This document shows, piece after piece, positions 1 to 64,000 of a stretch of 64,000 nt of DNA. The position numbers were made by a program, and so were the translations under genes. Source of the DNA: Tardiphaga sp. P9-11 (lineage in GTDB: Bacteria > Pseudomonadota > Alphaproteobacteria > Rhizobiales > Xanthobacteraceae). The first letter of the stretch is position 1. Every line of letters begins with the position of its first letter. The notes beneath the pieces were generated by a model. The model was not told the origin of the DNA, searched no databases, and worked only from the letters and a program-made list of their open reading frames with translations. The stretch covers positions 62,001-126,000 of the forward strand of contig NZ_NPKQ01000006.1 in the NCBI RefSeq assembly GCF_008329525.1, read 5' to 3'.

Positions 1-233
1 AGGCCCAAGGGTGCAACGGGCACCCGGCGTTCCGCACGCCCTCTCACAGGAGGGCGGGAATGCAAGAGATGACGGCGCCCCCCCCGCCGTAAATAATGGG
101 GGTGATGTCGCATGTCTGAAGAGCAGTGGCTGTTTGAAATTCACATCAGCAACGACGCGCAGGCGTCAGAGGGATCCCTCCCTCAAGCACTGCGCAGCTG
201 CGCTGCTTGAGGGAGGGAGGGAGAAGAACCGCC
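1..233. repeat. Gene-free edge region, probable decayed dispersed repeat plus palindrome
   Basis: No convincing gene is visible here. Bases 1-60 (a cacccggcgttcc core followed by ccctct, caca and agaggg-like bases) resemble a GC-rich intergenic element I know from Bradyrhizobium genomes; that identification is from memory. Bases 176-217 form a hairpin with a perfect 14-bp stem (176-189 with 204-217) whose loop is itself self-complementary. It lies just beyond the degP stop codon and could stop degP transcription, but no T-run follows the stem on either strand. Confidence 0.45.
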
Positions 234-1772
234 CTACTGCACGCTCAGCGCCACGAAGCGCAGCTCACCTTCGGCATTTGATACCAGCAGCAAGACCGAT
301 TTCTTGCCGTCCTTCTTCAAGGCATCGACGCGCTTCTTGACGTCGGCGGCATTGGTCACTGCCTCCTGCGCGACCTCGACGATGACATCGCCGGCGGCCA
401 GGCGCTTCTCGGCCGCGTCGGAGCCGGCGTCCACACCAGTCACGATCACGCCCTTCACGCTGTCCTTGATCTTGTACTTGGTGCGCAGATCCTTGCTGAG
501 GCCGGTGAGATCGAGACCCAGCGCCTTCTGGGTCGCCGGCTTCTCGGCTTCCGGCGTGGACTTGATCGACGCCTGCACCGGCTTGTCGTCTTCCAGGCGG
601 CCGAGGGTGACCTGTTTGGTCTCTTCCTTGCCCTTGCGGATGATCAGCACATTGACCGCCTTGCCGACTGTGGTGCCGGCGACGATGCGCGACAGGTCCT
701 TCGGCTCCTTGACGTCACGGCCATCGAATTTGATGACCACATCGCCGGGCTCGAGGCCGGCAGGCTTGGCCGGGCCCTTGTCGTCGACGCCGGCGATCAG
801 CGCACCACGCGCCGGCTTGATGTTCAGGCTCTCGGCGATCTCGTCGGTGACCGGCTGGATGCGTACGCCGAGCCAGCCGCGGCGGACTTCCTTGTATTCG
901 CGCAACTGCTCGATGACGCCGACCACGGTCTTCGACGGCACGGCGAAGCCGAGGCCGATGGAGCCGCCGGTGGGCGAGATGATCAGCGTGTTTACGCCGA
1001 CCACTTCGCCTTCGAGGTTGAACAGCGGACCGCCCGAATTGCCGCGATTGATCGAGGCGTCGGTCTGGATGTAGCTGTCATAGGGACTGTTATTGCTGAT
1101 CTCGCGGTTACGCGCTGAGACGATGCCCGCAGTAACGCTGCCGCCGAGCGAGAACGGATTGCCGATGGCGATCACCCATTCGCCGAGGCGCAGCTTCTCG
1201 CTATCGCCGAATTTCACGGCAACAACCGGCTTCACCGGGGTGAACTTCAGCACGGCCAGATCGGTCTTCTTGTCGACGCCGACCAGCTCCGCCTTGATCT
1301 TGGTGCCATCATTCATGATGACGGTGATCTCGTCGGCGCCATCGATGACGTGGTTGTTGGTGACGACAATGCCGGATGCGTCGATAATGAAACCGGAGCC
1401 GAGCGAATTGGTCTTGCGCGGCTGCATGCCGCCATTCTTCTCGCCACCGGGGCGACCACCGCGGTTCTTGAAGAAGTCGTCGAAGAACTCCTCGAACGGC
1501 GACCCTGGCGGCAATTGCGGCATCGCCCCGCGGCCACCGCCCTCGCCCTTGTCGCTGTTCTTCGCCTCGACGGTGGAGGTGGTCGAGATATTGACCACCG
1601 AATCGATCACTTTCTCGGCGACATCAGCAATCCCATCCGGGCCGCGGGCCGAGGCCGGCGCGGAGAATGCGGCAACCGCAGCGCAAAAACAAAGAGCCGT
1701 CAGGAGCGGACGCAGGCCGCCATACGACGCACGGCGCGAGACAGGGCTCAGAGTGGGGTGAGCGATGGACAT
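234..1772 (-). CDS. degP: DegP/HtrA-family periplasmic serine endoprotease (Do-like)
   Basis: Periplasmic protease and chaperone of envelope quality control. The 512-residue product has an N-terminal signal-like hydrophobic segment (about residues 20-43, ending near an Ala-Ser-Ala cleavage site), a Gly-rich and acidic linker with Phe-Phe pairs, a trypsin-like domain with His141 (NNHVIDG), Asp171 (TDLAVL) and Ser246 (GNSGGPL), then two PDZ domains. I chose the ATG at 1772 because it has GGAG nine bases upstream and yields a clean signal peptide; an earlier in-frame start at 1904 lacks this support. It is the last gene of the hflK-hflC-DUF2065-degP series, consistent with a joint role in membrane protein quality control. 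Confidence 0.95.
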   Translation of the reverse strand: MSIAHPTLSPVSRRASYGGLRPLLTALCFCAAVAAFSAPASARGPDGIADVAEKVIDSVVNISTTSTVEAKNSDKGEGGGRGAMPQLPPGSPFEEFFDDFFKNRGGRPGGEKNGGMQPRKTNSLGSGFIIDASGIVVTNNHVIDGADEITVIMNDGTKIKAELVGVDKKTDLAVLKFTPVKPVVAVKFGDSEKLRLGEWVIAIGNPFSLGGSVTAGIVSARNREISNNSPYDSYIQTDASINRGNSGGPLFNLEGEVVGVNTLIISPTGGSIGLGFAVPSKTVVGVIEQLREYKEVRRGWLGVRIQPVTDEIAESLNIKPARGALIAGVDDKGPAKPAGLEPGDVVIKFDGRDVKEPKDLSRIVAGTTVGKAVNVLIIRKGKEETKQVTLGRLEDDKPVQASIKSTPEAEKPATQKALGLDLTGLSKDLRTKYKIKDSVKGVIVTGVDAGSDAAEKRLAAGDVIVEVAQEAVTNAADVKKRVDALKKDGKKSVLLLVSNAEGELRFVALSVQ

Positions 1773-1961
1773 GTCGGAAACGTCTCCAAAAGAGAGTCGG
1801 CAAATTTCATTGAGAGTGCGCCCGAACGGCGACATCGCGCAAGTCTTCGCGCGGGCCATCCGGGTGCCCCATCTGGAACGCGGATTGCGGCGGAATGCAG
1901 ACACAAAGGTGCACGATCTCGTTGATCGGCAACAGCTTTTTTGAATGATCGGGGACCGCCG

Positions 1962-2162
1962 CTAGCGTCGGATCGCCCAGATCAGGATCAGACCACCGAC
2001 CGCCGAGACCAGGCCGGCGATACGCAGGATATTGTCAGGGCTCTGCAACGCGCTCTTCATGGCGCGGCGCATCCATCCAGGAAATGCCAGGAACAGGATG
2101 CCTTCAAATACGAGCAAGACGCCGATGCCGATGAGGAAGTCGGCAAACGCTATGGACCTCAT
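1962..2162 (-). CDS. DUF2065 family small inner-membrane protein (YjeT-like)
   Basis: A 66-residue protein with two hydrophobic helices (about residues 5-28 and 46-64) separated by a short basic loop, typical in size and composition of DUF2065. Function is unknown, but the family commonly sits beside hflK/hflC and degP-type genes, as here, which suggests a role linked to the FtsH-HflKC complex. The ATG at 2162 gives the usual family length. A terminator-like hairpin separates it from hflC, so it may be expressed by read-through or from its own promoter with degP. Confidence 0.85.
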   Translation of the reverse strand: MRSIAFADFLIGIGVLLVFEGILFLAFPGWMRRAMKSALQSPDNILRIAGLVSAVGGLILIWAIRR

Positions 2163-2237
2163 CCGACTTCCACTCCCGAACCTTCGCACCCTGGCCGCAG
2201 TTTCTTGGCAGTTTTCTTGGCGCTTTTCTGAAAACAA

Positions 2238-2268
2238 ATGAGGCGCACCGTGTGACGGTACGCCTCAT
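2238..2268 (-). terminator. Stem-loop terminator/attenuator between hflC and DUF2065
   Basis: A 13-bp stem with one mismatch (2238-2250 with 2256-2268) and a 5-base loop. Read on the minus strand the stem is followed directly by TTGTTTTC, the layout of an intrinsic terminator. It lies between the hflC stop and the DUF2065 start, so it probably lowers transcription of DUF2065 and degP relative to hflKC. Confidence 0.7.
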
Positions 2269-2331
2269 CCTTAGATCAGAGTGGCAGCGAACGCAAAACG
2301 GGTATCTGTGTAAGCTTAATTGACGACGTCG

Positions 2332-3225
2332 TTACTGGGGCTTTGCCGCGGGGGGCTTGCCCGACGGATTGGCGAAGAAGCGGAAGAACTCCGAATCCGG
2401 CCGCAGCAGGAAGCGGGTGTCGTTGCTCTTCAATCCGTTCTCGTAGGCGGTCATCGAGCGATAGAACGCGAAGAACTCCGGATCCTGACCGTAAGATTCG
2501 GCGAACAGGCGGTTGCGCTCGCCGTCGCCGGCACCACGGGTCTGTTCAGCCGTCGAGTTCGCATCGGCGATGATGACCGTTGCTTCACGATCGGCCTTGG
2601 AGCGAATCTCCTGCGCCTTCTGGCCACCGCCAGCGCGGAACTCGGCAGCTTCCCGCTGACGCTCGGTCTGCATCCGCTGATACACCGCCTGGCTGTTGGC
2701 CTCCGGCAGATCGGCGCGGCGGATACGAACGTCGACGACGGAGATGCCGTAGCCGTCGGCTTCCTTGTCGAGCTGCTCGCGGATCTTGTTCATCAGGTTC
2801 TCGCGCTCGTCGCGCACGATCTGGATGAAGGTGACCTCGCCGAGCACACGACGCATCGCGGCGTTGAGCAGCGTGGTGAGCTGGATGTTGGCCGCCTGGA
2901 TCGAGCCGATGCTCTGGTAGAAGCGCAACGCGTTCTTGATCTTGTAGCGGGCGAAGGCATCGACCACCAGACGACGCTGGTCATTGGCGATGATTTCCTG
3001 CGCCGGGTTTTCCAGATCGAGGATACGCTTGTCGATCGAGATCACGCTGTCGATGAACGGGATCTTGAAGTTCAGACCTGGCTCGGTGACCACGCGGACG
3101 GGCTCGCCGAGTCGCACCACGAGGGCCTGTTCAGTCTGGCGCACCGTATAGATCGAGCCGAAGCCCACGATGACCAGCACCAGCACTACAATCAGTGCAA
3201 CGATACCTGAGATGCCGGTTTTCAT
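2332..3225 (-). CDS. hflC: HflC, SPFH-domain subunit of the FtsH modulator complex
   Basis: Partner of HflK in the large inner-membrane complex that encloses and modulates the FtsH AAA protease. The 297-residue product has one N-terminal membrane helix (about residues 7-28) followed by an SPFH/prohibitin domain and a long Ala/Glu/Arg-rich helical region, matching normal HflC length. A Pro/Lys-rich tail (KPPAAKPQ) ends the protein. Its ATG overlaps the hflK stop by four bases, so the two subunits are probably translationally coupled. Confidence 0.95.
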   Translation of the reverse strand: MKTGISGIVALIVVLVLVIVGFGSIYTVRQTEQALVVRLGEPVRVVTEPGLNFKIPFIDSVISIDKRILDLENPAQEIIANDQRRLVVDAFARYKIKNALRFYQSIGSIQAANIQLTTLLNAAMRRVLGEVTFIQIVRDERENLMNKIREQLDKEADGYGISVVDVRIRRADLPEANSQAVYQRMQTERQREAAEFRAGGGQKAQEIRSKADREATVIIADANSTAEQTRGAGDGERNRLFAESYGQDPEFFAFYRSMTAYENGLKSNDTRFLLRPDSEFFRFFANPSGKPPAAKPQ

Positions 3226-4376
3226 CGGGTGCTCCCGCTCTGCTGAGGCTGACCAGATGGCGCCGGAGGCTGACGCCGTGGCGTCAGTTCATTCAAGGGA
3301 AGATAAGGCACAACGCCTTGCGAAGCGCCGGCACCCTGGCCGCCGTCATAGACCAGCTTCTCGGCACCGCCGAGGATCCGCTCCATGGTTTCGAGATAGA
3401 TACGCTGACGGGTCACGTCCGGCGCCTTCTTGTACTCGTCATAGACCTTCAGGAAGCGCGCGCTCTGGCCCTTGGCTTCGGCGATCGCCTGTTCGCGATA
3501 GCCTTCGGCGACCTGCAGGATCTGCGCAGCACGACCGCGCGCATCGGGAACGACGCGGTTGGTATAGGTCTGGGCTTCGTTCTGCAGGCGCTGGGCGTCG
3601 GCCTGAGCCGCCTGCACGTCACGGAACGCATCGATCACCTGTGCCGGCGGATCGACCTTCTGCAGCTGGACCTGCTGGATCAGGACGCCCGCGCTATAGC
3701 CGTCGAGCGTCTTCTGCATCAGTTCCTGCACCTGGGTTTCGGTGGTGGTGCGTGCGCCGGTGAGGATCGGCTGAATGTTGGCGCGGCCAACAACTTCACG
3801 CATCACGCTTTCGGCGACCGCTTTCACGGTGCCTTCGGGGTTCTGGATGTTGAACAGGAAGTTGCCTACACCGTCGGGCTTGATACGCCACAGCACGGTG
3901 AAGTCGACATCGACGATATTCTCGTCGCCGGTCAGCATCAGGCTCTCTTCCGGCACATCCCGGATGGTGCGGCCACGGCGACCGGTGTCTTCCAGGATCG
4001 ACATGCCGACCGACAGGGTCGATACGCGCAGCGCCTTCGGCAAGAGCACGGTCTCGATCGGATAAGGCAGATGATAATTCAGGCCGGGCTGCACAGTGCG
4101 GACATGCTTGCCAAAACGGAGAACGACACCGAGCTCTTCCGACTGCACGCGGAAGAAACCAGACAGCCCCCAGATCACCAGCGCCACGACGAGCACGAGT
4201 GCGATGCCCATGCCGCTGACGAAACCGCCCGGCAGCATCGACTGCAGACGGTCCTGCCCCTTGCGCAGCAGATCCTCAAGATCAGGCGGCCTCGGTCCGG
4301 ACGATTGCGGACCAGAACCCCAAGGTCCCTTTGGACCAGAGCCCCATGGGCCTCCGCCTTGATTCTTCCACGGCAT
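3222..4376 (-). CDS. hflK: HflK, SPFH-domain subunit of the FtsH modulator complex
   Basis: The 384-residue product starts with a Gly/Pro/Trp-rich cytoplasmic segment (MPWKNQGGGPWG and related repeats), typical of HflK, then one membrane helix (about residues 60-80) and the SPFH domain. Acting with HflC it modulates FtsH degradation of membrane proteins. I place the start at 4376 because MPWKNQ is the classical HflK N-terminus; a longer reading to 4427 adds an untypical Arg/Cys-rich stretch. A gap of about 150 bases separates it from folA, so it may have its own promoter. The C-terminal tail is Pro/Gln-rich. Confidence 0.95.
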   Translation of the reverse strand: MPWKNQGGGPWGSGPKGPWGSGPQSSGPRPPDLEDLLRKGQDRLQSMLPGGFVSGMGIALVLVVALVIWGLSGFFRVQSEELGVVLRFGKHVRTVQPGLNYHLPYPIETVLLPKALRVSTLSVGMSILEDTGRRGRTIRDVPEESLMLTGDENIVDVDFTVLWRIKPDGVGNFLFNIQNPEGTVKAVAESVMREVVGRANIQPILTGARTTTETQVQELMQKTLDGYSAGVLIQQVQLQKVDPPAQVIDAFRDVQAAQADAQRLQNEAQTYTNRVVPDARGRAAQILQVAEGYREQAIAEAKGQSARFLKVYDEYKKAPDVTRQRIYLETMERILGGAEKLVYDGGQGAGASQGVVPYLPLNELTPRRQPPAPSGQPQQSGSTR

Positions 4377-4529
4377 ACAACACTCTCCTCTGCGCGGCCG
4401 GACATACCGGTCTCGCCACGTCTGCATGGCTTTATAGGGGACGACCCCAGCTCTTACAACGCGGGGTTCTTGACTGCTGGAGCTATGCCCGAGGCCGCAA
4501 AAGTCAATGTTAACGGGCGGAAAACGCAG

Positions 4530-5045
4530 TTAACGAGGCTCTCTCCGGCAATATGTCACATAGGAGAAATCGACGCTGTCCTCGCCCGCCGCCGCGTTCC
4601 TGACGCGCGCCACTTCTTCCCACACAGCGAGATCTACCGGCGGCATAAAGGTATCACCGATGGGCTTCGCGTGAACTTCGGTGACTTCGAGACGGTCGGC
4701 GATCCCCATCCATTGGGCATAGATCTCGGCGCCGCCGATCACGGCAATCTCAGTGACCAAACGCCGCAGCGCATCGCCAGTTGCCACCGCGCGTGCATCG
4801 GTAAGCGACGTGGTGACTACGGCTCCTGCGGCCTGATAGCCCGCATTGCGTGTGATGATGATATTGGTGCGTCCCGGCAGCGGTCGCTTCGGAAACGACT
4901 CGTATGTCTTGCGCCCCATCACGATCGGCTTACCCATCGTCAGCGCCTTCAAGCGCTGCATGTCCGACTTCAGCCGCCATGGAATGGCATTGCCCTGCCC
5001 GATCACGCCGTTCTCGGCGATGGCATAGATGAGGACGATGTTCAT
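4530..5045 (-). CDS. folA: Dihydrofolate reductase
   Basis: Reduces dihydrofolate to tetrahydrofolate with NADPH, regenerating the cofactor that thymidylate synthase (thyA, two genes upstream) oxidises. The 171-residue product has the usual N-terminal signature (IAENGVIG, then IPWRL, followed by KSDM with the substrate-binding acidic residue) and the NADPH-binding MGRKTYESF segment. Length is normal. The start overlaps the preceding acetyltransferase stop by four bases, so thyA, the GNAT gene and folA form one translationally coupled unit. Confidence 0.96.
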   Translation of the reverse strand: MNIVLIYAIAENGVIGQGNAIPWRLKSDMQRLKALTMGKPIVMGRKTYESFPKRPLPGRTNIIITRNAGYQAAGAVVTTSLTDARAVATGDALRRLVTEIAVIGGAEIYAQWMGIADRLEVTEVHAKPIGDTFMPPVDLAVWEEVARVRNAAAGEDSVDFSYVTYCRREPR

Positions 5046-5533
5046 GACGTGGTGCCACGCGACGCCAGTTCACGAAGCGCGTCGCCGCTCACTTTGCAGG
5101 CCGTCCACTCGTCCATCATCTTCGCGCCTATCGATTTGTAGAACGCGATCGATGCCGCATTCCAGTTCAACACCGACCACTCGAACTGCGTCCAGCCCTT
5201 GTCGACACAGCGCTGCGCCAGCTTGACCATCAGGGCTTTGCCAATGCCATGGCCGCGGTGCCCGGGGCGCACGAACAGATCTTCAAGGTAGATGCCGTGA
5301 CGTCCCCGGAACGACGAAAAATTGAGGAACCAGAGTGTAAATCCGACGGGCTCGCCATCCCATTCCGCGATGTCGCAATAGACCTGCGGCTGCGGACCGA
5401 ACAGCGCCGCGGCGATTACAGCCTCTGTGGCATCGACCTGGTGCGAGAGCTTCTGATATTCCGCCAATTCACGCACGAAACTGAAAACAAGCGCGGATTC
5501 ATCGTCCCTTGCCGCGCGAATGAGAAGGCTCAC
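5042..5533 (-). CDS. GNAT family N-acetyltransferase
   Basis: A 163-residue single-domain GNAT acetyltransferase. The acetyl-CoA pyrophosphate loop is visible as [13 protein letters not shown] (about residues 88-100, the RxxGxG/A pattern), followed by a C-terminal NxxAxxFY-like motif ([15 protein letters not shown]). It resembles the diamine/spermidine and thialysine acetyltransferase branch (YLEDLFVRP), but the substrate is not determinable. It is locked between thyA and folA with four-base overlaps on both sides, unusual company for a GNAT gene. Confidence 0.88.
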
Positions 5534-6324
5534 ACCGCGACCTCGGCCTTGATATGAGGATGCGGATCGTAGCCTTCGAGGGTGAAATCCTCAAAGCGAA
5601 ACGCGAAGATGTCCTTCACGTCCGGATTGATCTTCATCACCGGCAGCACACGCGTCGGCCGCGTCAATTGCAGCCGCGCCTGGTCCAGATGGTTGGAATA
5701 GAGGTGCGCATCGCCAAGCGTATGGACAAAGTCGCCAGCCTTCAGGCCCGTGACCTGCGCGATCATCATCGTCAGCAGCGCGTAGGACGCGATGTTGAAG
5801 GGCACGCCCAGAAACACGTCGGCGGAGCGCTGATAAAGCTGGCAGGAGAGCTTGCCGTTGGCGACGTAGAACTGAAACAGGCAGTGGCACGGCGGCAGCG
5901 CCATCTTGTCGATCTCGGCGGGATTCCATGCCGTAACGATCAGCCGGCGCGAGTCCGGATTGCGCTTGATCATGTCAATGACATTGGCGATCTGATCGAT
6001 CGTGCGCCCGTCGGCCGTGGGCCATGAACGCCACTGCGAACCGTAGACCGGACCGAGATCGCCATTGGCATCCGCCCACTCGTCCCAGATCGAGACGCCA
6101 TTGTCCTTGAGGTATTTGATGTTGGTGTCGCCCGCCAAAAACCACAGCAGCTCGTGGATGATCGCTTTGAGCGACAGCTTCTTGGTGGTCAGGACGGGGA
6201 AGCCATCGCTGAGCTTGAAACGCATCTGATGCCCAAACACGGACAGCGTACCTGTGCCGGTGCGATCGTGCTTCTCGGCGCCGTCGCTCAGGATTCGCTC
6301 TAGCAGGTCGTGATACTGGTTCAT
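5530..6324 (-). CDS. thyA: Thymidylate synthase
   Basis: Converts dUMP to dTMP with methylene-tetrahydrofolate. The 264-residue product matches the E. coli enzyme in length and places the catalytic cysteine in [12 protein letters not shown] at residue 146. The phosphate-binding [13 protein letters not shown] segment and the C-terminal [10 protein letters not shown] are also intact. It is the first gene of the thyA-GNAT-folA unit; the roughly 170 bases upstream must hold the operon promoter. Confidence 0.97.
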
Positions 6325-6435
6325 GGTCGATCTTGCGGGCTTGTGAGCGGACGAACTTATCGCCTTCGCCGGTGGTCGGACACGCCGATTCCCGGATTAT
6401 ACCCGGAAAAGTGTGTTCCTGCCCCGCAAACGACA

Positions 6436-6465
6436 AGGGCCGGATCCCCCTAGGGATCCGGCCCT
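6436..6465 (-). terminator. Stem-loop downstream of tctC
   Basis: A perfect 12-bp stem (6436-6447 with 6454-6465) with a six-base loop. It lies 28 bases past the tctC stop and upstream of the thyA promoter region, so it most likely ends the tct transcript. The bases after the stem on the minus strand (TGTCGTTTGC) are only moderately T-rich. Confidence 0.65.
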
Positions 6466-6492
6466 GAAACCAACCGGTGAACCGGTTCCCGA

Positions 6493-7476
6493 TCAGTTGG
6501 CGGGCTTCAGCACAGCCGACCACTTCTCGACTTCGCTCTTCACCAGGGTGCCGAGCGCCGTCTGGGTGCGCGCTTCCGGCTTCGGAATGTCCGAGCCCAG
6601 ATCAGCGAGACGCTTCCTGACGTTCTCGTCGTCCAGCGCCTTGGCGGCGGCGGCGTTCAGCTTGGCGGTGATCGCCGCGGGCGTGCCCTTGGGCGCAAAG
6701 ATCGCGTTCCAGGCCGAGGCCTGATACTTCGGCAGGCCAGCTTCCGCAGTGGTCGGAAGATCCGGCAACGACGGGTTACGCTCCGGCGTTGCGACGGCAT
6801 AGGCCTTGATCGTGCCGCCCTTGACCTGCGGAACGGCGTTGACGATCTGGTCGCACATATAGTCGACCTGACCGCCGACCAGCGCATTCATCGCCGGACC
6901 GGTACCGTTGAACGGCACGCCGGTCGGCTTGATATCCAGAACCGAGCTGAGCAGTTCGCACGACGAATACGACACCGAGCCGACGCCGGCATGGGCCATG
7001 TTCAACTTGTCGCTGTTCGCCTTCACATAAGTGACGAATTCCTTGAGATCCTTCGGCGCGAAATCCTTCTTTGCCAGGATTAGAATTGGCGTGCCGGCCA
7101 GCAGCGCGACCGGCTCGAAATCCTTCTCGGGGTGATAAGCGAGCTTCGGATATAGCGGCACGGCCGCAGCATGGGTGCCCATGTGGCCGGTGATGATCGT
7201 GTAGCCATCATTGGCCGCACGCGCCGCACGCGTCGCGCCGGTCGTGCCACCGGCACCGACAACGTTCTCGATGATGATCTGCTGGCCGAGCGTCTTCGAC
7301 ATATCGGCAGCGACGATGCGCGCGATGACGTCGGTGGGGCCACCGGCCGCGAACGGCACGATCATGGTGATGTTGCGGGTTGGGTACTCCTGCGCCTGAG
7401 CAGCGGTTGCCAACACGCCGAAGCCGGCGACTGCCGCCAGGCCGCTGATCGCAACTCTGCGATTGAACAACTTCAT
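6493..7476 (-). CDS. tctC: Tripartite tricarboxylate transporter substrate-binding protein (Bug/TctC family)
   Basis: Periplasmic solute receptor that delivers a carboxylate to the TctAB membrane complex. The 327-residue product has a signal peptide (MKLFNRRVAISG, a hydrophobic core, AQAQ cleavage region), then YPTRNITMIVPFAAGGPTD, the hallmark N-terminus of Bug proteins that includes the ligand-contacting loop. I chose the ATG at 7476 because GGAGGA lies 8-9 bases upstream; the longer reading to 7665 has no such site and would bury the signal peptide. Ligand unknown (citrate, other di/tricarboxylates or aromatic acids are family options). Confidence 0.93.
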   Translation of the reverse strand: MKLFNRRVAISGLAAVAGFGVLATAAQAQEYPTRNITMIVPFAAGGPTDVIARIVAADMSKTLGQQIIIENVVGAGGTTGATRAARAANDGYTIITGHMGTHAAAVPLYPKLAYHPEKDFEPVALLAGTPILILAKKDFAPKDLKEFVTYVKANSDKLNMAHAGVGSVSYSSCELLSSVLDIKPTGVPFNGTGPAMNALVGGQVDYMCDQIVNAVPQVKGGTIKAYAVATPERNPSLPDLPTTAEAGLPKYQASAWNAIFAPKGTPAAITAKLNAAAAKALDDENVRKRLADLGSDIPKPEARTQTALGTLVKSEVEKWSAVLKPAN

Positions 7477-7542
7477 TTGATTTCCTCCGAAAATGTTTTT
7501 GCCGCGAAAATGCCGACAGTCGCGGGACTGAATACATGCAAA

Positions 7543-7569
7543 GGCCCGAAGTCTATTCGACTTCGGGCC
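7543..7569 (-). terminator. Intercistronic stem-loop between tctA and tctC
   Basis: A perfect 11-bp stem (7543-7553 with 7559-7569) and five-base loop in the 127-base gap between tctA and tctC. No long T-run follows on the minus strand. In transporter operons such hairpins often protect or partly terminate mRNA so the binding protein is made in excess; that role is inferred here. Confidence 0.55.
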
Positions 7570-7603
7570 GTGGCGTAACGACGCAGATGCGTGGTGAAGC
7601 TTG

Positions 7604-9169
7604 TCAGCTCTCAGATTCAACGAAGACTTCGTCGCGCTTCTTCCGCAGTGCGGGAAGCACCGCAAGGATCAGCAGGAACGCCGAGATCGCCATCAGGGTG
7701 GCCGACAACGGACGGGTGAAGAACACCGTCGCATCGCCGCGCGAGATCAGCAGAGCACGACGCAGATTTTCTTCCATCAGCGGGCCGAGCACCATGCCGA
7801 GCAGCAATGGCGCCGGTTCGAAGTCATGCTTGATCAGCCAGTAGCCGAGCAAACCGAATACGCCGGCAAGCACCACGTCCATCGGAGCGTTGTTCACCGA
7901 ATAGATGCCGATGCTGCAGAACACCACAATCGACGGGAACATCAGCCGATACGGCACGCGTAGCAGTCGGACCCAGATGCCGACCATCGGCAGGTTGATG
8001 ACCAGCAGCATCAGGTTGCCGATCCACATCGAGGCGATCATGCCCCAGACCAGCTCGGGCTGCTTCTGCATCACCTGCGGACCGGGCACGATGCCATGAA
8101 TGGTCATCGCACCAACCATCAGCGCCATCACGGCATTGGGCGGAATGCCGAGCGTCAACAGTGGAATGAACGATGTCTGCGCTGCAGCATTGTTCGCGCT
8201 TTCCGGTGCGGCAACGCCTTCGATGGCACCACGGCCGAACCGCTCCGGATGCTTCGACAGCTTCTTCTCAAGCGTATAGGCCGCGAAAGACGCGATGACC
8301 GCGCCGCCACCCGGCAGAATGCCGAGGATGGAACCGAGCACGGTGCCGCGCAGAATGGCCGGCGCGGAGTCTTTCATATCCTTCTTGGTCGGCATCAGGC
8401 CCGTGACCTTCTGCTGAACCAGTTGCCGATCTTCCTCGCCACCAGCATCCAGATTGCGGATGATTTCGGCAAAGCCGAACAGGCCCATGGCGACCGTGGC
8501 AAAGCCAAGACCATCGGCAAGTTCGGGGATGTTGAACGACATGCGCGAGGCGCCGGTCTCGATATCGGAACCGACCATCGACAGCAGCAGACCGAACACG
8601 ATCATCGCGATCGCCTTCAGTACCGAGCCTTTGGCGAGCACCACCGCGAAGATCAGACCCAGGACCATCAGCGAGAAGTATTCGGCAGGTCCGAAAGCCA
8701 GCGCGAGCTTGGTCAGCGGTGCGCCGAGCACAGCGATCAGTACCGTCGAGACACAACCAGCGAAGAACGAGCCGATTGCCGCGATCGCGAGTGCCGGACC
8801 GGCGCGGCCCTGCTTGGCCATCTGGAAGCCATCGAGCGCGGTGACGACCGAACCGGCTTCACCAGGAATATTGACGAGGATCGACGTGGTCGAACCACCA
8901 TACTGCGCGCCGTAATAGATGCCGGCAAGCATGATCAGCGCGCCGACAGGCGGCAGACCGAACGTAATCGGCAGCAGCATGGCCACCGTGGCGATGGTGC
9001 CGATACCGGGCAACACGCCGACCAGCGTGCCAACCAGCGCACCGATCAGACAGAGCAGAATGTTGATGGGAATTGGAATCGACATGCCGCCAAGCAACGG
9101 CGGTGCCCACTGCACAAACTGGAAGACGGTCGCGAAGCCGAGACCAAGATTGGAGAACAGATCACCCAT
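7604..9169 (-). CDS. tctA: Tripartite tricarboxylate transporter large permease TctA
   Basis: The large membrane subunit of a TTT-family secondary transporter, which uses the ion gradient to import a carboxylate bound by TctC. The 521-residue product is almost entirely hydrophobic with about 11-12 helices, carries the conserved [17 protein letters not shown] motif near residue 50 and a second [13 protein letters not shown] motif near residue 280. Length is at the upper end of the normal range. tctB lies 13 bases upstream; tctC follows after 127 bases. The order tctB-tctA-tctC puts the receptor last. Confidence 0.94.
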
Positions 9170-9182
9170 AGCGCCCTCGCCT

Positions 9183-9683
9183 TCAGCGGATCAGAAACGT
9201 CGGCCACATCTGCAGAGGCAGACCAAGCGCGTACGGAAATAGCAAAGCGCAGCCTGCCGTGAGGCAGGCGCCGACGATGAAGGTTTCCTTCCAGAGCGTC
9301 TCGGTCGAACCGAGCGCCGCGATCAGGAAGCTCGCCATCGCGGAGAAAATCATCCCCATCGGGCGAATGGAAAGCGCAAAGCACAGGATCGCAAGCGAGA
9401 CGAAGAGCGGTCCACGCCAGTGGAACTTGGAGAGCGTCGCGCCTTCCGTGAAAATACCGACTACGGTCACAGCTGCACCAAGACCCAGCAGCAGAATGCC
9501 GAACATCCGCGGCGCGGTACCTGCACCGAACGAGAAGCCATGCATACCCTGCAGATCGCTGGATGCCCACAGAGCAAATGCAGCAATCGCCACCAAAGCA
9601 AGGCCGCCGATAAAGTCCTGAGGGCCTTTGACCCAGCTCGGTAAGATAGATTTCTCCGGCGCATGGCTCGGCGCATCACTCAT
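9183..9683 (-). CDS. tctB: Tripartite tricarboxylate transporter small permease TctB
   Basis: The 166-residue small membrane subunit of the TctABC carrier. Four hydrophobic helices follow a short polar N-terminus (DFIGGLALVAIAAFALW is the first), which is the normal TctB topology. It is the first gene of the tctBAC operon, so the promoter should lie in the roughly 90 bases between its start and the chromate transporter stop at 9776. Confidence 0.88.
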   Translation of the reverse strand: MSDAPSHAPEKSILPSWVKGPQDFIGGLALVAIAAFALWASSDLQGMHGFSFGAGTAPRMFGILLLGLGAAVTVVGIFTEGATLSKFHWRGPLFVSLAILCFALSIRPMGMIFSAMASFLIAALGSTETLWKETFIVGACLTAGCALLFPYALGLPLQMWPTFLIR

Positions 9684-9775
9684 TGGTACGTTCCCTCGTT
9701 ACGAGCTTGTAGCCCAAACAACATCGTTCGGAGACCGCCCAACGGCTCCGTGGTCAAGCTTGCTAGCGATTTTCG

Positions 9776-10312
9776 TCAGAGAACGCCAGCGAAACCAATG
9801 AGACCTCCGGCAACTAACAACCATAGCGGGTTAAGCCGCGTGGCAAACGCCAAAACGGCGACACTCCCGGTCACCAGAAACGCCGTCCAACTGGTATTGG
9901 AGGTGAACAGCAGAACCAGCCCGCTGGCGCTCATTAGACCGATTGATAGGGGGACGAGTGCCGCCTGCACGATTCCGGGCCATCGTGCGTTGCCCGAACG
10001 CGAAAGCAACTGGCTGACATAATAAGCAAACACAGCTGTCGGCCCGCACATCGCCAGCGTTGCGACCAATGCGCCCATGATGCCGGCAACCTGATAGCCG
10101 ATCAGCGTTACAATGAGAACATTCGGCCCCGGCGACAGCTGCGAGATCGCAAACACGTCGGCGAACTGCTTGTCGGACATCCAATGGTTTACCTCGACTG
10201 CGAGCCGATGAATCTCGGGAATCGCCGAATTGGCGCCACCGACAGCAAAGAGTGACATCAGCCCAAACGACCAGGCCAGCGTAAACAGTGATCCGGAGCC
10301 AGTATCGCTCAT
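9776..10312 (-). CDS. Chromate transporter half-protein (CHR family), second half
   Basis: A 178-residue CHR-domain membrane protein with a GGANSAIPEIHR segment and the LSPGPNVLIVTLIGYQVAG motif, the CHR signature. It pairs with the preceding gene to make the two-gene short-chain form of ChrA, which probably works as a heterodimeric anion antiporter. The start at 10312 gives a four-base ATGA overlap with the first half; an upstream in-frame start at 10393 would overlap that gene by more than 80 bases. Chromate specificity is inferred from family only. Confidence 0.87.
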   Translation of the reverse strand: MSDTGSGSLFTLAWSFGLMSLFAVGGANSAIPEIHRLAVEVNHWMSDKQFADVFAISQLSPGPNVLIVTLIGYQVAGIMGALVATLAMCGPTAVFAYYVSQLLSRSGNARWPGIVQAALVPLSIGLMSASGLVLLFTSNTSWTAFLVTGSVAVLAFATRLNPLWLLVAGGLIGFAGVL

Positions 10313-10911
10313 GCCGCGGCCCGTCGTCGCATCAACATGGTCAGGGTGACGCTGATGGGTATCGATACCAGAAGGACGGTCGGCAACGGCCATCGCATCA
10401 CACCAACTGCGACGAAAACGGCGACCAGCAGCGCCAAACTGACCGGGTCACGCTTCTTCAGAAGCGGCAGCATCATTCGGAAAATCACAGCGAACAGCAG
10501 TCCGACCGCAGCGCAAGATACGCCGGCCAGTGTGCGCCGCAGCGCTTCGATATCCCCAAAGCGTGCATATAAAATTGCCAGGACGGTCACGATGACCACG
10601 GGCGGCCCCAGCAATCCCGCAAAGGCTGCAATGGCGCCAGGCACACCGCGAAACCGTGACCCGAACACCACCGACAGATTGACGATATTCGGCCCCGGCA
10701 AAAAATGGCAAAGCGCAAAAGTCTCGTTGAATTCCTCGGGCGTCATCCAGCCATGCTTCTCGACGATTGCCCGGCGGGCCCAGACCAAGACGCCACCGAA
10801 ACCGGCCAGGGACATCTTCGCAAAGGCGAGAAATAGCGTCAGCAATCCCGGCGGCGAGGCCGACGCGAGTTCCGCGATGGGAGCATCGGCCTGTGGTGAA
10901 CTCGGATGCAT
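10309..10911 (-). CDS. Chromate transporter half-protein (CHR family), first half
   Basis: A 200-residue CHR-domain protein with about five hydrophobic helices. The FLPGPNIVNLSVVFGSRFRG stretch is the CHR-domain motif, preceded by FGGVLVWARRAIVEKHGWMTPEEF. With the overlapping downstream gene it forms the two-protein version of ChrA found in many proteobacteria. No chromate reductase or regulator gene lies nearby, so the natural substrate may be another oxyanion. Confidence 0.88.
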   Translation of the reverse strand: MHPSSPQADAPIAELASASPPGLLTLFLAFAKMSLAGFGGVLVWARRAIVEKHGWMTPEEFNETFALCHFLPGPNIVNLSVVFGSRFRGVPGAIAAFAGLLGPPVVIVTVLAILYARFGDIEALRRTLAGVSCAAVGLLFAVIFRMMLPLLKKRDPVSLALLVAVFVAVGVMRWPLPTVLLVSIPISVTLTMLMRRRAAA

Positions 10912-11158
10912 GGTCCAGAACTAGGGCCATCCGGCAATTGGGCCAACCGATTTTCGCCTGTTTCCACGCCAATCGGCAGTTGAAATTGCAGCCCGGCTGT
11001 ATCGCGTCCAATCTACGTCATATATAGAGAGCGCCAGCTTTCCGGCTGCTGACCTCGGGTCTCCGCCGGGATAGGATGGATGATGACGCGAGTCGGCTCC
11101 CGGCCTCGCTTTTCACTCCATAGATGGCCACGACCAAGACAAGCGACGGAACCGACCG

Positions 11159-11674
11159 ATGGCAACCGATCATATTCGATACGATGTGCTGGCGCGCGAC
11201 GCCCTTCGTGGCGTGCTGCGCCGCGTGCTGATCGACGCTGCCGAGCATGGCCTACCCGGCGAGCACCACTTCTTCATCACCTTTGTCTCGACCGCGGATG
11301 GCGTCAAACTATCGCCGCGCCTGCTGGCCCAGTATCCAGAGGAAATGACTGTGATCCTTCAGCATCAGTTCTGGGATCTGGTGGTCACCGAAGATCGTTT
11401 CGAAGTTGGCCTGTCCTTTAACGGCATCCCTGAGCGCCTCGTCGTGCCGTTCAACGCCATCAAGAGCTTCTACGACCCTTCTGTGCAGTTTGGCCTGCAG
11501 TTCGAAACCGAGGCCGCCGCCGAGACCCCGGCTGCCGGTGCGACGTCCGCAGCCACTGCGGCGTCCGCTCTGGCCGCTCCTCCAGCTCCACCCGTAGCCA
11601 CGCCGGAAGAGGAGCCGCCGAAACCGGGCGAAGGTGCAGAAGTCGTCCGTTTAGACCGCTTCCGGAAAAAATAA
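11159..11674 (+). CDS. sspB: SspB-type ClpXP adaptor protein
   Basis: SspB tethers ssrA-tagged and other substrates to the ClpXP protease. The 171-residue product has the folded SspB domain (IRYDVLARDALRGVLRRVL to about residue 118), a long low-complexity Ala/Pro/Thr linker and a short conserved C-terminus (EVVRLDRFRKK), as expected for the ClpX-binding tail on a flexible linker. Length matches alphaproteobacterial SspB-alpha. A GC-rich hairpin follows 23 bases after the stop, so it is probably a single-gene transcript. Confidence 0.9.
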   Translation: MATDHIRYDVLARDALRGVLRRVLIDAAEHGLPGEHHFFITFVSTADGVKLSPRLLAQYPEEMTVILQHQFWDLVVTEDRFEVGLSFNGIPERLVVPFNAIKSFYDPSVQFGLQFETEAAAETPAAGATSAATAASALAAPPAPPVATPEEEPPKPGEGAEVVRLDRFRKK

Positions 11675-11696
11675 TCGCAAGACGTTGTAAGGTGCC

Positions 11697-11718
11697 GGGG
11701 CCGCGTTCGCGCGGCCCC
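11697..11718 (+). terminator. GC-rich hairpin after sspB
   Basis: A perfect 9-bp stem (11697-11705 with 11710-11718) closed by a ttcg tetraloop and followed by attctta. This is a likely rho-independent terminator for sspB, though its T-tract is weak. Confidence 0.65.
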
Positions 11719-11782
11719 ATTCTTATGCGCCACCTCTGCCAGAATTCCCCGCAGGGACCGCGGCATCGCAAGGACTGTACCC

Positions 11783-13201
11783 ATGGCAAAATCCTCCAAG
11801 ACCTCCGCCTCCTCCGCCACCCGGACCGAAACCGACAGCTTCGGTCCGATCGAGGTCGCAGCGGATCGTTATTGGGGCGCGCAAACGGAACGGTCGCGAC
11901 AGAATTTCAAGATCGGTCACGATCGTATGCCGACACCGATCATTCGCGCGCTCGGCATCGTCAAACTGGCAGCGGCCGAAACCAATCGCGAACTCAAACT
12001 TCTCGAGCCCAAGCTTGCAAAAGCCATTGTGAGCGCAGCGCGCGAAGTCATCGACGGGAAGCTGGATGATCACTTCCCGTTGGTCGTCTGGCAAACGGGC
12101 TCCGGCACGCAGACCAACATGAATCTCAACGAGGTCATTGCCAATCGTGCGAACGAACTTCTTGGCGGTGAACGCGGCGCCAAGAAGCCTGTGCATCCCA
12201 ATGACCATGTCAACATGAGTCAATCGTCCAACGATTCGTTTCCGACTGCGATGCATATTGCGGCGACGCAGGGTATTGTGGAGTACCTCATCCCCGCACT
12301 AAGCGAGCTACATGCTGCGTTGCGCAAGAAGGAAAAAGCCTTCGCGAAGATCGTGAAGATCGGACGCACGCATACACAAGACGCGACGCCGCTCACGCTC
12401 GGGCAGGAGTTTTCAGGCTATGCCGCACAGATCGAAAGCGGCATCAAACGCTTGCGAAGCGTCGTGAAGGATCTCTACCCGCTCGCCCAGGGCGGAACTG
12501 CAGTCGGGACCGGCCTCAACTCCAAGCCTCGTTTTGCGAAGTTGTTCGCGAAGCACGCAGAAACAATCACCAAGCTCCCTTTCATCACTGCACCGAACAA
12601 ATTCGAAGCACTCGCATCAAACGACGCCTATGTGTTTGCACACGGAGCGATCAACTCGGTTGCAACGGGTCTATTTAAGATTGCAAATGATATCCGGCTG
12701 CTCGGCTCCGGCCCGCGTTCGGGACTTGGCGAATTGCTACTTCCGGAGAATGAGCCTGGCTCATCGATCATGCCTGGGAAGGTGAATCCGACACAATGTG
12801 AAGCAATGACAATGGTATGCTGTCAGGTATTCGGCAACCACACGGCAATTACGGTGGCCGGCAGCCAGGGTCACTTCGAACTCAATGTTTACAAGCCGGT
12901 GATGGCCAATTGTATGATGCAGTCCATCCAATTGATTGCAGACACTGCGCGATCCTTCACAGAGCACTGCATCAATGGAATCCGCGCCGATGAAAAACGA
13001 ATTCAAGAGTTGATGGAGCGATCCTTAATGTTGGTGACTGCACTCGCACCGAAAATCGGCTATGATAACGCGGCGAAGGTCGCGAAGGTTGCTCATGCAA
13101 ACGGAACGACTCTGAAAGAGGAAGCGCTGCGGCTCGGTTTTGTTAGTGCTGCAGAGTTCGATGTTCTTGTTCAGCCGGTCAAAATGATACACCCTGGGTG
13201 A
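11783..13201 (+). CDS. fumC: Class II fumarate hydratase
   Basis: Converts fumarate and water to L-malate in the TCA cycle, without an iron-sulfur cluster. The 472-residue product has the superfamily signature [11 protein letters not shown] and the other active-site blocks ([37 protein letters not shown]). Length is normal. Base composition is odd: two 60-base lines inside the gene (12601 and 12901) count to 52% and 48% GC against 63% in a uvrD line, and the AT-rich character continues past the stop. It may have been acquired or may be evolving under different constraints; the active site looks intact. Confidence 0.96.
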
Positions 13202-13497
13202 GTAAGAATTTTGCTCACAGCTTGTTGAGAATAACTCCAGAAGGAAATAGTTATAATTTATATCTGCTAAATGGTTAGAATGGTCTCATATCAGACACGT
13301 TTTTCCTTGTGATACAGCAGAAGGTGATCCGGTTACGCTTCGTAATTGATTTCATTTTTCTGCGGAGCTTGTTTGGAACTACGGAGAATATTTTTAGGAT
13401 GGATACCGAAACTAAATTCACCCTCGTCTCGTACAACTACTGGATGGTGAAGACGACGTTTCCCGCCCCATCATTTTTTTAAAAGACAGGAGCGATC
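13202..13497. other. AT-rich gap between fumC and DUF4169
   Basis: About 300 bases with no recognisable gene. One 60-base line (13261) counts to 38% GC, far below the surroundings. A good ribosome binding site (caggagcg) sits just before the next ATG, so the region should contain the promoter of the DUF4169-RHH pair. I see no clear hairpin terminator after fumC and no tRNA-like fold. Confidence 0.5.
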
Positions 13498-13686
13498 ATG
13501 GGTGACCTGATCAATCTCAATCGCTTCAAGAAGCGCACTGCACGAGAGGAATCAGCAAAACAGGCTGATATAAACCGTGCGCGCTTCGGACGGACTAAAT
13601 CCGAACGAACATTGCAGGAGCAACGCACAGTCCGTGCGAACACCATGCTGGATCAGCACCACATCGATGGCGAGGACGCATCATGA
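13498..13686 (+). CDS. DUF4169 family small protein
   Basis: A 62-residue, highly charged protein beginning MGDLINLNRFKKR, the DUF4169 pattern (a short hydrophobic N-terminus, then Lys/Arg/Glu-rich helix). It is probably cytoplasmic and helical. Function is unknown. Its stop overlaps the start of the ribbon-helix-helix gene by four bases, and DUF4169 genes usually sit directly before such an RHH gene in alphaproteobacteria, so the two probably act together. Confidence 0.85.
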   Translation: MGDLINLNRFKKRTAREESAKQADINRARFGRTKSERTLQEQRTVRANTMLDQHHIDGEDAS

Positions 13687-13940
13687 AATCGCCCGTAGTT
13701 AAGAGATCGATCGTTGTTGCGGGTCACAAAACCAGCGTGAGTCTCGAAGAGGCGTTCTGGAACGGCATGAAGGAGATTTCGAACCTTCGCGACATGACGC
13801 TTTCAGAGCTGGTTGGTGAGATCGACACAAACCGTCAGCAGGGCAATCTATCATCCGCGATTCGGCTGTTCGTGCTCGATTACTTCCGTACACGTGCCGT
13901 TCCGCAACAGCGGATGCCGGAGCACAATCTGTCGGCATAA
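13683..13940 (+). CDS. Ribbon-helix-helix domain protein (RHH_4 type)
   Basis: An 85-residue protein with a predicted RHH fold: a beta strand (VKRSIVVAGHKTSVSL) followed by helices (EEAFWNGMKEISNLRDMTLSELVGEI). The RHH_4 family is a putative DNA-binding family whose targets are unknown. It overlaps DUF4169 by four bases. The arrangement resembles a toxin-antitoxin pair in layout only; DUF4169 is not a known toxin. Confidence 0.85.
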   Translation: MKSPVVKRSIVVAGHKTSVSLEEAFWNGMKEISNLRDMTLSELVGEIDTNRQQGNLSSAIRLFVLDYFRTRAVPQQRMPEHNLSA

Positions 13941-14000
13941 ACACAACAGATCTTCAACGAATCCCTTCGCTGTCGGTCGTGTTTGTTTGCTGAGTCATCG

Positions 14001-17000
14001 TCAGAACGTCGGTCGCGCTGAGCTCGCGGCCGGCGGTGTCAGCATGAGTGGAGGCGCGGGCCTCGGCCTTGGCGTGCGCGCAGCGCCAGGCGCGGGACGC
14101 ACTTCGATGGGCGCGGGAAGCGGCGCCACCTGCTGACTCGCGACTGGCGGCACGGCGGAACGAGGTGCCGCGGGCTTTAGCGTGGAACGGCGCGGATCTC
14201 GACTGGGAAGTACCACATCTGAGGGCGCCGAGGCCGTGGGCGGATCGATTGCCGGTATCGGTGTGTCGACAGGCAGTGAGGCGGACGGCGCGGGAACACC
14301 GATGGGCACAGCCGTCGGTGGCAACTCACCGCGTTCGAGTGAATCAAGCCGACGCGTCTCGCGATCGATCGCGCGCACCGCAAGCCAGGATGACAACGCC
14401 GCCACATCGAGCGTGCGATCAAGTTTGTCCGGTGTTCCCACCGCAAAGATCTGAACTTCCGGTCGAACGCTCGACGTCCCCGCGGCCGTGCCGGTCAATG
14501 TCGCCCGCATATCCACTTGGTCGGCGACGATATCATAACCTCCGGACACGACCGCACGCCCTCCTTCACCATCGAGTGTCGTCGCACCAACGCGCAGGCG
14601 GCTATCCTTGATACTGAACGGAACCTGCACCGAAGATACGGACAATGCACCGGCGGCGATCCCCGTATCGACGATCTGGCGCAACTTGGCGTCATTCGTG
14701 GCCTGCCCGGAATCGCTGGCGCGAATGGCAGTGTCGAACGCTCGTGGGTCGAGACCGTTGATGCGCGCCGCGTCGATCGTCAGCAATCCGCTGCCGGACA
14801 ATGCGCCTTCAAGCGCCGAGGCGCTGCGGCCTTGACTGGCCAGCGTCATCCGCAGCGACGTCTTGCCCGCGGGCATTGCCAGTAAGCGATAGCGCAAGGC
14901 TGCTCCGTCTACGCCGGAGAATTGCACGCGGGCCCCAAGCGAATATCCGGTGGTCGCAGGCTTGAGATCGACGTCAGCCGTGATTTCGCCGCCACCAACA
15001 GACCCTTTGATCGTATCGATCATCAGCGTCTGGCCGTCGCTCTTCACGATGCCGCTGACAGGACGCAATTCAACACCGCCAGGCAACATCCCGCTCAGCG
15101 CCTGAAACGCCAGCTGACCGCGCCATCCTTGCAGTACTCCCCGCCCAAGCGGGTCCGTGGCGTCGCGGCCTCGCGTGCCCACAGCGAGACCAAAGGCGGG
15201 CCCAAGTTCGATGGCATCCATACCGATCTGCCCGTCGATGGCTTTCTCGGCGCCGAGGGTCAATGCAATACGGCCGCGGACCCGCGAGCCAGCCAGCGTG
15301 CTGTCGATATCTTCCAATGAAACCTTGTCACCGTTCAATGTGAGCCGCGATGACAGGCTCACATTCTGCGCGACCGCATCCGACGGCTTGAGAGCAATCA
15401 GCGGCGCCAGATTGGCGCGACGTATCGCAAGCGCGAGCGATGCTTTCGGTGATCCCGCCCAAGGTTCCGCACTGCCCTGAACATCGGCATCGACGTCCGC
15501 GCCGGACAGTTTTGCCGTGACGCGCAATGGCGTGCGCCATTGCCCTTTTGCCGATCCTTCGAAATATACGATGGCATCGCTTGCAGCGATCGCATGACTC
15601 AGACCTAGCAATGCAAGAAGTTGTCCGCCCTGCCCGGCCAATTTGGATTCGAGCAGCACATCACTGCGCGACAGCTCATTGAGATCGACGCCACGCATCG
15701 CCGCGATGGGAGGAGATGCGGTCAGCGTCGTCGTCCCCTTCACTTGCGGCGCATCGATATCGAACACGGCGCGCACATTCGTGTGATCGGCGCGTTGTTG
15801 ATCCTTTGTCAGATCGAGCGACAGTTTGACGCGAACCGCGCCGGGCGCCGCCGCCATGGAGTTGAGTCTTGACGCAACGGACGGCGCCAGCGGCGCGAGC
15901 ATGTTGCTGATCTGACTCATCGACGCGGATGTGGCGTTGAGTGTCAGTCCGCCCGTGGCTTCCATGCGATCGAACGAAGCACGGCCGTCGAGCATCAGAC
16001 CAGTGGCTTCACCGACTTTGAAACGATCGACCGAAATCATCTTTGGGGTGTAGGCCAGTTGCGCCACAAACGGGCGCATCTCCTGCCCGGCTGACACAGC
16101 ACGCCCGATATCGAGTGACATCTGCCCTGCATCTGGCCACTCAGCCTGCGGTTCGCCAAGCGATCGGATCAAAGCCACCGCCGCGTCGAGATCGAGCCGG
16201 TCGGCCTTCAGGTCGGCATCGAAGCGGGAACCGCCAGCGGCTGACGGATACGAATATGCGGCACGACCTTCGACCGTTCCACCGTCGATCTCCGCCTTGA
16301 GTGCCTCGATGGCCACGCGATTGGACATCGAAGTAATATTGCCGCGAATGCGTAGCGGCTTCTGATTGCGCAAGCCGATGTCGGTTCGGCCCTTGAGCCA
16401 CGCAGCAAGCGTATCCGGATCGGACGACTCGACCGCGATGGCGCCCTTGAAGCCATCCGATGTACCTGGCTGTGCTGCGCCGCCACTCAACGTGACGCGG
16501 GTCGCGCCTGGCGCGCGGAACTCAAGACGATCGACCGTCCAGGTAGCTGCGTCACTGCGCAGGTCAGCGCCGATATTCTGCACGGGCTTTCCGCCGAGCA
16601 TGATCTGCTCCACGCCAATCTCGATCTGTGTCGCCAAGGGCGCAGACGGAATGCTCGCCAGCAGCCTGCGTAGCACCGGCAACGGTGTGACGGCATCGTT
16701 GGTCGCTTGATCCCTGGAGAGCAGCCGATCGGCATCAAGCTGCTTTGCCGATAGCACCGCATGAAGCAGCGGCGATGCGCCAAAGTGCATGTCGGCGAGA
16801 CCAGCAAATCTGAACGCGGTGTCCTCCGCACCATAGCTCGCCTCGAGCGCTTCCATGTGAGCAGCCGCCGGATCGGCCTTGATCTTGGTGAAGACGCGCC
16901 AGGGCGTCGCCGGTTGATCGCCCGCGCCGTTCGCCTTCAGGCCGGCCGGGCTTGCGAGAGTCAGTGCACCATCGAAGCGTGGCGTGCGATTGTCGAAGTT

Positions 17001-17672
17001 GAGAACGCCATCGAGATCGACGGACAAGGGCTTCTCGCCGGGGTCGACGGTGAAACGAATGCGCGTCCCGTTGCCGTCACCGGTCGGCCCGGAGGACAAA
17101 CGGAACGGATAGCGCGCGCCCGACAACAGGAAATTGCCATCACCGCGCATGGCGCCGGCCGCCAATGAGCGGACATCGCCGCTGAAGGCAACGTCGTAGA
17201 GTTCGAGCGTGCTCTTGCTCGCAGCATCATGGAGTGCGGCGCGGCCGGTGACGTTCAACCGGTCTATCGCCAGCGCGCCAAGATTGAACGGCCCGGTAGA
17301 GGCTGGAAGTTCAATACGCCCCTGCGCATTGAGGCCGAGATCGACCGCAGCGCCGCCGATGGTGAGTTCTGTCGCGCGCCATTCGCCGCGCATCAACGAA
17401 CTCAGGCTGAATTCCACGTCGAGATTGTCTGCCCGGATCCTGCCAAGATCATTCGGGCTGCCCACAGTGATCGACTGCAGCCGCAGCGAAGGCGCTGGCA
17501 GCAACCGCGCCTCCAGCCCGCCACCCACGCGAACAGGCGCGCCAACCACGCGCGTGGCTTCCGCCTCGAATTGAGGGCGAAACTGATTCCAGTCGATGAA
17601 ATAGGGCCCGACCAGAGCAGCAACCAGCGCCAGGATAAATGCAATCGCTAGGCCGAGCAGTGTCGTCTGCAC
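14001..17672 (-). CDS. AsmA-family envelope protein, large
   Basis: A 1223-residue protein with an N-terminal membrane anchor (TTLLGLAIAFILALVAALVG) followed by FIDWNQFRPQFEAEATRVVG, the AsmA N-terminal hallmark, and a very long beta-rich periplasmic region ending in an AsmA_2-like domain. The last 120 residues or so are Pro/Ala/Arg-rich and probably disordered. AsmA-like proteins are thought to bridge the periplasm and carry lipids to the outer membrane. I chose the GTG at 17672 because GGGGAG lies about six bases upstream and the protein then begins with the helix; a longer reading to 17729 is possible. It stands alone between convergent and divergent neighbours. Confidence 0.9.
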   Translation of the reverse strand: MQTTLLGLAIAFILALVAALVGPYFIDWNQFRPQFEAEATRVVGAPVRVGGGLEARLLPAPSLRLQSITVGSPNDLGRIRADNLDVEFSLSSLMRGEWRATELTIGGAAVDLGLNAQGRIELPASTGPFNLGALAIDRLNVTGRAALHDAASKSTLELYDVAFSGDVRSLAAGAMRGDGNFLLSGARYPFRLSSGPTGDGNGTRIRFTVDPGEKPLSVDLDGVLNFDNRTPRFDGALTLASPAGLKANGAGDQPATPWRVFTKIKADPAAAHMEALEASYGAEDTAFRFAGLADMHFGASPLLHAVLSAKQLDADRLLSRDQATNDAVTPLPVLRRLLASIPSAPLATQIEIGVEQIMLGGKPVQNIGADLRSDAATWTVDRLEFRAPGATRVTLSGGAAQPGTSDGFKGAIAVESSDPDTLAAWLKGRTDIGLRNQKPLRIRGNITSMSNRVAIEALKAEIDGGTVEGRAAYSYPSAAGGSRFDADLKADRLDLDAAVALIRSLGEPQAEWPDAGQMSLDIGRAVSAGQEMRPFVAQLAYTPKMISVDRFKVGEATGLMLDGRASFDRMEATGGLTLNATSASMSQISNMLAPLAPSVASRLNSMAAAPGAVRVKLSLDLTKDQQRADHTNVRAVFDIDAPQVKGTTTLTASPPIAAMRGVDLNELSRSDVLLESKLAGQGGQLLALLGLSHAIAASDAIVYFEGSAKGQWRTPLRVTAKLSGADVDADVQGSAEPWAGSPKASLALAIRRANLAPLIALKPSDAVAQNVSLSSRLTLNGDKVSLEDIDSTLAGSRVRGRIALTLGAEKAIDGQIGMDAIELGPAFGLAVGTRGRDATDPLGRGVLQGWRGQLAFQALSGMLPGGVELRPVSGIVKSDGQTLMIDTIKGSVGGGEITADVDLKPATTGYSLGARVQFSGVDGAALRYRLLAMPAGKTSLRMTLASQGRSASALEGALSGSGLLTIDAARINGLDPRAFDTAIRASDSGQATNDAKLRQIVDTGIAAGALSVSSVQVPFSIKDSRLRVGATTLDGEGGRAVVSGGYDIVADQVDMRATLTGTAAGTSSVRPEVQIFAVGTPDKLDRTLDVAALSSWLAVRAIDRETRRLDSLERGELPPTAVPIGVPAPSASLPVDTPIPAIDPPTASAPSDVVLPSRDPRRSTLKPAAPRSAVPPVASQQVAPLPAPIEVRPAPGAARTPRPRPAPPLMLTPPAASSARPTF

Positions 17673-17896
17673 CGAATCTCCCCTCGAACGTTCCAGCGAA
17701 ATGTCCACCGCCTGCCAGGCAAAGCGCATTGCAGCGCACTACCGGGCAATACGCCTTACAGACGTTGCACGGCCACGCTGAAATACGCGGGAACGCATCT
17801 ATTTATAGAGCCAACTGTGGCGAAGTCACAGCACGCAATACATGGCCGGATCAGCCATCCAATGCCATCCACTCGCGGCAAATCGCCCGGCTTCGA

Positions 17897-19213
17897 TCAA
17901 ATCGAAGCACCCTGCTCCAACGGTTTTGCGCCGCCATGGGCGCGGTGCAAACGTCCGGCTACCGCCCTCACCTTGCCTGGCGAAGCCATCCAAACCGCGA
18001 AGGTTGCGAGGAAGCTGACTGCTATTCCAAGAGCAAATGCGGGCGTATAGGTGCCGAAATGGTCGTGCAGAACGCCTGTCACTAGAGGACCGGCAGCGCC
18101 GCCGGCCAGCGCCGCCAGCATGAGCGTGCCGAAAATGCTGCCGAAATGCTCACCCTGGAAAATCTCGGAAACCACGGCGCCCATGATCGACGTCACGCCG
18201 TAGCCCAGCAAGCCCTGCGAGATCACCATGACATAAACCAACGCCAGGCTCGGCATAAATTCCAGCGCAATCAGGGACGCAAAGCAGATTGCGAAACCGA
18301 CACCGCTGACGGTCCAGATCCATTCACGGCCGATGCGATCGGAGAGATGACCGAGAAAAATCTGACCGGGCACACCGAACAGGCTGACCATGCCGAGCGC
18401 CCAAGCGGCGACACCCGGCGTGAAGCCGATATCGAGCAGATATTTGGTTTGATGAACCTGAACTGCGTACCAAGCATACAGCCCGCCGAACAGGCCAAGC
18501 GCCAGCCACCAGAACCGTGTCGTGCGCACGGCGCGCGCCAACGTCCAATCGATACTGGCCCAGACCGGATCGACCACATTGGATATATGCTTTGTCGACG
18601 ATGTCGGCGCCGGATCGCCATCCGGCAGCAGCCCCATATCCTGCGGGCGTTTACGCAGCAGCAGATTGATCGGCACCAGTACAACCAGCACCAGGAGCCC
18701 CACGGCCGTGCAGGCGGCGCGCCAGCCGGTCTGCTCGATCATCACCTGCACCCAGGGCAGCACCGTCACCGACCCGATGCCGACGCCGGCGAATGCGAGA
18801 CCGACCGCAAGGCCGCGCTTGCGGCTGAACCAGTTCGGTAGAAACAGCGATTGGCCGGAATAGCCAAGGCAGACGCTGCCCGCTCCGACCAGAACGCCTA
18901 TGGTCAGGTAGAGATGCCATGGCTGCGTCGTCAGCGGCGCCAGCAACAGGCCGGCAGCCATCAGCACGGTGCCCAGTTCCATCACCGCGCGCGGGCCGCC
19001 GCGGTCCATCAGCTTGCCCATCAGCGGGCTCATAATCGCGGAAATCAGGAAGCCGAATGAAAAGGCGCCGGCGGTGACGCCACGGTCCCAACCGAACTCC
19101 TGGAGAATTGGCGGGAAGAACAGTGAGAACGATGTCCGCGCATTGACCCCGATGGCCATGGAAACGAACGTAACGGCAACGATGACCCAACCATAGAAAA
19201 ACGGCAGCCGCAT
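17897..19213 (-). CDS. MFS transporter, oxalate/formate or monocarboxylate type
   Basis: A 438-residue major facilitator protein with 12 predicted helices. It begins FYGWVIVAVTFVSMAIGVNAR, with PLMGKLMDRGGPRAVM at the loop 2-3 position and NWFSRKRGLAVGLAFAGVGIG in helix 4-5, all typical of the OFA/monocarboxylate carriers. It follows the D-lactate-dehydrogenase-like gene on the same strand after 194 bases, so a carboxylate such as lactate or glycolate is a reasonable guess for its substrate. The gap is AT-rich and may carry a separate promoter. Confidence 0.85.
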   Translation of the reverse strand: MRLPFFYGWVIVAVTFVSMAIGVNARTSFSLFFPPILQEFGWDRGVTAGAFSFGFLISAIMSPLMGKLMDRGGPRAVMELGTVLMAAGLLLAPLTTQPWHLYLTIGVLVGAGSVCLGYSGQSLFLPNWFSRKRGLAVGLAFAGVGIGSVTVLPWVQVMIEQTGWRAACTAVGLLVLVVLVPINLLLRKRPQDMGLLPDGDPAPTSSTKHISNVVDPVWASIDWTLARAVRTTRFWWLALGLFGGLYAWYAVQVHQTKYLLDIGFTPGVAAWALGMVSLFGVPGQIFLGHLSDRIGREWIWTVSGVGFAICFASLIALEFMPSLALVYVMVISQGLLGYGVTSIMGAVVSEIFQGEHFGSIFGTLMLAALAGGAAGPLVTGVLHDHFGTYTPAFALGIAVSFLATFAVWMASPGKVRAVAGRLHRAHGGAKPLEQGASI

Positions 19214-19407
19214 CGGATGATGCCTTTTTTATTGGACGCATTCTGCGTCAAAGCTTTTCGATCGCATCTTCCGTAACCGAAAAACGCAATCCATGCTGGT
19301 ATATAATTATATCTACAACTTTAAAATTTTTAAGAATAGTTAAGCATTGTTGCTGCTGCCGAGTTTTCCCGTCCGCATTCGACCTGACCGGATGCCGCAA
19401 CCTTGCG

Positions 19408-20823
19408 TCACGCCTCCGGCAGGATTTTTCCCGGATTGAAGATGTTGTCGGGATCGAGTGCCTTCTTGAGCGCCCGCATGGCGTCGAGCGCCTCATTGCC
19501 CAATTCGGCCTGCATGTACTTTTGCTTGCCCTGCCCGATGCCGTGCTCGCCCGTGCAGGTCCCCCCCATCGCCTGGGCCCGTTGAGCGAGACGATGCATG
19601 AAGTCCTCCGCGCGGGCGACCTCGTTGGCGTCATTGCGATCGCACACCATCGAGCAGTGGAAATTGCCATCCCCGACGTGACCGACGATCGGCGCCAGCA
19701 GACCCAGCCGTGCGAGGTCTTCTTCCGTCGCTGCAACGCATTCGGCGAGTTTGGAGATCGGCACGCAGACGTCGGTAGCCGCGACGTCGGAGCCCGGCCG
19801 CATGCTCTTCACCGACCAGTAAGCATCGTGCCGGGCCTGCCAAAGCTTGGTGCGATCCTCCGGCTTTGTCGTCCACGAAAAATCGCCGCCACCGCATTCC
19901 AGTGCGATCTCGCGGAAATTTCGCGACTGCTCGGCGACATCGGCCTCGCTGCCATGGAATTCCAGCAGCAGCAGCGGCGTCTCGGGCAGCGTCAGTTTCG
20001 AATAGGCATTACAGGCACGCACCTGCGCCTCATTCAGCAACTCGATCCGAGCAACGGGAATGCCGGTCTGAATCGCGAGAATCGTCGCCTGACAGGCGCC
20101 CGCCACCGTGGCGAACGAACATGATGCGGCAGCCATGGTTTCAGGAATGCCGCGCAGCTTGATGGTCAGCTCGCTGATGATACCCAATGTGCCCTCGGCG
20201 CCGACAAACAGATGCGTCAGATCGTAGCCAGCCGAAGACTTCTTCGCGCGGGTGCCGGTCTTGATGATTTCACCATCAGCGCGCACGACCTTGAGTGCGA
20301 GCACATTGTCGCGCATCGTTCCGTAACGCACGGCGTTAGTGCCGGAGGCGCGCGTCGACGCCATGCCGCCAAGCGACGCATCGGCGCCGGGATCGATCGG
20401 GAAGAACAGGCCCTGATCGCGCAGATTTTCGTTGAGCGCCTTGCGCGTTACGCCCGGCTGAATCACGCAGTCAAGATCTTCGCTATGTACTTCGAGGATA
20501 TTGTTCATGTCGCGCATGTCGATGCAGATGCCACCGGCCGGCGCATTGACCTGCCCCTCCAGCGACGTGCCGGTGCCGAATGCGATCACCGGAACTTTGT
20601 TCGCTGCACAAATCCGGACTACGTCCTGGATATCCGCAGTTTCTTGCGCGAACACGACGCCATCCGGCGGCTGGTTGGCAAGCCAGGTCGTGGTATGGCC
20701 ATGCTGCTCGCGAACCGCCTGCGACATCACCAGTCGATTGCCAAAACGCGCCGTCAGCGCTTCAAGCGCCGTGGCCAAGGCCTTCGGCTCCGGTCGTTTC
20801 AAATTGTTCGCAATGGTAGCCAC
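19408..20823 (-). CDS. FAD-binding D-lactate dehydrogenase / glycolate-oxidase-type oxidoreductase
   Basis: Oxidises a D-2-hydroxy acid and passes electrons to the respiratory chain. The 471-residue product has the PCMH-type FAD-binding half (PVIAFGTGTSLEGQVNAP, DPGADASLGGMASTRASG, GAEGTLGIISELT) and a C-terminal half with the metal/substrate motifs GHVGDGNFHC and GEHGIGQGKQKY, as in the DLD/LDHD and GlcD families. The GTG at 20823 is preferred because GGAGGG lies six bases upstream. Next to an MFS carboxylate carrier, D-lactate utilisation is most likely; D-2-hydroxyglutarate or glycolate cannot be excluded. Confidence 0.9.
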   Translation of the reverse strand: MATIANNLKRPEPKALATALEALTARFGNRLVMSQAVREQHGHTTTWLANQPPDGVVFAQETADIQDVVRICAANKVPVIAFGTGTSLEGQVNAPAGGICIDMRDMNNILEVHSEDLDCVIQPGVTRKALNENLRDQGLFFPIDPGADASLGGMASTRASGTNAVRYGTMRDNVLALKVVRADGEIIKTGTRAKKSSAGYDLTHLFVGAEGTLGIISELTIKLRGIPETMAAASCSFATVAGACQATILAIQTGIPVARIELLNEAQVRACNAYSKLTLPETPLLLLEFHGSEADVAEQSRNFREIALECGGGDFSWTTKPEDRTKLWQARHDAYWSVKSMRPGSDVAATDVCVPISKLAECVAATEEDLARLGLLAPIVGHVGDGNFHCSMVCDRNDANEVARAEDFMHRLAQRAQAMGGTCTGEHGIGQGKQKYMQAELGNEALDAMRALKKALDPDNIFNPGKILPEA

Positions 20824-20904
20824 AGCAGTCCCTCCGACGCGGCGGGACCGTGGCAAAGGTTGTATAACGGGTCAAGAGACGTGAGAGCGGGACAGGAATT
20901 ACCG

Positions 20905-21414
20905 ATGACTGAGCCAACCAACGATCTGCTGCAGCACCCCGTCCCTTTCCGGGCGCATGTCATGCAGATCGAACCGCAATGGATCGACTATAATGGCCAT
21001 CTCAACATGGCCTATTACAACGTGCTGTTCGACCGGGCGATCGACGATCTGTGGCTCAAGATCGGGATCGGTCCCGAATATATGAAGGCGCGCAACAACT
21101 CGACCTTCACCGCCGAATGTCATGTTCGCTATGTCAGGGAGATCCATCTCGGGGATCCCGCGCAAGTGTCGATCCTGGTTGTCGCCGCGGACGACAAGCG
21201 CATTCACACCTTCAAGGAGTTACGCCATGCCACCGAGGGATGGCTATCGGCGACCTCAGAGAACATGACGCTCCACATGGACATGACGGCCCGCAAGGTT
21301 GCGCCGTTTCCGCCTGATATCGGCGCCCGCGTGCAGGCGCTGGCCGATGCGCACCGATCCGTAGATCGCCCCGAGGGCATCGGCCGATCAATCGGGATGC
21401 CCTCGAAGAAATAA
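20905..21414 (+). CDS. Hot-dog-fold acyl-CoA thioesterase (4HBT-like)
   Basis: A 169-residue thioesterase with the DYNGHLNMAYYNVLFDRA motif, where Asp, Gly-His and Asn form the 4-hydroxybenzoyl-CoA-thioesterase type active site. It resembles the thioesterases next to carnitine/betaine catabolic genes, but no such neighbours are present, so the acyl group is unknown. The ATG at 20905 has AGGA upstream and gives family length; a frame open back to 20212 runs antisense over the flavoprotein gene and is not used. The last 38 codons plus stop lie in the first copy of a perfect 121-bp tandem duplication. Confidence 0.87.
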   Translation: MTEPTNDLLQHPVPFRAHVMQIEPQWIDYNGHLNMAYYNVLFDRAIDDLWLKIGIGPEYMKARNNSTFTAECHVRYVREIHLGDPAQVSILVVAADDKRIHTFKELRHATEGWLSATSENMTLHMDMTARKVAPFPPDIGARVQALADAHRSVDRPEGIGRSIGMPSKK

Positions 21415-21539
21415 CCGTGTTGCGCCGTTTCCGCCTGATATCGGCGCCCGCGTGCAGGCGCTGGCCGATGCGCACCGATCCGTAGATCGCCCCGAGGGCA
21501 TCGGCCGATCAATCGGGATGCCCTCGAAGAAATAACCGT
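21298..21539. repeat. Perfect 121-bp tandem duplication of the thioesterase 3' end
   Basis: Bases 21298-21418 are repeated without a single change at 21419-21539. The unit holds the last codons and stop of the thioesterase plus four bases. Since 121 is not a multiple of three and the stop lies in copy 1, copy 2 is outside the reading frame and non-coding. Copy 2 ends at the last base of the DUF1328 stop codon on the opposite strand. No divergence implies a very recent event or an assembly artefact. Confidence 0.97.
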
Positions 21540-21712
21540 CAGACGCGCGTGCGACCGCGGACGAGGCCCACAACGGCCGAGATCAGGAACAGGACGATGG
21601 CGATGAAGAAGATTGCCTTGGCGATTTCGATGGAAGCGCCGGCGATACCGCCGAAGCCGAGAACGCCGGCAATGAGAGCGATAACGAGGAAGGTAACGAC
21701 CCAGCTGAACAT
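21539..21712 (-). CDS. DUF1328 family small membrane protein (YtjA-like)
   Basis: A 57-residue protein made of two hydrophobic helices (FSWVVTFLVIALIAGVLGFGG and IAKAIFFIAIVLFLISAVVGL) around a Gly-rich turn, the DUF1328 pattern, ending in a basic tail (RGRTRV). Function is unknown; homologues are often stress-induced. The ATG at 21712 gives family length. A GGAAC element about 100 bases upstream on the minus strand (21804-21808 region) resembles the -35 of general-stress sigma factor promoters, but I cannot fit a -10 at the normal distance. Confidence 0.85.
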   Translation of the reverse strand: MFSWVVTFLVIALIAGVLGFGGIAGASIEIAKAIFFIAIVLFLISAVVGLVRGRTRV

Positions 21713-21985
21713 GACACAAACCTCAGTTTTTGGCTTTTGACGCGGCATTCGCCGTCGCGCTTGATGCTGAAACAAGCCGGGGCAGGAACGAAAGTTCCCG
21801 ACCCATGTACCGGCCTGCATCAACGAAATGAGAGCGTCCAGGCGTGCCGGACCGCGCATTACATGGGCCTCATGCGGGGATAAGTCTGTCGCCAGACGAC
21901 CGCTGCTCCTATATGCCGTCCTATCCTGCTAAGAAGGCTCCCCTTTAAGGCCCCGCGGTGCCAACGTGGGCGGAATACGATTCGC

Positions 21986-24466
21986 ATGAGTGACGCACGC
22001 AAAATGGCCGCCAACGATCTCCCTGCCTACCAGCCGGCGGCGGGTGGCATTGGCGCGCGTGCCCGCGCTGCTGCGGCGCCAGCGGCACAATATCTGAACG
22101 GCCTCAATCCGGAGCAGCGCGACGCCGTCGAGACGCTCGACGGCCCTGTTCTCGTGCTCGCGGGTGCCGGCACCGGCAAGACCAAGGTTTTGACCTCGCG
22201 GATTGCCCATATCCTCAATACCGGCCGCGCTCGGCCGGGTGAAATCCTGTCGGTGACTTTCACCAACAAGGCCGCGCGCGAGATGAAGCACCGCCTCGGC
22301 ATCATGCTCGGTCAGGCCGTCGAGGGCATGCCGTGGCTCGGCACCTTCCACTCGATCGGCGGCCGCATCCTGCGTACCCATGCCGAACTCGTGCAGTTGA
22401 AGTCGAACTTCACGGTGCTCGACACCGACGACCAGATCCGGCTGCTCAAGCAGCTCTTGCAAGCCGACAATATCGACGACAAACGCTGGCCGGCACGGAT
22501 GCTGGCCAACTTGATCGACGGCTGGAAAAATCGTGGCCTCACCCCATCGCAGGTGCCATCGGGCGAAGCCGCCGTGTTCGGCAATGGCAAAGGCGGCAAG
22601 CTCTATGCCGCCTACCAGGATCGGCTGAAGACGCTCAACGCCGCGGATTTCGGCGACCTCCTGCTGGAATGTATCCGGCTGTTCCGCGAGCATCCGGATG
22701 TACTGAAACAGTATCAGCAGCGCTTCAAGTATATCCTCGTCGACGAATATCAGGACACCAACGTCGCGCAGTATCTGTGGCTGCGGCTGCTGTCGCAGGC
22801 GCCGGGGCAGCGTGTACTGCCGGAAGCGGACGCGCCATCGGCAGACAGCAAACCGGCCGTGCCGCTCAAAAACATCTGTTGCGTCGGCGACGACGACCAG
22901 TCGATCTATGGCTGGCGCGGCGCCGAAGTCGACAACATCCTGCGTTTCGAACACGATTTTCCCGGCGCGAAGGTCGTCCGGCTGGAGCGCAACTACCGCT
23001 CGACCGGCCATATCCTCGCCGCCGCCTCGCATCTGATTGCGCATAACGAAGGCCGTCTCGGCAAGACGTTGCGCACCGAGGACGTCGACGGCGAGAAGGT
23101 CACCGTCACCGGCTCGTGGGATTCCGAAGAAGAAGCCCGCGCGATCGGCGAGGAGATCGAACAGTTGCAGCGCGAGGGCAACAAGCTCAACGACATCGCG
23201 ATCCTGGTGCGCGCCTCGTTTCAGATGCGCGAGTTTGAAGATCGCTTCGTTACGCTCGGCCTGCCCTATCGGGTCATAGGCGGCCCGCGCTTCTATGAAC
23301 GTGCCGAGATCCGCGACGCACTGGCCTATCTGCGCGTGATCAATTCGCCGGCCGACGATCTCGCCTTCGAGCGCATCGTCAATGTGCCCAAGCGCGGCCT
23401 CGGCGATGCCACGGTGCAGATGCTGCACGACCATGCCCGTCGGCGCCGCATCCCGCTGTCGGAAGCCGCGCGTCAGGTCGTTGATACCGACGAGATGAAG
23501 CCGAAGGCACGCGGCAGCCTGCGCGACCTGATGATCAGCTTCGAACGCTGGCGCAAGCAAAACGAAGTGATGCCGCATACCGAGCTCGCCGAGGTCGTGC
23601 TCGACGAGAGCGGCTACACGGATATGTGGCAGAAGGACCGCTCCGCCGACGCCGCTGGTCGCCTTGAAAACCTCAAGGAACTCGTGCGCTCGATGGAAGA
23701 GTTCGAGAACCTGCAAGGATTCCTCGAACACATCTCGCTGGTGATGGACCGCGAAGGCGGAGCTGACGAGGATGCCGTGTCGGTGATGACGCTGCATTCG
23801 GCCAAGGGGCTCGAATTCGACAACGTGTTCCTGCCCGGTTGGGAAGAAGGCCTGTTTCCGCATCAGCGCGCGCTCGACGATCAGGGCCGCGCAGGATTGG
23901 AAGAAGAACGCCGCCTCGCCCATGTCGGCATCACCCGCGCACGCCGCCGCGCCAAGCTCTATTTCGCCACCAACCGGCGCATCCACGGCACGTGGAACAC
24001 GACGATGCCGTCGCGTTTCCTCGACGAGTTGCCGGCCGCCAATGTCGAGATCACGGAATCCAAGGGCGGTTCGGGCTGGGGCGGTGCCGGCGGCTACGGC
24101 GCATCGCGCTTCGATAATGTGGAGTCCTTCGGCTCAAGCTATTCGACGCCCGGCTGGCAGCGCGCTCAGGCCAACCGCTCGCGCGGCGGCGGACAAGGCG
24201 GCAGCGGCTTCAGCGAAGGCCAGTCGCCGTTCGGCGGTGGATCGTTCGGTGGATCGTCGTCGCGCAATAAACGGCCGATGACCATCGAAGGCAAATTGAT
24301 TGCAAAATCCACCGGCACGGAGTCGGACTTCGCGCTACAGGATCGCGTCTTCCACCAGAAGTTCGGCTACGGAAATGTGACGAAGATCGACGGCAACAAG
24401 CTCACGATCGTCTTCGAGAAGGCGGGTGAGAAGAAGGTGGTCGACAGTTTCGTGGAACGCGTCTGA
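21986..24466 (+). CDS. uvrD: UvrD/PcrA-type ATP-dependent DNA helicase
   Basis: A superfamily 1A 3'-5' helicase used in nucleotide excision and mismatch repair and in clearing stalled polymerases. The 826-residue product has a short disordered N-terminus, Walker A AGAGTGKT at 59-66, motif II DEYQDTN, motif III GDDDQSIYGWRGAE, motif V VMTLHSAKGLEF and motif VI VGITRARR. A Gly/Ser-rich linker leads to a C-terminal Tudor-like domain (VFHQKFGYGNVTKIDGNKL), the part that contacts RNA polymerase in PcrA. The ATG at 21986 follows only a weak ribosome site. A HicB-like gene begins two bases after the stop. Confidence 0.96.
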   Translation: MSDARKMAANDLPAYQPAAGGIGARARAAAAPAAQYLNGLNPEQRDAVETLDGPVLVLAGAGTGKTKVLTSRIAHILNTGRARPGEILSVTFTNKAAREMKHRLGIMLGQAVEGMPWLGTFHSIGGRILRTHAELVQLKSNFTVLDTDDQIRLLKQLLQADNIDDKRWPARMLANLIDGWKNRGLTPSQVPSGEAAVFGNGKGGKLYAAYQDRLKTLNAADFGDLLLECIRLFREHPDVLKQYQQRFKYILVDEYQDTNVAQYLWLRLLSQAPGQRVLPEADAPSADSKPAVPLKNICCVGDDDQSIYGWRGAEVDNILRFEHDFPGAKVVRLERNYRSTGHILAAASHLIAHNEGRLGKTLRTEDVDGEKVTVTGSWDSEEEARAIGEEIEQLQREGNKLNDIAILVRASFQMREFEDRFVTLGLPYRVIGGPRFYERAEIRDALAYLRVINSPADDLAFERIVNVPKRGLGDATVQMLHDHARRRRIPLSEAARQVVDTDEMKPKARGSLRDLMISFERWRKQNEVMPHTELAEVVLDESGYTDMWQKDRSADAAGRLENLKELVRSMEEFENLQGFLEHISLVMDREGGADEDAVSVMTLHSAKGLEFDNVFLPGWEEGLFPHQRALDDQGRAGLEEERRLAHVGITRARRRAKLYFATNRRIHGTWNTTMPSRFLDELPAANVEITESKGGSGWGGAGGYGASRFDNVESFGSSYSTPGWQRAQANRSRGGGQGGSGFSEGQSPFGGGSFGGSSSRNKRPMTIEGKLIAKSTGTESDFALQDRVFHQKFGYGNVTKIDGNKLTIVFEKAGEKKVVDSFVERV

Positions 24467-24468
24467 CA

Positions 24469-24750
24469 ATGCCGGTCTATATTGCGCTCATTCAGGAGGA
24501 CGCCAGCGGCACCTTCAACGTTTCCTTTCCCGACCTGCCCGGCATCGTGACTGCCGGCGACACCCTTGATGAAGCGATCGAGGAAGCCGAGGAAACGCTC
24601 GAATACGCCGCCGGCGACTGGCGCAATCCGGACGGCTCGACAGGCCTTCCGACACCGCGCACCATCGAGCAATTAACCAGCGACCCTGCATTTGCCGATG
24701 CGGCCGACGGTGGTACCATTGTCGAGATCGACTACGAAGCCGCAGAATAG
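24469..24750 (+). CDS. HicB-like domain protein without a HicA partner
   Basis: A 93-residue protein with the HicB-type N-terminal fold (MPVYIALIQEDASGTFNVSFPDLPGIVTAGDTLDEAIEEAEETL), as in type II antitoxins, and an acidic C-terminus. There is no recognisable C-terminal RHH/HTH DNA-binding domain and no HicA-like toxin gene on either side, so it is an orphan. The start lies two bases after the uvrD stop, suggesting co-translation with the helicase rather than toxin-antitoxin use. Confidence 0.85.
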   Translation: MPVYIALIQEDASGTFNVSFPDLPGIVTAGDTLDEAIEEAEETLEYAAGDWRNPDGSTGLPTPRTIEQLTSDPAFADAADGGTIVEIDYEAAE

Positions 24751-24904
24751 CCCCAAAATCGCCTGTTCCGCGATTGCGCTGGCGCATTGCCATTCCTATG
24801 TACGCACCCCGCGCCCGACAAAGCCGTTTCGGCTGCGCCGTTCGTGTGTCCCGGTATGACCGCCCGGTCCTCTGCCTTCCCCTTTTCGAACGATCATATC
24901 GCCG

Positions 24905-25825
<921 letters not shown>

Positions 25826-25826
25826 C

Positions 25827-26588
<762 letters not shown>

Positions 26589-26602
26589 AATCGCTGATAA
26601 CA

Positions 26603-26632
26603 AAAATGGCCCGGTTTGAACCGGGCCATTTT
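26603..26632. terminator. Bidirectional intrinsic terminator
   Basis: A perfect 14-bp stem (26603-26616 with 26619-26632) with an A-run before and a T-run after. Placed between the plus-strand permease and a minus-strand gene, it should stop transcription from both sides. Confidence 0.9.
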
Positions 26633-26652
26633 CATTTCAAATCAATGACTGC

Positions 26653-26979
26653 TTAGCGATAGCAGCGGAATTTGCCATGGCGGTTGTAATAGCCGCGGCA
26701 CTGTGTCCGTCGGCCTTCGGGAATTCCAAGCACACCCTTCACGCCGCCCACGGCCGCACCGACGCCGAGGCCAACTGCCCCACCGACCACACCGCCGACC
26801 GGTCCGGCAGCGCGATTGCCGTCACGGTAACCTTGGTTGGCACCCTGTTCACCACCCCGGAAAACGCCCTGCGCCTGCGCAAAATGCGGCATGGCGACCA
26901 GAGCCAGCATGCCCGCGGCGAATGCCAGGCGGGTCTTCATCGACGAACTTATCGGCAACACAGTGGTCTTAACGGTCAT
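26653..26979 (-). CDS. Small secreted Gly-rich protein of unknown function
   Basis: A 108-residue protein with a signal peptide (MKTRLAFAAGMLALVAMPHFAQAQG within its N-terminus), then a Gly-rich stretch with glycine-zipper character (GPVGGVVGGAVGLGVGAAVGGVKG) and a basic Cys-containing tail (RRTQCRGYYNRHGKFRCYR). I start at 26979 because AGAGGGA precedes it at good distance; a start at 26940 gives the signal peptide alone but lacks a ribosome site. It may be an envelope-associated protein; no function is assignable. Confidence 0.7.
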   Translation of the reverse strand: MTVKTTVLPISSSMKTRLAFAAGMLALVAMPHFAQAQGVFRGGEQGANQGYRDGNRAAGPVGGVVGGAVGLGVGAAVGGVKGVLGIPEGRRTQCRGYYNRHGKFRCYR

Positions 26980-27257
26980 CTGGAGCTTCCCTCTGAGCGG
27001 CAAGAATTCGCCGCTTGCGATTGTGGGAGGGCAACGCGCGACCCAGGAACCGGTTCCATCTGCCGCCAATAGAAGCTTCCTATCGCGCACCGGCTCCGAA
27101 GCCGGAGCCGTCTTTCGGCCCGTTCGCCGCCTTGGTGCCGCCTAGCCCGAACATTAAGGATGCACGAAACTGTCACTGGCACCCGGGCGACCCGATATGC
27201 ATATTGGGAGTGGGACGGCAGGCGGTACAACAGGTTGCGGCCCGGAGGCCAAGCAAG

Positions 27258-28046
27258 ATGCGTTCGTTTTATATGACCCTTGCGGGTCTCGCTTTTTTCG
27301 CCGCCACCAGCACTGCGCAAGCCAAGATTGCCATCACCGTCGACAAGGATGCCCAGCAGCTCACCGTCGTTCAGGACGGCGTCGAGAAATATCGCTGGCC
27401 GGTGTCGTCAGGCATTCCCTCCTATGAGACCCCGAATGGCAGCTTCCAGACATTCCGTATGGAGGAGGATCACTTCTCCAAGGAATTCGATGATGCACCG
27501 ATGCCCCATGCCATCTTCTTCACGAAGAAGGGCCACGCCATCCACGGCACCGATTCCGTGAGCCGTCTGGGCTCGCCGGCCTCCCATGGCTGCGTGCGAC
27601 TGTCGCGCGAGAACGCCGCGACCTTGTTTGCCATGGTCAAGGCCGACGGAGTGCTCAACACTACGGTTACGCTGACCGGCTCCTCGCAGGTCGCCCTTGC
27701 CCGCAACCCGCGCCCGGCGAAGCCGTCTGCCGTCGCCCGCCGCGATATCGCTCCTGCCTCACCATCCTATGACGCCGCCGGCAATCCCATGGATCTCACG
27801 CCCCAGGCCGTGGCACCAAGCCGCCGTGTCGCGCGTCAGGTCCAGCCCGCGGATGATGATCGTTACATCTATCCGGCCGATGGCAATGACGGTCAGCGCT
27901 ATCCGGCCCCTCCCGGTTATCGCCGCATGACCGAAGCCGAGACGCAGCAGTATTACGCCAATCGCGGCTATTACAGCCGGCAGTATCCGCCGCAAGCCTA
28001 CGCGCCGCGGCCTTATCAGCCGCGCGGCTTCTTCGGCGATTACTGA
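27258..28046 (+). CDS. L,D-transpeptidase (YkuD domain), exported
   Basis: Cross-links peptidoglycan or attaches proteins to it, working in the periplasm. The 262-residue product has a signal peptide (RSFYMTLAGLAFFAATSTAQA), a YkuD domain starting KIAITVDKDAQQLTVVQDG, and the catalytic motif HGTDSVSRLGSPASHGCVRL with the active Cys. The C-terminal 100 residues are Pro/Tyr/Arg-rich and probably disordered. The ATG at 27258 has GGAGG nine bases upstream; a frame open from 27015 is upstream read-through. It converges on the next gene with three bases between stops. Confidence 0.92.
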   Translation: MRSFYMTLAGLAFFAATSTAQAKIAITVDKDAQQLTVVQDGVEKYRWPVSSGIPSYETPNGSFQTFRMEEDHFSKEFDDAPMPHAIFFTKKGHAIHGTDSVSRLGSPASHGCVRLSRENAATLFAMVKADGVLNTTVTLTGSSQVALARNPRPAKPSAVARRDIAPASPSYDAAGNPMDLTPQAVAPSRRVARQVQPADDDRYIYPADGNDGQRYPAPPGYRRMTEAETQQYYANRGYYSRQYPPQAYAPRPYQPRGFFGDY

Positions 28047-28049
28047 GGG

Positions 28050-30326
28050 TTAGTTGTCCCCGTCCCGTAGCCGGCGCCACACGGCGCCGAGCACGTTGGA
28101 ATAGTCGTCGGTCCAGACCCGTTGATTGTCGTTCGCCTCGGTCAGGGCCCATTGCGATGACGTCGCGATGGAGCCGACGTCGGTAGCGTCATGGGCTGAG
28201 ATGACCACATTGGTCGAGAAGATATATTCGTTGTCGCGGCCTGAATCCTCGGAATACACCCAGCTCTTCATGTCATTCGCATCGGCGATGCCGACGACGA
28301 CGCTGGCGAGTTCGAGATGCCGGTTCGAAACATGCATGACGACCGCGCCCTGCGGGGCGAGCTTTTCCTTGTAGATCTCCATCGCCTCCTCGGTCGCCAG
28401 ATGGATCGGGATCGCGTCCGACGAATAGGCGTCGACGATGATAAGGTCGTAGACGCCGTCAGGCTCTTTCGCGAAGGTCAGCCGCGCATCGCCGATCACC
28501 GGCTTGACGTCCGGCTCACACTTCTGGATGTAGCTGAAATATTTCGGATCCTTGGCGGTATCAACCATCGACTGGTCGATCTCGAAGAACTTCCAATCCT
28601 CGCTGGGCGCTGACGCACAGGTCAGTGACCCCGAGCCCAGCCCGATCACCGCCACGCGCAGCGGCGCTCCCTTGCGCGCACGCATGGCCGTGATGGCCTG
28701 CCCGATGCCACCGTCCTTGTAATAATAGGAGATCGGCTCCGGCCGTCCGGTGACCGGCGTGCCGTCGTCGTTGAGATACTTCTCGGCGCCGTGAATGGTC
28801 GTGCCGTGCATCAGCACGTGATACTGCCCGTTCGGCGTCACCACGATCTTGTGCACGCCAAAGAAACTGCGCACGGTTTCAACCCGGCCATCATCCGCCG
28901 GGTAGAAACGGATCAGCGCCAGAGCGAGGGCAGCGATCGCCAGGAGCTTCAGCCGATCGGCGCGCAGCAGGATCGCCGCGATGATGCCGACAACGGCAAC
29001 GGTGCTGACCACATAGACGCGCTGGGTATCGATCCAGGTAAACAGCTTGCCGGTCGTATAGCTCGGCACGATCAACGCGATTGCGGCAACCACGAGCGCG
29101 ATCCAGTACCAGCGCGCCCAGCCGGAATAGCGTTCCGGCAAAGACGGCCGGCACAGCACGGCCAGTGCAATCAGGATCGGATATTCAGCGATCCACGAGA
29201 ATGTGAACGGCGCGATCAGGCCGGCAAACAGACCACCGACCATGCCGCCGAATGAGAGCGCGACATAGTAGCCTGTAAGATACCGGGCTGCCGGACGCTG
29301 CCGGGCCAGCTCGCCGTGGCAGGCCATGGCGATGATGAAGAAACATAGCAGGTGACCGCCTAGGGTCAGCAGCAAGTTCTGCTCGCCGCCGACCGCAAGC
29401 AGGACAACCACGCCGGCGATCGCTAGCGGCTGTAACGTCAGAATCCGCCTATGCGGCAATAGCGGTCGCGACTGGAACACCAGCACCCAGGTCAAGAGAT
29501 ACAACGACAGCGGCAGCACCCAGAGCAGCGGCGCGGCAGCGACGTCCGTCGAGATATGCGCGGTGACCGCGATCAGCAGGCCGGATGGGACAGCCGCGAG
29601 GAAGATCCAGCGGGCACGCAACGCCCAGCTCGGCGCCGGCGCGTCGACGACATCAGCACCCGGCGCAGCGACGGCAACCGGCGGCGACTTCAGCAGCAAC
29701 ACGCCGCAGCCGGCGATCAGGAGGATCAGCAGGCCATAACCCGATGTCCAGATCACGTTCTGCGTCCGCAGCGAAAACATCGGCTCCAGCAGCACCGGAT
29801 AAGACAGCAGCGCGAGGAAGCTTCCGATGTTGGAGGAGGCATAGAGAAAATAGGGATCGTGCCCATTGGGATGACCCGTGCGCACGAACCAGGCCTGCAG
29901 CAGCGGATTGTTCGCAGCGAGCGCAAAGAACGGCAGACCGATCGACACCGCGAACAGGCCGAGCAGCCAGAACGCATAGCCACTCTCCGGCGGCGTGCCC
30001 CAGCCCGATGCGATGGACAGCGGCAGCGTCAGCAGCGCAACAACCAGCAACAGGAGATGAACGACGATCGGCACCAGCCGGCTTCGCAATTGCATCAGGT
30101 AGTGGGCATAAGCGTAGCCGCCGAGCAGCAACGACTGGAAAAACACCATCGCCACCGACCACACCGCCGGCGACCCGCCGAGCCGCGGCAGCACCATCTT
30201 GGTGAATAGCGGCTGCACCGAGAATAAAAGGAGTGCGCTGGTGAAGATCGCCGCGGTGTAAACCACCAGAAGGAGCCGATTGCGGGAGGCCGAGTTTGGG
30301 GCGGCGACGGGCTGCGACGAACTCAT
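28050..30326 (-). CDS. Membrane protein fused to a spermidine-synthase-like methyltransferase-fold domain
   Basis: The 758-residue product has about 12-14 hydrophobic helices (residues 15 to about 470) resembling an MFS-like module, then a cytoplasmic spermidine-synthase-like domain with VIGLGSGSLTC, FFEIDQSMVDTAKD and DLIIVDAYSSDAIPIHL, the nucleotide-binding pattern of the family. The fused form is common in bacteria but its substrate is unsettled; it need not be a true spermidine synthase. The ATG at 30326 with GGAG six bases upstream is preferred over a longer reading to 30416. It is divergent from the desaturase gene. Confidence 0.85.
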   Translation of the reverse strand: MSSSQPVAAPNSASRNRLLLVVYTAAIFTSALLLFSVQPLFTKMVLPRLGGSPAVWSVAMVFFQSLLLGGYAYAHYLMQLRSRLVPIVVHLLLLVVALLTLPLSIASGWGTPPESGYAFWLLGLFAVSIGLPFFALAANNPLLQAWFVRTGHPNGHDPYFLYASSNIGSFLALLSYPVLLEPMFSLRTQNVIWTSGYGLLILLIAGCGVLLLKSPPVAVAAPGADVVDAPAPSWALRARWIFLAAVPSGLLIAVTAHISTDVAAAPLLWVLPLSLYLLTWVLVFQSRPLLPHRRILTLQPLAIAGVVVLLAVGGEQNLLLTLGGHLLCFFIIAMACHGELARQRPAARYLTGYYVALSFGGMVGGLFAGLIAPFTFSWIAEYPILIALAVLCRPSLPERYSGWARWYWIALVVAAIALIVPSYTTGKLFTWIDTQRVYVVSTVAVVGIIAAILLRADRLKLLAIAALALALIRFYPADDGRVETVRSFFGVHKIVVTPNGQYHVLMHGTTIHGAEKYLNDDGTPVTGRPEPISYYYKDGGIGQAITAMRARKGAPLRVAVIGLGSGSLTCASAPSEDWKFFEIDQSMVDTAKDPKYFSYIQKCEPDVKPVIGDARLTFAKEPDGVYDLIIVDAYSSDAIPIHLATEEAMEIYKEKLAPQGAVVMHVSNRHLELASVVVGIADANDMKSWVYSEDSGRDNEYIFSTNVVISAHDATDVGSIATSSQWALTEANDNQRVWTDDYSNVLGAVWRRLRDGDN

Positions 30327-30574
30327 GAAGGCTCCAGCATATTGCGCGGCAGAAAAGCGAGAATCCGGCCGGTAACCGGCAGGCGGGAATGGAGCATATG
30401 GCACCGTTTCGGGCAATGCGCGCTAACTATGGACCCACAATCGTGATGGGCGGCCTTGTGCCGCGCGCGCGCCTCTTCGATAAAGAGGGCCCTATTTTCG
30501 TTGACGCGTTTTCTTCATGCGAACCGGTCGCCACCTCGCGCGAAAACGCTCTCACAGGCTTTGTTGAAGCGGAC

Positions 30575-32176
30575 ATGTCAGACACCGACGTTTTGATCAT
30601 CGGCGCCGGCCATAACGGCCTCACTTGCGCGGCCTATCTGGCCATGAGCGGGCTGCGCGTGAAGGTCGTCGAACGCCGCCATATGGTCGGCGGCGCTGCC
30701 GTAACGCAGGAGTTTCATCCCGGCTTCCGCAATTCGGTCGCGGCCTACACCGTCAGCCTGCTCAATCCGCAGATCGCCTCTGATCTGAAGCTCGCCGAGC
30801 ACGGCCTGCGGATCGTCGAGCGCAAGGCGCAGAACTTCATCCCCGCGCCGGACGGCAGCTATCTCCTGACCGGCGAAGGCCGCACGCAGCAGTCGGTCGC
30901 CAAACTCAGCGCGCGCGATGCCGAGCGGATCGGCGCGTTCTCGTATGAACTCGAGGTCATCGCCGATGTGCTCAGGGATTTCGTGCTGCGTTCACCGCCG
31001 AACGTCATGCAAGGTTTCGGTCTCGGCGCGATCAACGAAGCCATCAATGCGCTCGGCACAGCGAAAATTCTCAACGCCCTGACCATCGAACAGCAGCGCG
31101 TATTGCTCGATCTGTTCACCTGCTCCGCCGGCGATATGCTCGACGACGTGTTCGAGCATGATCTGGTCAAGGCGCTGTTCGGATTCGATGCCGTGGTCGG
31201 CAACTATGCCAGTCCCTATGCGGCGGGTTCGGCCTACGTGATGCTCCATCATGCCTTTGGCGAGGTGAACGGCAAGAAAGGCGTCTGGGGTCATGCCATC
31301 GGCGGCATGGGCGCGATCACACAGGCCATGGCCGCCGCGGCACGATCGCACGGCGTGCAGATCGAACTCGACAATGGCGTGCGCGAAGTGCTGGTCGAGC
31401 GCGACAAGGTCGTCGGCGTCATCCTCGACAACGGCGAAAGCATCCGCGCCAGATATGTCGCCTCCAACGTCAATCCAAAGCTGCTCTATACGCGGCTGAT
31501 GCCGGTGGATGCGCTGCCCAAGCCGTTCCTGGATCGTATCAGCAACTGGCGCAACGGCTCCGGCACATTCCGCATGAATGTCGCGCTGAATGCCCTGCCC
31601 TCATTCACCGCATTGCCCGGCAACGGCGATCATCTCTCGGCCGGCATTATCATCGCGCCGAGTCTCGACTACATGGACCGCGCCTGGCTGGATGCGAAGC
31701 AGCACGGCTGGAGCCGCCAGCCGATTGTCGAAGTGCTGATCCCCTCCACTCTCGATGACAGCCTCAGCCCACCGGGCCAGCACGTCGCCAGTCTCTTTTG
31801 CCAGCATGTTGCGCCGACACTCCCCAACGGCGCATCGTGGGATGACCATCGGAACGAAGTCGCGGACCTGATGATCAAGACCGTCGATGACTATGCACCG
31901 GGCTTTGCCGCCAGCGTGATCGGCCGACAGGCGCTGTCACCGCTCGATCTGGAGCGCGACTTCGGCCTGCTCGGCGGCGACATCTTCCATGGCGCGCTCT
32001 CGCTGAACCAGTTGTTCTCGGCCCGCCCGATGCTCGGCCATGCGGATTATCGCGGGCCGCTGAAGGGGCTCTATCACTGCGGCTCCGGCGCGCATCCCGG
32101 CGGCGGGGTCACAGGTGCCCCCGGTCACAATGCGGCCAAGGCGATCCTCAGGGACCACCGGGCGCTGTTCGGTTGA
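30575..32176 (+). CDS. Phytoene-desaturase-like FAD-dependent oxidoreductase
   Basis: A 533-residue flavoprotein with an N-terminal FAD-binding fold (DVLIIGAGHNGLTCAAYLAMSG, then VVERRHMVGGAAVTQEF) and a C-terminal GLYHCGSGAHPGGGVTGAPG motif, the carotenoid-desaturase/PYROXD2 family layout. No carotenoid or isoprenoid genes are nearby, so a carotenoid role is not supported. I start at the ATG at 30575, where the FAD fold begins; the ribosome site is weak. Confidence 0.88.
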   Translation: MSDTDVLIIGAGHNGLTCAAYLAMSGLRVKVVERRHMVGGAAVTQEFHPGFRNSVAAYTVSLLNPQIASDLKLAEHGLRIVERKAQNFIPAPDGSYLLTGEGRTQQSVAKLSARDAERIGAFSYELEVIADVLRDFVLRSPPNVMQGFGLGAINEAINALGTAKILNALTIEQQRVLLDLFTCSAGDMLDDVFEHDLVKALFGFDAVVGNYASPYAAGSAYVMLHHAFGEVNGKKGVWGHAIGGMGAITQAMAAAARSHGVQIELDNGVREVLVERDKVVGVILDNGESIRARYVASNVNPKLLYTRLMPVDALPKPFLDRISNWRNGSGTFRMNVALNALPSFTALPGNGDHLSAGIIIAPSLDYMDRAWLDAKQHGWSRQPIVEVLIPSTLDDSLSPPGQHVASLFCQHVAPTLPNGASWDDHRNEVADLMIKTVDDYAPGFAASVIGRQALSPLDLERDFGLLGGDIFHGALSLNQLFSARPMLGHADYRGPLKGLYHCGSGAHPGGGVTGAPGHNAAKAILRDHRALFG

Positions 32177-32184
32177 GGACATCC

Positions 32185-32193
32185 TGTGGATAA
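32185..32193. promoter_or_regulatory. Exact DnaA-box sequence in intergenic DNA
   Basis: The 9-mer tgtggataa is the exact complement of the consensus DnaA box ttatccaca. Two further near matches (tgtggacag, ggtggatga) follow within 25 bases. No replication gene is near, and a single 9-mer can occur by chance, so binding is uncertain. Confidence 0.35.
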
Positions 32194-32379
32194 GCCTGTG
32201 GACAGGCGGTGGATGAGTCCTGAACAAGCCTGTGCGGAAGCTCGGGAGGACGGGGGTATAATCGGCTCATAACCCTGTGCGCAGCCGCTGTATCGCCCCT
32301 GTATCCCCGCCGGTATAAACCCTGTACCAAGCGCGCCTAAGATGTGCAGACCCTGTTCACGACGCCACCCGGACCCGCG

Positions 32380-33270
32380 ATGACCACGCCCCAAGGAACC
32401 AGCCGCGCCACCTTCGCCGTCGGCGACGAATTCAGCGCCAAGCGCATTGTCGATCTCCTCACCGAGAGTTTTGAGGAAGGCCAGGCCGCGATTGCTGCAT
32501 TCGAGAGCCCCGAGGGCCGCTGGGACGTCACCGTGCATTTCGCCGACCCGCCGGACGAGGCCTCGATCCGCGACCTCGTCAGCCTCGCCTCGGACGACGC
32601 CGTGGCGGCGAGCATCGTGTTCGACAGCATCGAGGCCAAGGATTGGGTCAAAGAGAGTCTCGAAGGCCTCGTTCCGGTCCGCGCCGGCCGCTTCATCGTT
32701 CACGGCCAGCACGATCGCGACAAGGTGCGGCCCAATCAGCTGGGCATCGAGATCGAGGCCGCGCTGGCGTTTGGCACCGGCCATCACGGCACCACGCGCG
32801 GCTGCCTCATCTATCTTGATTATGTGCTGCGCGCGAAGGCGCCGAAACGGATGCTCGATCTGGGGACCGGCACAGGCGTGCTGGCCATCGCTGCTGCGAA
32901 GGCCACGAAACGCCGCGTGCTCGCGACCGATATCGACCCGATGTCTGTGAAGGTGGCGCGCGAGAACATGCGGCTCAACGGCGTCGGCAATCTCGTCGAT
33001 ACCGTCTGCGCAACGGGTTTCTCGTCGCCAGCCTTCGGTGATCGCGCGCCGTTCGATCTGATCCTGGCGAACATTCTCGCCAATCCGCTGCGCGCGATGT
33101 CGACCGACATGAGCCGACATCTCACGCGTAACGGAATGGTGATCCTGTCCGGCCTGTTGCCGCATCAGGCGATGAGCGTGATCGCCGCCTATCGCGCCCG
33201 CGGGCTGGTACTACGCAAGCATCAGATCGTTGAGGGCTGGAGCAGTCTATTGATGCAACGCGCAGGCTGA
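32380..33270 (+). CDS. prmA: Ribosomal protein L11 methyltransferase
   Basis: Trimethylates ribosomal protein L11 using S-adenosylmethionine. The 296-residue product shows the conserved LAFGTGHHGTT segment, motif I LDLGTGTGVLAIAAAK, the acidic ATDIDPMSV and FDLILANILANPL, all characteristic of PrmA. Start choice is uncertain: a GTG at 32344 adds 12 residues, while the ATG at 32380 begins MTTPQGTSRATFAVG, the usual PrmA N-terminus. Neither has a strong ribosome site. Confidence 0.93.
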   Translation: MTTPQGTSRATFAVGDEFSAKRIVDLLTESFEEGQAAIAAFESPEGRWDVTVHFADPPDEASIRDLVSLASDDAVAASIVFDSIEAKDWVKESLEGLVPVRAGRFIVHGQHDRDKVRPNQLGIEIEAALAFGTGHHGTTRGCLIYLDYVLRAKAPKRMLDLGTGTGVLAIAAAKATKRRVLATDIDPMSVKVARENMRLNGVGNLVDTVCATGFSSPAFGDRAPFDLILANILANPLRAMSTDMSRHLTRNGMVILSGLLPHQAMSVIAAYRARGLVLRKHQIVEGWSSLLMQRAG

Positions 33271-33341
33271 TACGCTAGTCGTCATTTTCCGAACTCCGGA
33301 ATAACGATGGGCGATCTGGCCAAAGCTGACGGTTGGGTTTG

Positions 33342-33557
33342 CTACTTCGGGGGCGGCACGTCGCGGCGACGAAGCGTTGCATTTTCCAGCCGCTCGACGC
33401 GCGTCACGCGGGCTTCGACGAAACGGCCCAGAATCTGGATGATACCGCTGCGTTGATTTGGCTGACTGGGCGGAGTTTGGGTGGACTGCACCTGGGTAGG
33501 CTGGGAATGGCCAAGCGTGGGGGGTGGCGAAATTTTCTCGAACGTAAAAGCAGGCAT
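33342..33557 (-). CDS. Small hypothetical protein
   Basis: A 71-residue protein, Pro/Gln/Thr-rich in the middle, with a helical C-terminal part (IIQILGRFVEARVTRVERLE) and a basic-Pro tail. I do not recognise the family. The ATG at 33557 is preferred because GAGGGG precedes it; a longer frame to 33659 lacks that support. A candidate general-stress promoter lies about 60 bases upstream. Confidence 0.6.
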   Translation of the reverse strand: MPAFTFEKISPPPTLGHSQPTQVQSTQTPPSQPNQRSGIIQILGRFVEARVTRVERLENATLRRRDVPPPK

Positions 33558-33614
33558 TGTGTATCCCCTCTTCGTTGAGTTGAGACACTCTGAATGGCCA
33601 AGCATCGCACCGAC

Positions 33615-33639
33615 AACACAAGCCGGGGGACGTTGTTCC
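33615..33639 (-). promoter_or_regulatory. Candidate EcfG (general stress) promoter for the small protein
   Basis: On the minus strand, GGAAC at 33635-33639 is followed after 16 bases by TGTT at 33615-33618. The known alphaproteobacterial EcfG consensus is GGAAC, 16-17 bases, CGTT, so this matches except one base. It lies about 57 bases before the start codon. Confidence 0.4.
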
Positions 33640-33746
33640 ATCCGGTTGAACACAACCATCAGATTTCAAGCATAACTTGTGCCAAATCTGCGCAACCCTG
33701 CCCCTCGATTGCAGGCCTGACAGCGCACCCATAGGATGATCCCGCG

Positions 33747-35585
33747 ATGCTCGAAGCCCATTTCCAGACGTTCGAAGAGCCCGAAAGCGGCGTGGCGCTG
33801 ACTGCGCGGCTGGCCGCATTTCGCGAGGAATTGCTGCGCCGGAAACTCACAGGCTTCGTGATTCCCCGCGCCGATCAGCAGCAGAATGAATATGTGCCGC
33901 CCTCCGACGAGCGGCTGGCCTGGCTCACCGGCTTCACCGGATCGGCCGGCATGGCGATCGTGCTGCTGCAGGAAGCCGCCGTGTTCGTCGATGGCCGGTA
34001 TACGCTGCAGGCGGCCAAACAAGTTGATGTGAATGCGTGGAGCATCCAGTCGCTGGTCGAGCCGCCGCCGGAGACTTGGCTCGCCGATCACCTGAAGCCC
34101 GAAGATCGCCTCGGATTTGATCCGTGGCTGCACACTTCTGCGGCAGCGGAGCGGCTGGCTACCGCCTGCGCCAAGGCCGGCGCCGAACTGGTGGCGGTCG
34201 ACAGCAATCCGCTCGATTCGGTTTGGGCCGAGCGTCCGGCGCCGCCGCTCGGCGCCGTATCGATTCATCCGCTCAACTATGCCGGCGTTCCCGAAGCCGA
34301 CAAGCTCGCCCAGATCCGCGGCGAGATGGAGCGCCTGCGCGTCGATGCACTGGTGCTGTCGGATTCCCACGCGGTGGCCTGGACCTTCAACATCCGCGGC
34401 GCCGACGTCTCGCATACGCCGCTGCCGCTGTCCTATGCGCTCGTGCCGAAACACGGCCGCCCGCAGGTGTTCATCGATCACCGCAAGCTCTCCAACAGCG
34501 CGCGCAACCATCTGGAAGTCTCTGCCGATGTGCAGGAGCGGGATGCGCTGATATCGGCGCTCAGCGAACTCGCTTCCTCCGGTGCATCCATCGCGCTCGA
34601 CAATGCTACCGCCGCCGATGCACTGAGCCGGCTGATCACGGCTGCAGGCGGCAAGCCGGTGCGCGGCAATGACCCCGTCGCGCTGCTCAAGGCCGTAAAA
34701 AATCCCATCGAGATCAAGGGCACGCAGACCGCGCACCGCCGCGATGCTGTGGCGCTGGCGCGCTTTCTCGCCTGGATCGACCGCGAGGCGCCGAAGGGCA
34801 AGCTCACCGAGATCGACACCGTCGAGGCGCTGGAGACGTTCCGCCGCCAGACCGGCGCGCTGAAGGATGTCTCGTTCCCGACCATCGCCGGCACCGGGCC
34901 GAACGGCGCCATCGTGCATTACCGCGTCACCCGCAAGACCAATCGCCGTATCGCACTCGGCGATCTGCTGCTGATCGATTCCGGCGCGCAGTACGAAGAC
35001 GGCACCACCGATGTCACCCGCACCATCGCGATTGGCGAGCCGACCGACGAGATGCGCGACCGCTTCACCCGCGTGCTGCGTGGCCATATCGCAATTGCGC
35101 GCGCCGCGTTTCCCGACGGCACGACGGGCGCGCAGCTCGATACGCTGGCGCGGCAATTCCTCTGGCATGCCGGGCTCGATTTCGCCCACGGCACCGGCCA
35201 CGGCGTCGGCAGCTATCTCTCGGTCCATGAAGGCCCGGCACGGATCTCCAAGCTCGGCACCACGCCGCTCAAGCGTGGCATGATCCTCTCCAACGAGCCC
35301 GGCTACTACAAGACCGACGCCTTCGGCATCCGCATCGAGAATCTCGAACTGGTTGTCGAAGCCCATATCGAGGGCGCCGAGCAGCCGATGAACGCATTCG
35401 AAACGCTGACACTGGCGCCGATCGACCGCCGGCTTATCAATGCGCATCGCATCAGCAAGCGCGAGCTCAAGTGGATCAACGACTATCACGCCCGCGTCCG
35501 CCGCGAGGTGATGCCACTGCTCGACGATGAAGCGACGCGGAGCTGGCTCGAAGCCGCGACCGAGCCGCTGGTTCAGCCGCAATAA
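33747..35585 (+). CDS. Aminopeptidase P family (M24B) metallopeptidase
   Basis: Removes an N-terminal residue preceding proline from peptides. The 612-residue product has two creatinase-like N-terminal domains and the M24 pita-bread domain with the metal ligands seen in LIDSGAQYEDGTTDVTRT, HGTGHGVGSYLSVHEGP and SNEPGYYKTDAFGIRIENLELV. Length matches the long eukaryote-like XPNPEP1 form, frequent in rhizobia. The next gene starts 21 bases after its stop. Confidence 0.94.
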   Translation: MLEAHFQTFEEPESGVALTARLAAFREELLRRKLTGFVIPRADQQQNEYVPPSDERLAWLTGFTGSAGMAIVLLQEAAVFVDGRYTLQAAKQVDVNAWSIQSLVEPPPETWLADHLKPEDRLGFDPWLHTSAAAERLATACAKAGAELVAVDSNPLDSVWAERPAPPLGAVSIHPLNYAGVPEADKLAQIRGEMERLRVDALVLSDSHAVAWTFNIRGADVSHTPLPLSYALVPKHGRPQVFIDHRKLSNSARNHLEVSADVQERDALISALSELASSGASIALDNATAADALSRLITAAGGKPVRGNDPVALLKAVKNPIEIKGTQTAHRRDAVALARFLAWIDREAPKGKLTEIDTVEALETFRRQTGALKDVSFPTIAGTGPNGAIVHYRVTRKTNRRIALGDLLLIDSGAQYEDGTTDVTRTIAIGEPTDEMRDRFTRVLRGHIAIARAAFPDGTTGAQLDTLARQFLWHAGLDFAHGTGHGVGSYLSVHEGPARISKLGTTPLKRGMILSNEPGYYKTDAFGIRIENLELVVEAHIEGAEQPMNAFETLTLAPIDRRLINAHRISKRELKWINDYHARVRREVMPLLDDEATRSWLEAATEPLVQPQ

Positions 35586-35606
35586 CAGCAAGAGAACAGC
35601 CATCAC

Positions 35607-36890
35607 GTGAACTACAGCCCGCCTTTTCCAAAAGTCGACACCGTCGACCTCTCCAAATCGCGGGTGATGCTGCTGTTGCTGGTGGTGATGACCGGTATCG
35701 CGCCGATCTCACTCTATATGCTGGTGCCGGCGCTGCCCGAACTCGCGCGCACCTTCGAAGCCGACATCTCGATCGCGCAGATGACGGTGTCGCTCTACAT
35801 GGTCGGCCTCGCCTTCTCGCAACTGATCATGGGACCGCTGTCGGACAAGTTCGGCCGGCGTCCAGTGCTGCTTGCCGGTCTCGGCCTGATGGTGATCGCC
35901 GGCATCGGCAGCAGCTTTGCGCTCACATTGCCGCAACTGATCGCGGCGCGGTTCTTCCAGGCGCTCGGCGGCGCGACGGGCATGGTGATGAGCCGCGCCA
36001 TTATCCGCGACCTTTATCCACGCGAACGCGTCGGCGCGATGATCAGCCTCGTCATCGCCGTCATGATGATCGCGCAGATGCTGAGCCCGTTGGCCGGTGG
36101 TCTCCTGGAAACCGGCTTCGGTTGGCGCGCGATCTTCTATGTGGTCACCGCCTCCTCGCTGATCGTCACGCTGGCCATCGCATTCTTCCTGCCAGAGACC
36201 AGACGGCGCACAGCCACTGACAGCAGCGGCGGCGGCTTCATCGCCGACTCCCGCGTCCTGCTGCGCAGCCGCACGTTTATCGGCTATCTCCTCTGTTATG
36301 TCGTGGCTTCCTGGATCATCTTCACCTTTGCCGGCGGCGGTCCCTATGTGGTGGTCACGCAGATGGGCCGGACATCGGCCGAATATGGCGCGTGGTTCGC
36401 GACCTCCGGCCTGGCTTATCTCGTCGGCAATCTGTGTTGCGTGCGCTTCGCGCCGCGCCGGGCCATCGAACAACTGATCTGGTTTGGTCTCGCGCTGCAA
36501 TTCGGCGGCGCGATGCTCAATGTGGTCTGGGGTCTCACCGGGCTGAACCAGAATCCGGCCTGGCTGTTCCTCACCCATATGATCGTGATGTTCGGCAATG
36601 CCTTCGTGATGTCGAACGGCGCTGCCGGCGCCCTCAGCATTCGGCCGCAGGCCGCGGGCACGGCATCCGGCATGATGGGTTTCCTGCAGATGGGCCTGGG
36701 TTCGCTGTGTTCGCAATTCGGCGCCTGGCTCGGCGGCCATTTCGCGACACCGGTGCCGCTCAACATTGCGCTCGTCGTGCTGTCCTGCGGCTGCGCAGCC
36801 GCGATGATCTTCCTGGTGCCCCGGCGCAAGGTGGTGGTGACGGAAGAGATGATCGAGAAGGCCGAGGGCGAAGAGAGCGGGCTGCTGTAG
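35607..36890 (+). CDS. Bcr/CflA-type MFS drug transporter
   Basis: A 427-residue MFS efflux protein with 12 predicted helices. GPLSDKFGRRPVLL in loop 2-3 and the ARFFQALGGATGMVMSRAIIRDL segment in helices 4-5 mark the Bcr/CflA branch, which exports drugs or small hydrophobic molecules. The start is the GTG at 35607, 21 bases after the peptidase stop, with a weak ribosome site. Substrate is unknown. Confidence 0.87.
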   Translation: MNYSPPFPKVDTVDLSKSRVMLLLLVVMTGIAPISLYMLVPALPELARTFEADISIAQMTVSLYMVGLAFSQLIMGPLSDKFGRRPVLLAGLGLMVIAGIGSSFALTLPQLIAARFFQALGGATGMVMSRAIIRDLYPRERVGAMISLVIAVMMIAQMLSPLAGGLLETGFGWRAIFYVVTASSLIVTLAIAFFLPETRRRTATDSSGGGFIADSRVLLRSRTFIGYLLCYVVASWIIFTFAGGGPYVVVTQMGRTSAEYGAWFATSGLAYLVGNLCCVRFAPRRAIEQLIWFGLALQFGGAMLNVVWGLTGLNQNPAWLFLTHMIVMFGNAFVMSNGAAGALSIRPQAAGTASGMMGFLQMGLGSLCSQFGAWLGGHFATPVPLNIALVVLSCGCAAAMIFLVPRRKVVVTEEMIEKAEGEESGLL

Positions 36891-36895
36891 GTCGC

Positions 36896-37109
36896 TGTCA
36901 TTCCGCGGGTCATGGTTGCGGCAAAGCTCGTCATTCCCCGGCACACCATTGGTGTGCCTGAGGGCGGCACCGACGCCGCAGGCGGCGGGACCGAACCCGG
37001 AATCCCGATGTGTTTTACGCTGAACAATTCGGGATTCCCGCCACTCCAAGTGCAGTGGCTGAGATTCGCACTTTCGCGGCTTCGCCGCTTTCGTGCGTCC
37101 CGAATGACA
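36896..37109. repeat. Dispersed inverted-repeat element
   Basis: The region begins tgtcattc and ends gaatgaca (8-bp inverted ends), and contains a small palindrome at 36941-36957 and several further self-complementary stretches. It codes for nothing recognisable. Elements with such ends are common between rhizobial genes; I identify it by pattern and position, not by a copy elsewhere in this window. Confidence 0.5.
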
Positions 37110-37147
37110 GTGGAGAGATCAGAGCTTCAGATTGCTCGCCTCTCCCC

Positions 37148-38320
37148 TCACCCGTTCTTCGCAAACAACTCCCGCCCGATCAGCATCCGCCTGATCTCGC
37201 TGGTGCCGGCGCCGATCTCGTAGAGTTTGGCGTCCCGCAGCAGACGGCCGGTGGGATAGTCATTGATATAGCCATTGCCGCCGAGCAGCTGGATCGCGTC
37301 GAGCGCACATTGCGTGGCGCGTTCCGACGCGTAGAGGATGGCGCCGGCGGCATCCTCGCGGGTGGTCTCGCCGCGATCACAGGCTTTCGCCACCGCATAG
37401 ACGTAAGCGCGCGCCGAACTCAGCGCCACATACATGTCGGCGATCTTGCCCTGCACGAGCTGGAAGTTGCCGATCGGCTCGCCGAACTGTTTGCGCTCGT
37501 GCACATAAGGCTGCGCGACATCGAGACAGGCCTGCATGATGCCGAGCGGGCCTGCCGCGAGCACCGCGCGCTCGTAATCGAGGCCGGACATCAGGACATT
37601 GACGCCGCGACCGACCTCCGCGAGCACGTTCTCCTCGGGCACTTCGCAATCCTCGAAGACGAGTTCGCACGTATCCGAGCCACGCATGCCCAGCTTGTCG
37701 AGCTTCTGCGCCGTCGAAAAACCCTTCATCCCCTTTTCGATGATGAAGGCGGTGATGCCGCGCGATCCGGCCGCCGGATCGGTCTTAGCATAGACCACCA
37801 GCGTCTGCGCCACCGGGCCATTGGTGATCCACATCTTGTTGCCGTTGAGCACGTAGCGATCGCCCTTCTTGTCGGCGCGGGTCTTCATCGACACCACGTC
37901 CGAGCCGGAACCCGGCTCGGACATCGCAAGGGATCCGACATGTTCGCCGGAGATCAGCTTCGGCAGATATTTGCGCTTCTGCGCCTCGTTACCATTGCGA
38001 CGCAACTGATTGACGCAGAGGTTCGAATGCGCGCCGTAGGACAGGCCCACCGACGCCGAAGCGCGCGAAATCTCTTCCACCGCGATGACGTGTTCGAGAT
38101 AGCCGAGCCCGGCACCGCCAAACTCTTCCTCCACCGTGATACCGTGCAGGCCGAGCGCGCCGATCTTGGGCCAGAGATCGAGTGGAAACTGATTGGTCTT
38201 GTCGATGGCTTCGGCGCGCGGCGCGATCTCGTTCTGCGAGAAATCACGCACGGTCTCGCGAATCGCGTTAGCCGTCTCGCCGAGATCGAAATTAAACATC
38301 CGTTGAGCGTTCGAAATCAA
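37148..38320 (-). CDS. Isovaleryl-CoA-dehydrogenase-type acyl-CoA dehydrogenase
   Basis: An FAD enzyme that oxidises a short branched acyl-CoA to its enoyl-CoA, as in leucine breakdown. The 390-residue product shows the family motifs [36 protein letters not shown] and [12 protein letters not shown], and places the expected isovaleryl-type catalytic Glu in [12 protein letters not shown]. The TTG at 38320 has GGAGG seven bases upstream and begins [15 protein letters not shown]; the downstream ATG (38299) lacks a site. It is divergent from the P450 pair. Confidence 0.9.
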
Positions 38321-38508
38321 AGGGTCGCCTCCGGTCAGAACGGCGCGCAAACGCACCGGTCTTGTTGATTGAAGTCACCATGTCACGGGCCGAACGGGCT
38401 GAGAAGGGGCATAAAGTGGTCCTTGCTCTTGGCCGCGCAACGGGTTGTAATTCATCCAAATAAGCCCTCCGGGACCCAACCACGGAAGGCATGCCAGGGA
38501 GAGAACCG

Positions 38509-39777
38509 ATGCTCGATCGCGTCCAGGATTCCGACAGCAGCAAATCCGCCCAAGCCGCCGCTCACGCCCAAGCTTACGGGATGTCGCTCGATGAGTTCGA
38601 TCCCGGCAATCCCGAACTGTTCCGCACCGATACGTTCTGGCCCTATTTCGAACGGCTGCGCCGCGAGGATCCCGTCCACTACTGCAAGGACAGCATGTTC
38701 GGACCGTATTGGTCGGTGACCAAGTACAACGACATCATGCAGGTCGAGACCAATCACGCCACCTACTCGTCCGCCGCGGCTTTCGGCGGCATCACTATCC
38801 GCGATGCCGGTGTGCAGTTTCGCCGGCCGATGTTCATTGCCACAGATCCGCCGCATCACAGCGCCCAGCGCAAGACGGTGGCGCCGATGTTCGCACCTCA
38901 CCACATGGACGAGCTCTCCAGTCTGATCCGCAGTCGTACTGCCGAGGTGCTGGACTCCCTGCCCCGCAACGAGACCTTCGACTGGGTCGATCGCGTGTCG
39001 ATCGAATTGACCACGCAGATGCTGGCGACCCTGTTCGACTTCCCGTGGGAGGAGCGCCGGAAACTCACCCACTGGTCGGATGTCGCCACAATGTTGCCGC
39101 CCACGCCAGAGGCCGAGCAGCAGCGGCAGAAAGAGCTGCGCGAATGCGGCGAGTATTTCGGCCGGTTGTTTCAGGAGCGACTCAATGCGCCGCCGAAGAG
39201 CGACCTGATATCGATGATGGCGCATAGCGAGGCCACGCGGCATCTCGATCCGGAGAGTTTTCTCGGCAACATCATTCTGCTGATCGTCGGCGGCAACGAT
39301 ACAACGCGCAACTCGATGTCCGGCGGCGTCTACGCACTCAATCAATTCCCCAGCGAATATGACAAGCTGCGCGCCAACCCGGCGCTGATCGAGAGCATGG
39401 TGCCAGAGATCATCCGCTGGCAGACGCCGCTCGCGCATATGCGGCGCACGGCGGTGCAGGATGCCGAGCTCGGCGGCAAGCAGATCAGGAAGGGTGACAA
39501 GGTCGTAATGTGGTACGTCTCGGGCAATCGCGATGACGAGGTCATCGAAAACCCCAACGAATTCATCATCGACCGCATCAGGCCGAACCGCCATCTGTCA
39601 TTCGGCTTCGGCATCCACCGCTGCGTCGGCCTCAGACTTGCCGAACTTCAATTGAAGATTGTGTGGGAAGAGATCATCAAGCGGTTCGACAGGATCGAAG
39701 TCGTCGGCGAGCCGCGCCGCGTCTTTTCGAGCTTCGTGAAGGGCTACGAGACACTGCCTGTGCGGATCGCTGGCTGA
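38509..39777 (+). CDS. Cytochrome P450, CYP153-like (copy 1)
   Basis: A 422-residue soluble P450. The heme Cys is at residue 372 in [10 protein letters not shown]; the oxygen-activating I-helix reads [18 protein letters not shown] and the K-helix region ETxxR equivalent is [19 protein letters not shown]. These match CYP153, a family of alkane and fatty-acid terminal hydroxylases. The ATG at 38509 is preferred over 38491 because GGGAGAG lies just upstream. The next gene is a close relative 48 bases downstream. CYP153 needs a ferredoxin and reductase, neither present nearby. Confidence 0.9.
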
Positions 39778-39825
39778 ACCGGCGACCGCAACAGCTCAGG
39801 ATCGATTTTTTGGAGAGCAGACGCC

Positions 39826-41097
39826 ATGAATATCCAAGCCAGGATCAATCCTGACAAAGCTGAGATCCAGCGCGTCGCGCGCGCGATCGCCTATTCGACG
39901 CCGCTGAAGGACTTCCATCCCGGCGCGCCGAAATTGTTCGCGACCGATACGCTGTGGCCGTTCTTCGAACGGCTGCGCAAGGAAGAGCCGGTGCATTACT
40001 GCACCAATGCACCGATCGAGCCCTACTGGTCGGTGACCAAGTATCACGACATCATGCATGTCGATACCAATCACGGCATCTTCTCCTCCGACGTGAAGCA
40101 TGGCGGCATCGCGATCCGCGACGTGCCGGAAGGCTATGACTGGCCGAGCTTCATCGCCATGGATGAGCCGAAGCACAGCGCGCAGCGCAAGACCGTGACG
40201 CCGATGTTCACGCCAACACATCTCGACGAGATGGCGGTGCTGATCCGCGGGCGCGTCTGCAAGGTGCTCGACGGATTACCGCGCGGTGAGACCTTCGACT
40301 GGGTCGAACGCGTCTCTGTCGAACTCACCACGCAGATGCTGGCGACCCTGTTCGATTTCCCGTGGGAAGAGCGCCGCAAGCTGACGCGCTGGTCTGACGT
40401 GTCCACCGCGCTGCCAAAAAGTGGAATCGTGTCCTCAGAGGAAGAGCGCCGCCGCGAGATGGATGAATGCGCCGCCTATTTCCAGAAGCTCTGGAACGAG
40501 CGCGTGAATTCCGACCCGCGGAATGACCTGATTTCCATGATGGCGCATAGCGACGCCACACGCTTCATGGATCCCGACACGCTGATGGGCAATATCATCC
40601 TGCTCATCGTCGGCGGCAACGATACCACCCGCAACACCATGACCGGCTCGGTGCTGGCGCTGAACGAGAACCCCGACCAGTATCAGAAGTTGCGCGACAA
40701 TCCGTCGCTTATCGAGACCATGGTCCCCGAAGTGATCCGCTGGCAGACGCCGCTGGCGCATATGCGCCGTACCGCCATGCAGGATACTGAACTCGGCGGC
40801 AAGATCATCAAGAAGGGCGACCGGGTGGTGATGTGGTACGTCTCGGGCAACCGCGACGAGGAGGTGATCGAGCGCCCGAACGAATTTATCATCGACCGCG
40901 CGCGGCCGAAGATTCACCTGTCATTCGGTTTTGGCATACACCGCTGCGTGGGCATGCGCCTGGCGGAGTTGCAATTGAGGATCGTTTGGGAGGAGATACT
41001 GAAACGGTTCGAGAACATCGAAGTTGTGGGGGAACCCAAGCGCGTGTATTCGAGCTTCGTTAAAGGCTACGAGACCCTCCCGGTTAAAATTACGTAA
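39826..41097 (+). CDS. Cytochrome P450, CYP153-like (copy 2)
   Basis: A 423-residue paralogue of the preceding P450 with heme Cys at residue 374 and I-helix [18 protein letters not shown]. Long blocks are shared with copy 1 (for example the [21 protein letters not shown] segment is nearly identical), whereas the 75-110 loop and residues around 210 differ, suggesting a changed substrate pocket. The two are an old tandem duplication. It has its own ribosome site (ttggagag) and is probably cotranscribed with copy 1 and the acyl-CoA dehydrogenase. Confidence 0.9.
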   Translation: MNIQARINPDKAEIQRVARAIAYSTPLKDFHPGAPKLFATDTLWPFFERLRKEEPVHYCTNAPIEPYWSVTKYHDIMHVDTNHGIFSSDVKHGGIAIRDVPEGYDWPSFIAMDEPKHSAQRKTVTPMFTPTHLDEMAVLIRGRVCKVLDGLPRGETFDWVERVSVELTTQMLATLFDFPWEERRKLTRWSDVSTALPKSGIVSSEEERRREMDECAAYFQKLWNERVNSDPRNDLISMMAHSDATRFMDPDTLMGNIILLIVGGNDTTRNTMTGSVLALNENPDQYQKLRDNPSLIETMVPEVIRWQTPLAHMRRTAMQDTELGGKIIKKGDRVVMWYVSGNRDEEVIERPNEFIIDRARPKIHLSFGFGIHRCVGMRLAELQLRIVWEEILKRFENIEVVGEPKRVYSSFVKGYETLPVKIT

Positions 41098-41164
41098 GAC
41101 CGGAGGATTTCGTAATGCCGGTCAGGATTCATAATTTTCCCCTCAAGAAGAGAAGCTCAATTCC

Positions 41165-42340
41165 TTGACGAAACACCATCCCGCGGAACAGGACGAATTC
41201 CACGATATCCGCGATGCCGTTGCCAAACTGTGCGCACAGTTCCCCGGTGAATACTGGCGCAAGCTCGACCGCGAGATGGCCTATCCGAAGGCTTTCGTCG
41301 ATGCATTGACGGAAGCCGGATACCTGTCGGTTCTGATCCCCGAGGAATATGGCGGCTCCGGCCTCAAGCTGTCGGCTGCAGCGGCGATCCTCGAAGAGAT
41401 CCAGCGCGCCGGTTGCAATGGCGGCGGCTGCCACGCGCAGATGTATACGATGGGCACGGTGCTGCGTCATGGCAATGACGAGCAGAAGGCCAAGTGGCTG
41501 CCGAAGATCGCCAGTGGCGAAGTTCGCCTGCAGGCGTTCGGCGTCACCGAGCCGACCTCGGGCACCGACACGTCCTCGCTGAAGACTGTGGCGAAGAAGG
41601 ACGATAACGGCGACTACATCGTCAACGGCCAGAAGATCTGGACCAGCCGCGCCGAATATTCCGACCTGATGGTGCTGCTCGCGCGCACCACGCCGAAGGA
41701 ACAGGCCGCGAAGCGCACCGACGGTCTGTCTGTGTTTCTGGTGGACATGAAAGAGGCCAAGAAGAACGGCCTCGAGATCCGCCCGATCCGCACCATGATG
41801 AACCACGCCACCACCGAAGTGTTCTTCACCGACATGAAGGTGCCGGCGGAAAACCTGATCGGCGAAGAGGGCAAGGGCTTCCGCTACATCCTCTCCGGCA
41901 TGAATGCCGAGCGCATCCTGATCGCCAGCGAATGCGTTGGCGATGCCAAATGGTTCATCGCCAAGGCGAGCGCTTATGCCAAGGAGCGCCAGGTGTTCGG
42001 CCGCCCGATCGGCCAGAACCAGGGCATCCAGTTCCCGATCGCCAAGGCCTATGCGAATATGCGCGCAGCCGAGCTGATGGTGAAGGAAGCGCTGCGCAAA
42101 TACGAAGCCGGCATGGAATGCGGCGCCGAGGCCAACATGGCCAAGATGCTCGCGGCTGATGCGTCCTTCGAGGCGGCCAATGCCTGTATCCAGACCCATG
42201 GCGGTTTCGGATTTGCCGAGGAATACGACGTCGAGCGCAAATTCCGCGAGACGCGTCTGTATCAGGTTGCGCCGATCTCGACCAACCTGATCCTGTCCTT
42301 CGTGGCCGAGCATGTGCTCGGCATGCCGCGCTCGTATTGA
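41165..42340 (+). CDS. Acyl-CoA dehydrogenase
   Basis: A 391-residue FAD-dependent enzyme with FGVTEPTSGTDTSSLKT and the helix-G type NAERI region. At the position where medium-chain enzymes carry the catalytic Glu (IYEGT), it has YQVAP, so the base may instead be the Glu in GMNAERILIA, as in the isovaleryl/long-chain types. The start is a TTG at 41165 with a weak ribosome site. Ten bases separate it from the CoA-transferase gene. Acyl substrate unknown. Confidence 0.85.
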   Translation: MTKHHPAEQDEFHDIRDAVAKLCAQFPGEYWRKLDREMAYPKAFVDALTEAGYLSVLIPEEYGGSGLKLSAAAAILEEIQRAGCNGGGCHAQMYTMGTVLRHGNDEQKAKWLPKIASGEVRLQAFGVTEPTSGTDTSSLKTVAKKDDNGDYIVNGQKIWTSRAEYSDLMVLLARTTPKEQAAKRTDGLSVFLVDMKEAKKNGLEIRPIRTMMNHATTEVFFTDMKVPAENLIGEEGKGFRYILSGMNAERILIASECVGDAKWFIAKASAYAKERQVFGRPIGQNQGIQFPIAKAYANMRAAELMVKEALRKYEAGMECGAEANMAKMLAADASFEAANACIQTHGGFGFAEEYDVERKFRETRLYQVAPISTNLILSFVAEHVLGMPRSY

Positions 42341-42349
42341 GATAGACAC

Positions 42350-43444
42350 ATGCTGCCGCTCAAGGGACTGACCGTCATCGCCGTTGAACAGGCGGTGGCT
42401 GCACCATTCTGCAGTTCGCGGCTCGCGGATGCCGGCGCGCATGTGATCAAGATCGAGCGCCCCGAAGGCGATTTTGCCCGCGGCTACGATGCCGCGGTGA
42501 AGGGCCAGAGCAGCTATTTCGTCTGGCTCAACCGCGGCAAGGATTCCGTGGTGGTCGATCTTGCCACGCCCGAAGGCCGCAAGGCCATGGAAGAGCTGAT
42601 CGCCACCGCCGACGTGCTGATCCAGAACCTCAAGCCCGGCTCGATGGACAAGCTCGGCTTCACCCGCGAACGGCTGCGCAAGGATTATCCGCGGCTGATC
42701 TGCGCCACCATCACCGGCTATGGCGACACCGGCCCCTATGCCCATCGCAAGGCCTATGACCTGCTGATCCAGGCCGAGAGCGGATTGGCGTCGATCACCG
42801 GCGGACCCGAAGGCCCGTCGCGCGTCGGCGTCTCCATCGTCGACGTCGCCACGGGCGCCGCCGCGCATGCGGCGATCCTGGAAGCGCTGATCGGGCGTTC
42901 GGTGACCGGCGAAGGCGCCGATATCCGCATCTCGATGTTCGACGTCATGGCCGACTGGCTCACCGTACCGCTGCTCAATGCCGAGGCGGGCAACGAGCCG
43001 AAGCGCATGGGCCTCGCGCATCCCTCGATCGCACCCTATGGCGTGTTTCGCTCCAGGGACGGCAAGGACATCCTGATCTCGATCCAGAGCGAGCGCGAGT
43101 GGAAGATCCTCTGCGCCAAGGTGCTGGGCAATGCCGAGCTCGCCGCCGATCCGCGCCTCGTCAACGGCGTCGAGCGCGTGCGCAACCGCGCCTTCACCGA
43201 CCAGACCGTCAGCGACATCTTCGGCTCGCTCAGCCGCGACGAACTGCTGAAGCGCCTGACCGACGCCGACATCGCATTTGCGGAGGTGAACACCATGGCG
43301 GACCTCACCACCCATCCGCATCTGCGCCGCATCACCGTCAATACGCCGAATGGCGAAGTGTCCTATCCGGCACCGGCCGCGATCTGGGTCGACGCGCCGC
43401 GCAGCTACGGCGCCGTGCCCGGCATCGGCGAAGTGCAGAAATAA
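42350..43444 (+). CDS. CaiB/BaiF-family CoA-transferase
   Basis: A class III CoA-transferase of 364 residues, which moves CoA between carboxylic acids through a covalent aspartyl intermediate. Family signatures visible are VEQAVAAPFCSSRLADAGAHVIKIE, ATITGYGDTGPYAHRKAYDLLIQAESGL and GRSVTGEGADIRISMFD. It lies between the acyl-CoA dehydrogenase and the HTD2-like hydratase, the layout of a CoA-dependent acid degradation cassette such as mesaconate/itaconate-type routes, though the acid is not identifiable. About 26 bases to the next ATG. Confidence 0.9.
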   Translation: MLPLKGLTVIAVEQAVAAPFCSSRLADAGAHVIKIERPEGDFARGYDAAVKGQSSYFVWLNRGKDSVVVDLATPEGRKAMEELIATADVLIQNLKPGSMDKLGFTRERLRKDYPRLICATITGYGDTGPYAHRKAYDLLIQAESGLASITGGPEGPSRVGVSIVDVATGAAAHAAILEALIGRSVTGEGADIRISMFDVMADWLTVPLLNAEAGNEPKRMGLAHPSIAPYGVFRSRDGKDILISIQSEREWKILCAKVLGNAELAADPRLVNGVERVRNRAFTDQTVSDIFGSLSRDELLKRLTDADIAFAEVNTMADLTTHPHLRRITVNTPNGEVSYPAPAAIWVDAPRSYGAVPGIGEVQK

Positions 43445-43469
43445 TCTTCAAGATCACACGGAGGTCATC

Positions 43470-44321
43470 ATGACCGACAAGCTCGACATCGATCATCTCA
43501 AGCAGTGGATCGGTCGCACCGACGAGGCTTCCGACGTGGTTACCGCGCAGCTCGTGAAGGGCCTGCGCGCGACATTGTTTCTCGACATCGACACGCCGAA
43601 GCCCGGCGACGCCGCGCCCTTCACCACGCAGTGGTGCCTGGCGCAGCCGGTGGCGGCGATGGACAAGCTCGGGCCTGACGGTCATCCCGCGCGCGGCGGC
43701 TTTCTCCCACCGGTGCCGCTGCCGCGCCGCATGTGGGCGGGCGGCGAAGTGCAGTTCATCGAGCCGTTGCTTGTCGGCGACGAGGTGACGCGCTCCTCGA
43801 AGATCCTCGACGTCAATCTGAAGACCGGCTCCACCGGTGCGCTGTGCTTCGTCAATGTCGAGCACCTGATCACCACCAAGCGCGGCCTCGCCATTCGCGA
43901 GCGCCAGGACATCGTCTACAGGGACATGCCGACCAGCATGGCGCCCCCTGCGCCAGCGCCGAAGGACGTGCCCGCGGCCCAGCATCAGGAAACGCATTAT
44001 GCCGATCCCGTTCTGCTGTTTCGCTACTCGGCACTGACCTTCAACGGCCACCGCATCCATTACGATCGCGACTATGTCACCAAGGTCGAATTCTATCCGG
44101 GCCTGGTGTTTCACGGGCCGCTGCAGGCGGCCATGCTGGTGGAATTCGCGGCGAAGCTTAGGGGTGGCAAGGCACCAGCGAAATTCAGCTATCGCGGCGT
44201 GTCACCGCTGTTCGATGGCGCGAATTTTTCGGTGAATGCGAACGAGACAGCCGACGGACTCGAGGTCTGGACCGCCAACGACAAGGGCGCGCCGACCATG
44301 AAGGCGACGGCGAGCTGGTAA
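43470..44321 (+). CDS. HTD2/MaoC-like double hot-dog hydratase (mesaconyl-C4-CoA-hydratase family)
   Basis: A 283-residue acyl-CoA hydratase of the FAS1-like/HTD2 type. The first half carries the N-terminal hot-dog with PARGGFLPPVPLPRRMWAGGEVQF; the second half has FRYSALTFNGHRIHYDRDYV, where the Asn and His occupy the hydratase active-site positions. Related enzymes hydrate mesaconyl-C4-CoA or the 3-hydroxyacyl-thioester of lipid synthesis. The ATG at 43470 has GGAGG upstream. It closes the P450/dehydrogenase/CoA-transferase series. Confidence 0.85.
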   Translation: MTDKLDIDHLKQWIGRTDEASDVVTAQLVKGLRATLFLDIDTPKPGDAAPFTTQWCLAQPVAAMDKLGPDGHPARGGFLPPVPLPRRMWAGGEVQFIEPLLVGDEVTRSSKILDVNLKTGSTGALCFVNVEHLITTKRGLAIRERQDIVYRDMPTSMAPPAPAPKDVPAAQHQETHYADPVLLFRYSALTFNGHRIHYDRDYVTKVEFYPGLVFHGPLQAAMLVEFAAKLRGGKAPAKFSYRGVSPLFDGANFSVNANETADGLEVWTANDKGAPTMKATASW

Positions 44322-44343
44322 TCGCAGCGACGCTCTGACCTAA

Positions 44344-44554
44344 CCTCTCCCCGCATTGCGCGAAGCGAAGCTTCGCTAGGCGGGGAGAGGTCGCCGCGAC
44401 TTCGCGGCGGGTGAGGGGCATTGCGCTGTAAGAGCCCAACTCACTCCGCTTTCGGAGCGCTCAATTCTTCGACCCGAGCATCCTGCGAATTTCGCAGGCT
44501 CGGCGCCAAGCCCCTCACCCCACCCCTCTCCCCGCGCAAGATGCGGGGAGAGGG
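44344..44554. repeat. Two copies of a GC-rich palindromic element
   Basis: Bases 44344-44390 contain an 11-bp inverted pair (44344-44354 with 44380-44390, core ctccccgc/gcggggag). Bases 44524-44554 contain a 12-bp inverted pair (44524-44535 with 44543-44554) with the same core. The element also occurs at 48729-48884. It fits a dispersed, possibly mobile, rhizobial palindrome. No gene lies in this 360-base gap between the hydratase and the ThDP enzyme. Confidence 0.75.
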
Positions 44555-44622
44555 AGCGACGGCGCGCCTCCGCTCCGTTGGCGCGGTTCCCCCCCTCCCC
44601 GATTGACTCCCCGCCCCCTCCT

Positions 44623-44642
44623 GCTGTTGATGAGTCAACAGC
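44623..44642. promoter_or_regulatory. Small palindrome upstream of the ThDP enzyme gene
   Basis: An 8-bp perfect inverted pair (gctgttga with tcaacagc) around tgag, 40 bases before the TTG start. It could be an operator or hairpin in the leader; I cannot match it to a known regulator family. Confidence 0.35.
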
Positions 44643-44681
44643 ACACGGCAGACCACTGCCCGATAACGTGAGGAAACCGCC

Positions 44682-46310
44682 TTGGCCCGCGACAGCAACA
44701 AACCCGCCGCCCGTACTCCCGTGACCGTCAAGGACGCCACGCTGAACCTGTTGCGCGGCTTCGGCATCAGCAAAGTGTTCGGCAATCCCGGCTCCACGGA
44801 ACTGCCGTTCCTCTCCGACTGGCCGGACGATATCGACTACGTGCTCGGCCTGCAGGAAGCCTCCGTCATCGGCATGGCCGATGGCTATGCCCAGGCGACG
44901 CGCAATGCCGCTTTCGTCAATCTGCATTCGGCGGCCGGCGTCGGCCATGCGCTGGGTAATATCTACACCGCGCATCGTAACCAGACGCCGATGGTGATCA
45001 CCGCGGGCCAGCAGGCACGCAGCATTTTGCCGCTGCAGGCGTTTCTCTATGCCGAGCGCGCGTCGGAATTTCCGCGGCCCTATGTGAAATACAGCGTCGA
45101 GCCCGCGCGTGCCGAGGATGTGCCCGCTGCGATCGCCCGCGCTTATTACGTGGCGATGCAGCCGCCCTGCGGGCCGACTTTCGTATCGGTGCCGATCGAC
45201 GACTGGACGCATCAGGCCCAACCTCTTGAGGCGCGTTATGTGAGCCGCGAGCTCGGGCCAGATCCGAAGGCGATGCAGGAACTGGTCGCCGCACTCGGCA
45301 ACAGCAAGAACCCTGCGCTGATCGTCGGCCCCGGGATCGACCGTGCAGAGGCTGTCGATCTGATGGTATCAGTCGCAGAGAAGACCAAAGCCGCCGTCTG
45401 GGTCAGTCCGTTCTCGGCGCGCTGCAGTTTCCCGGAACGTCATCCGCAATTCGCGGGCTTCCTGCATGCCTCGCCGGCACAGCTCTCGGATGCCCTCAAG
45501 GAATACGACCTCGTCGTCGTGATCGGCGCGCCGGTCTTCACGTTCCACGTCGAAGGCCATGCGGCGATCTTCGACGGCGATACCACGATCTTCCAGATCA
45601 CGGATGATGCGGACTCCGCGGCCGTCGCGCCGATCGGTACCAGCATCATCGCGACCATGAAGCCGGCGTTGACGCTGCTGCTTGAGCTGCTGCCTGATAC
45701 CAAACGCGCAATCGCCAAGGGCCGCATCCTGCCGCCGCCGCCGGTGGCCAGTGACCCGATCCCGATAGATTATCTGCTGCACACGCTATCGCGGGCCATG
45801 CCTGCAGATGCGATGCTGGTGGAAGAAGCGCCGTCGCATCGCCCGGCGATGCAGAAGTATCTTCCGATGCGTGGTGCGAACAGTTTCTACACCATGACCT
45901 CGGGTGGCCTCGGCCACTCACTGCCGGCATCTGTCGGCATGGCGCTGGGCTACCCGGATCGTCGCACCGTGTGCCTGATCGGCGACGGCTCGGCGATGTA
46001 TTCAATCCAGGCATTGTGGACCGCCGCACAGCGCAAATTGCCTTTAACTGTAGTGGTCATCAACAATTCCGGCTACGGCGCGATGCGCTCGTTCAGCCAG
46101 GTGATGCAGGTGCGCAATGTTCCCGGGCTGGATCTGCCCGGTCTGGATTTCGTCAAATTGGCCGAAGGCATGGGCGCGCATGCCGTCCGCGTCGACAAAT
46201 CATCGGAACTTGCGGGTGCTTTCGCGCAGTCTCTGCAACATCCGGGCGTCAGCCTTGTCGAAGTCATCGTCGACTCAGCCGTTCCCGTGCTTTATGGACA
46301 GAAGCACTGA
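44682..46310 (+). CDS. mdlC: ThDP-dependent benzoylformate-decarboxylase-like enzyme
   Basis: A 542-residue thiamine-diphosphate enzyme most like benzoylformate decarboxylase. The residues known from the Pseudomonas enzyme are conserved: Ser38 (FGNPGSTELP), Glu59 (LQEAS), His82 (NLHSAAG) and His289 (FTFHVEGH). The ThDP-binding motif is GDGSAMYSIQALWTAAQRK. It probably decarboxylates an aromatic or branched 2-oxoacid to an aldehyde. The start is a TTG with GAGG eight bases upstream. No mandelate pathway partners are seen; it precedes a molybdoenzyme by 29 bases. Confidence 0.82.
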   Translation: MARDSNKPAARTPVTVKDATLNLLRGFGISKVFGNPGSTELPFLSDWPDDIDYVLGLQEASVIGMADGYAQATRNAAFVNLHSAAGVGHALGNIYTAHRNQTPMVITAGQQARSILPLQAFLYAERASEFPRPYVKYSVEPARAEDVPAAIARAYYVAMQPPCGPTFVSVPIDDWTHQAQPLEARYVSRELGPDPKAMQELVAALGNSKNPALIVGPGIDRAEAVDLMVSVAEKTKAAVWVSPFSARCSFPERHPQFAGFLHASPAQLSDALKEYDLVVVIGAPVFTFHVEGHAAIFDGDTTIFQITDDADSAAVAPIGTSIIATMKPALTLLLELLPDTKRAIAKGRILPPPPVASDPIPIDYLLHTLSRAMPADAMLVEEAPSHRPAMQKYLPMRGANSFYTMTSGGLGHSLPASVGMALGYPDRRTVCLIGDGSAMYSIQALWTAAQRKLPLTVVVINNSGYGAMRSFSQVMQVRNVPGLDLPGLDFVKLAEGMGAHAVRVDKSSELAGAFAQSLQHPGVSLVEVIVDSAVPVLYGQKH

Positions 46311-46339
46311 TATGACGGGATCATAACGGAAGCTCAGGC

Positions 46340-48682
46340 ATGACGAAGCAGGCAGGCGACTCCTCGAAGAAAACGCACAGCTCCCACTGGGGTGCCTTTT
46401 CCGGACAATGGGTCGACGGCAAGCTCGTCATCACACCGCATCCGATCGATCCCGATCCGAATCCGATCATCCAGAATTTTCCCGAGGCGCTCCGCCACAA
46501 GGCGCGCATCGCCAAGCCGATGGTGCGTCGTGGCTGGCTCGAGAACGGCCCCGGCCCGGACGACCGCCGCGGCCGCGATGCATTCGTCGAGATGGAATGG
46601 GACGAGGTGCTCGACCTGCTCGCCGGCGAACTCAAGCGCGTCAAGGATACGCACAGTGCCAAGGCGATCTATGGCGGCTCCTATGGCTGGTCGAGTGCCG
46701 GACGCTTCCATCACGCACAGAGTCAGATCCATCGTTTTCTGAACGTCGCGCTCGGCGGCTATGTACGCTCGGTCAACAGCTACTCGGCCGGCGCATCGAC
46801 GGTGCTGATCCCGCATATCCTCGGCAATTACGAAGACATGACCCGCCGCAATATCGGCTGGGACGAGATCGTCGAGCACACCGATATCATTCTCGCCTTC
46901 GGCGGCATGAACACCAAGAATTCGCGCGTCGCCGGCGGCGGCATCAGCAAGCATACCGAACATCGCGACATGGTGGCGCTGTCCAAGCGCGGTGGCGAAC
47001 TCGTGCTGATCTCGCCGCTGAAGAGCGATCTGCCCGATGAAGTAAACCAGGACTGGGTCGCCGCGCGTCCCGGCACCGACGTGGCGCTGATGCTCGGCAT
47101 CGCGCACACCGCGGTGATGGATGGCACGCATGACCGCGCCTTCCTCGACAGCCATACGCACGGCTGGGATACTTTCGAAGACTATCTGATGGGCCGCAGC
47201 GACGGCCAACCGAAGGATGCGGCCTGGGCTGCCGGCATCACCGGCCTCAAGGCCGACGCCATCCTCACGCTCGCGCGCCGCCTGCCCGGCAAGCGCGCGC
47301 TCTTTGTTGTTGCGCATTCGCTGCAGCGTGCGAAGCATGGCGAGCAGCCGGTCTGGATGGCTTCGGTGCTATCGGCGATGTTCGGCCAAGCGGGCCTGCC
47401 CGGTGGCGGCTTCGGCTATGCGCTCGGCGCCATCGCCAATTACGGACGCCGCCAGAACGCGGTGCCGATCGCCGGCCTGCCGCAGGGCAAGAACGGCGTC
47501 AGCGAATTCATCCCAGTGGCGCGCGTCAGCGACATGCTGCTCAATCCCGGCGCACCGTTCGAATATAACGGCGCGCACATGACCTATCCGGATATCAAGC
47601 TGGTCTACTGGGCCGGCGGCAATCCGTTCCATCACCATCAGGACCTCAATCGCCTGCGCAAGGCCTTCGCGCGCGTCGATACGCTGGTGGTGCACGACCT
47701 CGCCTGGACCGCGTCGGCGCGCCATGCCGACTTCGTGCTCCCTTGCACCATGTCGCTGGAGCGCGAGGACATCGGCTCGTCGCAGACCGATCCGCTGATG
47801 GTCGCGATGCACCAGATGGCCGAGCCGTTCGGCGACGCACGCAACGACTATACGATCTTCACCGGCTTGTCGGAGCGTCTCGGCAAGGCCGATGAATTCA
47901 CCGAAGGCCGCACGCCGCGTGAGTGGCTGCAGCATCTCTATCAGCCTACTTACGATGGGCTGAAGGCCAAGGGCTTGGACGCGCCGGACTTCGACGCCTT
48001 CTGGGCAGCCGGCGAAGTGCTGTTGCCGCAACTGCCGCTGGATGGCGGCACGCTGCGCGCCTTCCGCGACGATCCCGAGGGCAAACCGCTGCCCACCACC
48101 AGCGGCAAGATCGAGATCACGTCCGACACCATCGCCAGCTTCAATTACGACGACTGCCCCGGCCATCCGGTCTGGCTGCCGCTGGAAGACGCGGTCGATG
48201 CAACCAATCCCCTGCAGCTCGTCGCCAACCAGCCGGCGTCACGCCTGCACAGCCAGCTCGACTTTGGTGGGCATAGCAGCGCCGAAAAGCGCCGCGGCCG
48301 CGAGGTTGCGCGCATGCATCCGGTCGACGCCGATGCGCGTGGCATCAAGGACGGTGACATCATCAGGCTGTTCAACCAGCGCGGCGCCTGCCTCGCCTCC
48401 GTCGTCGTCACCGAGGACGTGATGGCCGGCGTTGTGCAGCTTCCGACCGGCGCCTATTACGATCCCGAGGATCCGAACGAGGAAAAGCCGCTCTGCGTGC
48501 ACGGCAATCCGAACGTGCTCACGCGCGACACCGGTACGTCGCGCCTCGCGCAGGGCTGCACCGGACAGCTCACGGTGGTGAATGTCGAGAAGTTCACCGG
48601 CAACCTGCCGCCGATCCAGGCCTATGATCCCCCGGTGCCGGTGATCTGGCCAAGGCCTCCGAAGCTCGAAGCGGCGGAGTAA
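46340..48682 (+). CDS. Molybdopterin oxidoreductase, biotin/dimethyl sulfoxide reductase type
   Basis: A 780-residue DMSO-reductase-family enzyme. The order THSSHWGAF, GGSYGWSSAGRFHHAQ, SYSAGAS (Ser149 as probable Mo ligand), and the C-terminal PTTSGKIEITSD and RDTGTSRLAQGC match BisC/DorA enzymes that reduce S-oxides or N-oxides. No iron-sulfur motif is seen at the N-terminus, as expected for this branch. There is no Tat signal, so it should act in the cytoplasm, like BisC. It is 29 bases downstream of the ThDP gene. Substrate unknown. Confidence 0.88.
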   Translation: MTKQAGDSSKKTHSSHWGAFSGQWVDGKLVITPHPIDPDPNPIIQNFPEALRHKARIAKPMVRRGWLENGPGPDDRRGRDAFVEMEWDEVLDLLAGELKRVKDTHSAKAIYGGSYGWSSAGRFHHAQSQIHRFLNVALGGYVRSVNSYSAGASTVLIPHILGNYEDMTRRNIGWDEIVEHTDIILAFGGMNTKNSRVAGGGISKHTEHRDMVALSKRGGELVLISPLKSDLPDEVNQDWVAARPGTDVALMLGIAHTAVMDGTHDRAFLDSHTHGWDTFEDYLMGRSDGQPKDAAWAAGITGLKADAILTLARRLPGKRALFVVAHSLQRAKHGEQPVWMASVLSAMFGQAGLPGGGFGYALGAIANYGRRQNAVPIAGLPQGKNGVSEFIPVARVSDMLLNPGAPFEYNGAHMTYPDIKLVYWAGGNPFHHHQDLNRLRKAFARVDTLVVHDLAWTASARHADFVLPCTMSLEREDIGSSQTDPLMVAMHQMAEPFGDARNDYTIFTGLSERLGKADEFTEGRTPREWLQHLYQPTYDGLKAKGLDAPDFDAFWAAGEVLLPQLPLDGGTLRAFRDDPEGKPLPTTSGKIEITSDTIASFNYDDCPGHPVWLPLEDAVDATNPLQLVANQPASRLHSQLDFGGHSSAEKRRGREVARMHPVDADARGIKDGDIIRLFNQRGACLASVVVTEDVMAGVVQLPTGAYYDPEDPNEEKPLCVHGNPNVLTRDTGTSRLAQGCTGQLTVVNVEKFTGNLPPIQAYDPPVPVIWPRPPKLEAAE

Positions 48683-48728
48683 GCTGGTTCTTTAGCTTGT
48701 GAACTTGTTGCGCTGAGGCGGTCATGGG

Positions 48729-48884
48729 CTCCCTCCCCCTTGCGGGGAGGGTCGGCCGATAGGCCGGGGTGGGGGTGCCCCACGCGCCGACCTACCGTGG
48801 GGCACCCCCACCCGACCGGCCTGACGGCCGGCCACCCTCCCCGCCTAGCGAAGCTTCGCTTCGCGCGGGGGGAGGGATAAGAGC
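48729..48884. repeat. Compound palindromic repeat (three nested hairpins)
   Basis: Three inverted pairs follow one another: 48731-48738 with 48744-48751; a perfect 17-bp pair 48767-48783 with 48797-48813; and ccctccccgc near 48835 with gcgggg/gaggg near 48865. The outer ends ggct...agcc are also inverted. The core ctccccgc/gcggggag is shared with the copies at 44344-44554. It sits between convergent bisC-like and SDR genes and may stop transcription. Likely a dispersed rhizobial element. Confidence 0.8.
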
Positions 48885-48917
48885 CAGCGCTCGCAGGTGC
48901 CACCCTAACTACACTTC

Positions 48918-49712
48918 TTACTTCCCAAATGTCTCCCGCATCTTCGCCTGGATCTTGGTCATGCCGCCGATCCAGCGGTCGTAATTCTCGGTCTTCTTGC
49001 GCATGTAATCGATGACCTGCTTGTGCGGCAGGATCAGGAACGTCTCCGCCTCGATCCCCGCCAACGCATCCTGCGCGACCTGCTCCGGCGAGAGATTGCC
49101 GTCATTGGATTGCGGGCCCTTTGGGATGTTCTTCAGCATGTTGGTATCGACGCCCTGCGGGCACAGGATCGAGACCTTGATGTTGTCTGCCCGGTGGGAG
49201 ATCGCGAGATTTTCGGCGAAGCCAACCGCGGCATGTTTGGTGGTCGAATAGGCCGGGCTGCCGACTTGCGACAGCAGACCGGCCGCCGAGATCGTGTTGA
49301 GGAAGTAGCCGCCGCCACGCGCCTTGTAGAGCGGGATCAGATGCCGCGCCGCATAGACATGGGCCATCACATGGATCGCCCAGCTCCGCGCCCATGGTTC
49401 ATCCGATGTGCCACCGGCATTCGGACTCATCGGATCGAAGCCGCCGCCGATGCCGGCATTGGAACAGAATAGCGCGATCGGCCCGTAATGCCGTTCGGTC
49501 AGTTCGATCACATGCTGGATATCTTTTTCCTTGCCGACATCGCACTGGAATGCAGCGCCACCGATGGACTCTGCAACGGAGGCTGCGCGCTCGCCATCGA
49601 GATCGACGACGACGACTTTCGCTGCGCCCGCTTTATGAAATGTCTCGCATAGCGCCTGGCCGATGCCATTGGCGCCACCGGTCACGACGACGACCTTGCC
49701 GGTCACCTGCAT
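48918..49712 (-). CDS. Short-chain dehydrogenase/reductase
   Basis: A 264-residue NAD(P)-dependent SDR. The Rossmann motif is VTGGANGIGQAL, the Ser of the triad lies in LNTISAAGLL and the Tyr/Lys in SPAYSTTKHAA. VVVVDLDGE with Asp after beta-2 suggests NAD(H) rather than NADP(H). The C-terminus is long and charged (RKKTENYDRWIGGMTKIQAKM). Its start at 49712 has GGGGGAG upstream. Converges with the molybdoenzyme gene; a role in the same block (alcohol or ketone oxidation) is possible. Confidence 0.88.
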   Translation of the reverse strand: MQVTGKVVVVTGGANGIGQALCETFHKAGAAKVVVVDLDGERAASVAESIGGAAFQCDVGKEKDIQHVIELTERHYGPIALFCSNAGIGGGFDPMSPNAGGTSDEPWARSWAIHVMAHVYAARHLIPLYKARGGGYFLNTISAAGLLSQVGSPAYSTTKHAAVGFAENLAISHRADNIKVSILCPQGVDTNMLKNIPKGPQSNDGNLSPEQVAQDALAGIEAETFLILPHKQVIDYMRKKTENYDRWIGGMTKIQAKMRETFGK

Positions 49713-49745
49713 GCCGCACTCCCCCTTGATGTTTTTGTTTCTTGT

Positions 49746-49798
49746 TAGAGCATGATCTGATCCGAAAACCCTTACCCACTTTTCGGGATCATGCTCTA
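49746..49798. repeat. Inverted repeat at a gene boundary (tagagcatgatc type)
   Basis: Bases 49746-49757 are the exact inverted match of 49787-49798, with further pairing inside (ccgaaaa with ttttcgg). The whole 53 bases is a palindrome of the form common between rhizobial genes. Its last three bases (49796-49798, cta) are the stop codon of the neighbouring minus-strand gene. Confidence 0.8.
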
Positions 49799-50494
49799 GG
49801 TGCTCAGCACCATGTCGAGCACGGCCGTATAGTGGCATGCAGCGCCGAGCAGGACAAATGCGTGCCAGATGGCGTTCTGGAAACGCAGCCGCTGCCAGGC
49901 GTGGAATACGACGCCCAGCGTATACAGCGTGCCGCCGGCGGCGACGAACCACATGGTAAGCGGCGGCAGCGGTGTGAACACGGCATCATAAGCCATCAGG
50001 CCGCTCCAGCCCATGGCGAGATAGAGTACCACGGCGAGCCGATCGAAACGGCCGGGATAAACGAGCTTGATGACGATGCCAGTGATGGCGACGCTCCACA
50101 CGCCAGCGAGCAGCGAGATCGCGAGCCGTGTGTTGGCGATCTGCGCGAAGAACGGCGTGTAGGTGGCGGCAATGAGAAGATAGATCGCGGAGTGATCGAA
50201 GCGGCGCAGGAACCACTTTCGCGGTGACACCGGCCACATATTATAGATGGCCGACAGCACCAGCATCGCCAGCAGGCCCACGGAATAGACCGAGACGGTC
50301 ACCACTTCATAGGCGGTGGCGAAAACGGCGGCGAGCACGATGAGAACGGTGGCAGCGATCAGGCCGGAGAACACGCCGAGACCGTGAACGATGCCGTCGG
50401 CAATCAGTTCGGCACGGTCGTAATTCCAGCGGATCGCGCCGGCCACCATGTGAGCGGAATTGGTGGTCAGTTCTTTGATGCGGAAAACGGTCAT
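49796..50494 (-). CDS. trhA: Hemolysin III family / TrhA membrane protein (PAQR)
   Basis: A 232-residue seven-helix membrane protein of the PAQR/hemolysin III family. Conserved zinc-type His residues are present: ADGIVHGLG near the N-terminus, RRFDHSAIYLLIAATYTPF, and WHAFVLLGAACHYTAVL at the C-terminus. Recent work links TrhA to membrane energetics homeostasis rather than haemolysis. The product ends Ser-Thr, with the stop codon supplied by the last bases of an inverted repeat. Confidence 0.9.
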   Translation of the reverse strand: MTVFRIKELTTNSAHMVAGAIRWNYDRAELIADGIVHGLGVFSGLIAATVLIVLAAVFATAYEVVTVSVYSVGLLAMLVLSAIYNMWPVSPRKWFLRRFDHSAIYLLIAATYTPFFAQIANTRLAISLLAGVWSVAITGIVIKLVYPGRFDRLAVVLYLAMGWSGLMAYDAVFTPLPPLTMWFVAAGGTLYTLGVVFHAWQRLRFQNAIWHAFVLLGAACHYTAVLDMVLST

Positions 50495-50716
50495 GGTGGC
50501 GTCAACCCGGCCGGTGCGATGCGGTGAGCTTGCCCCGTAAGCCCGCCTGTGACTTCCCCTGAAATCAGCGATAGATCATAGGTTGGAGATCGTCAACGAA
50601 CGCCAAACGACGAAGTGACGACGCTTTCGTGACGAACTTGATTTCAGCCAGACAATCGCCATTTTTGAAGGCAGGCCAATACCCTTCACGTTCACCATGA
50701 TGAGCTTTTCCGCACG

Positions 50717-52180
50717 ATGCCCAGCCTGTCCGAACTCGTCGAAGAAGCACGGCTGTCCGCGCGCGCATTGCTCGATTATGGCGATGGTCTGTTCAACCCC
50801 ACGGTGCGGCTTGGGGTCACAGGCCTGTCGCGCGCCGGCAAGACGGTCTTCATCACCGCACTCGTGCATGGGCTGACGCGCGGCGGGCGTTTTCCGGTGT
50901 TCGAGTCGCTCGCCACCGGACGCATTGCCAAGGCCCGCCTTGCGCCGCAGCCCGACGATGCCGTTCCCCGTTTTGCCTACGAAGAACATCTGCGCACGCT
51001 GATCGACGAGCGGCGCTGGCCGAACTCCACCACCGATATCAGCGAGCTGCGTCTGGTCATCGACTATCAGCGTGCGAGCGGCGCCGACCGCACGCTCACG
51101 CTCGACATCGTCGACTATCCCGGCGAATGGCTGCTGGATCTGCCGCTGCTCAACAAGAGCTATGAGGAATGGTCGGCGGAGAGCCTTGCGCTGTCACGGC
51201 AGGGACCGCGCGCAACGCTGGCTGCGGCGTTTCACGCGCATCTCGCCACGCTCGATCCCAATGCGCCGGAAAACGAGCAGGCGACGCTGATCGCCGCGAA
51301 GCTCTTCACCGAATATCTGCGCGCCTGCCGCGACGAACGCTTCGCCATGAGCCTGCTGCCACCGGGCCGCTTTCTGATGCCGGGCAATCTTGCGGGCTCG
51401 CCGGCGCTGACCTTTGCGCCGCTCGACGTCGCCGCCGATGGCAGCGCACCGGATGGTTCGCTGTGGGCGATGATGAAGCGACGCTATGAGGCCTACAAGG
51501 ATGTGGTCGTCCGCCCGTTCTTTCGCGATCACTTCTCGCGGCTGGATCGGCAAATCGTACTCGTCGATGCGCTCTCTGCCTTCAATGCGGGACCCGAAGC
51601 GCTGCACGATCTCGAAGCGGCGCTGGCCGGCATTCTCGATTGTTTCCGCATCGGCCGCAGCACGATCCTCAGCACGCTGTTCCGCCCGCGCGTCGATCGC
51701 ATCCTGTTTGCGGCGACCAAGGCCGATCACCTGCATCACCTCAGCCATGACCGGCTGGAGGATGTGCTCAGGCGCACCGTAACCAAGGCCGTTGCACGCT
51801 CGGAACTGGCCGGTGCATCCGTCGACGTGGTCGCCATCGCGGCAGTCCGCGCCACCAGGGAAGCGCTGGTGCAACGCGGCCGCGACAAACTGCCGTCGAT
51901 ATTGGGCACGCCGGCCGCCGGCGAGGTCGCCAATGGCGAGACATTCGACGGCGAAACCGAAGTCGCGACCTTCCCCGGCGATCTGCCGACCGATCTCGAT
52001 GGTTTGTTCACCGGCGGTTCTTTCAAGGGCCTCTCGACAGATGCCGCCGACAAGGCCGACTATCGCTTTCTGCGCTTCCGTCCGCCGCTGCTCACCCGCG
52101 ACGGCGGCGAGGAGCCGGCGCTGCCTCATATCCGCCTCGACCGCGCGCTCCAGTTCCTGATCGGAGACAGGCTGCAATGA
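50717..52180 (+). CDS. ycjX: YcjX-like GTP-binding protein (DUF463)
   Basis: A 487-residue cytoplasmic protein with a P-loop GLSRAGKT near residue 37 and the switch-like LDIVDYPGEWLLDLPLL (DxxG-type motif). It belongs to the DUF463/YcjX family, dynamin-like-related GTPases induced by envelope stress. The gene overlaps ycjF by four bases, and the pair is conserved across proteobacteria. The start ATG at 50717 lies in an AT-normal leader of about 220 bases shared with divergent trhA. Confidence 0.92.
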   Translation: MPSLSELVEEARLSARALLDYGDGLFNPTVRLGVTGLSRAGKTVFITALVHGLTRGGRFPVFESLATGRIAKARLAPQPDDAVPRFAYEEHLRTLIDERRWPNSTTDISELRLVIDYQRASGADRTLTLDIVDYPGEWLLDLPLLNKSYEEWSAESLALSRQGPRATLAAAFHAHLATLDPNAPENEQATLIAAKLFTEYLRACRDERFAMSLLPPGRFLMPGNLAGSPALTFAPLDVAADGSAPDGSLWAMMKRRYEAYKDVVVRPFFRDHFSRLDRQIVLVDALSAFNAGPEALHDLEAALAGILDCFRIGRSTILSTLFRPRVDRILFAATKADHLHHLSHDRLEDVLRRTVTKAVARSELAGASVDVVAIAAVRATREALVQRGRDKLPSILGTPAAGEVANGETFDGETEVATFPGDLPTDLDGLFTGGSFKGLSTDAADKADYRFLRFRPPLLTRDGGEEPALPHIRLDRALQFLIGDRLQ

Positions 52181-53205
52181 CCGACCGTACGCGCCGCCCG
52201 GCCACGTTCCGGCTCGACGATCCCCACGTCACCGTCATGGACACCGACGAGGACGCCGGCCGCCTCGCCCGCGGCGCAATCCGCATCACGCCCGAAGCCG
52301 ATCCGATGGCGATGCCCGTCGTCATCGACGAGCCGCTACGGCCGGCACGATCAGGCTTCCGCTGGGGCACGCTGTTCTGGACCGGGCTCGGCGGCCTCGT
52401 GCTGCTCGGAACGGGTCTCGGCGTCACGCAACTGGTCCGCGACCTGTTCGCGATCAATGACGGCCTCGGCTTTCTCGGCCTCGGCTTCGCCGCGCTGGTC
52501 AGCGTCGCGCTGATCGTCATCATCACACGCGAAGCGCTCAGCCTGATGCGCCTCGCCACCATCGAGAAGCTTCATGCCCGCGCGCTAGCCGTGATCGCCA
52601 GCGACGATCACGCCGAGAGCCGCGCCGTGCTCGCCGATCTACTGAAGCTCGCACATACCAATCCGCGCCTCGCCCGCGCGCGCGCCGCCCTGAAGGGCCA
52701 TGCCGACGATATCATCGACGGCGCAGATCTCATTCGCGTGGCCGAGCGTGAATTGATGAGCCCGCTCGACATCGAAGCGCGTCGCCTCGTCTCGGTCGCC
52801 GCGCAGCGCGTCTCGGTGGTGACCGCCGTCAGCCCGCGCACGGTGGTCGATGTCCTGTTCGTCGCTGCGGCCGCGATCCGGCTGGTGCGCCAACTCGCAA
52901 AACTCTATGGCGGCCGGCCGGGAACGCTGGGCATGATCACGCTGATGCGCCATGCCATCAGCCATCTCGCCATCACTGGCGGCATGGCCGCCAGCGACAG
53001 CATGATCCAGCAGGTCCTCGGCCACGGCATCGCCGCGAAACTCTCGCAGCGGCTTGGCGAAGGCATGCTCAATGGCCTGCTCACTGCAAGGCTTGGCCTC
53101 GCCGCCATTGACGTGACGCGGCCATTACCATTCACGGCGCTGCCACGCCCGCAGCTAGGCGATCTCGCAAAGGATCTGCTGCGCAAGCGGGACGGGGAGA
53201 ACTGA
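52177..53205 (+). CDS. ycjF: YcjF-family membrane protein (TIGR01620)
   Basis: A 342-residue inner-membrane protein with two central hydrophobic helices (GTLFWTGLGGLVLLGTGLGV and LGFLGLGFAALVSVALIVII) and a C-terminal helical domain. It is the usual partner of YcjX, with which it overlaps by four bases (ATGA). Function is not well defined; the pair is thought to act in envelope stress. Possible convergent interplay with the glycosyltransferase gene follows. Confidence 0.9.
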   Translation: MTDRTRRPATFRLDDPHVTVMDTDEDAGRLARGAIRITPEADPMAMPVVIDEPLRPARSGFRWGTLFWTGLGGLVLLGTGLGVTQLVRDLFAINDGLGFLGLGFAALVSVALIVIITREALSLMRLATIEKLHARALAVIASDDHAESRAVLADLLKLAHTNPRLARARAALKGHADDIIDGADLIRVAERELMSPLDIEARRLVSVAAQRVSVVTAVSPRTVVDVLFVAAAAIRLVRQLAKLYGGRPGTLGMITLMRHAISHLAITGGMAASDSMIQQVLGHGIAAKLSQRLGEGMLNGLLTARLGLAAIDVTRPLPFTALPRPQLGDLAKDLLRKRDGEN

Positions 53206-53219
53206 GACCTAAGCACCGC

Positions 53220-53268
53220 TGTCATTACCGCCTAGCGCGCCAAAAGCACGCGCGGGGCGGGGACGACA
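53220..53268. repeat. Inverted repeat between convergent genes
   Basis: An imperfect palindrome running from tgtcattaccgcc to ggcggggacgaca, with the same tgtc/gaca ends as the 36896-37109 element. It lies between ycjF and the minus-strand glycosyltransferase and may serve as a shared terminator. No gene is seen in this 89-base gap. Confidence 0.6.
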
Positions 53269-53294
53269 ATTGAGAGGCTTGCGAATCAACACGA

Positions 53295-54887
53295 CTAGCG
53301 CGAGGCGATCCGAATAGCGGAAGTCATCTCCGCCAGCGCAGGCCAGCGATAGAACGGTGTATCAGGCTTCGGCGTCAGGTCAGGCGTCCAGCCCGTGAGC
53401 TTGTCGATCGCATAGTGCTTCATCGCCGTGCCGCGCCAGATGGTATCGACTTCGGCAACTGACGTGAGCACCGCACTCGTCGTCGCCAGCAGCGCGCGCT
53501 GGTTGTCCGCGGTCTGCGCTATGTAGAGTCCGGTCTGCTCCTTAATTCTGTCCATGCCGGGATCGCGGAAGCCGATAAATCTGGCGCGCTCGTTGACCTG
53601 CACCACCGGCACCTTGTCTTTCAGATGCCAGCGCAGCATCGCATAGGTGCGGTAGTCGGTCGTCGCGATCCACGTGGCGCCGGTGGTCTTCATCTCCGCC
53701 AATGCGCGGTCGGCCAGCCCCTGATAGCCGCCCTCGCCGCCGAGCGGATCGTTCTTGCCAATCAGGTTCCACGGCGCGGCCACGCCATAGAGGAACACCA
53801 GCACCACCAGCGGAATGCCGGTGGCGACGGCGGCGATGCTCCAGCCATAGGAGGCACGCACCACGCGCGGCGACCAGCCGTCGCCCGCGAGCTTCGTCAG
53901 GTTGATCGCCGCCGCAGCGATCCCGGCAGGCCACAGGAACATCGGCCAGGTATCGCCGACACGCAGGGTCAGCGACTTCCATGCAAAGTAAAAGAACGGC
54001 ACCAGCACGCAGGTGGCGAGCAGGATCGCGACCGGTTCGCGGCGGCGATAGCCACGCCATGCCGTGACGACAACCGCGGAGAGAATGACCGGCATCAGGA
54101 TGAAGCCGACCTGGCCGAACTGCAGGCCGAGAAAATCGCCGAGCGTGCGCAGCGACACCTCGTTGTTCGTGGTGGCGCGGATGAACTGGAACCTGAACGA
54201 TGCCCAGTCGTGGCCGGCATTCCAGATCAGGACCGGCGACGAGATCGCCAGTGCGATCAGCACGGCCAGCCATGGATACGGGCTGCGCAGCCAGCGCCCG
54301 CGCCATTCCGGCACCAGCATGAAAGCGAGAATGCCCGGTACGAACATCACCACGGTCAGCTTCGACAACAGCGCGAGACCACCGAAGACGCCGGCCGCGA
54401 GCCACCAGCGCCCGTCATGGCTTTCGGCAAGCCGCACCAGCGACCACAGCATCGCCATGGCGAACGGGATCAGCGCCACGTCCGGCGCGACCTTGGCCAT
54501 CAGCAATCCGTAATACAGCGCCGCTTCCGACATCAGCACCGCCAGCAGCACCGCGCGCAGATCCTGCGTGACGCGGCGAACGATGTCGGCGAGCAGCAAC
54601 TGCGTCACCGCCATCGCCACGATACCGGCGAAACGCGCGCCGAAATTGGTGTCGCCGAAGATCAGCGTGCCCGCACGGATGAACCATGAGATCATCGGCG
54701 GATGATCGAGGAACGACAGCACGTTTTCCTTCGACCAGGTCCAGTAATAGGCCTCGTCGGTGCGCAGATCGAACAGCCCGGCATAGACCAGCCGCATCGC
54801 TGTCAGCGCGACCAGCAATGCACCGATCACCCAAAAGGCGCGGCGGGAGACATTCCGATCGAGGTAAGGGTCGGGAAAAGACGTCAT
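53295..54887 (-). CDS. Glycosyltransferase family 39 / ArnT-like membrane protein
   Basis: A 530-residue integral membrane glycosyltransferase with about 10-12 helices. The LRTDEAYYWTWSKENVLSFLDHPPMISWFI segment in the first periplasmic loop carries the Asp/Glu pair typical of lipid-linked sugar transferases (GT-C fold, PMT_2 domain). It probably transfers a sugar from a polyprenyl phosphate to lipid A, a protein or another acceptor. I start at 54887 (MTSFPDPYLD); a longer frame to 54977 is not supported by a ribosome site. Confidence 0.87.
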   Translation of the reverse strand: MTSFPDPYLDRNVSRRAFWVIGALLVALTAMRLVYAGLFDLRTDEAYYWTWSKENVLSFLDHPPMISWFIRAGTLIFGDTNFGARFAGIVAMAVTQLLLADIVRRVTQDLRAVLLAVLMSEAALYYGLLMAKVAPDVALIPFAMAMLWSLVRLAESHDGRWWLAAGVFGGLALLSKLTVVMFVPGILAFMLVPEWRGRWLRSPYPWLAVLIALAISSPVLIWNAGHDWASFRFQFIRATTNNEVSLRTLGDFLGLQFGQVGFILMPVILSAVVVTAWRGYRRREPVAILLATCVLVPFFYFAWKSLTLRVGDTWPMFLWPAGIAAAAINLTKLAGDGWSPRVVRASYGWSIAAVATGIPLVVLVFLYGVAAPWNLIGKNDPLGGEGGYQGLADRALAEMKTTGATWIATTDYRTYAMLRWHLKDKVPVVQVNERARFIGFRDPGMDRIKEQTGLYIAQTADNQRALLATTSAVLTSVAEVDTIWRGTAMKHYAIDKLTGWTPDLTPKPDTPFYRWPALAEMTSAIRIASR

Positions 54888-55006
54888 CGCCGAGCTTTTC
54901 GGCGGACTTCGCCATGCTGTCAACTTGTTGACTTTACTGCTGGATAAGGTCTGTCCGGAGGCCGCTCCGGATGGCATCGGAGCGCGTCTCGCCGTAGGGT
55001 TTCGCC

Positions 55007-56767
55007 ATGGACGCGACGTTCAAGACAGCCGGCAAGCCGCCCGGGCCCACCCGCGCCACCGCGTGGTGGCGCAGTGTCGGCCTGCGCCAGATCCGCCTCG
55101 TCTGCGGGCTGGTCCTGTTTGCCTATCTGCTCAGCCATTTCCTCAACCACGCACTTGGCAACATCTCGCTCGACGCGTTGCAGGCCGGCGTCATCATCCA
55201 TGCCGGCTTCTGGCAGTCCTTCCCGGTCGCCGAGATCTTTTATTCGGCTGTCACGATCCATGGCGTGCTCGGCATCTGGGCGCTGTACGAGCGCCGTCAA
55301 TTTCGCTGGCGGGCCATCGAGCCACTACAACTCGTACTCGGACTCAGCATCCCGGCACTCATCGTCGCCCATGTGGTCGCGATCAGGCTCGGCCAGAACC
55401 TGTTCGATATCGACCGCAGCTATCCGCAGGTGTTCTACAGCTGGATCACATCGCCGTGGAAAACCTGGTCGATGTATCTCGTGGTACTCGTCTCCTGGCT
55501 GCACGGCTGCATCGGATTGTACTTCTGGCTACGGCTGAAATCCTACTTCAAAGCTGTCGCGCCCTACCTGCTCGCAGCGGCAGTTCTAATTCCGACACTG
55601 GCGCTGCTCGGCATCTTTCAGGGCAAGCGCGAGGTCGAGGCGAAGCTGACATCGCCGCAATGGCAGGCGGCAAATCTCAACGAGACACGGCTCGGCACCG
55701 AGCCGCAACAACAGACCCTGGGCGATCTCACAGATCGGCTCCTGATCGGCTATGCCGCGCTGCTCGCCATTGTGCTGGCGGCGCGCGGCATCCGGCAGCT
55801 GGCGGAGCAGCGCGCAGGTATGATCAATCTCGCTTATGGCGATGGCCGCAAAATTCGCGTCCCCACGGGACTCAGTGTCCTCGAAGCCAGTCTCCGCCAT
55901 CGCGTTCCGCATGCCAGCGTCTGCGGCGGACGCGCGCGCTGTTCGACCTGCCGCATTCGTATCACCAGCGACATCGGCAACCTGCCGGCGCCGTCAGCAC
56001 GCGAAGCCTTTATTCTGAACCGCATTGGCACTGGTGCCGATCCCGCGGTTCGCCTTGCCTGCCAGTTGCGGCCGACAACCGATGTGGCCTTCGTGCAATT
56101 ATTCGCACCGCAGGTGACCAGCGCAAATGCGCATGCATCGCAGCCGGCGCGGATCGGCCAGGAGCGTTATCTCGTCTGCATGTTCGTCGACATGCGCGGC
56201 TCGACCATGCTCGCCGAGAAGCGGCTGCCTTACGACACCGTGTTCATCGTCAACCGCTTTCTTGACGCCGTCTCGCAAGCTGTGATCGCAAGCGGCGGCC
56301 AGCCCAACCAGTTCATCGGCGACGGCGAGCTGGCGCTGTTCGGCCTCGCCTGCGATCCGCAGACCGCATGTCGTCAGGCCCTGCAGGCTGCACGGCTCAT
56401 TGCCGAGAATATCGACGAACTCAATCGCGCCCTCGCCCATGACCTGCCGCAGCCACTACGTTTCGGCATCGGCATTCACGGCGGCGAAGTCATCGTCGGC
56501 GATATCGGCTATCGCGACCACATGGTGTTCACCGCACTCGGCGATGCGGTCAATGTCGCTGCGCGCCTGCAGGACATGACCAAGAGCCTCGCTTGCGAAG
56601 TCATCATCTCCGAGGAAGTAAGCACCACTGCAGGCCTCGCGGGTGACGCGCTGCCACAACAGGACGTCGCGATCCGCGGTCGCGCCGCGCCGATGAATGT
56701 ACGCACGATCGCAGATGCCAGGGTACTTCCATCTCTCGTTACCAGCGACGTGGCTCCCGCGCTTTAA
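55007..56767 (+). CDS. Membrane [2Fe-2S] class III adenylate/guanylate cyclase
   Basis: A 586-residue multi-domain signalling enzyme. Residues 25-205 form 5-6 hydrophobic helices with His44, His48, His85, His122 and His166, placed like heme ligands in SdhC/FrdC-type cytochrome b proteins. Residues 272-368 are a ferredoxin domain with Cys306-x5-Cys312-x2-Cys315-x36-Cys352, the adrenodoxin-type spacing. Residues 387-560 are a class III cyclase with Asp395 (FVDMRGST), Asp439 (FIGDGELALF) and GDAVNVAARLQ, so catalysis looks intact. Redox or electron flow probably controls nucleotide production. The domain assignment is strong; heme binding is inferred. Divergent from the glycosyltransferase gene. 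Confidence 0.88.
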   Translation: MDATFKTAGKPPGPTRATAWWRSVGLRQIRLVCGLVLFAYLLSHFLNHALGNISLDALQAGVIIHAGFWQSFPVAEIFYSAVTIHGVLGIWALYERRQFRWRAIEPLQLVLGLSIPALIVAHVVAIRLGQNLFDIDRSYPQVFYSWITSPWKTWSMYLVVLVSWLHGCIGLYFWLRLKSYFKAVAPYLLAAAVLIPTLALLGIFQGKREVEAKLTSPQWQAANLNETRLGTEPQQQTLGDLTDRLLIGYAALLAIVLAARGIRQLAEQRAGMINLAYGDGRKIRVPTGLSVLEASLRHRVPHASVCGGRARCSTCRIRITSDIGNLPAPSAREAFILNRIGTGADPAVRLACQLRPTTDVAFVQLFAPQVTSANAHASQPARIGQERYLVCMFVDMRGSTMLAEKRLPYDTVFIVNRFLDAVSQAVIASGGQPNQFIGDGELALFGLACDPQTACRQALQAARLIAENIDELNRALAHDLPQPLRFGIGIHGGEVIVGDIGYRDHMVFTALGDAVNVAARLQDMTKSLACEVIISEEVSTTAGLAGDALPQQDVAIRGRAAPMNVRTIADARVLPSLVTSDVAPAL

Positions 56768-56933
56768 CGCTGTTCCTGCAGGGCGTGCATGCTTTTCCTG
56801 CCTGAACAAGCATTCAGAAAATTCCTACAGAATTTCTTCGAACCCGCTCCGAAATCGATGCGACGAATTTGCGATGGATCGAACAGACAGATCCCGCAAC
56901 CAGCGCTTCGCGCATCACTGAAGGAGAACGACC

Positions 56934-57179
56934 ATGTTTCGCAAACTCGCACTCGCATTCGTTGCTGCAGCTTCCCTCGGCGCGATGGCGCTGACGCCGT
57001 CCACCGCATCGGCCCATGGCTGGGGCTGGGGCGGTCACCACCACCACTTCCATGGCGGCGGCTTCTACGGCCCCACTTTCGGCATCGGCTATGTCGGCGG
57101 CGGCGGCGGATGCTATGTGAGCCGCCGCATGATGACGCCCTACGGCCTACGCTGGCGTACGGTTAACGTCTGCTACTAA
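56934..57179 (+). CDS. Small secreted Gly/His-rich protein of unknown function
   Basis: An 81-residue protein with a clear signal peptide (MFRKLALAFVAAASLGAMALTPSTASA) and a mature part rich in Gly, His and Trp (HGWGWGGHHHHFHGG), ending with two Cys (GCYVSRR and NVCY). The His cluster suggests metal binding. A good GGAGAA ribosome site precedes the ATG. A hairpin terminator follows at 57200-57226. Confidence 0.75.
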   Translation: MFRKLALAFVAAASLGAMALTPSTASAHGWGWGGHHHHFHGGGFYGPTFGIGYVGGGGGCYVSRRMMTPYGLRWRTVNVCY

Positions 57180-57199
57180 TCCTCGCATGAGGGCTGCGA

Positions 57200-57226
57200 A
57201 CCCTGGCCGCGTCGGCCGGGGTTTTG
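57200..57226 (+). terminator. Intrinsic terminator after the small secreted protein gene
   Basis: A 10-bp stem (57200-57209 with 57215-57224, one G-T pair) with a five-base loop, its 3' arm ending in a run of four T. It lies 21 bases past the stop codon. Confidence 0.75.
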
Positions 57227-57501
57227 CATTGCAGCGATATCACCTGCGTACACGCGACAACGCATGGTCGTATCGCGACCGAGCCCGGCACTCTGCTTTT
57301 GCGACCTTCCGCCGCGTCGAAAACATCCTGAATAGCGACGAATCCCGGCAAATTGGACAGATAACGGTCGGTTTCGACGATTTCTGCACGCCGTTTGAGC
57401 TATCAAGCTTGGCAATCCGCGGGTAACGTGCGCATGTCGGATATGCCGGTTTGCGGGGACCGGCAGTTCGTTATCGATTTTGATCCCGCGGAGACGACGT
57501 G
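57227..57501. other. Intergenic region and leader of the cold-shock gene
   Basis: No gene is visible. It must hold the promoter of the cold-shock gene. Cold-shock mRNAs often carry long structured 5' leaders that respond to temperature; the 275-base gap would allow one, but I cannot fix the transcription start or a structure by eye. Confidence 0.4.
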
Positions 57502-57702
57502 ATGACTAAAGGCACTGTGAAGTGGTTCAACCCGACGAAGGGTTATGGATTCATCCAGCCGGCGAATGGCGGCAAGGACGTGTTCGTTCATATTTCGGCA
57601 GTTGAGAAGGCTGGCCTTTCGACACTGAACGAAGGACAGACCGTTGAATTCGAGGAAGTTGCCAACCGCGGCAAGACCTCGGCTGAGAACCTCAAGGTTT
57701 GA
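57502..57702 (+). CDS. cspA: Cold-shock protein (CspA family)
   Basis: A 66-residue single-stranded nucleic-acid-binding protein. The RNP1 motif KGYGFIQP and RNP2 VFVHIS are intact, and length is normal. It binds RNA as a chaperone during cold and stress. I use the ATG at 57502, eight bases after GGAG, over the GTG at 57499 directly in front. Confidence 0.95.
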
Positions 57703-57983
57703 TACATCTGGTTTGATACCAGTGTGATCTGGCTGCTTCACCGAAGTCTTCGAGATCACGCCTCAACAATGTAGAGCGCATTCGGCACGAGCGGTTTCCT
57801 CCAAAGGGGCACCTCTCCTGCAACGCAATCAGTTTCACGCAGGATTGCGCTAATTCGATCCGCGGTGTGCGCTCTAGCCTAACTCCAAAAGTCCGAGCTG
57901 GGATCTTTCGAAGGTCCGCTCCTCAGAGTCGCCAGTTGACGTAACGCACGCCTCAGCGACGCGACGGCGCTCCATTCCCCGCT
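57703..57983. other. Intergenic region between convergent csp and minus-strand gene
   Basis: No gene is visible. A seven-base inverted pair with a long loop (gtgatct at 57724 with agatcac at 57753) is a weak possible terminator. I see no other feature. Confidence 0.35.
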
Positions 57984-58604
57984 TCAGTTTTCCTTGACCC
58001 ACTGATCGGCCGGCTTGACGTCCGGCAGCTGTGCATAGCCGCGCGTCCACATGTCGACCACCCATTCGGTACCCGTCGCGCGGTCCACCAGCACGGCGGT
58101 ATTGTGCGGCGTCTGCAGCACCAGCGCGTTGCCGCGGTAGCGCGGATTGCCCACCGTGTGATGCTTGAGCAAGCCCCAGTCCTGGATGATCAGCAGTAGG
58201 CTGGTGACGTTGCGCGTCGTGTCCCAGCAATCGAAATTGTGCTTGTCGTCGAAATAGCGAAAGTCCGCATTGGCGATGCGCTTGTCGGTGCCGAGCACCG
58301 GGCCAACGCGGCGATCCCACCACACGACCGCCTTCTGCACGGCAGCGCGTTCCGCCGCAGCCGACGCCTTGCCCGCGGCGAGAAGCTTGGTGAGCGCGGC
58401 CCTGTCGGCAGGTGTGAAATCGAAGGCGTGGCGACGCCGGCACACGAAACCGTAGCAGATCGTCATGGAACCGGCCGATGGCGGATAGATCGAAACTGAT
58501 GTGTAGAGATCGCCGACCTCGCGGGACATCTCGATCGCCTGGACCGAAGGCACCGCAAAACAGGTGCCGAGCAACAGACTGGCCGCTGCCAGCATGCCGC
58601 GCAT
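57984..58604 (-). CDS. Secreted protein with transglutaminase-like Cys-His-Asp arrangement
   Basis: A 206-residue protein with a signal peptide (MRGMLAAASLLLGTCFAVPSVQA). Residue Cys126 in FDCWDTTRNVTSLL begins a predicted helix, His167 in QTPHNTAVLV begins a strand, and Asp184 in GTEWVVDMW ends the next strand, the order seen in transglutaminase-like/BTLCP cysteine peptidases. Four residues before the helix a disulfide-like pair Cys50/Cys55 (TICYGFVC) is also present. I do not recognise the exact family; the enzyme assignment is inference. I start at 58604 (GGGGAA eight bases upstream); the frame extends to 58643. Divergent from putA. Confidence 0.65.
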   Translation of the reverse strand: MRGMLAAASLLLGTCFAVPSVQAIEMSREVGDLYTSVSIYPPSAGSMTICYGFVCRRRHAFDFTPADRAALTKLLAAGKASAAAERAAVQKAVVWWDRRVGPVLGTDKRIANADFRYFDDKHNFDCWDTTRNVTSLLLIIQDWGLLKHHTVGNPRYRGNALVLQTPHNTAVLVDRATGTEWVVDMWTRGYAQLPDVKPADQWVKEN

Positions 58605-58734
58605 TCTGAAATTCCCCAATTGCATCAACCCGCCAGACCTCATTCAGGACTTTTGCCGAAACTAGCGTAGCGCTTCTATGATGCCAAGGTCTCGGGCAAG
58701 GGCCTGAGTCGCCACCTATTGCAGGCTGTCCGCA

Positions 58735-61725
58735 ATGCCCGCTGCATTCTCCGCGCCTTACGCTCCCGACGACACGACCATGGCCGCCCGGCTTCTCGCA
58801 GATGCCCGGCTCGGCCCCGAGCAGGACGCCCGGATCGACGTCACCGCCACACGGCTGATCAAAGCCATTCGGGCTAAAGACGACCGCTTCGGCGGTGTCG
58901 AAGACATGCTGCGGGAATATGCGCTCTCCACCAAGGAGGGCCTTGCGCTGATGGTGCTGGCGGAGGCGCTGCTGCGGGTGCCGGATGCGCGCACCGTCGA
59001 TGCCTTCATCGAGGACAAGCTCGGCCAGGGCGACTTCATCCATCACGAGACTAGGTCGAGCGCCTTCCTCGTCAACGCCTCGGCCTGGGCGCTCGGCATC
59101 TCCCAGCGCGCGATCCAGCCCGGCGAGACGCCGACGGGAACGCTGGGCCGGCTGGCGAAACGGATCGGCCTGCCTGCGGTGCGCACCGCGACACGACAGG
59201 CGATGCGGCTGATGGGCAACCATTTCGTGCTCGGGGAAACCATCGATGCGGCGCTGGCCCGCGCCCGCACGCCGTCCGAGCGCCCGGCGCGCTATTCCTT
59301 CGACATGCTTGGCGAAGGTGCGCGCACTAGGGACGACGCGCAGCGCTATTTCGATTCCTACGCCTCGGCCATATCAGCCATCGGTCACGCCGCGGGCAAC
59401 AGGCCGCTGCCCGACCGACCCGGCATCTCCGTCAAACTCTCGGCATTGTATCCGCGCTATGAGGCGGTGAGCCATCAGCGCGTGATGCGCGAACTGGTGC
59501 CGCGCCTGATCGCACTGGCGCAGCAGGCGAAGAGCCATGACCTCAATTTCACCGTCGATGCCGAAGAAGCCGACCGGCTCGAATTATCACTCGACGTGAT
59601 CGACGCAGCCTTTGCCGATCCGTCGCTGGCGGGATGGGACGGTTTCGGCCTTGCGATCCAGGCCTACCAGAAGCGCGCCGAAGCGGTGATCCATCATATC
59701 GACGCGCTGGCGCGCCGTCACGATCGCAAGATGATGGTTCGGCTCGTCAAGGGCGCCTATTGGGACACCGAGATCAAGCGTGCGCAGGAACGCGGCCTCG
59801 ATGGCTATCCGGTGTTCACGCGCAAGGCGATGACCGACCTCAACTACATCGCCTGCGCGCAGAAGCTGCTGGCTCTGCGCCCGCGCATCTTCCCGCAATT
59901 CGCTACGCATAATGCGCTGACCGTTGCGACCATCCTCGAACTGGCCGGTACCAGCGACGGCTTTGAATTCCAGCGCCTGCATGGCATGGGCGACGCGCTC
60001 TATGAGCAACTCGGCAAGGATCATCTTGCTGCTCGCTGGCGGACCTATGCGCCGGTCGGCAGCCACCGCGATCTGCTGGCCTATTTGGTGCGACGCCTGC
60101 TGGAGAATGGCGCGAACTCATCTTTCGTGGCGATCGCTGCGGATGACGCTGTGCCTATCGCAAGCTTGCTACGGCGACCGGCCGCGATCATCGACTCTCC
60201 CGATCGCGCGCGACACGCGAATATTCCGCTGCCAGTCGATCTCTATCGACCAGAGCGAACCAGTTCACACGGCGTCGAATTCGGCGAGCGCGCTGCGTTG
60301 AGCAAATTGCTGGCCGAGATCGCGGCCAGCAAGCCAGACATGGACAAGGCGATCGATGCCACTGCCGAGCAGGCAAACGCCGCGTTGACAGCAGCGCGCG
60401 CCGGCTTTGCATCATGGAGCCGCACGCCGGCCGAAGACCGCGCGGCGATCCTCGACAACACTGCCGACCTGCTGGAACAGCGCCGCGCCTCCTTCATCGC
60501 ATTGCTGCAACAGGAGGGCGGCAAGACGCTCGACGACGCGTTGTCGGAAGTCCGCGAGGCCACCGACTTCTGCCGCTATTACGCAGCGCAAGGCCGCAAG
60601 CAATTCGGCGACGGTGAAGCCATGCTTGGACCGACCGGCGAGAGCAACGTGCTGAGCCTGCGCGGCCGTGGCGTCTTCGTCGCCATCTCGCCGTGGAATT
60701 TTCCGCTGGCGATCTTTCTCGGCCAGGTGAGCGCCGCGCTGATGGCCGGCAATACGGTCGTCGCCAAGCCGGCCGAACAAACGCCACGCATCGCAGCACG
60801 GGCCGTGCGCCTGCTTCATGAAGCCGGTGTGCCGACGTCAGCATTGCATCTGATCCAGGGTGACGGCCGCACCGGTGCCGCGCTGGTGGCGCATCCCGCC
60901 ATCGCCGGCGTGGTGTTCACCGGCTCGACAGAGGTGGCGCGATCCATCAACCGCGCCCTCGCCGCCAAGGATGGACCGATCGTGCCGCTGATTGCCGAGA
61001 CCGGCGGCATCAATGCAATGATCGTCGATGCTACCGCCCTTCCGGAGCAGGTCGCCGACGATGTGGTGATGTCGGCGTTCCGGTCGGCCGGGCAACGCTG
61101 CTCGGCGCTGCGGCTGCTGCTCGTGCAGGACGATGTCGCCGACCGCATGATCGAAATGATCATGGGCGCCGCCCGGGAACTCAAGCTGGGCGATCCCCGT
61201 GATGCCGCCACCCATGTCGGGCCGGTGATCGACGCCGAGGCAAAGCAAAAGCTCGATGCGCATATTGCACGCATGACAATCGAGGCACGCGTGCATCTGG
61301 CGGGCATGGCACCTGCGGGCAATTTCGTCGCGCCGCATATCTTCGAACTCGCGAGCGCACGGCAACTCACCGAGGAGGTGTTCGGCCCGATCCTCCATGT
61401 GGTGCGCTACCGCGCTGCCGACTTCGACAAGGTGCTGCACGATATTGCCGACAGCGGCTACGGGCTCACGCTCGGCGTGCATTCGCGGATCGACGATATG
61501 GTTGAGCGCGTGATCGCGCGCCTGCCGGTCGGCAATGTCTATGTGAACCGCAACATGATCGGCGCCGTGGTGGGCGTGCAGCCCTTCGGCGGCTTCGGAC
61601 TCTCGGGCACCGGGCCGAAAGCCGGCGGCCCGCATTACCTCGCCCGCTTCGCCACTGAACAGACGGTGACGATCAACACGGCTGCCGCGGGTGGCAATGC
61701 AGCATTGATGACGGGCGGCGACTAG
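58735..61725 (+). CDS. putA: Bifunctional proline dehydrogenase / P5C dehydrogenase PutA
   Basis: Oxidises proline to glutamate in two steps and feeds electrons to the quinone pool. The 996-residue product has the FAD-linked PRODH half (FTVDAEEADRLELSL, MMVRLVKGAYWDTEIKRAQ) and an aldehyde dehydrogenase half with catalytic Glu755 (AETGGINAM) and Cys789 (SAGQRCSAL). It is the short type without the N-terminal RHH DNA-binding domain, so it is not its own repressor. The C-terminus includes the LSGTGPKAGGPHYL motif. Start ATG at 58735. Divergent with the secreted-protein gene. Confidence 0.96.
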   Translation: MPAAFSAPYAPDDTTMAARLLADARLGPEQDARIDVTATRLIKAIRAKDDRFGGVEDMLREYALSTKEGLALMVLAEALLRVPDARTVDAFIEDKLGQGDFIHHETRSSAFLVNASAWALGISQRAIQPGETPTGTLGRLAKRIGLPAVRTATRQAMRLMGNHFVLGETIDAALARARTPSERPARYSFDMLGEGARTRDDAQRYFDSYASAISAIGHAAGNRPLPDRPGISVKLSALYPRYEAVSHQRVMRELVPRLIALAQQAKSHDLNFTVDAEEADRLELSLDVIDAAFADPSLAGWDGFGLAIQAYQKRAEAVIHHIDALARRHDRKMMVRLVKGAYWDTEIKRAQERGLDGYPVFTRKAMTDLNYIACAQKLLALRPRIFPQFATHNALTVATILELAGTSDGFEFQRLHGMGDALYEQLGKDHLAARWRTYAPVGSHRDLLAYLVRRLLENGANSSFVAIAADDAVPIASLLRRPAAIIDSPDRARHANIPLPVDLYRPERTSSHGVEFGERAALSKLLAEIAASKPDMDKAIDATAEQANAALTAARAGFASWSRTPAEDRAAILDNTADLLEQRRASFIALLQQEGGKTLDDALSEVREATDFCRYYAAQGRKQFGDGEAMLGPTGESNVLSLRGRGVFVAISPWNFPLAIFLGQVSAALMAGNTVVAKPAEQTPRIAARAVRLLHEAGVPTSALHLIQGDGRTGAALVAHPAIAGVVFTGSTEVARSINRALAAKDGPIVPLIAETGGINAMIVDATALPEQVADDVVMSAFRSAGQRCSALRLLLVQDDVADRMIEMIMGAARELKLGDPRDAATHVGPVIDAEAKQKLDAHIARMTIEARVHLAGMAPAGNFVAPHIFELASARQLTEEVFGPILHVVRYRAADFDKVLHDIADSGYGLTLGVHSRIDDMVERVIARLPVGNVYVNRNMIGAVVGVQPFGGFGLSGTGPKAGGPHYLARFATEQTVTINTAAAGGNAALMTGGD

Positions 61726-61859
61726 CAGCGCTGCTTCCCGTTTCAGGCCGTTGCATCACCCATCGAAGATGGGTCAAATGCGCCACGGGATTCCAGACGG
61801 AATTAAATTCCGGCAGACGGCAAGAACAACACGCAGAACAAAAGCGACGGGAGTGACGT

Positions 61860-63065
61860 ATGGAAGACGGTCTGTTCAAGGGGCTGAAAGTGCTGGACTG
61901 CGCGAGTTTCATCGCCGCGCCCGCCGCAGCCACAGTGCTGTCCGACTTCGGCGCCGACGTCATCAAGATCGAACCGCCCGGTGCCGGCGACCCCTATCGC
62001 AATCTGCCCAACCTGCCCGGCTATCCCAAGAGCGAGCATAACTATGCGTGGATGATGGAGAGCCGGAATAAGAAGAGTCTCGCGCTTGATCTGGCCAAGC
62101 CGGAAGGCCAGGCGGTGCTCTACAAATTGATCGCCGAGGCAGATGTGTTCATCACAAATTTCCCGCCGCCGGTGCGCAAACGCCTCAAGATTGCCTATGA
62201 GGATATCGCTCCGCTGAACGAAAGGCTGATCTACGCCTGCTTCACCGGTTACGGTGACAAGGGCGCGGAAGCCGACAAGCCAGGTTTCGACTCCACCGCT
62301 TGGTGGGCACGCTCCGGCATGATGGATCTGGTGCGCGCCGATGACGATACCACGCCCGCGCGATCGATTGCCGGCATGGGCGACCATCCCTGCGCCATGG
62401 CGCTGTATGGCGCCATCGTCACCGCGCTCTACAAGCGCGAGAAGACCGGTAAGGGCTGCCAGGTGAAATCGAATCTGATGGCCAATGGCGTGTGGTCGTC
62501 GAGCGTGCTGGCCCAAGCCAAACTTGTCGGCGCCAAATTCGAGAAACGTCGCGGGCGCGAGGAAGCGCTCAATGCCGTCACCAATCACTACAGGTGCCGC
62601 GACGGTCGCTGGATCATGCTGTCGCTGCTTGCCGAAGAGCGGCAATGGCCGGCTTTCACCAAATGCCTCGGCCGCGAGGACCTGCGCGACGATCCGCGCT
62701 TCGCCACCAAGCCGGATCGCCATGCGCGCTCGGTCGAGCTGATCAGGATCCTCGACGAGGTGTTCGCGACCCGCGACCTCGCCGACTGGCGCGAGCGGCT
62801 TGACGGAAACGGCCTCGTGTTCGGCTTCGTCGGCATTCTCGACGACATTCCGAACGATCAGCAGATGAAGGACAACGACGTCCTGATCCCGTTCGAGGGA
62901 ACCGACATCCTCACCATCAACAGCCCGATCTGGATCGGCGGAGAGACCAAGCGCAAGCCGCATCTGCCGCCATCGATCGGCCAGCACAGCGACGAAATCC
63001 TGCGCGCCGCCGGTTTCGACGATGCCGAGATTGCGCGGCTGCGAGCTTCCGGCGCGGTAGCATAG
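61860..63065 (+). CDS. CaiB/BaiF-family CoA-transferase (second copy)
   Basis: A 401-residue class III CoA-transferase, with ASFIAAPAAATVLSDFGADVIKIEPP and ACFTGYGDKGAEADKPGFDSTAWWARSG as the family landmarks. It is a distant relative of the one at 42350 and is not in a catabolic cassette. The ATG at 61860 has GGGAG five bases upstream. Its partner acids are unknown. Confidence 0.9.
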   Translation: MEDGLFKGLKVLDCASFIAAPAAATVLSDFGADVIKIEPPGAGDPYRNLPNLPGYPKSEHNYAWMMESRNKKSLALDLAKPEGQAVLYKLIAEADVFITNFPPPVRKRLKIAYEDIAPLNERLIYACFTGYGDKGAEADKPGFDSTAWWARSGMMDLVRADDDTTPARSIAGMGDHPCAMALYGAIVTALYKREKTGKGCQVKSNLMANGVWSSSVLAQAKLVGAKFEKRRGREEALNAVTNHYRCRDGRWIMLSLLAEERQWPAFTKCLGREDLRDDPRFATKPDRHARSVELIRILDEVFATRDLADWRERLDGNGLVFGFVGILDDIPNDQQMKDNDVLIPFEGTDILTINSPIWIGGETKRKPHLPPSIGQHSDEILRAAGFDDAEIARLRASGAVA

Positions 63066-63283
63066 TCGCGCAAGCCGCGGACTACGCAGCCCGCGCGAAA
63101 GAGTTTCAAATTACGACGCGGCCTGTGATCACGAAGTGGTCACGGGCCGACCTGAAACCTCCTCCCCCAAAACGCGTAGCTGGTCTCGTTAGCGCAACAG
63201 GCACTCGCCATGTCGCGCGGCAACGAGATCACCACGCCTGCGGATTCCCCGCCGGCGACGCCACTATCAACCGGGAGACGACC

Positions 63284-63850
63284 ATGTCCAAGAAGCGCAT
63301 TGCACTGCTGTCATTTGCCGCCTTCAGCACGCTGATGATTTCGGCGAGCTTCCTCGAACCCGCTACCGCCAAGATGATGAAGGGCGAGAACACCGTCATG
63401 GTTGGCGGCGCCGCGATGTATCCGTCGAAGAACATCGTCGAGAACGCGGTGAATTCGAAGGATCACACCACACTGGTCGCTGCCGTGAAAGCTGCCGGCC
63501 TCGTCGATACACTGGCCAGCCCCGGCCCTTTTACCGTGTTCGCGCCGACCAATGCCGCATTCGGCAAATTGCCGAAGGGCACGGTCAATACGCTGGTGCA
63601 GCCCGAGAACAAGATGACCCTCACCAAGATCCTGACCTATCATGTGGTTCCCGGTAAACTCGAAGCCGCCGATCTCACCGATGGCAAGAAGCTGACCACC
63701 GTCGAGGGCGAACAGCTCACCGTGAAGCGTTCGGGCCGCAAGGTCATGATCGTCGACGCCAAGGGTGGCACCTCGACCGTTACCATTCCGAACGTCAACC
63801 AGTCGAACGGCGTGATCCACGTGGTCAACACCGTGCTGATGCCGGGCTGA
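63284..63850 (+). CDS. Secreted fasciclin (FAS1) domain protein
   Basis: A 188-residue exported protein: a signal peptide (KKRIALLSFAAFSTLMISASFLEPATA), a short linker, then one FAS1 domain with the two family blocks FTVFAPTNAAFGKLP and TYHVVPGKL...NGVIHVVNTVLMP. Fasciclin proteins bind surfaces or cells. The ATG at 63284 has GGGAG upstream; a frame open to 63125 is leader read-through. Terminator at 63878. Confidence 0.92.
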   Translation: MSKKRIALLSFAAFSTLMISASFLEPATAKMMKGENTVMVGGAAMYPSKNIVENAVNSKDHTTLVAAVKAAGLVDTLASPGPFTVFAPTNAAFGKLPKGTVNTLVQPENKMTLTKILTYHVVPGKLEAADLTDGKKLTTVEGEQLTVKRSGRKVMIVDAKGGTSTVTIPNVNQSNGVIHVVNTVLMPG

Positions 63851-63877
63851 TCACCTCTCTCCTCCGAGCGACGAGAC

Positions 63878-63918
63878 GGCGCATTCCCAAAGCCTCGGCT
63901 GTTGGGGATGCGCCTTTT
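63878..63918 (+). terminator. Intrinsic terminator after the fasciclin gene
   Basis: An 11-bp stem (63878-63888 with 63904-63914, one G-T pair) followed by four T. It ends the fasciclin transcript and overlaps the downstream region of the convergent gene. Confidence 0.75.
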
Positions 63919-63919
63919 A

Positions 63920-64000
63920 TCAACGCGCCAGCAGCCATCCGAAGAAGCCGAGCCCGAGCATAACCGCCACGCCGATCGCCCAGACGCTGACGCGGATGCT
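63920..64000 (-). CDS. 3' end of a membrane protein gene, cut by the window
   Basis: The last 26 codons and stop of a minus-strand gene whose start lies outside the window. The residues (VWAIGVAVMLGLGFFGWLLAR) form one hydrophobic helix with a basic end, so the protein is membrane-bound or C-terminally anchored. Family cannot be assigned from this piece. Confidence 0.6.
   Translation of the reverse strand, partial: SIRVSVWAIGVAVMLGLGFFGWLLAR

Follow-up and report, generated by a model that had tools for sequence, protein, structure and literature searches.

A CyaC-type cyclase gene in Tardiphaga with a predicted di-heme and [2Fe-2S] redox sensor, and relatives of the sensor that lack a working cyclase

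What does a protein respond to that joins a His-rich membrane part, a ferredoxin and a nucleotide cyclase in one chain, and which cyclic nucleotide does it make? A gene for such a protein lies in the 64,000-nucleotide stretch of Tardiphaga sp. P9-11 DNA analysed here, called the window in what follows. A preliminary description had placed it at 55007-56767, and open reading frame, strand and length agree with that (Table 1). The domain order and the invariant His and Cys residues agree with the relative CyaC, the anchor resembles FrdC in its predicted fold, and T509, N516, R520 and the metal Asp residues are intact; for these reasons the window protein is very likely a redox-controlled class III cyclase of the CyaC type, in which the hemes, the cluster, the quinone response and its sign would be as in that relative. 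The gene thus belongs to a known kind, judging from its sequence, and an active-site difference found throughout its clade may alter its product.

Domains and predicted fold

Pfam, AlphaFold and the relatives in the PDB give the same domain order, a six-helix (6TM) anchor followed by a [2Fe-2S] ferredoxin and a class III cyclase. The window protein matches Fer2 with an E value of 2.1e-6 (28.0 bits against a cut-off of 21) and Guanylate_cyc with 5e-9, above the gathering score, while Pfam gives zero matches for its first 270 residues. The spacing Cys306-x5-Cys312-x2-Cys315-x36-Cys352 had been read correctly and is exact. The PDB contains relatives of the ferredoxin part, putidaredoxin and adrenodoxin homologs among them (E in the 1e-7 range), with the Cys lined up in the three alignments shown, so that the adrenodoxin type proposed earlier is upheld for a predicted cluster; adrenodoxin and putidaredoxin share the Cys spacing and are free carriers, whereas the window ferredoxin is built into a membrane signalling protein. 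The two metal Asp residues ascribed to the cyclase are D395 and D439.

Table 1. Positions of the window gene, its parts, its divergent neighbour and related genes in other loci (window coordinates unless a locus is named)
Feature	Position	Strand	Basis
CyaC-type redox cyclase gene (predicted), 586 aa	55007..56767	+	ORF ATG to TAA; homologs
Membrane anchor, aa 23-270, six long predicted helices	55073..55816	+	AlphaFold models; Foldseek top match 2bs4_C (FrdC)
Anchor helices (aa): TM1 26-52, TM2 74-95, TM3 104-133, TM4 150-177, TM5 185-213, TM6 232-269			AlphaFold
His44, predicted heme ligand, TM1	55136..55138	+	155/155 homologs
His85, predicted heme ligand, TM2	55259..55261	+	155/155 homologs
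His122, predicted heme ligand, TM3	55370..55372	+	155/155 homologs
His166, predicted heme ligand, TM4	55502..55504	+	155/155 homologs
His48, outside the invariant set	55148..55150	+	130/155 homologs; 2/19 cyclase-less copies
[2Fe-2S] ferredoxin domain (predicted), Fer2, aa 278-357	55838..56077	+	Pfam; PDB relatives
Four predicted cluster Cys 306, 312, 315, 352 (span)	55922..56062	+	CCCC in 155/155
Class III cyclase catalytic domain, Guanylate_cyc, aa 391-541	56177..56629	+	Pfam; PDB relatives; Foldseek
Gln435, counterpart of the base-specifying CyaC Lys410	56309..56311	+	
Thr509, Asn516, Arg520 (CyaC Thr484, Asn491, Arg495)	56531..56566	+	constant offset 25; CyaC numbering from PMC10463352
PMT_2-type membrane glycosyltransferase, divergent neighbour	53295..54977	-	Pfam; in 57/58 loci of at least 13 kb
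CyaC-like proteins, catalytic residues lost	L121 12868-14631, L122 12786-14534, L130, L131, L132, L137, L208 (also L158)		
Cyclase-less di-heme-anchor and ferredoxin genes (hemes predicted) upstream of MscS	L120/L259, L121, L122, L248-L258, L260, L261		

The full-length AlphaFold model (67 close sequences) has a mean pLDDT of 70 and a pTM of 0.52, and its anchor part is good; residues 301-317 and 339-409, the cluster and linker region, have pLDDT values below 50, and therefore a heme-to-cluster distance cannot be stated. Modelled alone, the anchor reached a pLDDT of 82 and a pTM of 0.76. Structure prediction with comparison to SdhC and FrdC had been suggested as a check, and it gave a six-helix bundle with the four invariant His on the first four helices, for which the top match in the PDB by Foldseek was the di-heme subunit of fumarate reductase from Wolinella, 2bs4_C (E 0.35, TM 0.48, rmsd 6.2, probability 0.98); all other anchor matches had a probability of at most 0.08 (best 50 of 79). 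With the whole model, Foldseek found nucleotide cyclases only (best 50 of 157 matches).

A profile of 55 anchors, built from sequence only, also ranked 2bs4_C first (E 0.46) and a SdhC second. The window anchor is without a match to the Pfam family Sdh_cyt, and 4 of the 55 anchors reach E 0.1, the best at 0.015. BLAST is said, in a passage of PMC4821796, to link the 6TM anchors of ferredoxin cyclases with cytochrome b subunits, a link at BLAST level that our Pfam and profile-versus-PDB searches did not reproduce. The likeness to FrdC is probably one of fold and ligand spacing, without clear sequence homology and with a modest score. The window anchor and FrdC of Wolinella succinogenes appear to share the helix bundle; they differ in that identity over aligned columns is 12% at TM 0.48 and that the window protein has an extra membrane helix leading into the ferredoxin. 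No FrdA or FrdB partner was seen adjoining the window gene. The heme ligands of FrdC lie on its first four helices, as the invariant His of the window protein do; by analogy with the ligand pairs of FrdC, His44 would pair with His122, presumably on the outer side, and His85 with His166, presumably on the cytoplasmic side.

Five membrane His had been listed as a set, 44, 48, 85, 122 and 166. All five are present and four fit as heme ligands: nine columns are invariant among the 55 anchors (28-46% identity to the window), and four of these are His44, 85, 122 and 166. His48 was dropped as a ligand, since it is kept in only 130 of 155 homologs, against 155 of 155 for the other four, and in only 2 of 19 cyclase-less rows; it seems to accompany the form that has a cyclase, and probably does not hold heme. 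A further His of the membrane region is His65. The SdhC/FrdC-like, His-ligated anchor of the preliminary description agrees with the fold match and the invariant four His, for hemes that are predicted. We also dropped the possibility that this anchor serves the succinate dehydrogenase of the genome, since two adjacent Sdh_cyt matches are present elsewhere in the genome.

Published relatives and spread of the family

The preliminary description held that the signal of such cyclases was, to its knowledge, not established; published work has overtaken this. According to passages of PMC10463352, CyaC of Sinorhizobium meliloti (SMc01818) is an adenylate cyclase with two heme B and a [2Fe-2S] cluster that answers to respiratory quinones; passages of PMC9552081 and PMC13259868 repeat the di-heme quinone control, and in all three the source cited for it is Wissig et al. 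2019. The proposed control of a nucleotide cyclase by redox state or quinones is thus published for this relative, and may by analogy apply to the window protein. Oxidation is given as the activating step of CyaC in passages of PMC10463352, where the highest assay activities are those under anaerobic growth with DMSO, so that the sign of the response is open to doubt. Ferredoxin cyclases with four His were described in 2016: parts of PMC4821796 list 30 class IIIb cyclases in which a ferredoxin separates the 6TM anchor from the catalytic domain. They have four spaced His in the membrane, a heme pair is predicted for them, and they are named 'cluster 1', occur in alpha- and beta-proteobacteria and are exemplified by Rhodopseudomonas palustris Q132R4. 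Compared by these descriptions, the window protein is like them in its 6TM anchor, four spaced His, ferredoxin and class IIIb cyclase, and no difference was seen.

The window protein was set beside CyaC by architecture and published residue numbers, not by sequence alignment. By the passages of PMC10463352, both have a 6TM di-heme-b anchor (predicted in the window protein), a [2Fe-2S] ferredoxin and a class III cyclase in the same order, and CyaC Lys410, Thr484, Asn491 and Arg495 fall on Gln435, Thr509, Asn516 and Arg520, all at an offset of 25. They differ in Lys410 against Gln435, and in their neighbours, the TetR gene cycR directly upstream in S. meliloti against a divergent PMT_2 glycosyltransferase at the window; a TetR partner is reported for S. 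meliloti only and is no family-wide criterion.

By analogy with CyaC, the window protein would work as follows. His44 with His122 and His85 with His166 would hold two b hemes in the FrdC-like bundle, and these would exchange electrons with the quinone pool, whose redox state the ferredoxin between TM6 and the cyclase would follow or relay. The change would reach the cyclase dimer by way of TM6 and the ferredoxin and so set the output of cyclic nucleotide, oxidised quinone turning the enzyme on. Tardiphaga and its relatives would then have respiratory redox sensing of the CyaC type.

Homologs were drawn from 80 genome-contig loci, from further genomes by protein or anchor profile, and from plasmids. 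The closest match with an organism name in the genome contig search was Tardiphaga robiniae Vaf-07 (96%). Of 17 other genomes of the genus, 15 contain a long match, and the two misses are genomes that are 81-87% complete. At the cut-offs chosen, the protein query (E up to 1e-40) matched 95 of 347 genomes of the order; at the class level the anchor profile found 81 of 289, and at the phylum level 39 of 349 genomes have a match. In family f24, which we read as Rhizobiaceae from the position of its members beside Rhizobium etli in the tree, the count is 51 of 121. The four His (44/85/122/166) and four Cys are kept in 74/74 close homologs and in 155/155 distinct homologs down to about 30% identity, a count that describes the family and is no independent test, all 155 rows having been collected by family similarity and including the window's own copy (L181) and some same-family copies.

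Active-site residues and copies that have lost them

Gln435 stands in place of CyaC Lys410, and D395, D439, T509, N516 and R520 are all intact. Gln is found at this position in 89/89 close rows. In a tree of 123 rows, made from anchor and ferredoxin columns only, the window's branch (22 rows, SH-aLRT 94) has Gln throughout, with the other catalytic residues unchanged; it holds Bradyrhizobium, Tardiphaga and plasmid copies from Cupriavidus and Burkholderia (beta-proteobacteria), so that both it and 'cluster 1', as described in parts of PMC4821796, have alpha and beta members. Over the 116 tree rows scored at position 435 there are 80 Lys, 28 Gln and 11 changes. The cyclase could be scored in 133 rows, truncated L162, L129 and L138 being excluded from these counts: the full CyaC set is present in 104, Gln with the rest intact in 17, and in 8 a metal Asp, the Asn or the Arg is lost.

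In passages of PMC10463352, Lys410 and Thr484 are ATP-site residues of CyaC, and a variant with both changed to Ala served as the inactive form; by this analogy, enzymes of the Gln435 branch may differ from CyaC in nucleotide choice or rate. CyaC does not stand for the window's branch at the base-specifying residue, and cAMP is not to be assumed as the product; 'cAMP or cGMP' had been fairly put. Our literature search found no report of a Gln form of a CyaC-type cyclase among the matches listed.

Seven of the eight rows with lost catalytic residues form one clade (SH-aLRT 99), and the four His and four Cys are retained in all of them. An in-frame cyclase is lacking in 19 rows (median pairwise identity 37% over all 19), and 16 of these form another clade (SH-aLRT 99) that covers 14 genera in four families. 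In 16/16 loci of this clade the gene is followed directly, on its own strand, by an MscS-type channel gene whose stop-to-stop frame overlaps or touches it. The MscS frames have 650-1026 codons, and MS_channel_2nd is above the cut-off in 17/17 proteins, one locus having two. The other three cyclase-less rows do not belong to the channel-linked clade and are doubtful cases: in L262 a cyclase ORF overlaps in another frame, probably through a frame break, in L263 the gene ends 120 bases short of the contig end, and in L119 (2895-4448) anchor and ferredoxin are followed by about 165 residues without a Pfam match. The frame downstream of the L119 gene looks HlyD-like by its sequence.

As a control, 241 anchor-cyclase loci were searched (median length 4,758 bases, often with short flanks and including overlapping fetches of one place), and an MscS-like frame was found only in L121 and L122, both of which also carry a cyclase-less gene. 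The window has no MscS-like frame, and no fusion of the redox module with an MscS channel was seen in the loci examined. This is good evidence that the cyclase-less module and the MscS gene are a real gene pair, and it is suggestive, not more, of a channel under redox control; all 16 loci form one clade, so that they may have inherited the pairing from a single event. In the clade with lost catalytic residues the sensor outlives the cyclase, and a cyclase-less form of it goes with MscS channels. If the two genes work together, a mechanosensitive channel may be gated by the state of the quinone pool, which would link respiration with osmotic or ion balance. Neither a CyaC-type module with an MscS channel nor the clade with lost catalytic residues was reported among the matches listed in our literature search.

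Competing readings and genome surroundings

The same sensor could drive another product, with the site formed by Gln435 and Thr509 no longer strictly ATP-selective, so that cGMP, both nucleotides or another cyclic nucleotide is made. Gln throughout the branch, set against Lys in most scored rows and against the Lys410/Thr484 pair of the CyaC ATP site (PMC10463352, in part), speaks for this; Thr509, Asn516 and Arg520, the same as in ATP-using CyaC, speak against it, and we hold it to be rather unlikely. Some other class III cyclases whose selectivity is loose may also carry Gln at the place of Lys410; our literature search, including one survey on substrate-specifying residues, gave no usable passage on this among the matches listed.

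The clade that lost its cyclase residues and kept all His and Cys, together with the cyclase-less copies, would also suit a protein that is primarily an electron carrier, from quinol to a cytoplasmic ferredoxin partner, with the cyclase as a secondary attachment. We consider this improbable for the window protein: its own branch has changed none of the cyclase residues except Lys, the cyclase-less clade adjoins channel genes and not oxidoreductases in the loci examined, and CyaC activity is reported to respond to redox state. An ordinary cyclase, with the membrane part a mere anchor and the Cys and His structural, is very hard to reconcile with the data, since it is exactly the ligand set that is invariant across all the homologs and since the di-heme and cluster of CyaC are published. 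The CyaC-type reading is kept. A broader proposal, which rests on the relatives and not on the window gene, is tentative: the di-heme-[2Fe-2S] part might be a portable sensor of the quinone pool with at least two outputs, a cyclase, altered in nucleotide choice in one branch, and a redox-gated MscS channel of which it would form a separate, upstream-encoded subunit.

The surroundings of the window gene are ordinary conserved chromosome and reveal no partner gene. Among the 80 contig loci, 58 are at least 13 kb long; the PMT_2 glycosyltransferase is present in 57 of these and the other neighbours in 38 to 52. The genome has 13 matches to cNMP-binding domains, and 11 places match a cyclase query at E up to 1e-3; candidate readers of the signal and competing cyclases therefore exist. 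Downstream of the cyclase gene, a short ORF (56934-57179) that opens with a signal-like segment and contains a GGHHHH-rich stretch is present in 38 of the 58 long loci and has no Pfam match above the cut-off. The literature search found no report of ferredoxin-cyclase-Rieske proteins, one of which is encoded at L127 2990-4318 as a soluble protein of about 443 aa with Fer2, Guanylate_cyc and Rieske matches in Pfam and without a membrane anchor; L128 carries a close copy. Between the divergent glycosyltransferase and cyclase genes lies a near-palindrome, TGTCAACTTGTTGAC (54918-54932), which may serve as an operator or represent a pair of facing -35 boxes; leaving aside a filler row of 20 bases, it is the same or nearly the same in 6 of 7 aligned upstream stretches of relatives and is missing in L007.
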